A DNA stretch of 39,061 nt, taken from contig JAESST010000198.1 of assembly GCA_016763995.1 (NCBI GenBank), forward strand, positions 1-39,061, read 5' to 3'. Every line of letters starts with the position of its first letter. The stretch's first letter is position 1. Below the pieces are notes generated by a model. It was not told where the DNA came from and did not search any database. It saw only the letters and a list, made by a program, of their open reading frames with translations. Made by a program: the position numbers and the translations under genes. This DNA is from Flavobacteriales bacterium. Lineage in GTDB: Bacteria > Bacteroidota > Bacteroidia > Flavobacteriales_E > Vicingaceae. Shown here in pieces: positions 1 to 39,061 of the stretch.

Positions 1-2492
1 AAGAAGAAACTGTATCTGATGAAATTGATATTAAAATTATTTCGGTTGAATCTGGTTATCCGAGAGGAATTCCGGCAAATGTCTATGTTAATGGTCTTAA
101 TGGAGGAGAACCTTTTCCTACTACCTTCGATGATCCTTATTCTTATAATGATACAACAGGAGAACTTTCTTTTACTGCTGAGCTTCCAACTGGCCAAACG
201 TTTTACACAGTGGCATTAACAGTTGAAGTAAAAGAATATAGACAGGGATACAAATTAGAACCGTTAGGTAGTGCTGGAACGGAATTTATAAGAGTTGCTG
301 AACGTAAGCCATTAAGTATCACTAATCGTCAAATTAGATTTGTTATTGGGGATGTGACTAGGTGTAACAGCAACATGCCGACCTTTTCGGCTGCATTAAG
401 AAATGCAGCGGATGATGCTTGGGAGTTTGATTGTGAATCTGATACCTTGTTTTTCTCAATGGATAAGCCTATGCTTGCGAATACTGTTAGTAAGACTGCT
501 CCTTATGATGTGAGAATATTTAGAGGAACAGACCCCTTAGTTTCTAAAGATCAGGACCCCCAAGCAATAGATGGTATTTACATTGACCCTGATAATATAA
601 GTACATTAGGAGAGTTTACTGAGTTCGGAGTGATTTTGCATGAAGGAATTGGGCCAGGAAGATATGTATTGTTTTTCAAAAATGGAGATGATAGAGATAC
701 TTGGGGTAATTTATGTGGAGAGTTTCAACCCGATCCATCTGAACCTGAGTTTGCAACTCAGGATCATGTGATATTTACGGTGAATGAAAAGTATAAAGGT
801 TACGTCTTTAGAGAAGATGATGATTTTAGAGTAGTTGGGAGTCAAAAGGATTTCTGTTACCCTTCAGAAGAAGATGGGTTTTTAATAGATGCTTTATATA
901 AACAAGATGACGATGTTATTGCTCGAGCAGATTCCTTTGTGTTTAAATACAGAGGGCGATTTAGTCCGGGTCAACCGGCGTCACCGGCGTTTACATGGGT
1001 GCAGACAGGGAAAGATAGTTCTAAGTTTGACGCTTTTCCAACGATTACAGTTCCTAACAACTATCTCTTTCCAAGTACTCCTCTAATAACACCAACAAAA
1101 GGCTTTTGGACAATAGGAATTGGATTACGATACACTTACCCTTTCCAAGGGAACACCATAGTAAGAAGATGTTATGGAGAAAGCTTTACTGAAGTTGACT
1201 ATGTAGAGCATCCACGGGTGAATACTGTAGATATCGATTTATGTATAGATGAAGATTTTCCAGTTATTAAGGATTTGGTGGATGCACAATTTTTAGTATA
1301 TAATCCTGTAGGGCCATACTCGCCAGTAAATTATACTTGGGGCTTTAGAATTCCGATTAATGGGGACCTTTCAGAAACGATTACCAAATATGACTCAATT
1401 GGTGGGCAATCTGACCCGAATGATGTTATCTTAAAGGGGCAAGTACCAAAAGATTCTCTCATCTTACAAGGTTCTGCAGCTTTTGGCTTAGGGCGAGTGA
1501 TTCAGATTAAATTAGGAGTAAGGTTCCCTAATGATTGTGTTGCTGAGAATACAATTACGGTGATTAGGCAGCGAGTTGATGTGGACATTCAGGAAGTTCC
1601 AGAAGTATTTGATTATATATATACGAATCCTCAAACTGGTAGTTCACAAGATATTTTTAAAAAAGATACTACAATTTGTGAAGGACGGGAATTCAGAATG
1701 TCTAATTCTAAAGGAGGAGAATATTACCGACCAGATTATATGTCTAGACAATGGTATTTTAATGGACAAGTGATTGCAGATGCTACGTCGGATATCTTAC
1801 GAAAATCTGAAATGATAAGACATGGACGAGGTTGGTATAAATTAGTAGTAACGAAGACTACAGAGGGGAGTGTTTGTTTCGGAGCAGATTCAGCTTTTAT
1901 AAACCTTGTAGATAATTTAGTAGCTACAGGCCCTACTTGTTCTATTGTTACTTTTAAAGATGGAGATATCAGCCAGAGGTTCTTTTGGCCTGTTGTTACA
2001 GGTGCTGATCATTATGAAGTAAGACCTGTTGACGGGGATGAGAATCCATTAGATAATGATGGGAATCGTATTTCTGAGATAGAATGGTATGAGGCAAATG
2101 ATACTTATGGAATTCACCATTGGACAAAGGGAAAAGAGGTAAGGTTGTACGTTAGAGCGGTTAATAATGAAGTTGAGGATGGCACGCCATGTAAATATGG
2201 TGAACCTGTATTGGCTGAAGCGTGTGAAATTATTGTTAGACCAGTAAATATCTTTACTCCTAATGGAGATGGGATTAATGATTTACTAAGGTTTGATCTT
2301 TTAGAGGTATTTATCGGGAGTAAATTAACTGTATTCAATAGATGGGGGAAAGAGCTCTTCCAAAGTTCTAACTATCAAAATAATTGGGATGGTGGAGATT
2401 TAAAAGATGGAACGTACTTCTATATTTTAGATATTGATGATCCAAGCGGGATGCAAGATATTTTTAAAGGAACATTTACGATCGTACGATAA
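1..2492 (+). CDS. Large secreted surface protein with type IX secretion type B C-terminal domain (5' end outside window)
   Basis: The reading frame is open from base 3, so the gene starts upstream and the ATG at 210 is only an internal Met; 829 residues are visible. The body is a series of beta-rich, Asp/Gly-rich segments with PKD- or Ig-like spacing and scattered Cys, and has no catalytic motif I recognise. The last ~85 residues (from about 2249) carry the hallmark string NIFTPNGDGINDLL, then VFNRWGKELFQS, NWDGG and GTYFYILDI. That is the gliding-motility-associated C-terminal domain (CHU C-terminal, TIGR04131-like), which targets cargo to the type IX secretion system and the cell surface. 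A hairpin follows the stop. The role is probably adhesin or surface structure (inference); the export route is well supported by the domain. Confidence 0.9.
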   Translation, partial: EETVSDEIDIKIISVESGYPRGIPANVYVNGLNGGEPFPTTFDDPYSYNDTTGELSFTAELPTGQTFYTVALTVEVKEYRQGYKLEPLGSAGTEFIRVAERKPLSITNRQIRFVIGDVTRCNSNMPTFSAALRNAADDAWEFDCESDTLFFSMDKPMLANTVSKTAPYDVRIFRGTDPLVSKDQDPQAIDGIYIDPDNISTLGEFTEFGVILHEGIGPGRYVLFFKNGDDRDTWGNLCGEFQPDPSEPEFATQDHVIFTVNEKYKGYVFREDDDFRVVGSQKDFCYPSEEDGFLIDALYKQDDDVIARADSFVFKYRGRFSPGQPASPAFTWVQTGKDSSKFDAFPTITVPNNYLFPSTPLITPTKGFWTIGIGLRYTYPFQGNTIVRRCYGESFTEVDYVEHPRVNTVDIDLCIDEDFPVIKDLVDAQFLVYNPVGPYSPVNYTWGFRIPINGDLSETITKYDSIGGQSDPNDVILKGQVPKDSLILQGSAAFGLGRVIQIKLGVRFPNDCVAENTITVIRQRVDVDIQEVPEVFDYIYTNPQTGSSQDIFKKDTTICEGREFRMSNSKGGEYYRPDYMSRQWYFNGQVIADATSDILRKSEMIRHGRGWYKLVVTKTTEGSVCFGADSAFINLVDNLVATGPTCSIVTFKDGDISQRFFWPVVTGADHYEVRPVDGDENPLDNDGNRISEIEWYEANDTYGIHHWTKGKEVRLYVRAVNNEVEDGTPCKYGEPVLAEACEIIVRPVNIFTPNGDGINDLLRFDLLEVFIGSKLTVFNRWGKELFQSSNYQNNWDGGDLKDGTYFYILDIDDPSGMQDIFKGTFTIVR

Positions 2493-2526
2493 GCAACCCA
2501 ATTATAAACTACTTTAAGTTATCAAG

Positions 2527-2546
2527 GCCCTTTGCATGCAAAGGGC
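2527..2546. terminator. Perfect palindrome, likely Rho-independent terminator
   Basis: A perfect 20-bp palindrome with half-site GCCCTTTGCA lies 35 bases after the surface-protein stop and is followed by a T-rich stretch (TTTGTATATTT). A 7-bp GC-rich stem with a six-base loop can form. It sits immediately before the metF promoter candidate. Confidence 0.7.
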
Positions 2547-2558
2547 TTTGTATATTTG
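2532..2558 (+). promoter_or_regulatory. Candidate Bacteroidota promoter for metF
   Basis: TATATTTG at 2551-2558 fits the -7 consensus TAnnTTTG, and a TTG at 2532-2534 lies 16 bases upstream, slightly closer than the usual -33 spacing. The implied start site near 2564 leaves a leader of about 15 bases before the metF start. The -33 element would overlap the terminator palindrome. Confidence 0.4.
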
Positions 2559-2578
2559 CAAAAAAAAATAGAAAGATA

Positions 2579-3532
2579 TTGAGAGTTATAGAGCGTTTAA
2601 AGTCAACAAAAAAGCCATTGTTTTCGTTTGAGATATTACCGCCGTTGAAAGGTAAAAGTATTCAGTCGATATATGATGGGATAGATCCATTGATGGAGTT
2701 TGATCCTGCTTTTGTAAATGTTACATACCATAGAGAAGAGTTTATTTATAAAAAAAGAGAGAAAGGTTACCTAGAAAAAATAGCAATTAAGAAGCGTCCT
2801 GGCACCGTGGGAATTTGTGCTGCGATCATGAATAAATATAACATTGAAGCAATTCCGCATTTAATTTGTGGAGGCTTTTCAAAAGAAGAAACTGAAAACG
2901 CATTAATAGATTTAAACTTCCTTGGGATAGATAATGTGTTAGCTTTACGAGGAGACCCTATAAAAACAGAACCTCATTTTGTGCCTGAAAAAGGTGGTAA
3001 TCGATATGCTGTTGATTTAGTAAAGCAGATTGTAGAGCTCAATGAAGGGAACTATATGGATGAGAATATCGAGAAAGCAAACCCTACGAATTTTTCAATA
3101 GGTGTTGCCGGATACCCAGAAAAGCATTTTGAATCTCCTAATATGAAGGCAGATGTCAAACGTTTAAAAGATAAGATTGATGCAGGAGCTGATTATATAG
3201 TAACACAGTTATTTTATGACAATCAAAAGTTTTTCTCTTTTGTGGATGCATGCCGAGAGGCTGGAATTAAGGCTCCGATAGTGCCAGGGATTAAGCCAAT
3301 AGAATCACTAAGACACATTACATTTTTGCCTAAATTTTTTAACATAGATCTACCTTCCGATTTGACAGATGAATTAGAAAAATGTAGTTCAAATGACGAG
3401 GTTAAGGTGGTGGGAACTGAATGGGCTATTCAGCAAACAAAAGAATTGATTGAATATGGCGTGCCATGTCTACATTTTTACACAATGGGAAAATCTCCTA
3501 CTGTTAGTAATATCGCGAAGGCTATATTTTAA
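2579..3532 (+). CDS. metF: Methylenetetrahydrofolate reductase
   Basis: This FAD-dependent enzyme reduces 5,10-methylene-THF to 5-methyl-THF for methionine synthesis. The protein has 317 residues, normal for bacterial MetF. Seen: SFEILPP near residue 16 with the conserved Glu at 18, VTYHREE at 48-54, PHLICGG near 93, LALRGDP at 121-127, VTQLFYDN, and PGIKPI. The start is TTG at 2579; no in-frame ATG gives a MetF-like N-terminus, and alignment to the family begins exactly here. The gene stands alone on this strand after a terminator. Its stop overlaps the convergent ribE stop by four bases. Confidence 0.95.
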   Translation: MRVIERLKSTKKPLFSFEILPPLKGKSIQSIYDGIDPLMEFDPAFVNVTYHREEFIYKKREKGYLEKIAIKKRPGTVGICAAIMNKYNIEAIPHLICGGFSKEETENALIDLNFLGIDNVLALRGDPIKTEPHFVPEKGGNRYAVDLVKQIVELNEGNYMDENIEKANPTNFSIGVAGYPEKHFESPNMKADVKRLKDKIDAGADYIVTQLFYDNQKFFSFVDACREAGIKAPIVPGIKPIESLRHITFLPKFFNIDLPSDLTDELEKCSSNDEVKVVGTEWAIQQTKELIEYGVPCLHFYTMGKSPTVSNIAKAIF

Positions 3533-4110
3533 GGGCTAAGCATTCGCTGAATGTATTTACCCACAATATCAAACTCAATATTAACTTTATCTCCATCTTT
3601 AAGCTGATGAAAAACGGTGTTTTCATAAGTATAAGGAATTATGGTTACTTGAAAAGAAGTATCGCTAACATTGAATGCAGTTAGGCTAGTACCATTAATA
3701 CAGATAGAACCTTTTTCGACGATTAATTTGGAAGGCTTGTTAAGTTTGAATTCATAGACCCAACTTCCTTCTTCTTTATATATGCCGGTTACTGTTGCTG
3801 TTTCATCAACGTGGCCTTGAACAATGTGTCCATCAAGTCGAGCATTCATTTGCATGCAACGTTCAATGTTAACTTTTTCATTTTCTGTCCACGAAGATAG
3901 ATTTGTTTTGTCTATTCTTTCTTTAACCGCAACTACTTCATAGGAATTGTGATTTATCTTTTCAATAGTCAAACAAACGCCATTATGGGCAAGACTCTGA
4001 TCAACCTTGAAGTCATTTAATAAATTGGACTCTACTTCTATCCTTAGGTTTGTTCCTTCCTTAGAGAGCTTAATTATTCTACCTAGATTTTCTATTATTC
4101 CTGTAAACAT
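3529..4110 (-). CDS. ribE: Riboflavin synthase, alpha subunit
   Basis: This enzyme dismutates two 6,7-dimethyl-8-ribityllumazine molecules to riboflavin. At 193 residues it has two tandem lumazine-binding repeats (about 1-96 and 97-190). It begins with the invariant MFTGIIE and shows AHNGVCLTI in repeat 1 and GHIVQGHVDETA at the start of repeat 2, then GSICINGTSLT and IIPYTYENT. Its ATG directly follows the stop codon of the upstream type IX cargo gene with no spacer, so it is probably translationally coupled in a leftward mqnC / cargo / ribE run. It ends tail to tail with metF. The name ribE follows common Bacteroidota usage (ribC in E. coli). Confidence 0.95.
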   Translation of the reverse strand: MFTGIIENLGRIIKLSKEGTNLRIEVESNLLNDFKVDQSLAHNGVCLTIEKINHNSYEVVAVKERIDKTNLSSWTENEKVNIERCMQMNARLDGHIVQGHVDETATVTGIYKEEGSWVYEFKLNKPSKLIVEKGSICINGTSLTAFNVSDTSFQVTIIPYTYENTVFHQLKDGDKVNIEFDIVGKYIQRMLSP

Positions 4111-5034
4111 TTACTGTTTTTCTTGTATCGATTTAGGGTCGAGAATGGTTAGTGTTCCTTTAATAATTCTGGGTTTTAAAGGTTCAAGGCTCTGTTCATA
4201 TACCTCGCATACGTAATAATATACTCCGCCACTCGCCAATTCATTTTTGTAGTTAAAAAATTCTCTGGCTGGTTTAATTTGGATTTTTTGATGCTTACCG
4301 CTCCAATTAATGGCTGGGTCGTTTGATTGAAATACTTGTTCACCCCATCTATTATATATGTATAACTGGATGGAGTCTACATAACGATAGGGCTTTACAG
4401 GAGTGAAGAGATCGTTAATTCCATCTCCATTAGGGGTAAAAACGTTGGGTAATTCATAAATCGGGCAGTATTCGGTACAGATTCGCTCTTGTAAAATACT
4501 TTCATTGCCTGAGTCATCAAATGAAGAGATAGTAAAGCAGCCTCCAACACTATCTTGCGGGGCAGCATAAGTTGTGTCGTTTGGATCGTTTATTTCTTTG
4601 ATTAATATTAATTCGCTATTACTAATATCAGACCTATAAACTCTATACCCACTCACATCGCTTGCGCAAGATGCGATGTTATTCCAACGTAAGCGTAATT
4701 CTCCATTGTCACAATTCGCAGTTAAATTGAAGCTAGGTGAGCATGGAGATACGTTGTCTATAGGACTTGCGCATGCTTCTTGAGAAAGGTTAACAATGGG
4801 GCTAATAACACTACTTAAATTGTAGTCTCCAACTGATTTAATATAATAACAATAAAGTCTACCATTAGTGAGGCTTGTATCCGTAAAACGATTTGTTGCT
4901 ACTTGACCAATTGAATCAAATGTTGTAGAATCTGGATGCATCTTGAAAATTACATAACGATTGTTGTTCCAAGGCACATCTACAGACCAGCTTAAATTGA
5001 GTTGTTTATCTGTAGCATCAATACTAAGAAACAT
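4111..5034 (-). CDS. C-terminal part of a type IX secreted protein (same gene as 5134-6780, split by an in-frame TAA)
   Basis: This 307-residue piece carries a fibronectin-III-like repeat and ends in the type B type IX sorting domain: LPNVFTPNGDGINDLFTP, YIYNRWGEQVFQS, NWSGK, GGVYYYVCEVYE, IIKGTLTIL. It has no signal peptide, and the ATG at 5034 is not a real gene start. The frame is open upstream to the TAA at 5134-5136 and encodes NLNTINTNYRHRIELYSFGN before this Met, which continues the preceding fragment smoothly. Alone the piece would stay in the cytoplasm. The intact gene would run 6780 to 4111 (889 codons plus stop). Confidence 0.85.
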   Translation of the reverse strand: MFLSIDATDKQLNLSWSVDVPWNNNRYVIFKMHPDSTTFDSIGQVATNRFTDTSLTNGRLYCYYIKSVGDYNLSSVISPIVNLSQEACASPIDNVSPCSPSFNLTANCDNGELRLRWNNIASCASDVSGYRVYRSDISNSELILIKEINDPNDTTYAAPQDSVGGCFTISSFDDSGNESILQERICTEYCPIYELPNVFTPNGDGINDLFTPVKPYRYVDSIQLYIYNRWGEQVFQSNDPAINWSGKHQKIQIKPAREFFNYKNELASGGVYYYVCEVYEQSLEPLKPRIIKGTLTILDPKSIQEKQ

Positions 5035-5133
5035 AGAATTTGCAATTACAGTACTTCCAATTAATTGCCTTCCGTTTCCAAAACTATAGAGTTCAATGCG
5101 GTGTCTATAATTCGTATTGATTGTATTTAGATT

Positions 5134-6780
5134 TTAGTAAGTATATGCAGTGTCATTAAAACTATTCGTAGAGTCGATAAGTTGAGAAAAGCCATCTTTT
5201 TCTTCGTATATAAGATATTTGTATGGCTCAGGAAATCCAGCTGAATCATAAACAGTAGGAGGAGACCATGTAAGGTCAATTGAACCTGTTGCTTCGTCAG
5301 TGGATACAATACTTGTTTTTGTAATTACTGGAACAACTTTTTCAATTTCAGCGCAAACTTCATTTGAAACATAACTCTCATCCCCATCAGGAAAAAATTT
5401 TGTAATTAAATAACAAAACATTTGCCCTGGTATTAGGCCTAAACCTTCGTTATCATCAGTAAAATTAGTAGTAGATATCCCATCGATAGTACTAATCCTA
5501 CTATAGCCAATTCCATCAGGCACGCCAGCAATACATTCTGTCGGAGTGAAGCCTGAAGCCCCTCTTCTTCTGTAAATGTAAAATCCACTAGCATTCGGAC
5601 ACTCAATGTTGTCCCAAGCTAAATTAATAGCCTTTCCTTGAGAAACAGCAGAAGCATTTTTTGGGCCCGGAGAGATTACTCTAATGTTTAGTCGTTTAAA
5701 ATTTACAAGATTTATCTGATTTCTTTCAGAAGCATTGTCTTCTGCTTTTATACTGATAGTGTAAACTTGTTTTCTGACATCTTCGCAAAGAGTATTCCAT
5801 TGAAAATTTGTAGTTATCGGATTGTTGGGTGTTCTTTGCCCAAAAAGCGCTCTTGGGGCATTTGGTGGAGAAATAGGGCTTTCTAAGGGCTCGCCTGTTG
5901 CAGTCAAAGTGACATCGTCCAGTATGTCAGTATCGCTTCCTGTGATAGATGTTATTAAGGTTTTACCTGCTTCAACACAAACTAATTGCTGAGCAAATAT
6001 GGAAGGAATGTTGTTACTACAATTACCACCTACTGTAATTTGAATGTCTCTTAACACACTTCCTATTCTAATTCCCCTTCTATACTCAATAATTAAAATA
6101 GCAAGGTTGTAAATTCCTGCAACTTCAGGTTTGTCCCATATTAAATCTCCTGTAATGGGATTTAATACTAGGCTGTCAGAAGCAGATGGAAAGAAAAATC
6201 CTGGAGCAATTGAATTTCTTGAAGCTTTACTTTCGACTAATTGATAGGCAATTGAATCTACTCCATCAGGATCAAAAGCACCTGGATTATAAATAAAAGT
6301 GGAGCCAACACATGCTTGGTCGATTGGATCGTTTCTTAGCTGCACAGAGTTGTTCTGTTCTCCTGCCACAGGAATGGTTAGTAATTGAGTCTCAATAGTG
6401 AAAGGAACATTGATAGAGCCTGTCATGTTGCGTACACCTGCATTTCTGTTGGGGTCTTCGACCGTAATTCTGTAGGTAAATGAAGATCCTGAGAAAGTGT
6501 GTATTCCTTTCCAAATTCGTTTAATTATGGTAATGGGCTCGTTTTGTACTTGGGTTTGAGAGATTATCCTTAAAGAATCTGTTCCGGTATTGTCTCCCCA
6601 ATTAATTTCTATTTCGTCTCTATCAACGGCGGGGCTGGCAGCATCGGCGAAAATAGTTACGGTAAATTCATAAGTTAACCCACTGATATGCGTATAAGTA
6701 ATGTCTCCTGCTAAATTATGAGTAGCAAAAGAGATTTGCCCTAATAGAAGTAGAAGAAGAAAACTTAATATTTTACGCAT
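5134..6780 (-). CDS. N-terminal part of a type IX secreted surface protein, ended by an in-frame TAA
   Basis: 548 residues. The N-terminus MRKILSFLLLLLLGQISFA is a clear Sec signal peptide. The next segment (LAGDITYTHISGLTYEFTVT) resembles the opening of many Bacteroidota gliding-motility-associated cargo proteins, followed by cadherin/PKD-like and fibronectin-III-like repeats from about residue 370. It stops after DTAYTY at 5134-5136, codon 549, in the middle of a fibronectin-like repeat. The same frame resumes immediately and leads to the sorting domain at 4111-5034. It follows mqnC by 16 bases. Without the C-terminal domain this piece would reach the periplasm but not be exported by the type IX system (inference). 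Confidence 0.85.
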   Translation of the reverse strand: MRKILSFLLLLLLGQISFATHNLAGDITYTHISGLTYEFTVTIFADAASPAVDRDEIEINWGDNTGTDSLRIISQTQVQNEPITIIKRIWKGIHTFSGSSFTYRITVEDPNRNAGVRNMTGSINVPFTIETQLLTIPVAGEQNNSVQLRNDPIDQACVGSTFIYNPGAFDPDGVDSIAYQLVESKASRNSIAPGFFFPSASDSLVLNPITGDLIWDKPEVAGIYNLAILIIEYRRGIRIGSVLRDIQITVGGNCSNNIPSIFAQQLVCVEAGKTLITSITGSDTDILDDVTLTATGEPLESPISPPNAPRALFGQRTPNNPITTNFQWNTLCEDVRKQVYTISIKAEDNASERNQINLVNFKRLNIRVISPGPKNASAVSQGKAINLAWDNIECPNASGFYIYRRRGASGFTPTECIAGVPDGIGYSRISTIDGISTTNFTDDNEGLGLIPGQMFCYLITKFFPDGDESYVSNEVCAEIEKVVPVITKTSIVSTDEATGSIDLTWSPPTVYDSAGFPEPYKYLIYEEKDGFSQLIDSTNSFNDTAYTY

Positions 6781-6796
6781 ACTTAATGACTAGACG

Positions 6797-7921
6797 TTAA
6801 TAGTTGATGACTTGTTGTTCAATATTTTCGGGTAAGTTTCTATATTCGTACTGTTGTGTTCTTAATTGAGGTCTAAATCCTGCTTCTCTAATTGCTTCCT
6901 GAATTCCGTCCGCCGTGAAACGGTGAGGAGCACCTGCAACAGAAACGACGTTTTCCTCAATCATAATAGAACCCATGTCATTGGCTCCTGAGTGTAAACA
7001 GATTTGTGCGACTTCTTTTCCTACGGTCAACCAACTAGCTTGGATGTTTTCTACGTTAGGAAGCATAATTCTTGATATTGCAATCATCCGAATGTACTCG
7101 TCTGCTGTTACATTGTTGCTTATTCCTTTTAATCTTTTTAGTAGTGTGCCATCGTCTTGAAAAGGCCATGGAATAAAGGCCAAGAATCCTTTTGAATCTG
7201 CTGGTTTTTCACTTTGCACTTCTCTTAACCATACTAAATGTTCAAAACGCTCTTCCAAGGTTTCAATATGACCAAACATCATGGTCGCAGAAGTTGTGAT
7301 GTTTAATTGATGAGCAGCTCTCATTACGTCTAACCATTCTCTTCCGGTACATTTTCCTTTAGAGATAAGTCGTCTGACTCTATCATTCAATATTTCTGCT
7401 CCAGCACCAGGCAAAGAGTCAAGACCAGAATCCTTTAGCCTGGAAAGTACTTCTGTATGACTTAATCCTTCTAGTTTGCAGATATGTGCAATTTCAGGTG
7501 GGCCAAGGGCATGAAGTTTTAAGCTAGGGTAAAGGTTTTTTAGTTCTGAAAACAAGTTGCAATAATACTCTATTCCCAAATCAGGATGATGTCCACCTTG
7601 CAGTAGAAGTTGTTCTCCACCATATTTAATTAGCTCATCAATCTTCTTTTTATACTGTTCAATTGTTGTAATGTAAGATTCTGCATGATTGGGAATCCTA
7701 AAGAAATTACAAAATTTACAATTTGCGATACAAACGTTGGTCGTATTGGCATTTCTGTCAATAATCCAAGTGACGTCTTCGTTGCCTTTCTTTTCAATTT
7801 TTAATTGATTCGCTGAAAACGCAAGATCTGCTGTAGAAGCGTGTTCAAATAAAAATTGCCCTTCTTCTGCAGTTAAAAAGTCCTTTCGTAGCGCTCTCGA
7901 TAATAATTCTTCAGTATTCAA
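6797..7921 (-). CDS. mqnC: Cyclic dehypoxanthinyl futalosine synthase (radical SAM, menaquinone)
   Basis: This radical SAM enzyme of the futalosine menaquinone pathway cyclises dehypoxanthine futalosine. It has 374 residues. The 4Fe-4S motif CX3CX2C is C64, C68, C71 within TNVCIANCKFCNFFR, preceded by WIIDRNANTTN. LLLQGGHHPDLGIEYY, SLPGAGAEIL, and AFIPWPFQ match MqnC rather than its relatives MqnE and CofH. The start is TTG at 7921: upstream in-frame codons reach a stop (7988-7990) without an ATG, and MNTEELLSRAL aligns with family N-termini. It leads a leftward run with the type IX cargo gene and ribE. Other mqn genes are not in the window. Confidence 0.93.
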   Translation of the reverse strand: MNTEELLSRALRKDFLTAEEGQFLFEHASTADLAFSANQLKIEKKGNEDVTWIIDRNANTTNVCIANCKFCNFFRIPNHAESYITTIEQYKKKIDELIKYGGEQLLLQGGHHPDLGIEYYCNLFSELKNLYPSLKLHALGPPEIAHICKLEGLSHTEVLSRLKDSGLDSLPGAGAEILNDRVRRLISKGKCTGREWLDVMRAAHQLNITTSATMMFGHIETLEERFEHLVWLREVQSEKPADSKGFLAFIPWPFQDDGTLLKRLKGISNNVTADEYIRMIAISRIMLPNVENIQASWLTVGKEVAQICLHSGANDMGSIMIEENVVSVAGAPHRFTADGIQEAIREAGFRPQLRTQQYEYRNLPENIEQQVINY

Positions 7922-7923
7922 TG

Positions 7924-7931
7924 CAAATGTA
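7924..7931 (-). promoter_or_regulatory. Possible -7 element immediately before mqnC
   Basis: TACATTTG (read on the minus strand) fits TAnnTTTG but ends two bases before the TTG start codon. If used, the transcript would be essentially leaderless. No good -33 TTG is seen at the right distance, so this is a weak call. Confidence 0.25.
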
Positions 7932-7968
7932 TTTGGATGATAACTGTTTTTAACAGTCTTAATTGTGT

Positions 7969-7976
7969 TAGTTTTG
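7969..7976 (+). promoter_or_regulatory. Candidate -7 element for pdxA
   Basis: TAGTTTTG fits TAnnTTTG. The implied start site near 7981 would give a leader of about 74 bases that holds the hairpin at 7989-8037. No well-placed -33 TTG is seen. Confidence 0.35.
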
Positions 7977-7988
7977 CAGCAATAAAAT

Positions 7989-8037
7989 TAAGCATTTAAG
8001 CTGCTTCTATGCTGTTAATAGCACGACTTAAAGCTTA
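7989..8037 (+). promoter_or_regulatory. Foldable leader upstream of pdxA
   Basis: TAAGCATTTAAG (7989-8000) pairs with CTTAAAGCTTA (8027-8037) with one bulged base. An inner stem TGCT/AGCA (8010-8013 with 8020-8023) closes a six-base loop. The gene on the other side (mqnC) points away, so this is not a terminator for it. The element lies 17 bases before the pdxA ATG and could affect expression; I do not recognise it as a known riboswitch. Confidence 0.35.
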
Positions 8038-8054
8038 TTCAAATTGAATAGATT

Positions 8055-9113
8055 ATGACAAAGAAAAAAGTCGGTAAGGTGAAGGTCGGGATTTCTGTTG
8101 GCGACCCTAACGGGATTGGGATTGAGGTGATATTGAAGACTTTTCAAGATAATCGGATGTTAGAACTCTTTACTCCAATTTTATTTGGAGCAAAAAAAAT
8201 CTTTGTTCAACAGTTAAAAACATTCCACATTAATGAATTAAGATTCAATTTTATTAGCTCTTTAGAAGAGGTTAAAGCGAGTCAGGTAAATGTTTTTACT
8301 GTTTGTGATGAGAACTTTAAGATAGAATACGGAGTTGAAAGCCCTAGTGCTGGAGTATTTGCCTTTGAGTCCTTATCAAAAGCTACGGATTTGTTAAAGG
8401 AAGGAGAATTAGATGCTTTAGTTACAGCTCCAATCAATAAAAAGGCAATTCAATCGGTAGATTTTGATTTTCCTGGACATACAGAATATCTTCAAAGTAA
8501 AGACGGAGCAGAAGATTCTTTGATGTTAATGTTGAGTGATAATGCAAGAATAGGCGTAGTTACAGGTCATATTCCATTAAGCGAAGTCGGTGGGCAATTA
8601 AGTGCAGAGTTGATCCTGAAAAAAATTACTATTCTTAATAAGTCTTTAAGAGAAGATTTTAACATCCGTAAACCTAAAATTGCAGTAATGGGTTTGAATC
8701 CTCATGCAGGCGACAATGGTTTATTGGGTAAAGAAGAGCAAGAACTTATTATTCCTGCAATTAATCAGGCAAAGAGTATTGGAATATTAGCCTTTGGGCC
8801 ATATGCGGCTGACGGATTTTTCGGTTCTTTAACTTACAAGCATTATGATGGGGTTTTGGCGATGTATCATGATCAAGGCTTGATTCCTGCAAAGTCTTTT
8901 TCTTTTGGGGAAGGAGTTAATTTTACCGCGGGCTTGTCTTTTGTTAGAACGTCTCCTGATCATGGAACGGCATTTGAGATTGCGGGAAAAGGTGAAGCAG
9001 ATGAAGGTTCATTTAGAACTGCACTGTATAAAGCAATCGAAATTGTTAGAAATCGACAAATGAACAAAGAATTGGGCGCAGAAGCTTTATTCGTAAATAA
9101 AAATAGGAATTAG
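8055..9113 (+). CDS. pdxA: 4-hydroxythreonine-4-phosphate dehydrogenase
   Basis: This NAD-dependent, metal-requiring enzyme oxidises 4-phosphohydroxy-L-threonine in the DXP-dependent pathway to pyridoxal phosphate. It has 352 residues. Seen: ISVGDPNGIGIEV at 13-25, ALVTAPINKKAI at 121-132, FPGHTEYL with the metal-binding His at 142, MGLNPHAGDNG, and MYHDQGLIPAK with a second conserved His. The ATG at 8055 is followed by a Lys-rich tail (TKKKVGKVK) before the conserved core. Spacing to the next gene is 57 bases and contains a promoter-like element. It opens the rightward pdxA / DUF177 / rpmF block common in Bacteroidota. Confidence 0.95.
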   Translation: MTKKKVGKVKVGISVGDPNGIGIEVILKTFQDNRMLELFTPILFGAKKIFVQQLKTFHINELRFNFISSLEEVKASQVNVFTVCDENFKIEYGVESPSAGVFAFESLSKATDLLKEGELDALVTAPINKKAIQSVDFDFPGHTEYLQSKDGAEDSLMLMLSDNARIGVVTGHIPLSEVGGQLSAELILKKITILNKSLREDFNIRKPKIAVMGLNPHAGDNGLLGKEEQELIIPAINQAKSIGILAFGPYAADGFFGSLTYKHYDGVLAMYHDQGLIPAKSFSFGEGVNFTAGLSFVRTSPDHGTAFEIAGKGEADEGSFRTALYKAIEIVRNRQMNKELGAEALFVNKNRN

Positions 9114-9136
9114 CCTTATAATAATTAATATTTTGT

Positions 9137-9144
9137 TAAATTTG
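9137..9144 (+). promoter_or_regulatory. Candidate -7 element for the DUF177-rpmF pair
   Basis: TAAATTTG fits TAnnTTTG and lies 26 bases before the ATG at 9171. It may give the ribosomal genes transcription separate from pdxA. The -33 region is AT-rich without a clear TTG. Confidence 0.35.
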
Positions 9145-9170
9145 CCGACTTCTTTTTTGGGAAGGTTAAG

Positions 9171-9695
9171 ATGAAGAAAGAGAAACAACAATTGATAATT
9201 CCTTTCATAGGATTAAATGAAGGGATTCATCAGTTCGAATTTGAAATAGATTCGACGTTCTTTGAGCAATTTGATTACTCAATTATTAAAAATGCTGACT
9301 TTGTAATTAAAGTTGATTTTGAGAAGAAAAAAACGCTGTTTAAAGTGTTTTTGTACCTTGAAGGATCAATTGTTATGAATTGTGATCGTTGTTTAGATGC
9401 AATGACAACAAAAGTAAAAGGAGAAGAAAAGTTAATTATCAAGTTTGGAGAAACTAGTTTTAACGAAACAGATGAAATTAAAGTTATATCTCCTGCAGAA
9501 TATGAGTTAGATTTAGCAAACGAAGTGTATGAATATATACATCTATTGTTGCCTTCGAAAGTAGAGCATGAAAAAATAGAAGATTGTAACGCTAAAATGA
9601 TTGAGCAGTTAGAAAAGCTAACAACAAAACAAGAAAGTACAGAGCTTGACCCAAGGTGGGCAGCTCTCTCTAAATTTAAAGATAAAAGCGAATAA
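9171..9695 (+). CDS. DUF177 (YceD-family) protein
   Basis: 174 residues. The family is found next to rpmF across bacteria and has been linked to 23S rRNA maturation or accumulation. The protein shows the signature NCDRCLDAM with a Cys-X2-Cys pair (C71, C74), an acidic middle (EYELDLANEVYEYIHLLLP) and the C-terminal DPRWAALSKFKD that is typical of the family. The stop is 12 bases before rpmF, so the two are almost certainly co-transcribed. The CxxC could bind a metal, although only one pair is present. Function in this organism is inferred from family and context. Confidence 0.88.
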   Translation: MKKEKQQLIIPFIGLNEGIHQFEFEIDSTFFEQFDYSIIKNADFVIKVDFEKKKTLFKVFLYLEGSIVMNCDRCLDAMTTKVKGEEKLIIKFGETSFNETDEIKVISPAEYELDLANEVYEYIHLLLPSKVEHEKIEDCNAKMIEQLEKLTTKQESTELDPRWAALSKFKDKSE

Positions 9696-9707
9696 AAATA
9701 TAAGATT

Positions 9708-9896
9708 ATGGCACATCCTAAACGAAAAATATCGAAAACGAGAAGAGACAAGAGAAGAACTCACTATAAAGCTGTGGTTCCAACTATTGCAACTTGTCCA
9801 ACAACAGGCATGCCTCACTTGTACCACAGAGCTCATTGGTATGAAGGTAAATTATATTACAAAGGGAAAGTGGTAATGGAAAAAGCTGAGGCTTAA
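9708..9896 (+). CDS. rpmF: 50S ribosomal protein L32
   Basis: 62 residues with the L32 start [20 protein letters not shown] and a basic N-terminal half. The segment [17 protein letters not shown] shows a single Cys, so this is the form lacking the two CxxC zinc pairs. It follows the DUF177 gene by 12 bases and is followed by a hairpin terminator. In many bacteria plsX comes next; here the next gene is fabH. Confidence 0.96.
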
Positions 9897-9919
9897 TCTA
9901 TTTTCTACATTATTATTTT

Positions 9920-9949
9920 AAAGGTGAGTTACGAAAGTGATTCACCTTT
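9920..9949 (+). terminator. Rho-independent terminator after rpmF
   Basis: AAAGGTGA (9920-9927) pairs with TCACCTTT (9942-9949) around a 14-base loop and is followed by TCTTTTT. It separates the ribosomal pair from fabH. Confidence 0.65.
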
Positions 9950-10046
9950 TCTTTTTAACAGACTTTATTGAAAAGCTTCATTAGTAGTTCTTTTATTACA
10001 TCTAATTAAAAAGTACATTAGCCTTTCAAAAGTATTATACTGACAA

Positions 10047-11045
10047 ATGAATAAAATCCGAGCAGCTATTACGGCAATAGGAGGATACGTTCCAGAATAC
10101 AGGTTAACGAATCAGATTCTGGAAACCATGGTAGAAACTACAGATGAGTGGATTACCTCAAGGACTGGTGTTAAAGAAAGAAGGATTCTCAAAGGAGAAG
10201 GCCTTGGCACATCTGATATGGCTGTTGAGGCTGTAAATCAACTACTTGAAAAAAGAGGTATTTCTGCAGATGAGATTGATTTGTTAATCTGCTGTACGGT
10301 AACACCTGATTTGGTTTTTCCTGCAACAGCGAACATTATTACAGATAAAGTTGGAGCGAAAAATGCTTTTGGCTTTGATTTGATGGCTGCATGTTCAGGA
10401 TTTTTATATGGCGTAACAACGGCATCTAAATACATAGAGTCCGGATCTTATAAGAAAGTAGTTGTAGTAGGTGGAGATAAAATGTCATCTATTGTTGATT
10501 ATGAAGACAGACAGACTTGTATTATCTTTGGAGATGGTTGCGGAGCAGTTCTTTTGGAACCAACTGAAGAAGAAATTGGGATAATGGATTGTATCATGAA
10601 AAGCGATGGCTCTGGAAGAGTTCACTTGCACCAAAAAGCTGGAGGTTCAGTTAAGCCTGCAAGTCATGCTACCGTCGATGCAAAAGAGCACTTTGTTTAT
10701 CAAGAAGGACAAGCAGTATTTAAATTTGCTGTGACTAATATGGCTGATGTTTCCGCGGAAATAATGGAACGAAATAATTTAACAAGTGATGATATCCGTT
10801 ACTTAGTTCCTCATCAGGCCAATAAAAGGATAATTGATGCTACTGCCAGAAGAATGGGACTTGGGAGTGAGAAAGTAATGTTGAATATCGAGAAGTATGG
10901 AAACACTACGAGTGGTACAATTCCACTTTGCTTGTGGGAATGGGAAAAGGAGCTTAAGAAAGGAGATAATTTAATTTTGTCTGCTTTTGGCGGAGGGTTT
11001 ACTTGGGGATCTATCTATCTAAAGTGGGCTTATGACGCTAAATAG
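10047..11045 (+). CDS. fabH: Beta-ketoacyl-ACP synthase III
   Basis: FabH condenses acetyl-CoA (or another short acyl-CoA) with malonyl-ACP to start type II fatty acid synthesis. It has 332 residues and a complete Cys-His-Asn triad: C116 in [13 protein letters not shown]256 in [10 protein letters not shown], and N286 in [11 protein letters not shown]. The N-terminal [16 protein letters not shown] is also typical. The ATG at 10047 begins the conserved [15 protein letters not shown]. The gene is preceded by the rpmF terminator and followed by accB after 57 bases, so fabH-accB-accC form a functional unit that makes and uses malonyl units. Acyl-primer preference cannot be read from sequence. Confidence 0.96.
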
Positions 11046-11102
11046 ATTGCGTTTTATCATATAATTTATAAATTTAACGACCGAAATAAAGAATTACTAG
11101 CT

Positions 11103-11624
11103 ATGAAAGTAAGTGAAATTCAAGAACTCATTAAGTTCGTATCGAAATCTGGTGTAAGTGAAGTAGAGATTGAGCACAAAGATTTTAAGATTAATATTAA
11201 AACTCCTCCCTTTAAAAGAGGAATAGGATATTTGGATCAACAACAACGGCAAGTTGTTACTCATCAAATGATTCCTGCTCAAATGCCACACGCTGTAGCA
11301 CAACCTGTAGTAGCGGCTGTGCCTGCTCCAGTAGCGGAGGCACCTAAGGCTGCTGCTCCCAAAGAAGACGAGACAGCAAACTATCTAGAGATTAAATCTC
11401 CGATGATTGGAACATTTTACAGAAGAGCAGCCCCTGATAAACCGGAATTTGCCAAAGTAGGAGATTCAATTGGTATTGGAGACACTGTATGTGTAATTGA
11501 AGCAATGAAGTTATTTAATGAAATTGAGAGTGAAGTTACAGGTAAGATTGTAAAAGTATTGGTTGACGATACGTCTCCAGTAGAGTACGATCAGGTTCTG
11601 TTTTTGGTTGACCCAGCTGGGTAA
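11103..11624 (+). CDS. accB: Biotin carboxyl carrier protein of acetyl-CoA carboxylase
   Basis: 173 residues. An N-terminal helical region is followed by a flexible Ala/Pro/Val-rich linker (about 60-88, VAQPVVAAVPAPVAEAPKAA), then a biotinyl domain of about 80 residues. The biotin-accepting Lys is K136 in VIEAMKLFNEI. PMIGTFYR and PDKPEFAKVGD are standard for AccB. It lies 27 bases before accC, the usual accBC pair. accA and accD are not in the window, so carboxyltransferase is encoded elsewhere. Confidence 0.96.
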   Translation: MKVSEIQELIKFVSKSGVSEVEIEHKDFKINIKTPPFKRGIGYLDQQQRQVVTHQMIPAQMPHAVAQPVVAAVPAPVAEAPKAAAPKEDETANYLEIKSPMIGTFYRRAAPDKPEFAKVGDSIGIGDTVCVIEAMKLFNEIESEVTGKIVKVLVDDTSPVEYDQVLFLVDPAG

Positions 11625-11651
11625 ATCTTTTCTTAATTAACACATAGGTGT

Positions 11652-13001
11652 ATGTTTAAAAAAATATTAATTGCCAATAGAGGAGAAATTGCTCTAAGAG
11701 TGATCAGAACCTGTAAGGAGATGGGTATTAAAACAGTAGCTGTTTATTCAACTGCTGATGCTGAAAGTTTACATGTAAGATTTGCAGACGAAGCAGTATG
11801 TATTGGGCCGCCATCAAGTTCAGATTCTTATCTAAAAATGACCAACATAATTGCAGCAGCAGAAATCACAAATGCTGATGCAGTTCATCCTGGTTATGGT
11901 TTTCTTTCTGAGAATGCGAAGTTCTCAAAAGTTTGTGCAGAGCACAATATAAAGTTTATTGGAGCTTCTCCTGAAATGATTGATGGGATGGGAGATAAAG
12001 CTTCTGCCAAAGCCACAATGATAAAAGCAGGAGTACCTACTGTACCCGGAGTCGAAGGCCTAATGAAAGATTTAGACCATGCAAAAGAATCTGCAAAGGA
12101 AATCGGATATCCTGTAATGATGAAAGCGACTGCTGGTGGTGGTGGAAAGGGAATGAGAATTATCAGGGCTGAAGAAGAAATGGAGGGGGCTTGGGAAAGT
12201 GCCCGACAAGAATCTTTAGCAGCATTTGGAAATGATGGAATGTATATGGAGAAGTTCATTGAAGAGCCTCGCCATATTGAGATTCAAATTGCAGGAGATC
12301 AATATGGAAATTATTGCCACCTTTCGGAAAGAGATTGTTCTATTCAAAGGAGACATCAGAAATTGGTAGAAGAAACTCCTTCTCCTTTTATGACTGATAA
12401 GCTGAGAAAGGCAATGGGAGCAGCCTCCATTAAAGCTGCAACTGCAGTTAAATATGAAGGTGTAGGAACTGTTGAATACTTGGTAGATAAGGATAGGAAT
12501 TTCTTTTTTATGGAAATGAATACTCGAATTCAGGTTGAGCATACGATTACTGAAGAAGTAATCAATTTTGACTTAATTAAGGAGCAAATTAAAATTGCTG
12601 CTGGGCATAAAATATCAGGAAAAAATTATTTGCCACAGATGCATGCAATTCAATGTAGAATAAATGCAGAGGATCCTAAGAACGATTTTAGACCAAGTCC
12701 TGGAGCAATTACAACGTACCATTCTCCCGGAGGACATGGAGTAAGAGTAGATACACATGTATATGCAGGATATAAAATTCCTCCTTATTATGATTCTATG
12801 ATTTCGAAATTAATTACTGTAGCTCAAACAAGAGAAGAAGCTATCGATAAAATGGAAAGGGCTCTGAGCGAATATGTGATTGAGGGGATTAAAACAACTA
12901 TTCCTTTTCATCAGCAATTGATGAAAGATCCTTTATTTTTAGAAGGAAATTGTACAACAAAGTTTATGGAGACTTTTAAATATATCGCTCCAGAGGAGTA
13001 A
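11652..13001 (+). CDS. accC: Biotin carboxylase subunit of acetyl-CoA carboxylase
   Basis: AccC carboxylates biotin on AccB with ATP and bicarbonate. It has 449 residues, matching the family. Seen in order: [16 protein letters not shown] (6-20), [10 protein letters not shown] (79-88), the ATP-grasp glycine loop [14 protein letters not shown] (158-171), and [16 protein letters not shown] (287-302) with the catalytic Arg at 292. It follows accB by 27 bases and ends at a strong bidirectional terminator facing korB. Confidence 0.97.
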
Positions 13002-13027
13002 ACAATATCTGAAAAGTGAAAAACCAT

Positions 13028-13063
13028 AAAAAAGCCTCGTTTGAGATCAAACGAGGCTTTTTT
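13028..13063. terminator. Bidirectional terminator between accC and korB
   Basis: A 17-bp perfect stem (13028-13044 with 13047-13063) encloses only two bases at the centre; the core is GCCTCGTTTGA. A-run and T-run flanks on both sides allow it to serve both converging transcripts. Confidence 0.9.
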
Positions 13064-13078
13064 ATTGAGGTATATTAC

Positions 13079-14104
13079 TTACTCTGCTGTCCACACATTA
13101 CTGCCGCTTAATAGCTGGTCAAGATTCCCTTCTCCCTTTTTGCTTGTGGCAAAGGCAATCTGTTCTTCCATAGCTTCTTCATAACGGTATCTATCTTCTG
13201 CATAGAATACACCAAAAGGTCTTGGCAAATGTCCTTCAATTGAAGGATTGTCGAAAAAAGTAGTTAATAATTGTGCTTTAAATTTATCGTTTTCATCATG
13301 AATCATTAAATCTGCCTCATTAACATCAGTTAAGTTAACTACTGTTGGGGTAGAACCATTTAGTTTAATTCCTTTTTCTTTGTTTGCTTCAAAAATCAAT
13401 GGCTTACCATGCTCTAAAAATAGAGTCTCTTGCATTTTACTCCCCTTATCAGTAAAAATCTCAAATGCGCCATCATTAAAAACATTGCAATTTTGATATA
13501 TTTCAATCATTGAAGTTCCAATATGTTGACTTCCTCTTAAAAGGATTTCTCTTTGGTGTTTTGGGTCTCTGTCCATCGTTCTTGCAATGAAAGTAGAGTC
13601 AGCACCCAAACATAGCTTTAATGGATTGAATGGATGGTCTAACGATCCTATAGGCGTCGATTTTGTTACTTTTCCTGCAGGAGAGGTGGGAGAATATTGC
13701 CCTTTTGTTAACCCGTAAATTTCATTGTTGAACAACAATACATTCAAATCGAAATTTCTACGAATCATATGAATCAGGTGATTTCCTCCAATAGAAAGAG
13801 CATCTCCATCTCCTGTAACTACCCACACACTTAATTCAGGTCTACTTATCTTTAGCCCACTTGCAATAGCAGTTGCTCTTCCATGAATGCTGTGCATTCC
13901 AAAGGTGTCCATATAATATGGGAAACGTGAAGAACAGCCAATTCCTGAAATGAAAACAACGTCTTTCTTATCTCTACCCAATTCAGGCATGATAGATTGA
14001 ACTTGTTTAAGAATCGAGTAATCACCGCAGCCTGGGCACCATCTTACATCTTGATCGGTAGCAAAATCTTTTGCTATTAATTTTTTAGTCGCTACTTCGC
14101 TCAT
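13079..14104 (-). CDS. korB: 2-oxoacid (2-oxoglutarate-type):ferredoxin oxidoreductase, beta subunit
   Basis: This TPP- and 4Fe-4S-binding subunit takes part in ferredoxin-linked oxidative decarboxylation of 2-oxoacids. It has 341 residues. Likely cluster ligands are C23 and C26 in [10 protein letters not shown]57 in [11 protein letters not shown], and C206 in [11 protein letters not shown]. The TPP motif is [13 protein letters not shown] (98-110) ending at [16 protein letters not shown]. The ATG overlaps the korA stop by four bases, indicating tight coupling. Substrate assignment to 2-oxoglutarate rests on family similarity; branched or other 2-oxoacids remain possible. No ferredoxin gene is adjacent. 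Confidence 0.92.
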
Positions 14105-15942
14105 GCTACTTCAAATTTTTGTTGAATGGCTTCTACGATTTCTTTTGTAGAAAAAGGAATTCCTTTTATTTTATTCAAACCTTGTGCATCTATTAAAAAT
14201 AGATCTCGGATTATTTTTACAAGCTGACCGTTATTAATTTCTGGAACAATAACATGCTTGTATTTTTTTAATAGATCGCCTAAGTTTTTAGGCATTGGAT
14301 TTAGATAGGTCAAATGAATGTGTCCAACTTTTAACCCATCTTGGTTACACTGTTTAACGGCGGTCTTTACGACTCCATAAGTTGATCCCCAAGAAAGAAT
14401 TAATAGATCTCCCTCTTCAGCACCGTTGCTTATTTCTTGTAAAGGAATGCTATCTGCTATCTTCGCGATTTTTGCCTCACGAATCTTTACCATCGTTTCG
14501 TGATTGTCTGGATCATAGGAAACATTTCCAGTGTCAATTTCTTTTTCTAGTCCTCCAATTCTATGCTCATAGCCCGACATTCCTGGCAAGGCCCAATCTC
14601 TTACTAGATTCTCATCTCTTTTGTAAGGAAGGTATTGTTCGTCAGTTTTTTCTCCGACAAATTTTGGAGTAATTGGTTTTAAATCGGCAGATTTTGGGAA
14701 TTTCCACGGCTCAGAACCATTGGCAATGTAGCCGTCTGAAAGTAAAAATACAGGAGTCATGTGTTCTATTGCTATTCTACAAGCTTCATAAGCAGCATTA
14801 AAGCAATCAGAAGGAGTCGATGCAGAAACGATAGGCATGGGAGCCTCTCCATTTCTTCCATAATATGCCTGTAATAAATCAGCCTGCTCTGTTTTCGTTG
14901 GGAGGCCTGTAGAAGGGCCTCCACGTTGTACATTTACAATAACCATTGGCAATTCTAGCATGATACCAAGTCCAATAGCTTCACCCTTTAAAGCAATGCC
15001 AGGGCCAGAAGAAGCAGTGACTCCTAATTTTCCTCCAAAAGAAGCACCAATAACAGAACACATTGCTGCAATTTCATCTTCTGCTTGAAAAGTCCTTACA
15101 CCAAAATTCTTGTGTTTTGTTAATTCATGCAAAATGTCTGAGGCAGGAGTAATAGGATAAGAGCCATAAAATAAGTCAAGTTTTGATTTTTGCGAAGCAG
15201 CAATCAATCCTAATGCTGCAGCCTGATTTCCCATAATGTTTCTATAGGAACCCGAAGGCAAGCTAGCAGCTTTTACATTATATCTTGAAGTAAACACTTC
15301 ACTTGTGTCTCCGAAGTTATAACCTGCCTTTAACACCATAATGTTGGCTTCGATTAAATCAGGCTTTTTAGCAAACTTTTGTTTGATGAACTCTTCTGTA
15401 CCTTTTAGAGTTCTGTTGTACATGTAATAAAGAAAACCTAGTACAAACATATTCCTAGAACGATCCATTTCCTTTTTGCCAAGACCTCTATCTTCAAGAG
15501 TGGTTCGGGTCATTTTGGTCACATCAATCTGAATGGTTCTAAAGTCATTTAACGATTTGTCTTCTAAGGGACTGGTTTCATAACCTGCTAACTTCAAATC
15601 CCTTTTATTAAACCCATCAGAATTAATAATGATGGTTCCACTTTTCTTAAGCCGTGCAATATTTACTTTAAAGGCCGCGGCATTCATGGCTACCAAAACA
15701 TCACAATCATCTCCTGGAGTGGAGATTTCGATGCTTCCAAATTTTAATTGGAAGCCTGAAACGCCTGCTAAAGTACCTTGTGGGGCTCTAATTTCTGCTG
15801 GGTAATTTGGAAAGGTGCTAATGTCATTTCCATAAAGGGCATTGGTGTTTGTAAACTGAGTTCCAGTTAACTGTATTCCATCTCCAGAATCCCCTGCAAA
15901 TACAATGGTTACTTCCTTTTTTTCTTCAACTTCTTTTGTCAT
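14101..15942 (-). CDS. korA: 2-oxoacid:ferredoxin oxidoreductase, fused gamma-alpha subunit
   Basis: 613 residues from the ATG at 15942. The N-terminal ~190 residues are the gamma (CoA-side) domain, starting [19 protein letters not shown]. The rest is the alpha pyrimidine-binding part ([58 protein letters not shown]). I chose 15942 over a TTG at 15969 because the TTG lies inside the -7 element at 15967-15974, and MTKE matches family starts. It is the promoter-proximal gene of korAB. Such fused KorA is common in Bacteroidota, where it can replace or complement 2-oxoglutarate dehydrogenase in the TCA cycle. Confidence 0.92.
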
Positions 15943-15966
15943 ACCAAGGTGGTGTTTTTCAAGCTG

Positions 15967-16000
15967 CAAATTTACTTAGAATAAGTCTAAATAATATCAA
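15967..16000 (-). promoter_or_regulatory. Candidate korAB promoter
   Basis: On the minus strand, TAAATTTG (15974 to 15967) fits TAnnTTTG and a TTG (16000 to 15998) lies 23 bases upstream. The implied start near 15962 leaves about 20 bases before the korA ATG at 15942. The -33 element directly abuts the palindrome at 16001-16022. Confidence 0.5.
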
Positions 16001-16022
16001 GATTGTATGCATGCATACAATC
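16001..16022. promoter_or_regulatory. Perfect 22-bp palindrome, likely operator
   Basis: The half-site GATTGTATGCA is followed by its exact reverse complement with no spacer. It lies in the divergent region between korA and the FadL-like gene, touching the -33 element of the korAB promoter and 46 bases from the fadL-type ATG. It has no T-run and no upstream gene to terminate, so a dimeric-regulator site is the better reading. The regulator is unknown. Confidence 0.55.
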
Positions 16023-16067
16023 GATAATTTTTTATATCTTTAATTTCTTTTACAAAATTTAACAGAT

Positions 16068-17282
16068 ATGAAAAAACTATTACTGCCTTTATTGGGCATT
16101 ATACCTTTGCTTTCGTTAGCAGGAGGATTTCAAGTGAACCTTCAAGGTACAAAGCAAACAGGAATGGGCCATTTAGGTACGAGTTTCCATTTGGGTGCAT
16201 CAAGTACTTATTTCAATCCGGCAATGATGGGCTTGGATACGAATAGATTTGGAATTGAGTTAGGTGTAAACTTCATTACTTCAAATATTGAATTCCAAAA
16301 TAGCTTGAATGGTATCTCGGAAACGACAGAAAATCCAACTGGCACTCCGTTTTATCTATATGCAACCTACAAAATTAATGATAAGCTAACAGCTGGACTT
16401 GGAGTATATACTCCATTTGGAAGTTCTGTTGATTGGGGAGAAGATTGGTCTGGTAAGCATCTGATTCAAGATATTTCGCTGCGTGCTATTTTTATTCAGC
16501 CAACCTTATCTTATTCTATCAATGATAAATTAAGTTTTGGAGCAGGTTTAACAATAGTAGATGGAGCCTTTGAAATTAATAGAGCCTTACCAGTGCCAAT
16601 TGGGAATAATGCAACAGCAAATCTCGAAGGAAGTGCAATTGCTTTTGGGTTTAATGCCGGACTACACTTTCAAGCTACAGAGCAACTAAGCATTGGTTTA
16701 ACGCATCGATCAAAAGTAGAAATTGAATTAGAAGGAGGAGATGTTGACTTTACAACTGATGCTGCATTAGCTTCTAGCTTTCCTGATGGGAAATTTGATG
16801 CAACTCTACCACTTCCGGCTACCACAACATTAGGTATTGCTTATAAAGTCAATGAAAAACTTTTAGTTTCTATTGAGGGAAGTTTTGTAGAATGGAGTGC
16901 ATATAAATCGTTGGATTTTGATTTTGAGACGGAGACTGCAAGTTTGAAAGATTCGAAAAACCCTAGAAACTATGAAGATGCTATGATTTTTAGAGCCGGG
17001 GCTCAGTATTCTTACAATGAAATGTTAGACTTTAGAGCTGGATTCTACTATGACCAATCACCTATTCAAGATGAATATTTTAATCCTGAAACACCAAATT
17101 CTGATAATATTGGTTTAACAGCTGGATTAAGCGGCCATATAACGGAGCGATTTGGATTTGATGCTTCTTTCTTATACATCATCGGACAAGAAAGAGATTC
17201 AGAATACAAACCAGCTGGATTTGGAGGTAAATATGCTTCAAGGTCAGTAATTACAGGAATTGGATTTAATTATTCATTTTAA
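16068..17282 (+). CDS. OmpP1/FadL-family outer-membrane transporter
   Basis: 404 residues. The signal peptide is MKKLLLPLLGIIPLLSLAGG, after which the protein starts with GFQVNLQGTKQTGMGHLGTS, the N-terminal plug region of FadL-type porins. The conserved YFNPAMMGL (NPA motif) follows near residue 50. Alternating hydrophobic strands continue to the C-terminus, which ends in GIGFNYSF with a terminal aromatic residue as in beta-barrels. The family moves long-chain fatty acids or other hydrophobic compounds across the outer membrane. It lies 20 bases before an SGNH lipoprotein and probably forms one transcript with it, suggesting that a lipid or ester product is released and imported (inference). 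Confidence 0.9.
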   Translation: MKKLLLPLLGIIPLLSLAGGFQVNLQGTKQTGMGHLGTSFHLGASSTYFNPAMMGLDTNRFGIELGVNFITSNIEFQNSLNGISETTENPTGTPFYLYATYKINDKLTAGLGVYTPFGSSVDWGEDWSGKHLIQDISLRAIFIQPTLSYSINDKLSFGAGLTIVDGAFEINRALPVPIGNNATANLEGSAIAFGFNAGLHFQATEQLSIGLTHRSKVEIELEGGDVDFTTDAALASSFPDGKFDATLPLPATTTLGIAYKVNEKLLVSIEGSFVEWSAYKSLDFDFETETASLKDSKNPRNYEDAMIFRAGAQYSYNEMLDFRAGFYYDQSPIQDEYFNPETPNSDNIGLTAGLSGHITERFGFDASFLYIIGQERDSEYKPAGFGGKYASRSVITGIGFNYSF

Positions 17283-17302
17283 GAACTATATAACTTAGAA
17301 AG

Positions 17303-18721
17303 ATGAAAACTAAAAATTTATTATACATTTTACCACTTGCAGCTTTAACTGCATGTGAGCCCGATATTGATGAACCAAGTTTCTCAGCTGGGTCAGCTGA
17401 TTTTGCAAAAACGGTTGCGGTTGGAAATTCTTTAACAGCTGGTTACCAAAGTGGGGCCTTAAGTGCTGATGGACAAATTAATTCTTTGCCAGCAATGATT
17501 GCAGGTCAGATGAAACAAGTTGGCGGTGGAGATTTTAACCAACCTATTTTAACAGGTGATCTTGCTTCACAAGGAGCAGGGTTTTCTTTGGCGTTAGCAG
17601 GTGTTGGGCAAGTGGAAACAAGATTAGCCTTAAAAGGAACAGTTGATTGTTTAGGAACAGTAAGTGTTGGTCCAGTTAGAAAGGGTCCCAATTATTTAGG
17701 ACTAGCAGCATTGGCTGCAGACGTTTCAAGCTCAACTTATAACAACCAAGGAGTGCCTGGTGCTAAAGTGACAGATTTAGATGACCCTGCATATGCTAAT
17801 CCTTATTTCTCTAGAATGAGACCTTTGGGAAAAACAATGTTGACTTTAGCGACGGATTTGAATGCAACTTTTTTTAGCCTTTGGATTGGAAATAATGATG
17901 TATTAGGTTATGCGACTACAGGTGGAGATGACGGTGTTACAGGGCCGAATGGTCTTACTGATGCTGTAATTTTTCAAACGAAATACGAAGCAGCAGTTAC
18001 TGCCTTAACTGCAAATGGAGCAAAGGGTGTAGTAGCGAATATTCCAAATGTAACTTCTATTCCTTATTTCACCACTGTGCCAATTGGAACTAGCATAACT
18101 CAAGCTCAGGCCGATCAGTTAAATACGGCATATGCTCCATATAATGGAGGATTAGATCAAGTTGCAATGAATCCTGCTTTAGCAGATGAAGCTGCAGCAA
18201 GAAAAATTAGCTTTACCGCAGGAGTGAATACATTTGTTGTTTCCGATCCTTCTTTAACTGACTTGAGCGGTTCAGGTCTTCCAAGTATAAGACAAATTAA
18301 GGCTGGAGAATTGTTGGTATTAACTACTCCTGGAGATTCTATTAAATGTGCTATGTGGGGAACTGCAAAACCAATCCCTGGAAGTTACCATTTAAGAGCG
18401 GATGAAATTCAGAAAATAAACGCTGCAACAGATGCGTATAACGCTACGATAAAATCTGCTGCTCAAGCAAATGGACTAGCTCATGTTGATGCAAATGCAC
18501 GCTTAAAAGAATTAGCCACAACTGGTATTACTATTGATGGTATTGCTTTCTCTTCTGCTTTAGTAACTGGAGGAGCTTTCTCTTTAGATGGAGTTCATCC
18601 TGCTACAAGAGGGTATGCAATTATTGCAAATGATTTTATTAGTGCAATTAATTCAACCTATTCGGCTAGCATTCCGAAGCTTAGTGTTGGCTCGTATCCA
18701 ACCCTTGAGGTAGAACAGTAA
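17303..18721 (+). CDS. SGNH/GDSL-type hydrolase lipoprotein
   Basis: 472 residues. A lipoprotein signal ends at LAALTAC with the lipidated Cys at 18. The SGNH blocks are present: block I is VAVGNSLTAGYQ with nucleophile Ser43 (Asn replaces the Asp of GDSL), block III is WIGNNDVLGY, and block V is DGVHPATRGYA with the Asp-X2-His pair. Bacteroidota members of this group typically have the GNSL form. Esterase or lipase activity at the cell envelope is expected but the substrate is unknown. It follows the FadL-like porin by 20 bases and ends at a strong terminator. Confidence 0.88.
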   Translation: MKTKNLLYILPLAALTACEPDIDEPSFSAGSADFAKTVAVGNSLTAGYQSGALSADGQINSLPAMIAGQMKQVGGGDFNQPILTGDLASQGAGFSLALAGVGQVETRLALKGTVDCLGTVSVGPVRKGPNYLGLAALAADVSSSTYNNQGVPGAKVTDLDDPAYANPYFSRMRPLGKTMLTLATDLNATFFSLWIGNNDVLGYATTGGDDGVTGPNGLTDAVIFQTKYEAAVTALTANGAKGVVANIPNVTSIPYFTTVPIGTSITQAQADQLNTAYAPYNGGLDQVAMNPALADEAAARKISFTAGVNTFVVSDPSLTDLSGSGLPSIRQIKAGELLVLTTPGDSIKCAMWGTAKPIPGSYHLRADEIQKINAATDAYNATIKSAAQANGLAHVDANARLKELATTGITIDGIAFSSALVTGGAFSLDGVHPATRGYAIIANDFISAINSTYSASIPKLSVGSYPTLEVEQ

Positions 18722-18739
18722 AAATCTTAAAGTAAAAAG

Positions 18740-18781
18740 AAAATCCCCTTGTCGACTAAATGAAGTTGACAAGGGGATTTT
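18740..18781. terminator. Bidirectional terminator between SGNH lipoprotein and gatC
   Basis: AAAATCCCCTTGTC (18740-18753) pairs perfectly with 18768-18781. Three further pairs, one of them G-T, extend the stem inward. A/T flanks on both sides suit the two converging genes. Confidence 0.9.
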
Positions 18782-18801
18782 TCATGTGTGTAGTTTAAGT
18801 A

Positions 18802-19092
18802 TTACTTGTTCAGCACTTTAGGTACTTTGATGAAATCAGTGTCTTTTTCTGGGGCATTTTTCAAAGCATCTTTTTGTGTAATACTTTCAATTACTTTATC
18901 CTCTCTGAGTACAGCTTCTTCTTCTAACATATAGATAAGGGGTTTCACTCCTTCGGTATCTACCGTTTCCAATTGTTTTACAAAATCTAACATCCGGTTC
19001 ATATCTGCCGTAACTTCTATCTTCTCAGCATCACTAAATTCTAATTTAGAAAGGCTCGCTATTCGTTCTACTTCTTTGATTTCAACAGCCAT
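18802..19092 (-). CDS. gatC: Asp/Glu-tRNA(Asn/Gln) amidotransferase subunit C
   Basis: 96 residues, the usual GatC size. Seen: VERIASLSKLEFSDAEKIEV at the N-terminus, MLDFVKQLETVDTEGVKPL in the middle and a C-terminal FIKVPKVL. GatC stabilises GatA-GatB in the complex that converts Glu-tRNA(Gln) (or Asp-tRNA(Asn)) to the amidated form. The ATG lies two bases after the plsC stop, so the pair is co-transcribed. gatA and gatB are not in the window. Confidence 0.93.
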   Translation of the reverse strand: MAVEIKEVERIASLSKLEFSDAEKIEVTADMNRMLDFVKQLETVDTEGVKPLIYMLEEEAVLREDKVIESITQKDALKNAPEKDTDFIKVPKVLNK

Positions 19093-19094
19093 AA

Positions 19095-19826
19095 TTAATC
19101 CAATTGGGAGGCAATGAGCTCTCGTGTTTGAGTACGTAAAGTTAACAAATCTACCTCTCCATTTTTAGGGTGGATAGGAGGATGAATGTAAACTCTCGAT
19201 TTTCCAGGTTTGGCTTTAGCAAAAAAGCCCCAATCGTCTTCTAACAATTTATAATTATCCTTGAAGGTAATAGGTATAATTGGGATGTTAGCTTGTGTTG
19301 CTGCCTTAAAAGCTCCATTCTTAAAAGCTCTGAGTTGTGGTTGATCTTTGTGAATTGTACCTTCTGGAAAAATGACCAGGTTAGCTCCTTTGTTTAATTT
19401 TTCACAAGCTATTGTGATAGAAGTATGAGCAGCCTTTGCATTTGCCCTATCTACTAATAGGTTCATTTTTTTGAAATAGATATTAAAGATGGGAATACTG
19501 CCCAATTCTTTTTTTCCTAAAAAGATAAAATAATTTGGAAAGGCAGCATAAAGCAGTAAAATGTCAAGATAAGAGCTGTGATTTGGACAGATAATGTAGG
19601 ATGTTTCTGTATCATTTGGAATATTTCCGTGCACTTCCTTTCGTACTCCAATCAAGAATAGAATAGTTTTTGCTTGAAATCGAGTTAGTCGAAAGCCTTG
19701 GGGAAAATATTTTTCGTTGCTAAGTAATACAAATTGAACAGGATAAAGCGCCAAGATGACGATCAATACTACTATTAAGAAGTAGATTTTCCAGATAAAT
19801 GTCAGCAATGCTTTCAACCATTTCAT
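19095..19826 (-). CDS. plsC: 1-acyl-sn-glycerol-3-phosphate acyltransferase (PlsC family)
   Basis: 243 residues. One hydrophobic N-terminal segment (about 10-35) anchors the protein. The acyltransferase motif H-X4-D is H83-D88 in CPNHSSYLDILLL, and the second block is VIFPEGTIHKD followed by LRAFKNGAFKAA. PlsC acylates lysophosphatidic acid to phosphatidic acid; related members make ornithine or other lipids, so the exact acceptor is inferred. It is divergent from trpS with only 36 bases between the two start codons, and lies two bases before gatC. Confidence 0.9.
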   Translation of the reverse strand: MKWLKALLTFIWKIYFLIVVLIVILALYPVQFVLLSNEKYFPQGFRLTRFQAKTILFLIGVRKEVHGNIPNDTETSYIICPNHSSYLDILLLYAAFPNYFIFLGKKELGSIPIFNIYFKKMNLLVDRANAKAAHTSITIACEKLNKGANLVIFPEGTIHKDQPQLRAFKNGAFKAATQANIPIIPITFKDNYKLLEDDWGFFAKAKPGKSRVYIHPPIHPKNGEVDLLTLRTQTRELIASQLD

Positions 19827-19827
19827 A

Positions 19828-19862
19828 GCTTCAAAAATAGGACAAATTGGTATTTTTGAAGC
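19828..19862. promoter_or_regulatory. Symmetric divergent promoter region plsC/trpS
   Basis: A 12-bp perfect inverted repeat (19828-19839 and 19851-19862, unit TATTTTTGAAGC reading outward) with an 11-base spacer places a TAnnTTTG element on each strand. The repeat ends directly at the trpS ATG (19863) and one base from the plsC ATG (19826). Transcripts would be nearly leaderless if these are the -7 boxes. No proper -33 TTG is visible, so a regulator-binding repeat is the alternative. Confidence 0.4.
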
Positions 19863-20843
19863 ATGGCTAGAATACTAACAGGAATACAAAGTTCAGGAAG
19901 CAATGGGGAAGTTCATTTAGGGAACATTTTAGGGGCAATTCAACCTGGGATTGAGTTGTCTAAAAAACCAGAAAATGAGGCTTTTTTCTTTATTGCAGAT
20001 CTACATTCATTAACTACAGTTAAAGATGCAGAAGTACGTCTTTCAAATGTTTATGCTGTAGCAGCAGCATGGCTAGCCTTTGGGTTTGATACCGATAAAA
20101 ATACATTTTACCGTCAATCAGATGTTCCTGAAGTATGCGAATTGACTTGGTATTTGAACTGCTTTACGCCCTTTCCAATGCTAGCGAACGCACATTCTTT
20201 TAAAGATAAGGCAGAAAATTTATCAGATGTAAACGCCGGTTTGTTCGATTATCCTGTTCTAATGGCCTGTGATATTTTATTGTACGATGCTGAGTTTGTC
20301 CCAGTAGGGAAAGATCAGAAACAACATCTAGAGATGACAAGAGACATGGCAAAGGGCTTTAATCATAAATACGATGAAACTTTTGTGGTGCCAGAGCCTC
20401 TTATCGATGAAAGAGTAATGGTTGTGCCAGGAACTGATGGTCGTAAGATGAGCAAGAGCTATAATAATTACATCAATATTTTTCTTCCTGACAAGCAATT
20501 AAGAAAGGCGGTGATGAAAATTGAAACGGATAGTAAAGGATTAGAAGAGCCTAAAGATCCGGATACTTGTAATGTTTTTGCGCTTTATTCTTTACTTGCA
20601 GATGAATCTCAAGACATTGAGATGAGAAAGAAGTATGAAGCAGGGAATTATGGCTATGGTCATGCCAAACAAGCACTTTTTGAATTAATTGTTGAGACGT
20701 ATTCTGAAGAGAGGAAAAGGTATTGGGAATTAATGGAAGATAAACCCCAATTGGATCAACTCTTAAAGGAAGGAGCAGCAAAGGCAAGAAAAGTTGCACA
20801 GCCTGTATTGCAGAAAGTGAGAAAAAAGCTAGGGTTTAATTAG
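19863..20843 (+). CDS. trpS: Tryptophanyl-tRNA synthetase
   Basis: This class I aminoacyl-tRNA synthetase charges tRNA(Trp). It has 326 residues. The start RILTGIQSSGSNGEVHLGN carries the HIGH-equivalent HLGN at 18-21; KMSKS is exact at 195-199 (GRKMSKSYNNYI). FIADLHSLTT and VPVGKDQKQHLEMTRD are standard TrpRS segments. The ATG at 19863 abuts the inverted repeat. The stop overlaps the convergent recJ stop by eight bases. Confidence 0.96.
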   Translation: MARILTGIQSSGSNGEVHLGNILGAIQPGIELSKKPENEAFFFIADLHSLTTVKDAEVRLSNVYAVAAAWLAFGFDTDKNTFYRQSDVPEVCELTWYLNCFTPFPMLANAHSFKDKAENLSDVNAGLFDYPVLMACDILLYDAEFVPVGKDQKQHLEMTRDMAKGFNHKYDETFVVPEPLIDERVMVVPGTDGRKMSKSYNNYINIFLPDKQLRKAVMKIETDSKGLEEPKDPDTCNVFALYSLLADESQDIEMRKKYEAGNYGYGHAKQALFELIVETYSEERKRYWELMEDKPQLDQLLKEGAAKARKVAQPVLQKVRKKLGFN

Positions 20844-22551
20844 AGACTCTAATGTCTTGAATGCTCAATTGTAAATTCACTCTTCCATTCCATTCATTTT
20901 CTTCGATGTGATAAACAATATCGAAAGCTTGTCCACTTTTAATTAAATCGAAATGATTTCCTAATCCGAAAGCAATAGCGGGAATAGGTGTTCCAGGGTT
21001 TTCAAAATCTACCATGTCTAGTTTAAGGTGGTCGCTTCCTACTATTCTTCCACTTCCATTGTCTTTAACTCTTTTAGATAAAAAGTTAGGTTTCATGTTC
21101 ATGGGCCCAAAAGGAGCGAACTGCTTTAATATTTTGTAGAACTTCCAGTTGATTTCAGAGAGATCAAGCTCTTCATCAATTTCAATTTCAGGAATTAAAA
21201 GGTCTGGATCAATAGATTGTGATACTACCTCCTCAAATTTTTGTTGAAAAGCAGGAATATTTTCAATTTTCATGGTCATGCCTGCGGCGTACTTGTGCCC
21301 GCCAAATTGTTCTAATAAATCGCTACACTGTTCAAGTGCATTATAAACGCTAAATCCTTTTACAGATCGAGCAGAGCCCGCAGCCATTTCTTTGCTTTTA
21401 GTTAGAATAATGGTTGGTCGATAGTAGTTTTCAATGCATCTTGATGCAACAATTCCAATCACTCCTTTGTGCCAGTCTTCTTGATAAAGTACAGTTGTTG
21501 TTCTGTTTTTAAGGGATTCGTCTGCCTCTATTTTAGCCAAGGCCTCTTTCGTAATACTTTTGTCTAGTTCTTTTCGATCTGTATTCTGAAGGTCAATATA
21601 TTGTCCTCCTTCATTTGCTAGAATAGGATTGTCGGAAAGCATGACTTCAACAGCTTTGTTCCCACTTTCGATTCGCCCTGCAGCATTGATTCGAGGAGCG
21701 AGGGTAAACACGACATCAGTAACGGTCAATTCCTTTTTCTTGTTTTGAGCAATTTCTAACATTGCTTTGAATCCCGCTTGAGGGTTTTGATTTAATTTTT
21801 GAATTCCAAAATAAGTCAAAACTCTATTTTCGCCAGTAATAGGAACAATATCGGCACAAATACTCACTGCTAAAATATCTATCCGTTCCAATAACTTTTC
21901 AATGGGAATATTCTCTTTAATAGAATAAGCTTGCATGAGTTTAAAGCCAACACCACAACCCGAAAGTTCTTTGTATGGATAAAGGCAATCTCTCTGTTTA
22001 GGATCTAGAACTGCATGCGCATTCGGAACAACATCTCCGGGCAAGTGGTGATCACAAATAATGAAATCTATGCCTTTTTTGTTAGCGTAATCAATTTTTT
22101 CAACTGCCTTTATTCCACAATCTAAAGCAATAATTAGGGTGATGTCATTTTCATGGGCAAAATCAATTCCCTGATAGGAGATTCCATATCCTTCACTATA
22201 ACGATTGGGAATGTAGTAACTAATGTTGTTGTAAGTATCTGATAAAAAGGAGTATACTAATGTAACGGAGGTTGTGCCATCTACATCATAATCACCATAA
22301 ATAAGAATATTTTCTTGCTTCGCTATTGCTGTTTGAAGCCTCTTAACTGCTTTTTCCATATCCTTCATTAAAAAAGGATCATGTAATTTTTCTAATGAAG
22401 GGCGAAAAAAATCTTTTGCGTCATCATAGCTTTTAATTCCTCTATTAATTAGAAGGTTGCACAATGAAGGGCTTAAGGTATTCAATTGCTTAGATAAAAG
22501 CTCAATTTCTTTTTGATCGACTTTTGCTTGAAGCGTCCATTTTTTTTCCAT
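20836..22551 (-). CDS. recJ: Single-stranded-DNA-specific exonuclease RecJ
   Basis: This DHH-family 5'-3' ssDNA exonuclease acts in recombination and mismatch repair. It has 571 residues. Metal motifs seen: YGDYDVDGTTS (motif I, 85-95), ALDCGIKA, the DHH triad D167-H168-H169 in IICDHHLPGD, and APRINAAGRI. The DHHA1 domain carries GSARSVKGFSVYNAL and GGHKYAAGMT, with an OB-like C-terminal part following. It follows rsmI by 16 bases in the same direction and is likely in one transcript with it. It ends tail to tail with trpS. Confidence 0.95.
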   Translation of the reverse strand: MEKKWTLQAKVDQKEIELLSKQLNTLSPSLCNLLINRGIKSYDDAKDFFRPSLEKLHDPFLMKDMEKAVKRLQTAIAKQENILIYGDYDVDGTTSVTLVYSFLSDTYNNISYYIPNRYSEGYGISYQGIDFAHENDITLIIALDCGIKAVEKIDYANKKGIDFIICDHHLPGDVVPNAHAVLDPKQRDCLYPYKELSGCGVGFKLMQAYSIKENIPIEKLLERIDILAVSICADIVPITGENRVLTYFGIQKLNQNPQAGFKAMLEIAQNKKKELTVTDVVFTLAPRINAAGRIESGNKAVEVMLSDNPILANEGGQYIDLQNTDRKELDKSITKEALAKIEADESLKNRTTTVLYQEDWHKGVIGIVASRCIENYYRPTIILTKSKEMAAGSARSVKGFSVYNALEQCSDLLEQFGGHKYAAGMTMKIENIPAFQQKFEEVVSQSIDPDLLIPEIEIDEELDLSEINWKFYKILKQFAPFGPMNMKPNFLSKRVKDNGSGRIVGSDHLKLDMVDFENPGTPIPAIAFGLGNHFDLIKSGQAFDIVYHIEENEWNGRVNLQLSIQDIRVSN

Positions 22552-22567
22552 ACTGCTGACTACTTTG

Positions 22568-23245
22568 CTACTTTGTTTTTCTACCTTCTACTACCAATAC
22601 AATCTCTCCTTTGAGCGTGTTGTTTTCATAATAATGGATGAGTTCCGAAAAATTTCCCCTAACAGTTTCTTCATGAAGTTTGGTGAGTTCTCTGCTGACA
22701 GATGCAAGCCTTTCTTCTTCAAAAAATTCGAGCAACTGTTTTAGGGTTTTTAGTAAACGATGCGGAGATTCATAAAACACGATGGTCCTTGTTTCCTCCG
22801 CAAGGAATTTTAATCGTGTTTGCCGTCCCTTTTTGTGAGGCAAGAAGCCTTCAAATACAAACTTATCACAAGGCAAGGCAGAGTTTACCAAGGCGGGCAC
22901 AAACGCTGTTGCTCCTGGCAAGGTTTCTACTTCTATGTCATTATCTGCACATGCTCTAACCAATAAAAATGCAGGATCCGAAATAGCGGGTGTCCCAGCA
23001 TCTGTAATGCAAGCCATCTTTTCACCTGATTTAATTCGTTCAATTAAGGTGTCAACTACTCTGTGTTCATTGTGCTGATGGTAGGCGTATAGTGGTTTTT
23101 TTATTTCATAATGCTTTAAAAATTTACCACTTGTTCTGGTGTCTTCACATAAGATAATATCTGCATCTTTCAATACTGCAATGGAACGAAAAGTAACATC
23201 TGCTAGATTACCAATAGGAGTAGGAACAATAAAAAGTTTCGACAT
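22568..23245 (-). CDS. rsmI: 16S rRNA (cytidine(1402)-2'-O)-methyltransferase
   Basis: This SAM-dependent enzyme 2'-O-methylates C1402 in the ribosomal P site. It has 225 residues. Seen: the family start LFIVPTPIGNLADVTFRSI, then ILCEDTRTSGKFL, ITDAGTPAISDPAF, LPGATAFVPALV, and FVFEGFLPHKKGRQ. It begins at the ATG 23245 with a good promoter candidate upstream and precedes recJ by 16 bases. It is divergent from the glycosyltransferase pair. Confidence 0.95.
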   Translation of the reverse strand: MSKLFIVPTPIGNLADVTFRSIAVLKDADIILCEDTRTSGKFLKHYEIKKPLYAYHQHNEHRVVDTLIERIKSGEKMACITDAGTPAISDPAFLLVRACADNDIEVETLPGATAFVPALVNSALPCDKFVFEGFLPHKKGRQTRLKFLAEETRTIVFYESPHRLLKTLKQLLEFFEEERLASVSRELTKLHEETVRGNFSELIHYYENNTLKGEIVLVVEGRKTK

Positions 23246-23262
23246 GAAATAAATTTAAGTTT

Positions 23263-23296
23263 CAAAGGTAATTCTTTAGCGGTATAGATGTTTCAA
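23263..23296 (-). promoter_or_regulatory. Candidate promoter for rsmI-recJ
   Basis: On the minus strand, TACCTTTG (23270 to 23263) fits TAnnTTTG, with TTG (23296 to 23294) 23 bases upstream. It leaves a leader of about 13 bases before the rsmI ATG. Confidence 0.5.
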
Positions 23297-23333
23297 TGAT
23301 GGAGAATGAAATAAAATAGCGTTATTTTGTAGA

Positions 23334-24098
23334 ATGCAGGTCAAAATTTCAGCTGTTATCATCACTTTCAACGAAGAAAAAAATATTCGAAGGTGTATTG
23401 AATCTTTGCAAGATATTGCCGACGAGGTTTTAGTAGTTGATTCATTTTCGAAAGACAGAACAAAAGAGATTTGTTTGGAATTAAATGCCAGGTTTTTGGA
23501 ACATAAATTTATCGGGCATATTGAGCAGAAGAACTGGGCGAAGGATCAAGCGAAACACAATTATATCCTATCGTTAGATGCGGATGAAGCATTGGATGAA
23601 ACCTTGAAGAGGTCTATTCAAGAGGTAAAAGGAGATTGGAAATTCGACGCTCACAAGATGAATCGCCTCACGAATTATTGTGGTCAATGGATTCATCACA
23701 CAGCATGGTATCCTGACACAAAAGTGAGACTATTTCATAAGGGAAAAGGAGTATGGGGAGGACTTAATCCACATGATGAGTTTATGATCAATAAAGAAGT
23801 TGAAATAAATCATTTGGGCGGAGATCTTTTGCATTACTCGTTTTATACCAAAGAAGAACATTTATTACAGATTGAGAAGTTTTCGACCATCGGAGCTAAA
23901 GCACTTTTTACAAAAGGAAAACGAGCTAATTATCTTTTGGTTTTAGTAAAACCTTTGGCCAGGTTTATTAAGAATTATATTGTTAGAAAAGGCTTTTTAG
24001 ATGGGAAAGCTGGTTTTGACATTAGCCGATTTTCTGCTTATGCGAATTATTTGAAATACAGTAAACTTATTAAAATCCAAAAGGGAAGAGAAGTATAG
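23334..24098 (+). CDS. Family 2 glycosyltransferase (WaaE/KdtX-like)
   Basis: 254 residues with a GT-A fold start ISAVIITFNEEKNIRRCIES, then DEVLVVDSFSKDRT and the metal-binding DAD (82-84) in LSLDADEALDE. The later W-H-rich region (QWIHHTAWYPDTKVRLFHKG) and GGDLLHYSF match the group annotated as LPS core or KDO-side glucosyl/heptosyl transferases in Gram-negatives. Donor and acceptor sugars cannot be read from the sequence. It is followed after three bases by a GT4 gene, so the two probably act in the same envelope glycan pathway. Confidence 0.88.
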   Translation: MQVKISAVIITFNEEKNIRRCIESLQDIADEVLVVDSFSKDRTKEICLELNARFLEHKFIGHIEQKNWAKDQAKHNYILSLDADEALDETLKRSIQEVKGDWKFDAHKMNRLTNYCGQWIHHTAWYPDTKVRLFHKGKGVWGGLNPHDEFMINKEVEINHLGGDLLHYSFYTKEEHLLQIEKFSTIGAKALFTKGKRANYLLVLVKPLARFIKNYIVRKGFLDGKAGFDISRFSAYANYLKYSKLIKIQKGREV

Positions 24099-24101
24099 CT
24101 G

Positions 24102-25189
24102 ATGGGAAAGTTAAAAATATTACAAGTTGTTACAGCTTTAAGTTGGAGAGGAGGAGAGCAGCAAGCGGCTTACTTGTTCAAGAATTAAAGGACCAAGTAG
24201 ATAATGTAGTGCTTTGTTCCGAAGCCTCCAAAATGGCGATTTTTTGTGCAAAGAATAATATTCAACATTACACTCAGAAAAAGAGAGGAGGCTTTGATTT
24301 ATCTTATGCATTAAGAATAAAAAGCATTTGTAAATTGGAAAATATTTCCTGCGTTCAGTTGCACGATGCTCATGCACATACTTATGCTATTTTAGCTGCA
24401 GTATTGGGCAATCAAGTCCCACTTATCCTCAGTAGGAGAGTAGATTTTCCAATAAAAGATAATTTCTTTTCGTCTTTCAAATACAATCATGCCGCAATAA
24501 AGAGAATATTGTGTGTTAGTAATACGATTAAAGAAATAACATCTAAAGGGATTAATGACTCATCAAAACTTTTTACGGTTTATTCTGGTATAGATTTAAC
24601 CAAGTTTGAACAAAGAACAGGAGAGCTAAGAAAAGAGCTTGGCTTGGATGAAAATACCTTTCTAATTGGAAATACTTCTGCATTAGCAGATCATAAAGAT
24701 TACTTTACTTTTTTAGATGTTGCTGAAAAACTTGCTGCCCGGAATGATTCTTGTCATTTTGTTGTGATGGGAGATGGGCCAATGAAGGCAGAGATTCATC
24801 AGTATGCAGCTCGTAAAAAACTAGACCATCGGATCACGTTTACAGGATTTAGGAATGATATTCCCAAAGTTCTAGCAGAGCTCGATTTATTTTTAATTAC
24901 CTCTAAAACGGAAGGCCTCGGAACTTCTATTTTAGATGCATTTGCTTGCAAGGTCCCAGTGGTTGGAACCAAGGGAGGAGGAATAATTGAGTTAATAGAA
25001 CACGAGAAAACAGGCTTGCTTTGCGAGGTTAAAAATGTAGAACAGATTCAACTTGCAGTTGAAAAGATGATGACAGAAGTCGATTTAAGAAATACAGTGG
25101 TAAAAAATGCAAGTGAAAAGGTTCAACTATTTTCTAAAGAGGAAACGGCTAAACAGACGCTTAATCATTATTTGGCTGTGAGTCGCTAA
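24102..25189 (+). CDS. Family 4 glycosyltransferase (one-base frameshift near 24176)
   Basis: The natural start is the ATG at 24102 (MGKLKILQVVTALSWRGGEQ), three bases after the GT2 stop. That frame hits TAA after 28 residues, while the next frame from about 24175 continues as LVQELKDQVDNVVLCSEASK through the rest of the enzyme. Restoring one G in TACTTGTTC (24171-24179) gives a continuous 362-residue protein. The C-terminal half is a GT-B domain: VYSGIDLTKF, VVMGDGPMKAEI, ITFTGFRNDIPKVLAE, TSKTEGLGTSILDAFACKVP, and GGIIELI with GLLCEV. The acceptor is unknown; the neighbours suggest LPS or surface polysaccharide. The last 29 bases overlap the convergent ligase gene. Confidence 0.82.
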
Positions 25190-26774
25190 AGTTGTTGAGA
25201 CCTAGAACAAATAAACTGTTAAAAAAAGCAAATAGCGTAACTCCAGCTTGAGTTTCTAGTGTATCTTCTGTTAGAAATGAAATACAGAGCATAGCCAGAA
25301 AAAAGAAATAAACCTGCTTATTGGGAATCGAATAAAATGCTGGTAAAAAAGTACTCATTAAGAAGAAGCATAAGCCAAGTATTCCAAAAGTGGCAAATGC
25401 GGTGAGGTATTGATTGTGCGATCTGCGTCTGAATACTTCATCAAGTTTAGATTCTTGTTTAACGTATTCATTTTTAAAAGCAATTCCAATATCACCTGTT
25501 CCTGTACCTAGCCAGAAATTCTGAGAGATGATGGATTCTGCTGTTCTCCAAAATTCATACCTCATAGCCAATGAAAAACCACTAGCATTTGCCGTTCTTT
25601 TATATTCTTCTAATTCGAAAATACTCTTGTAAATTCTATTTTGTAGAGCATTATGTTCTAAGTAATAAGTATTAGCCACTCCTTGCTCAATTGCTCTTAT
25701 TTCTCTCTCAGATAGTTTTGAAATTCCAATAGAATCCTTTTTTAAGCCTTTAGAAGAAAGAAATCGATTTAAGGTTTGATCAAGTAATTGTCCTCTCAAA
25801 TCCTTGTCTTTAAAATTAATTTCACTTCTTTTATTCCACTCTCTTTCTATTTCTTTCCAAGCAATAAACCGTCTAATTAAAACACCATTCTCTGTTCTTA
25901 AATCTTCTACATCAACCCAATATAATTCTCCATTAGGAGATCTTTTTTGTTCGATATCGTACTGATCGTAATCTAGTTGTAATTCTGTGTAGTAATCTTC
26001 TTTGGTTTGATAGATTAAAGTACATAAGCTGAATAGTACTAAAAGAATAAAAGAAGAGATGCCAAACCTTAATGGTTTGTTAGATAAGTTTAATAATAAG
26101 ATTCGAATACAAAACACAAAAATCAGAATAGATAAAATGGCCAAGCCTGTATAGAGTTGGAAAACAAGGAGACTAATTAAAAACCAACTACACAAAACCC
26201 AATTAAGAAAGCCTTTTTTAAAGGGTTTGACATAAAATAGGAGTCCGATAAGAAGAGCGATATTTAATCCATATCGGATGTGAGAAATGTAAATCGAGAG
26301 TTGTCTTTTATCAATGACCATCTCTCCCCAGATTCCTAAATATTTACCATAACTGGCAATAGTGAGAGAGAAAAGAGTGATGCAGTAAATGATCAATAAT
26401 GATTTCCACTCTTTTAAACTTAGTCTATTACTTGTTCCAATAATCACTGGTAGAGTCAGAAGCGGAAGTTTGACTCTAAGGTCTTTAAGGGCATAGTTAA
26501 ATTCTTCAGTCCAGAGTAATCCTACAACGTGTAAAAGAAAGCTAAGAATCAGGATCCATATTAATGGAGAATTTTTTAAAAGCAGAAGTTTCTTTTTAAA
26601 ATCAAATTCAATGAGCCAATTTCCAGTAATAATGAATTGCCCAATGCTCATTAGTGCATTAGACCATGATAAACCACAGATAATTACTGCTAAGCCTAGG
26701 AGGTATAGGTTTCTATGATTCAGCCATTTTTTGACTGGAGAATTTGTCTTAAATAAAAGATCTAATAAACCCAA
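25161..26774 (-). CDS. O-antigen-ligase/polymerase-like membrane protein
   Basis: 537 residues with about ten hydrophobic segments (for example LLGLAVIICGLSW, WILILSFLLHVVGLLW, ISLLVFQLYTGLAILSILIFVFCIRI). A large polar loop of about 150-170 residues follows near 245. In this loop ALQNRIYKSIFELEEYKR, SLAMRYEFWRTAESII and WLGTGTGD lead to RRRSHNQYLTAFATFGILGL, the Wzy_C/WaaL-type region. Such proteins join or polymerise lipid-linked glycans on the periplasmic side. The start is TTG at 26774, five bases after the S41 protease stop; no in-frame ATG exists before the upstream stop. It faces the GT genes and overlaps the GT4 end by 29 bases. Confidence 0.8.
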   Translation of the reverse strand: MGLLDLLFKTNSPVKKWLNHRNLYLLGLAVIICGLSWSNALMSIGQFIITGNWLIEFDFKKKLLLLKNSPLIWILILSFLLHVVGLLWTEEFNYALKDLRVKLPLLTLPVIIGTSNRLSLKEWKSLLIIYCITLFSLTIASYGKYLGIWGEMVIDKRQLSIYISHIRYGLNIALLIGLLFYVKPFKKGFLNWVLCSWFLISLLVFQLYTGLAILSILIFVFCIRILLLNLSNKPLRFGISSFILLVLFSLCTLIYQTKEDYYTELQLDYDQYDIEQKRSPNGELYWVDVEDLRTENGVLIRRFIAWKEIEREWNKRSEINFKDKDLRGQLLDQTLNRFLSSKGLKKDSIGISKLSEREIRAIEQGVANTYYLEHNALQNRIYKSIFELEEYKRTANASGFSLAMRYEFWRTAESIISQNFWLGTGTGDIGIAFKNEYVKQESKLDEVFRRRSHNQYLTAFATFGILGLCFFLMSTFLPAFYSIPNKQVYFFFLAMLCISFLTEDTLETQAGVTLFAFFNSLFVLGLNNFSDSQPNND

Positions 26775-26779
26775 AGTTG

Positions 26780-28447
26780 TTATTTCTTAGCCGTAAACGT
26801 ACCAGCTAAGATTTCATTGTATTTCTTTTGGTTTTTCAATAACTTAATCGCGCTGAGTACATCAGGGTCTGTATTGAGTGATTGTTGAATTCTACCATCT
26901 TGATAATGATATCTAGATATAATTTCATTTTCCAATAAGAGTTTAATCTCCTTTTTAAATTTTATAAGATCTTCTTCTTTGTTTGGCGACAATTTTTCTA
27001 ATAAAGCAGAATACTCTGATTCTGCATCGTTAAAATATTTTTCTCCTTCGGCTACTTCTTTTAATTTCTTTAACAACTTCTCACTTTGAGTTGAATAGTT
27101 ATACTTTTTGTCTTTTAAGTAGCTGGCAAATTCTTGGTATTCACTTTCGGTTAATTTAAATTTTTTGGGCCCAACAATACTGTCGTGATTTAGTGCATAA
27201 GTCGTAGCATAATTAAAAATGTGAAGTTTTCTCATTAATACAGACGCAACCATGCTTATAGATTCTTCTTCTGTTACAATATCTGGTTTAATTCCTTTTC
27301 CATCAGAAACAGGACGTTTAGAAAGAAGAGTTGTAAAAGAGCTAATTAAAGAATCAGGAACAGTCTGAGCTTTTCCTCTTTCATCTTTATTAGAGTAATC
27401 CAATTTTTGAATACATCTCCCACTTGGAATATAATATTTCGCAACTGTTACTTTTAATTGAGCATTATAGCTTAGAGGTCTTGTTTGTTGAACAAGGCCC
27501 TTTCCAAAAGTTTGTTTTCCTAAAATTACTGCTCTATCATAGTCTTGTAGGGTTCCCGCAACAATTTCTGAAGCAGAAGCAGAACCTCCGTTTGTAAGAA
27601 TAACAACAGGTATTTGCGTATCTAAAGGTTCGTTTCTAGTTGCATAAGTAGCATCCCATTTTTTTAATTTGCCTCTTGTTTCTACTACCTTTTTCCCCTT
27701 CGGAATCAATGTGTTTACAATGTTAACAGCTTCAATTAACAATCCACCTCCATTTCCACGTAAGTCAAAAACAAGACGCTTCATTCCTTGTTTTTCCTTC
27801 AAATCTTTAAAAGCTGCAATAAATTCTTTCGAGGCTGTTTGCGTAAATCCAGTTAATCGAATGTATCCGACTTCTTTATCTATCATTCCATAAAAAGGTA
27901 CATCGTTAATCTTGATGTTTTCTCTTATTACTTCTTTGATGATCAGTTCCTCGTTTCTAGGTCTTTTAACAGTAATTTTTAAAGGTGTTCCTGGCTGCCC
28001 CTTGAGAAAACTACTAATTTCAGAGGTAGATTTTCCTTCTACAGTATTTTCGTCTACTTTGATTTGAATGTCACCTGCTTTAAGCCCTGCTTTAAAAGCA
28101 GGAAAACCCTCGTAGGGTTCTGAAATCACAACAATATCACTGTCTTTATGAATAAGTGCTCCAATGCCTCCATATTGACCTGTGGTCATAAAACGGTAAT
28201 CTTCAATTTGAGATTCGGGAATATAATTGGTGTATGGGTCAAGAGATTCTAACATGCCATCAATGGCTGTTTTCATCAATTCGCCTGGTTTAGTTTCATC
28301 AACATAATAAGTATTCAGCTCTTTTATAACTGTACTAAAAATGTCAAGGTTTTTAGATAATTCAAAGTAATTGTCAGCAAAACCATAAGAAAGCCATACA
28401 GTTGATGAGAGAAAAAGGCCATTTAAGACAGTTTTTATTTTATTCAT
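26780..28447 (-). CDS. S41-family C-terminal processing peptidase
   Basis: 555 residues from the ATG at 28447 (MNKIKTVLNGLFLSSTVWLS, a signal peptide or anchor). Longer in-frame starts at 28468 and 28480 would run into yidD. A PDZ domain (YGGIGALIHKDSDIVVISEP ... AGLKAGDIQIKVDE) precedes the S41 core: GYIRLTGF, FDLRGNGGGLL, then the catalytic Ser in GGSASASEIVAGTLQDY and Lys in GKQTFGKGLVQQ, 25 residues apart as in the D1-processing protease family. A C-terminal helical extension follows. It lies five bases after yidD and five before the ligase gene. It probably trims or degrades periplasmic proteins. Confidence 0.92.
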   Translation of the reverse strand: MNKIKTVLNGLFLSSTVWLSYGFADNYFELSKNLDIFSTVIKELNTYYVDETKPGELMKTAIDGMLESLDPYTNYIPESQIEDYRFMTTGQYGGIGALIHKDSDIVVISEPYEGFPAFKAGLKAGDIQIKVDENTVEGKSTSEISSFLKGQPGTPLKITVKRPRNEELIIKEVIRENIKINDVPFYGMIDKEVGYIRLTGFTQTASKEFIAAFKDLKEKQGMKRLVFDLRGNGGGLLIEAVNIVNTLIPKGKKVVETRGKLKKWDATYATRNEPLDTQIPVVILTNGGSASASEIVAGTLQDYDRAVILGKQTFGKGLVQQTRPLSYNAQLKVTVAKYYIPSGRCIQKLDYSNKDERGKAQTVPDSLISSFTTLLSKRPVSDGKGIKPDIVTEEESISMVASVLMRKLHIFNYATTYALNHDSIVGPKKFKLTESEYQEFASYLKDKKYNYSTQSEKLLKKLKEVAEGEKYFNDAESEYSALLEKLSPNKEEDLIKFKKEIKLLLENEIISRYHYQDGRIQQSLNTDPDVLSAIKLLKNQKKYNEILAGTFTAKK

Positions 28448-28451
28448 TTTT

Positions 28452-28679
28452 TTACTTTTTCGGTACATGGTCAATTCCACTTCCTCCCCACGGGTGGCAG
28501 GATGAAATTCTTTTTATTGCTAGCCAAAGTCCTTTAATTGGGCCATGTGTTTGTATGGCTTCAACGCTGTATGCTGAACAAGTCGGCATATACCTACAAT
28601 TTGCACCCAAGAAAGGAGAGATTGTAACTTGATAAATGCGGACCAAAAAAATAAGGAATTTGCTAGCTATCTTCCGCAT
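28452..28679 (-). CDS. yidD: Membrane protein insertion efficiency factor YidD
   Basis: 75 residues. It starts with an amphipathic or hydrophobic helix ([20 protein letters not shown]), followed by the family core [19 protein letters not shown] and [18 protein letters not shown] with three conserved Cys. It overlaps the end of rnpA by 17 bases, the classical rnpA-yidD arrangement. YidC is not next to it here; an S41 protease follows instead. Confidence 0.95.
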
Positions 28680-29061
28680 ATATTGACTGCAAACGTTGTA
28701 AAGTTAAGATTATTTTCTTCTGGATAAAGTCATATTCTAGCTGTTCTTTTGCAATATAGATAAGCATAAAATGAAGCTTCTTGTCTGAATCAATAAGCTT
28801 ATTTTTTAGTTCATTCCTGTTTATTCGATAAGCCTCTTTTACCCTTCTTTTCAAATGGTTTCGGTCAACGGCTTTTTTGAAAAGCCGTTTGGGAACACTA
28901 ACGGCAAACTTTAGATTTTCTTGTTGTTCCGTTGGAACCTCTATGTGAAGTACCTTAAATGGGAATACATTGAAAGAATCTGACTTTGAAAACAATGCCT
29001 TAATCTCATCTCTCTTGTATATTCGTTCTTCTTTTTTTAGACCAAAATCTTCTGTTTCCAT
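28663..29061 (-). CDS. rnpA: Ribonuclease P protein component
   Basis: 132 residues. The RNase P protein binds the catalytic RNA and the 5' leader of pre-tRNA. The RNR-type signature is [20 protein letters not shown], preceded by [13 protein letters not shown]. The N-terminal [20 protein letters not shown] matches the family start. It is separated from hemD by a hairpin and overlaps yidD. The usual partner rpmH is not present here. Confidence 0.94.
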
Positions 29062-29073
29062 AAAGTATAAAGA

Positions 29074-29108
29074 TAAAAAAAAGGCATCACTCGTTGGAGT
29101 AATGCCTT
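29074..29108 (-). terminator. Terminator after hemD
   Basis: On the minus strand, AAGGCATTACT (29108 to 29098) pairs with AGTGATGCCTT (29091 to 29081) with one mismatch and a six-base loop, and is followed by a run of eight T. It separates the hemD unit from rnpA, so rnpA needs its own promoter in the short gap. Confidence 0.75.
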
Positions 29109-29130
29109 CTTAAAAATAGAGAAGAATCTC

Positions 29131-29877
29131 TTATTTCTTATTTTGTTTCTTAATGTATTGCTCTAATGCCATTGTCATGGAAGGAGCTTCAGGTTTTGGA
29201 GCAGCAATGTTGATTTCTAAACCAGCATTTTCAGCTGCTTTTGCAGTTGTTGCACCAAAAACAGCAATTTTAGTGTCGTTTTGCTTGAAATTGGGAAAAT
29301 TCTCATACAAAGAGGTAATTCCTGCAGGACTAAAGAATACTAATACATCATAATTTACATCTGCTAAATCAGAAAGGTCACTACAAACTGTTCTGTAAAG
29401 CATTGCTTGGTCAAAGTCGATGTTGTTTTTCTTAAGAAGCTCAGGAATGTCTTTCTTTAAGATGTCAGCACATGGCAATAAGAATTTTTCATCTTTGTGC
29501 TTCTTGATTAAAGGCAATAGATCGCTCATCGTTTGTCTACCATGAAAAATCTTACGCTTTCTGTAAACAACATATTTTTGAAGATAGTATGCTGTTGATT
29601 CTGAAATACAAAAGTATTTCAAATCATCTGGAACGCTATACCTTACTTCTTCTGCCATTCTAAAAAAATGGTCTACTGCATTTCTGCTTGTAAAGATGAT
29701 AGCTCCGTAATCTTGAATGCTTATTTTTTGCTGTCTAAATTCCTTTGAGTCAACTCCTTCTACGTGAATAAATGATCTGAAGTCAACCTTTACTTTACAC
29801 TTGTCAGATAAATCAAAGTAAGGAGACTTTTCCGTTTCCGGTTTTGGTTGAGAAACTAAAATTGTTTTTACTTTCAA
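29131..29877 (-). CDS. hemD: Uroporphyrinogen-III synthase
   Basis: 248 residues. HemD cyclises hydroxymethylbilane to uroporphyrinogen III. The family is poorly conserved, but several segments fit: the start VKTILVSQPKPETEKSPY, IIFTSRNAVDHFFRMAEE, YFCISESTAYYLQKY, FLLPCADILKKDIPELLKKN, and VLVFFSPAGITSLYENFPNF with FGATTAKAAENAGL. It follows the DUF4271 gene by 42 bases; this pairing is common in Bacteroidota. It ends at a hairpin terminator. No other heme gene is nearby. Confidence 0.88.
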   Translation of the reverse strand: MKVKTILVSQPKPETEKSPYFDLSDKCKVKVDFRSFIHVEGVDSKEFRQQKISIQDYGAIIFTSRNAVDHFFRMAEEVRYSVPDDLKYFCISESTAYYLQKYVVYRKRKIFHGRQTMSDLLPLIKKHKDEKFLLPCADILKKDIPELLKKNNIDFDQAMLYRTVCSDLSDLADVNYDVLVFFSPAGITSLYENFPNFKQNDTKIAVFGATTAKAAENAGLEINIAAPKPEAPSMTMALEQYIKKQNKK

Positions 29878-29919
29878 TGTCGAAAATTTAATATATTAGT
29901 AGCTGTAGATAAACGAAAA

Positions 29920-30720
29920 TTACAGGCTGATTTTTATCCATTTTCCAAGGATCAGCCAAGGTGTAATTTCGAGGGTGCAAAGATAAGCAATAATAAAAAA
30001 CAAACCGACCCCATTTTCTAATCCAATCATAACTCCTCTAGTTATCTGAAAAATAAGCCCTAAGAGTAATGTAGTAAAGCCTATATAGCTTAAAATAACA
30101 GGATCAATTGGGGCAAAAAGCAAAAGTGTTGTCAATATTAAAAATGCTAGACCTAAATACTTGTTAAACAAGTTGGTTTGGAAAACATACTCTTCAATCA
30201 CATCTTTCTTGTCGAATAACCATCCACTGAATTTATAAATTACAATTTTGATTAAAAAGTAACCCAATAAAGGAATAATAAAGAGAATATAGGTCCAGAT
30301 AACTGGCTCGTTAATTTCTGTTGTCCAATTTCTCGCCAAGCTAAAGAAGAAAGGAAAGCAGAGAACAAAATTTACGATCATTAAAACATTGACAGGATGA
30401 GTGTACACCTTCTCATATCGAATGATTTGTTTGGAAAGTTTCCAATTGATTAAGGTTTTAAAAAGCATAGAAAACCGCTTACGATGCATGGCCCTGGAGA
30501 AAGCCAGACATAAATAACCAAAAAGCAAGACAAAAATCATCCAAGTTTCTACCCGTTGTGGCTTGGAATTTCCTGCAAAAAAGCTATTTTCTTTGGATCT
30601 TACAGCTTGATGCAAGCTTACTTGATCTACGAATTCAGAATAATTCATGTAATTAGAATAGCTCCCATTGTAAGGAACTACACTTTCAATTACTTTTAAA
30701 CTATCACTTCCTTCTATCAC
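29920..30720 (-). CDS. DUF4271 multi-pass membrane protein
   Basis: 266 residues with a polar N-terminal ~55 residues and about seven hydrophobic segments, including TWMIFVLLFGYLCLAF, VNVLMIVNFVLCFPFFFSLA, WTYILFIIPLLGYFLIKIVI, and LGLAFLILTTLLLFAPID. The C-terminal TLEITPWLILGKWIK resembles DUF4271, a Bacteroidota family of unknown function found next to hemD. The start is GTG at 30720; the upstream in-frame stop (30742-30744) leaves no ATG. A role linked to heme or envelope is suggested only by the conserved position. Confidence 0.8.
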   Translation of the reverse strand: MIEGSDSLKVIESVVPYNGSYSNYMNYSEFVDQVSLHQAVRSKENSFFAGNSKPQRVETWMIFVLLFGYLCLAFSRAMHRKRFSMLFKTLINWKLSKQIIRYEKVYTHPVNVLMIVNFVLCFPFFFSLARNWTTEINEPVIWTYILFIIPLLGYFLIKIVIYKFSGWLFDKKDVIEEYVFQTNLFNKYLGLAFLILTTLLLFAPIDPVILSYIGFTTLLLGLIFQITRGVMIGLENGVGLFFIIAYLCTLEITPWLILGKWIKISL

Positions 30721-30790
30721 TGTTGAATTTCTGGAACAAATTTAACCTTTGAGTGTCTTTTTAAGTGGGAAGAAAACCTCTTTTTATGAC

Positions 30791-30798
30791 TAATTTTG
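30791..30798 (+). promoter_or_regulatory. Candidate -7 element for glutaryl-CoA dehydrogenase
   Basis: TAATTTTG fits TAnnTTTG, 22 bases before the ATG at 30821. No well-placed -33 TTG is seen. Confidence 0.35.
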
Positions 30799-30820
30799 CA
30801 CAAAATATTTAAATACTATT

Positions 30821-31309
30821 ATGGCAAGCGATAGATTCCAAGCACCTGATTATTACCTATTAGATGATTTGTTGACAGAAGAACACAAATTAATTCGTGA
30901 TACTGTGAGAGAATGGGTTAAGAAAGAGGTGTCTCCTATTATAGAAGATGCAGCTCAAAAAGGAGAATATCCAATTGAGTTAAATAAGGGGATCGCTGAA
31001 TTAGGTGGGTTTGGACCTTATATCCCAACAAAGTATGGTGGGGCAGGCTTAGATCAAATTTCTTATGGATTAATCATGCAAGAATTTGAAAGAGGGGATT
31101 CAGGTTTGAGATCTGCTGCTTCTGTTCAAAGTTCATTGGTAATGTATCCGATTTATAATTATGGAAATGAAGATCAAAGAAATAAGTACCTACCAAAGTT
31201 AGCTTCTGGAGAATGGGTAGGTTCTTTCGGATTAACAGAACCTGATTATGGTTCTGATCCGAGTGGAATGATTACCAATTATAAAGATATGGTGACCATT
31301 ATTTATTAA
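30821..31309 (+). CDS. gcdH: Glutaryl-CoA dehydrogenase, N-terminal part (frameshifted gene)
   Basis: The N-terminal 156 residues of an acyl-CoA dehydrogenase, with helical domain DDLLTEEHKLIRDTVREWVK, GGAGLDQISYGLIMQEFERG, and RSAASVQSSLVMYPI. The Arg-Ser-X2-Ser-Val-Gln segment and FGLTEPDYGSDPSGM are typical of glutaryl-CoA dehydrogenase, which oxidises and decarboxylates glutaryl-CoA to crotonyl-CoA in lysine and tryptophan breakdown. The natural frame is lost after NYKDM: the next codons read VTIIY then stop. Adding one G to the GG at 31291-31292 restores GDHYLLNGAKMWITNSPICD and joins the C-terminal part. The intact gene is 30821-32007, 395 residues. Confidence 0.88.
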   Translation: MASDRFQAPDYYLLDDLLTEEHKLIRDTVREWVKKEVSPIIEDAAQKGEYPIELNKGIAELGGFGPYIPTKYGGAGLDQISYGLIMQEFERGDSGLRSAASVQSSLVMYPIYNYGNEDQRNKYLPKLASGEWVGSFGLTEPDYGSDPSGMITNYKDMVTIIY

Positions 31310-31320
31310 ACGGAGCAAAA

Positions 31321-32007
31321 ATGTGGATTACCAATTCACCAATTTGCGATGTAGCTGTTGTTTGGGCTAAGAACGAAGAAGGAAGAATTCACGGTTTAGT
31401 TGTTGAACGAGGAATGGAAGGCTTTACAACTCCTGAGACGCATGGTAAATGGTCGTTAAGAGCATCTAGAACTGGAGAGCTGGTTTTTGATAATGTTAAA
31501 GTTCCAAAGGAAAACTTATTGCCAAATAAATCTGGTTTAGGTGCACCACTTGGTTGTTTAGATTCTGCCCGTTATGGAATTGCTTGGGGTGTAATTGGTG
31601 CGGCAATGGATTGTTATGATTCTGCTTTGCGATACTCTCAAGAAAGAATTCAGTTTGGAAAGCCGATTGCAGCGTATCAATTAACGCAAAAGAAATTAGC
31701 AGAAATGATAACTGAAATCACAAAAGCACAGTTTCTAACATATCGTTTAGGTCAGTTGAAAAATGAAGGTAGAGCAAGCTCTCAACAAATCTCTATGGCG
31801 AAAAGAAACAATGTTGATATGGCATTGAAGATTGCCAGAGAAGCGCGTCAAATTCATGGAGGAATGGGAATTACTGGGGAATATCCAATTATGCGTCACA
31901 TGATGAATTTAGAATCAGTGATTACTTATGAAGGAACGCACGATATCCATCTACTGATTACAGGTATGGACATTACAGGGCATTCTGCTTTTAGAAGCGA
32001 TCAATAA
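31321..32007 (+). CDS. gcdH: Glutaryl-CoA dehydrogenase, C-terminal part (frameshifted gene)
   Basis: This is the rest of the enzyme from MWITNSPICDVAVVWA; the homologous frame already begins near 31293, so the ATG at 31321 is an internal Met. Seen: GKWSLRASRTGELVFDNVKV, RYGIAWGVIGAAMDCYDSAL, the FAD-side RIQFGKPIAAYQLTQKKLAE, and ARQIHGGMGITGEYPIMRH. The catalytic-base Glu lies in VITYEGTHDIHLLITGMDIT, as in glutaryl-CoA dehydrogenases. All key residues of both halves are intact, which favours a sequencing error or a very recent break over an old pseudogene. Confidence 0.88.
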   Translation: MWITNSPICDVAVVWAKNEEGRIHGLVVERGMEGFTTPETHGKWSLRASRTGELVFDNVKVPKENLLPNKSGLGAPLGCLDSARYGIAWGVIGAAMDCYDSALRYSQERIQFGKPIAAYQLTQKKLAEMITEITKAQFLTYRLGQLKNEGRASSQQISMAKRNNVDMALKIAREARQIHGGMGITGEYPIMRHMMNLESVITYEGTHDIHLLITGMDITGHSAFRSDQ

Positions 32008-32075
32008 ATGCATAACTTCATGCAACGAATTGGGAAGTTAAGTACTCTATAGGTAATCTCGTTAAACCCATAATT

Positions 32076-32804
32076 ATGTCTTTAAGTCGAATTTTTGTAC
32101 TTTTTGTTATTGTTTTGTTTGCAAGTTGTAAATGTGATGAATCTCAGTCTTGTGATGGATTATCTGGTGAAGGACAAAACATAATGCCTCAAGAGTTATT
32201 TAAGTCAGTTTATAAGACAGCAGGAGATAGTATTATAAATATCTATTCGAGGTCTAGTAGAATTCAAGGCAGTACTGAAGAGGACTGTAAGTCTTCGGGA
32301 GGGGGGAAGTGCGATTGCCCTGACTGCCCTGATAAAAGTGGGCGTATTCATTATGCACTTGCTCCGATACATAGCGAAAGTCCGATAGTAACTCGTATTA
32401 ATGCAGGTACACTTTATAAGGGAGTTTTTTACCCAAATGATACTGTTTTTAATGAAATTCTTATAAGAAACGAAGAGTTTTATGTTACTACGATTGATGA
32501 AACTTCTTCTTCTTCAAATCCAAGTTTTCAGGTAGATTTTTTAGGTTTCTCGTATATTTTTAATGTTGAAAAAGTAAATAATGAATATACATTGGTTTCA
32601 AATGCACAAAATTCTGAAATCGAATTATTGACACTATTTTCAACGCCAGAAAAGACATACAATAACCTACTTGTTTTAAATAATCAAGCTAGCCGATTCA
32701 CGGAAAAATCTGATTATTTAAATAAGTTATATTATAGCACAAATGAGGGGGTAGTCGCTTTTGAATCGAAAGATGGGCAGTTGTTTTATTTGGCTGATAA
32801 ATAA
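32076..32804 (+). CDS. Cysteine-rich lipoprotein of unknown function
   Basis: 242 residues. A lipoprotein signal peptide MSLSRIFVLFVIVLFASC puts the lipidated Cys at 18. Right after it come KCDESQSCDG, then near residue 70 a tight cluster CKSSGGGKCDCPDCPDKSG with four Cys in 13 residues. The remainder is beta-rich and polar with no Cys, no recognised domain and no catalytic motif. The cluster could bind metal or form disulfides. It follows gcdH in the same direction after 68 bases and ends before a strong terminator; I do not recognise the family. Confidence 0.8.
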   Translation: MSLSRIFVLFVIVLFASCKCDESQSCDGLSGEGQNIMPQELFKSVYKTAGDSIINIYSRSSRIQGSTEEDCKSSGGGKCDCPDCPDKSGRIHYALAPIHSESPIVTRINAGTLYKGVFYPNDTVFNEILIRNEEFYVTTIDETSSSSNPSFQVDFLGFSYIFNVEKVNNEYTLVSNAQNSEIELLTLFSTPEKTYNNLLVLNNQASRFTEKSDYLNKLYYSTNEGVVAFESKDGQLFYLADK

Positions 32805-32861
32805 TCCAATTTGATCAACTAGATACACTGTTCGGAAACAAATAGCAGTATAGTTTATATG

Positions 32862-32901
32862 AAAAGCCTTGTCGCACTGAGTTTAGTGCGACAAGGCTTT
32901 T
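32862..32901. terminator. Bidirectional terminator
   Basis: A 17-bp perfect stem (32862-32878 with 32885-32901, core GCCTTGTCGCACT) with a six-base loop and A/T flanks. It lies between the converging lipoprotein gene and the DUF3108 gene; its right arm directly touches the DUF3108 stop codon. Confidence 0.92.
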
Positions 32902-33735
32902 TTATTTCTTCGCTATTGGATTCGACAAATTCTTGTAATCGATTAACTCCATTCTAACGGAACCGATTAATATCTTTGCTTTCGCTAAAACGGGGATTTT
33001 ATTTTCATCCTTTGTAATATAAACAGTTAAGGCATCGTCGTCTTTAAAAATTCGGCCTTCTTGCACTGCTGGGTGAAATACCATACACTCAAATTTACCT
33101 GCATCAACTTTTACTGTTTTTGTACCTGCATATTTAATTCGAATAGGAATTATTTCTGCATCAACAAATGCTTCAAATTCAAAAATCTGACCTTTCTTAG
33201 CTCCTGTAAAATCTATAGTTCTAGCATAATAAAAAGAAGAAATCATGTCTTGAATTCCATGAGGAACTTCATATTGTTTTTCTTTTTTTACATCAGTAAC
33301 CGTTCTTTTATTCTGGAAAAACTGATAGTCTTGTTGTTTTTTATATCCACCTTCTTCAATTCGTCTAACGAATAACCAAGGAAAAATCCCCTGGGCATCT
33401 AGGTAAGTATCGTATTGATCTCTTACTTTAAAAAACCAATCGAATGCAGATATACTATAGCCTCTGCCTTCGACCCATAATATGTCTCGACCTTGAATTT
33501 TCTTTGGAGCTTCCTTAATTTCTAAAGTGGCTTCGCCTGCATTCAGAAACCCATAGGCAAGTTTGTACTTTAAAAATTCACCCACTTTAAAGGCTTTATT
33601 TTCAACCTTTCGGTATTTAAATGCTGTGTCTTCATTCTCAATAATTTCTTGGACTTTATCAGCTTCTTGTGCGTTGGCATTGGCACTAATATTAAATAAA
33701 ATGGCAATGCTTAAAAGTGTGATCATTCGTTTCAT
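32902..33735 (-). CDS. DUF3108 periplasmic/envelope protein
   Basis: 277 residues from the ATG at 33735 (MKRMITLLSIAILFNISANA, signal peptide); an ATG at 33774 in the same frame would add 13 residues before the signal and is only eight bases from the trmH stop. The mature part shows the DUF3108 pattern: GEFLKYKLAYGFLNAGEATL, VEGRGYSISAFDWFFKVRD, YDTYLDAQGIFPWLFVRRIE, and the C-terminal AKILIGSVRMELIDYKNL. The family is frequent in Bacteroidota with no firm function. It ends at a strong shared terminator and follows the RNA methyltransferase gene. Confidence 0.85.
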   Translation of the reverse strand: MKRMITLLSIAILFNISANANAQEADKVQEIIENEDTAFKYRKVENKAFKVGEFLKYKLAYGFLNAGEATLEIKEAPKKIQGRDILWVEGRGYSISAFDWFFKVRDQYDTYLDAQGIFPWLFVRRIEEGGYKKQQDYQFFQNKRTVTDVKKEKQYEVPHGIQDMISSFYYARTIDFTGAKKGQIFEFEAFVDAEIIPIRIKYAGTKTVKVDAGKFECMVFHPAVQEGRIFKDDDALTVYITKDENKIPVLAKAKILIGSVRMELIDYKNLSNPIAKK

Positions 33736-33782
33736 AATGATTTTTTTCTTTAAGCTTTCCAAATAATATGCCATAGCTTCTT

Positions 33783-34324
33783 TTAGTTGTTAAGTTGTTC
33801 AATTTTAGTGGACAGATCCCACAGAGTAACGCCAATACTTACCGAGATATTGAGAGAGTGTTTGGTGCCTTTTTGTGGAATTTCTAATACAAGGTCTGAT
33901 AAATCTACCACCTTTTGATCTACGCCTTTTACTTCATGACCGAAAATTAGTCCAAACTTTTGGCCTTTCTTTACTTTGAAGTCATTCAAGTAAACGCTGT
34001 TTTCCGTTTGTTCCACAGCAAGTAATGTAAAGTGTTCTTTTTTAAGAGCACTTAAAGCATCTTCTGTCTGTTCAAAGTATTTCCAATCGACAGATTCGGT
34101 AGCTCCCAATGCCGTTTTATTGATTTCTCGATGTGGAGGTTGTGCAGTAATTCCGCAAAGGTAAATTGCTTGAATCGCAAAAGCATCCGAAGTTCTAAAA
34201 ACAGACCCAATGTTGTTTAAACTTCGGAGTTATCTAGAATTACTATAATGGGGATTTTGGGAGTTTTTTTGAACGTTTCAACATCCATTCTTCCTAATTC
34301 GTCGTTGGCGAGTTTTCTATTCAT
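33783..34324 (-). CDS. SpoU/TrmH-family RNA methyltransferase (one-base frameshift near 34227)
   Basis: The start is the ATG at 34324 (MNRKLANDELGRMDVETFKK). The frame breaks after IPIIVILDN; one missing base at 34227-34229 separates it from RSLNNIGSVFRTSDAFAI and the rest. Repaired, the protein has 180 residues. SPOUT motifs seen: RSLNNIGSVFRTSDAF (motif 1), FGLIFGHEVKGVDQ (motif 2, SAM knot), and IPQKGTKHSLNISVSIGVTL (motif 3). Such enzymes 2'-O-methylate tRNA or rRNA ribose; the exact nucleotide cannot be told. It is divergent from mutS and upstream of the DUF3108 gene. Confidence 0.82.
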
Positions 34325-34360
34325 GCTTTTTGTGAAAAACTATTAATAAGTAGCGGATAA

Positions 34361-34368
34361 CAAAGGTA
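34361..34368 (-). promoter_or_regulatory. Candidate -7 element for the RNA methyltransferase gene
   Basis: On the minus strand TACCTTTG fits TAnnTTTG, about 36 bases before the ATG at 34324. The 91-base gap to mutS also holds a 7-of-8 match on the plus strand (TACTTTTA, 34390-34397) that could serve mutS. Confidence 0.35.
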
Positions 34369-34415
34369 GTGCTAGCAAAGCGATCTTACTACTTTTAGAT
34401 TTCTAAAATAGTGAT

Positions 34416-37057
34416 GTGGGAGCGAAGAAAAAAATAGATATGCCGAAGAAGGAAACTCCTTTGATGAAGCAATTCAATCAGATCAAAGGGAAATATCCTG
34501 ATGCGGTATTATTGTTTAGGGTAGGTGATCTCTACGAAACGTTTGGAGATGATGCTGTCAAAGCATCAAAAGCCTTGGGAATTACTTTAACAAAGCGTCA
34601 CAATGGGTCTGCAAATGAGATTGCTCTAGCGGGCTTTCCTCACCATTCATTAAATACATATTTACCTAAGTTAGTTCGAGCGGGTTACCGCGTTGCAATA
34701 TGCGATCAGCTAGAAGACCCAAAACAAACCAAAACGATTGTTAAAAGAGGAATAACGGAATTGGTAACACCAGGAGTTTCTTACAATGATGAAGTTCTGT
34801 CGCAAAATTCAAATAATTTTTTAGCGGCAGTTCATTTTGCAAGGAAAGGTGGTTTAGTTGGGGTGTCGTTTTTAGATGTTTCTACAGGAGAATTTCTTTT
34901 AGCTGAAGGAAATGAGGAGTATGTGGATAAACTCTTGCAAAGTTTTCAGCCGAGTGAAATTCTTTTCCAAAAGCAACATAAAAAACAATTTGAAGCTTGT
35001 TTTGGAACAGGATTCTTCACTTACATGTTAGAAGACTGGGTGTTTTCGCAAGAATTTGGTGAAGAGACTTTATTAAAGCATTTTGCAACAAAGTCGTTAA
35101 AAGGTTTTGGAGTTCAAGAATTAAAGGCAGGTGTAATAGCGGCAGGTGCTGCTTTGCATTATCTTGCAGATACCCGACATGATAAGTTAAAACATATCAA
35201 TAATGTTTCTAGAATTGATGCCAATCAATATGTTTGGTTAGATCGTTTTACAATACGAAACTTGGAGTTGATGTATTCTCCTCATGAAGGAGCAACTACT
35301 TTGTTGGATGTGATGGATGAAACTATCTCTCCAATGGGAGCCAGAATGATGAAACGTTGGGTAGCATTTCCATTAAAAGACATTCAACCGATTCAAGAAC
35401 GCCATTCGGCAGTGGAGTTTTTATTGAAAGACACGTTGACATCGCAAGAGTTAAGACAATGTATCTCCCAAATTGGAGATCTAGAGCGCTTAATTTCAAA
35501 AGTATCAACAACACGGATAAATCCAAGAGAAATGCGGCAATTGTCTTTGGCAATGTCGATGATAGAACCCATTAAAGAAGTAGCTCAAAAGGCAAAGAAT
35601 CCTTCTTTAAATAGAATTGCTGAACAGTTGAATTTATGCAAGAGTTTGGTCGAAAAGATTCAATCACAATTGCAAGAAGAGCCGCCTGTTTTGATTCAAA
35701 AGGGAAATGTAATTGCAGAAGGAGTAAATGCGGAGTTAGATGAGTTGAGAAAACTTCAGACGGGAGGAAAACGATTGTTGTCTGAAATGCAACAACGAGA
35801 GACAGAACGAACAGGGATTTCCTCCTTAAAGATTGCTTTCAACAATGTTTTTGGATATTACATTGAAGTGAGAAATGCCCATAAAGATAAAGTTCCAGAA
35901 GAATGGATTAGAAAACAGACTCTGGTAAATGCTGAGCGCTACATTACTGAGGAATTAAAAGAATACGAATCTAAAATTTTGGGCGCTGAAGAAAAGATCG
36001 GAGTGCTAGAGAATTCTATTTATAGCAGTCTAGTGTTGGAAACGGCTGAATATATTTCTCCCATACAATTAAATGCAAACTTAATAGCAAAGTTGGATTG
36101 TTTGTTGTCTTTTGCAACTCTTGCTGAAACTCGAAATTATGTAAAGCCTGAAGTAAATGAAAGCTTAATAATTGATATTAAGGCTGGTCGACATCCGGTG
36201 ATTGAGCAGCAATTGTCGGTTGGAGAAGAGTACATTTCGAATGATATTTATTTAGATAACGAGGCACAGCAAGTCATTATGATTACTGGGCCAAACATGT
36301 CGGGTAAATCAGCTTTGTTACGACAAACAGCACTGATTGCATTAATGGCACAAGTTGGAAGTTTCGTTCCTGCTAAGCACGCTAAAATTGGTTTGGTGGA
36401 TAAAATATTTACCCGTGTTGGAGCATCGGATAATATCTCTTCAGGAGAATCCACTTTTATGGTAGAGATGAATGAAACGGCTAGTATCTTAAATAATATT
36501 TCAGAGCGAAGCTTGATTTTATTAGATGAGATAGGTAGAGGGACAAGTACTTATGATGGTATTTCTATTGCTTGGGCGATTGCAGAATATTTGCACGAAA
36601 ATAAAACTGCTCGTCCTAAAACCTTGTTTGCGACGCATTATCATGAGCTGAATGAGATGTCGAAGAGTTTTAGTCGGGTAAAGAATTTTAATGTATCAGT
36701 AAAAGAGGTTGGGAAGAAAATAATTTTCATGCGGAAATTAGTTCCTGGTGGCTCCAATCATAGTTTTGGAATTCATGTAGCAAAAATGGCTGGTATGCCT
36801 TCCACCTTAATCAGAAGGGCGAATCAATTGTTGGCAGAATTAGAGAAAAGGAATACAGGAGGAGAAACAAAAGAAGTAATTCAAGAAGCGGGACAGTCAA
36901 TTGAAGATGATTTTCAATTGAGTTTTTCCAATTGGATGATCCAGTTTTGGAGAATATTAAGGAAGAGTTGACGAAGATTGATATCAATACTTTAACTCCC
37001 GTTGAAGCTTTAATGAAGCTAAATGAGATTAAAAATTTGGTCGGAGGAAAGTCCTAG
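34416..37057 (+). CDS. mutS: DNA mismatch repair protein MutS (frameshift near the C-terminus)
   Basis: The frame from GTG 34416 runs to 36971; restoring one T in the run at 36923-36927 extends it to the stop at 37055-37057 (880 residues) with a normal tail, [19 protein letters not shown]-like. An ATG at 34440 is an alternative start. Seen: connector/core, Walker [14 protein letters not shown], Walker [17 protein letters not shown], and the FATHYHEL switch. The mismatch-reading motif usually written G-D-F-Y-E is GDLYE here (Leu at codon 39). The break falls inside the clamp-binding motif DFQLSF(F). As read, the protein ends in an unrelated tail, [14 protein letters not shown]. Confidence 0.93.
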
Positions 37058-37097
37058 TAACCTGAGCTCGGTTTTTCTTAAGAATTCAGAAGGTAGA

Positions 37098-38105
37098 TTA
37101 CATTAGCATCAAATTACACCCTCTTACATCAGAGGCATCAAATCTACCTAAAACTTCAAAACTTTGGTCTTCGTACTTTTTACCTAGATCATCTGTTTGA
37201 ATGAAGGCGCATGAATGAATATTGGCCAAATCAATGATATTAATTGCTCCAGTTTTACCATGTCCAACAAAACAAAATGGGTCATCTTGTTGGCGAATTA
37301 AAACATTCATCCAAGCAGAAGTTTCAAATGTTCCATTAGCCTTAGAATACGCTTGAGAAAGTAGTTCAGTCATTCCATATTCAGAATGAATTTGATGAGT
37401 AGAAAATCCTTTGTTGAGGTGCTCATGCAGCTCTTCTCTAACTAATTCTCTCCTTCTACCCTTCATTCCGCCTGTTTCCATAACTATTAAATTTTCATGG
37501 TGCGGAAGAGTGTATTGGTCAATAAAATCTAGTAAACCAAATGAGACGCCAATAAGCAGCGTTTTTTGATTCACGCTTTGCAGGTCGGTTAGAATCTGAT
37601 GTAATTCTTTTGTATTATTTAAAAAGAAACCACTGCTTGGATGAGTGCTTTTTTGAATAAAGTCATTCACCATATAAATAAGAGAGGAGCCTTTTCTTTC
37701 AAGGTAGGAAGGCAACAAACCAAGGACGCAGTATTCTTTAATATCCCCGTAAAAAGATTCAAACCCTTGTGTGAAACTAGTTTCATAGATGGAAAGGTCT
37801 TTCACTAGATGTTGACTCGTTTGCATGCCGCTCGTTCCACTACTACTGAATTTTGCTTCAGCTTCAAACTTTCCTGTTACAACGGTATGCGTTTTAAAGA
37901 CTGAAATAGGGAGAAATGGAATTTTCTCAAGAGAATTTACTTTGTCTGGCTGACATCCAACAAGTCGACAATAATTCTGATAAGTTGCGTTATGCAGGTA
38001 TTGAAAATGAAACAATTCGATTGCTTTTTCAGTAAAGTCAAAGCTCATTGAGTTAAAGATGGAAGCTAGAAACTCGCTTTCAGAAAATGAACTTTTGCTT
38101 TGCAA
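37098..38105 (-). CDS. LuxE-like acyl-protein synthetase / acyl-AMP ligase family protein
   Basis: 335 residues. An ANL-type phosphate-binding loop AKFSSSGTSGMQTSQH (84-99) and an A5-like HSEYGMTELLSQAY are present, with LGRFDASDVRGCNLMLM near the end. The N-terminal ELFHFQYLHNATYQNYCRLV and FLPISVFKTH match LuxE-like proteins, which activate fatty acids as acyl-AMP and take them on a Cys. No luxC, luxD or luciferase gene is near, so bioluminescence is not implied; these homologs are widespread in Bacteroidota with unknown substrates. The start is TTG at 38105; the frame upstream has no ATG before a stop at 38136-38138. It is divergent from a small lipoprotein gene. Confidence 0.82.
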   Translation of the reverse strand: MQSKSSFSESEFLASIFNSMSFDFTEKAIELFHFQYLHNATYQNYCRLVGCQPDKVNSLEKIPFLPISVFKTHTVVTGKFEAEAKFSSSGTSGMQTSQHLVKDLSIYETSFTQGFESFYGDIKEYCVLGLLPSYLERKGSSLIYMVNDFIQKSTHPSSGFFLNNTKELHQILTDLQSVNQKTLLIGVSFGLLDFIDQYTLPHHENLIVMETGGMKGRRRELVREELHEHLNKGFSTHQIHSEYGMTELLSQAYSKANGTFETSAWMNVLIRQQDDPFCFVGHGKTGAINIIDLANIHSCAFIQTDDLGKKYEDQSFEVLGRFDASDVRGCNLMLM

Positions 38106-38137
38106 TAGAATTATTTTATTCTGATTAATTTTAGATC

Positions 38138-38605
38138 ATGAAATATCTCACAAAAATAGGGATTGGATTTAGTTTGGCGCTTTCATTGGCTGCTTGTCGT
38201 GATGATGATGAATTCTCTGAAGTTCCTGAACTTTTTTTTAGAGATTTTCAAAAAACGACGAGCACAACAGCAGTTTGGAGTTTAGGGTTTACGGATGGTG
38301 ATGGAGATATTGGAGTTAGAAACGACGATGATCGAGATAACTTTATCGTGACTATTCATAGAATAGATAATGGGGTAGAGTCTATTATTCCTGATTCTAT
38401 TGTTGATAGTGATTATAGAATACCTGTAGTAAAAAATATTCCTACTTCTAATGGAATAGAAGGAGAATTTAAGTTTACGCTTGAAACGCTGAGTTATAAA
38501 TTGTTTCCCGAACCTGTCGATAGCATGTATATCAGTGGTTTCGTTCGGGACCGAGCAAATAATGAGAGTAATGTAGTTAGAACTCCAGTTTTTACAGCTA
38601 ACTAA
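38138..38605 (+). CDS. Small acidic lipoprotein of unknown function
   Basis: 155 residues. The signal peptide MKYLTKIGIGFSLALSLAAC ends in a lipobox with Cys at 20, followed by RDDDEFSE. The body contains GFTDGDGDIGVRNDDDRDNF, an Asp/Gly-rich stretch that resembles calcium-binding loops, then a beta-rich region ending SGFVRDRANNESNVV. Similar small lipoproteins are common in Bacteroidota without assigned function. The ATG is 32 bases from the divergent LuxE-like gene start, and the gene converges on a short-chain dehydrogenase. Confidence 0.8.
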   Translation: MKYLTKIGIGFSLALSLAACRDDDEFSEVPELFFRDFQKTTSTTAVWSLGFTDGDGDIGVRNDDDRDNFIVTIHRIDNGVESIIPDSIVDSDYRIPVVKNIPTSNGIEGEFKFTLETLSYKLFPEPVDSMYISGFVRDRANNESNVVRTPVFTAN

Positions 38606-38649
38606 TATTTACTTGCAATTAAGGGAGAAAATTACAGACTATAAGGGTT

Positions 38650-39061
38650 TTAGATAGTAAAATCTCGCGGAGAAATTCTGACTTCTTCGATTAGTGAGTT
38701 ATTAGACATCTTAAGAATACTGGTAACTATTTCAGCAATATCAGTCGCTTGAATCATCTGATTCCTATCAACTTCTAATCCATCCCAAGAAGAAGTATTC
38801 ACAGATCCTGGATAAATAGCAGAAACTTTAATTCCTTCCTTTCTAAGATTTTCTCTTAAGCTATCGTTCCATCCTTTAAAGGAGTATTTGCTGATGGAAT
38901 AGTCGGCGGCGAAAGGCATTGCATTGAGACTCATAACAGATCCTATATTTATGATAGTAGACAAACTACAATTCTTAGAGTTTAACACTAATTGAGTAAG
39001 ATTAACAGCACTGTATAAGTTAACTTCTAATTGATTTTTTAATCCATCTAAACTAATGTTA
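38650..39061 (-). CDS. Short-chain dehydrogenase/reductase, C-terminal part (5' end outside window)
   Basis: The frame is open to the window edge; the GTG at 38988 is internal. Visible N-terminal residues NISLDGLKNQLEVNLYSAVN hold the typical conserved Asn region, then IINIGSVMSLNAMPF (catalytic Ser strand), ADYSISKYSFKGWNDSL with YSISK as the YxxxK catalytic pair, and VSAIYPGSVNTSSWDG, the classical SDR nucleotide-end motif. Oxidoreductase activity with NAD(P)H is expected; the substrate is unknown. The Rossmann glycine motif lies upstream and is not visible. Confidence 0.88.
   Translation of the reverse strand, partial: NISLDGLKNQLEVNLYSAVNLTQLVLNSKNCSLSTIINIGSVMSLNAMPFAADYSISKYSFKGWNDSLRENLRKEGIKVSAIYPGSVNTSSWDGLEVDRNQMIQATDIAEIVTSILKMSNNSLIEEVRISPRDFTI

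Follow-up and report, generated by a model that had tools for sequence, protein, structure and literature searches.

Which protein, if any, recognizes a perfect palindrome that lies between genes for 2-oxoacid oxidation and lipid uptake? Such a palindrome occupies the 125-bp spacer between a korA-like gene (start 15942, minus strand) and a divergent fadL-like gene (start 16068, plus strand) in the 39,061-nt stretch of DNA analyzed here, which we call the window. A preliminary description had proposed that one dimeric winged-helix regulator, which it could not name, acts here to join 2-oxoacid oxidation with lipid uptake. The relevant features of the window are the following.

13079..14104, minus strand: 2-oxoacid:acceptor oxidoreductase beta subunit (KorB-like); TIGR02177 just below cut-off, Pfam TPP_enzyme_C
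14101..15942, minus strand: 2-oxoacid:acceptor oxidoreductase alpha subunit (KorA-like); TIGR03710 above cut-off
15967..15974, minus strand: korA -7 element TAAATTTG; from the sequence, aligned with similar elements in relatives
15998..16000, minus strand: possible korA -33 element (TTG) with a 23-nt spacer, directly adjoining the palindrome
16001..16022, no strand: perfect 22-bp palindrome, proposed MarR-type operator
16006..16017, no strand: putative operator core TATGCATGCATA
16035..16042, plus strand: fadL -7-like element TATCTTTA, downstream of the core; in 12 family loci the fadL promoter has TAnnTTT at the equivalent position
16068..17282, plus strand: OmpP1/FadL/TodX outer-membrane transporter, most likely the regulated gene; Pfam PF03349, E 1.3e-65

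Judged by KorA (89-90% identity), the nearest named relatives belong to Flavobacteriales, one of them labelled Vicingaceae. Elsewhere in the window, an acyl-CoA-dehydrogenase-like gene (by eye) at 30821-32007 is split into ORFs 30821-31309 and 31321-32007, either by a frameshift or by an assembly error.

Symmetry and rarity of the palindrome

Both the perfect symmetry and the placement in the divergent region of a FadL-like importer are borne out. The palindrome consists of two 11-bp arms, GATTGTATGCA followed by TGCATACAATC, with no spacer and no mismatch, and no other spacer-less palindrome in the window is as long. The next longest, GCCCTTTGCATGCAAAGGGC, spans 20 bp at 2527-2546 between an ORF end at 2492 and an ORF at 2579, and resembles a terminator hairpin. 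In third-order Markov simulations, perfect palindromes of 22 bp number 0.015-0.017 in a sequence of 39,061 bases and 1.7-2.0 in one of 4.51 Mb. Since about two are expected per genome, the symmetry of 16001-16022 is by itself weak evidence and only mildly unusual. The assembly itself comprises 4.51 Mb in 519 contigs, compared with 2.3-3.3 Mb in five genus relatives, pointing either to a larger genome or to foreign contigs.

The palindrome is the sole copy in the assembly, allowing up to 3 mismatches in 22. Genome-wide searches with the full-length palindrome and with half-sites separated by 0-12 bp returned no second copy, and the inner 18-mer at 3 mismatches gave just four poor additional matches. 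It was the shorter core alone that exposed a regulon.

The core is a predicted operator of a MarR-family regulator

In relatives, a search with the inner 18 bp at 2 mismatches found a pair of cores in front of a MarR gene that is followed by a 3-hydroxyacyl-CoA dehydrogenase gene (L120), and one match upstream of an acyl-CoA dehydrogenase gene (L118). The exact core is present in 19 copies in 25 genomes, and its reversed control in 0. Eleven of the 19, including one in the genome of the window, are located in front of a MarR gene heading a beta-oxidation operon; one of these, in G004, is at a contig end and was assigned by its conserved neighbors. Five others precede lipid-linked genes, namely fadL (in the window), an acyl-CoA dehydrogenase, a phasin-like gene, a thioesterase, and etfBA/pdhB, and the remaining copies are one on contig C226 and two in coding sequence.

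The genome of the window contains 4 exact cores against 0.15-0.45 expected from third-order Markov simulation: the window site, one located ~50 bp in front of a MarR homolog, the one on C226, and one within a coding region on C40. This MarR homolog (147 aa; contig C125, L143/L248; Pfam MarR PF01047, E 6.8e-12) heads a four-gene operon that continues with a FadB-like protein (802 aa), a thiolase, and a FadE-like acyl-CoA dehydrogenase. We examined 30 MarR loci, from 30 of the 46 genomes with a match, and the core is found at up to 2 mismatches within 250 bp upstream in 28 of them. This distribution is strong evidence that TATGCATGCATA is the autoregulatory operator of a MarR-family regulator of beta-oxidation, as predicted from gene context. 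The earlier idea of a dimeric winged-helix regulator tied to lipid use is supported, and the protein that had gone unnamed is most likely a member of the MarR family.

The best-scoring MarR-type site of the genome is the palindrome TTTATTATGCATGCATAATAAA at C226:39549-39568 (L144 ~1497-1516), which precedes genes for a DUF7793 protein and an adenosine deaminase (by eye), with a pyrophosphatase-like ORF (by eye) on the divergent side. That this top site stands before genes with no clear link to lipids counts against the lipid reading of the motif.

Fit of the window site to the operator motif and its conservation

We built an operator matrix by taking the core as the seed and refining it with the MarR promoters, with the window excluded. 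Twenty-nine of the 30 loci contributed a site, while L156, which has no matrix site in its ~140 bp of upstream sequence, was omitted. The window site scores 11.2, where the 99.9th percentile of shuffled intergenic regions is 7.4, and this is below all 29 MarR operators (11.6-19.9). A sequence (covariance) model was made from 20 of the 29 operators, again leaving out the window; it places the window site third of the four matches listed in its own genome, with a single-site E-value of 0.885. The departures are in the outer positions. The window has T at +/-8 from the center, a position at which 96% of the counts in MarR operators are A or G, and its outer letters are ATTG..CAAT as compared with the TTAT..ATAA flanks of MarR operators, a difference that is symmetric on both arms.

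Conservation in close relatives, which the preliminary description had named as a check, is not seen. The korA gene adjoins fadL in 13 of 30 fadL loci (this genome included), with a gap of 123-136 bp in 12 of them, and the four genus relatives examined all keep this arrangement without the site. The best matrix scores in their four korA-fadL spacers are -3.2 to -8.1, and alignment shows no comparable sequence there. Degenerate sites scoring 7.8 and 5.9 occur at the same place in L092 and L093, 16 bp from the fadL -7 as compared with 17 bp in the window; these are two related species of one other genus and hence not independent. The site at the fadL promoter thus looks lineage-specific. Conservation of this kind does not define an operator, but its absence deprives the assignment of support. 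Because the outer letters differ, the score falls below all MarR operators, and the site is lineage-specific, its membership in the MarR operator family is good but imperfect.

These same observations bear on whether the palindrome is accidental, an ATGC repeat that happens to be complementary to itself, lies in a spacer rich in A and T, and binds no protein. The number of such palindromes expected per genome, the four genus relatives without a site, and the single-site E-value all lean this way. Against it, the core matches exactly the one in the operator of a regulator of lipid catabolism from this genome and lies in the promoter of a lipid importer at a fitting spacing, and the expectation of an exact core inside this 125-bp region, derived from the simulation, is near 1e-5. 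We consider a chance origin unlikely, although it is the best surviving of the alternatives to a MarR operator acting mainly on fadL.

Placement of the proposed operator at the fadL and korA promoters

The preliminary description had reported a good korAB promoter including a -33 element. This holds for the -7 element TAAATTTG, which matches the Flavobacterium consensus TANNTTTG (PMC6847099), and less so for the -33, which is a TTG alone with a 23-nt spacer. It had overlooked that the position of the palindrome suits the fadL promoter, with its -7-like element TATCTTTA, no less well. The distance from the core to the -7 is 17 bp for fadL and 31 bp for korA.

In MarR promoters, some of which lack a clear -7 element, the end of the core is separated from a downstream -7 by 10-14 or 18-19 bp, or the core directly follows the -7, over the start. 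For the C125 MarR gene the distance is 19 bp, and for those of five near relatives 18 bp. Where the operator directly follows the -7 and covers the start, its position fits repression. At a spacing of 17 bp the operator would cover the -33 region of fadL, a usual place for a repressor, and only flank the korA promoter. Since this spacing is close to the 18-19 bp of the nearest kin, repression of the FadL-like importer is the best supported outcome.

Of the proposal that one regulator joins 2-oxoacid oxidation with lipid uptake, the lipid part is supported, and the korAB part is unproven, the spacing suiting fadL far better (17 bp) than korA (31 bp). Co-control of korAB is only possible, but it has some substance, given that in three relatives the same operator stands between etfBA and a divergent pdhB (see below). 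Going further, the site could be a MarR operator chiefly for korAB, through activation or repression, with fadL secondary, a reading that names the same regulator as the one we prefer. The palindrome does directly adjoin the possible korA -33, and the etfBA/pdhB operators offer a parallel, but the 31 bp from core to korA -7 is outside all of the MarR spacing classes, and we regard this order of priorities as improbable, a little more so than a chance origin.

Binding of 16001-16022 by a different regulator with a look-alike core, either a MarR paralog or a GntR/FadR-type protein, is more doubtful again. Sites resembling TTGTATACAA are known for GntR regulators, the outer letters differ from the MarR flanks on both arms, and the genome has a second, weak MarR homolog on C420, but all 12 bp of the core are identical to the MarR operator and the functional context matches. 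A transcription terminator or RNA hairpin is very improbable, and an intrinsic terminator is rejected, since 16001-16022, although marked terminator-like on both strands by a simple scan, is flanked by two genes that are both transcribed outward and is not located at a gene 3' end, and has few G-C pairs (3 in the scan) and no immediate U-tract on either strand.

We therefore favor a MarR operator, and it is probable that 16001-16022 is functional as such and acts mainly on fadL. The palindrome would be bound by the C125 MarR that heads the fadB-fadA-fadE-type beta-oxidation operon, as a dimer with one half-site per subunit, and over the fadL -33 region this would repress the importer of fatty acids. 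On entry of fatty acids, the MarR would be released by a ligand such as an acyl-CoA or a similar compound, so that the importer and the beta-oxidation operon open together. The divergent korAB promoter may be touched as well, with the dimer directly upstream of its -33.

Other predicted targets of the operator

The 20-operator model, with the window excluded, has matches at E <= 1 in at least 45 of 60 genomes. We examined 39 non-autoregulatory sites, comprising 35 among the model matches listed and 4 from the exact-core survey. Nine are directly before lipid genes and three more before plausible targets, as follows.

etfBA, four sites: L192, L210, L222, L232
Acyl-CoA dehydrogenase, three sites: L193, L234, L241
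2,4-dienoyl-CoA-reductase-like gene, one site: L269 (272.5 bits, cut-off 318)
Thioesterase, one site: L189
Plausible targets, three sites: phasin L190, Fe-S protein L235, SDR L271

Pfam/NCBIfam was used to check the identity of the etf, dehydrogenase, thioesterase, phasin, and SDR genes. Twenty-one sites have no visible lipid link, a class mostly judged by eye, and 6 are within genes. Further copies upstream of fatty-acid genes, which the preliminary description had suggested looking for, therefore do exist. In three genomes (L192, L222, L232) the operator is located between divergent etfBA and the gene for pyruvate dehydrogenase E1 beta (pdhB). By gene content, this predicted pairing is of the same kind as fadL/korAB, setting lipid oxidation against 2-oxoacid oxidation. 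MarR-type sites are also found before a Dps/ferritin-like gene in both of the related genomes L239 and L240 (~1501), and near an HI0933-like flavoprotein in a second related pair, L217 (~1500) and L243 (~671).

A candidate small RNA divergent from the MarR operon

In 12 of 60 genomes (E < 2e-11), the strand opposite to the MarR operon encodes, upstream of the operator, a conserved RNA of ~75 nt; the count excludes five more weak matches with E near 0.005-0.009. In the genome of the window it has the following position.

L143 1403-1477 (C125:18630-18704), minus strand: small RNA, also in 11 relatives

The RNA has a nearly invariant 44-nt 5' part followed by a terminator-like hairpin, the arm sequences of which vary between species, and in each of 4 sequences tested the fold is better than in any of 200 shuffles. 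Covariation speaks neither for nor against the two small stems in the 5' part, which show no double changes. The MarR operator is 26-30 bp before the conserved motif of the RNA in 12 of 12 loci, and a TAnnTTTG element follows the core by 10-13 bp in 11 of 12. The operator is thus between two promoters, one for the operon and one for the small RNA, which supports a two-way operator in this MarR family. An Rfam search at this RNA returned nothing significant, and it is apparently undescribed. Its model has only weak matches in the 39,061-nt window, and it is therefore not part of the palindrome finding.

Comparison with known regulators and significance

MarR-family autoregulated repressors are winged-helix dimers that bind palindromes. 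The C125 regulator resembles them in having a palindromic operator in its own promoter, in this family sometimes over the start site, and differs in its link to a beta-oxidation operon and its occurrence in Bacteroidota. None of the NCBIfam equivalogs matches it above cut-off, the best being BilQ with 53 of 125 bits. FabT, a MarR regulator, shares the protein family and the connection to lipid metabolism, but is a weak match (26.6 bits, cut-off 200) and controls fatty-acid synthesis according to its model title, whereas the genes here are catabolic. CouR is a MarR protein that senses an aromatic acyl-CoA, and it is among the structurally solved sequence relatives of the C125 MarR (PDB 6c28, E 6.1e-6), at low similarity. 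By analogy, an acyl-CoA is a plausible ligand of the C125 MarR.

Beta-oxidation is regulated by FadR (GntR) and PsrA/FadP-type (TetR) proteins, in which one regulator serves uptake, beta-oxidation, and electron-transfer genes. This logic is common to the system predicted here, while the protein family is MarR and the operator is different. In open PMC papers we found no description of the control of fatty-acid use in Bacteroidota and no such regulator.

More tentatively, this MarR may be a hitherto undescribed master switch of fatty-acid catabolism across Bacteroidota, in which one operator would coordinate import by fadL, beta-oxidation, ETF, and the oxidation of 2-oxoacids (through korAB in the window and pdhB in relatives), and would also drive the divergent small RNA as a post-transcriptional arm. 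The predicted regulator, operator motif, target genes, and candidate small RNA together are directly testable, and the window would illustrate how a genome recruits a lipid importer into a regulon by gaining one site.
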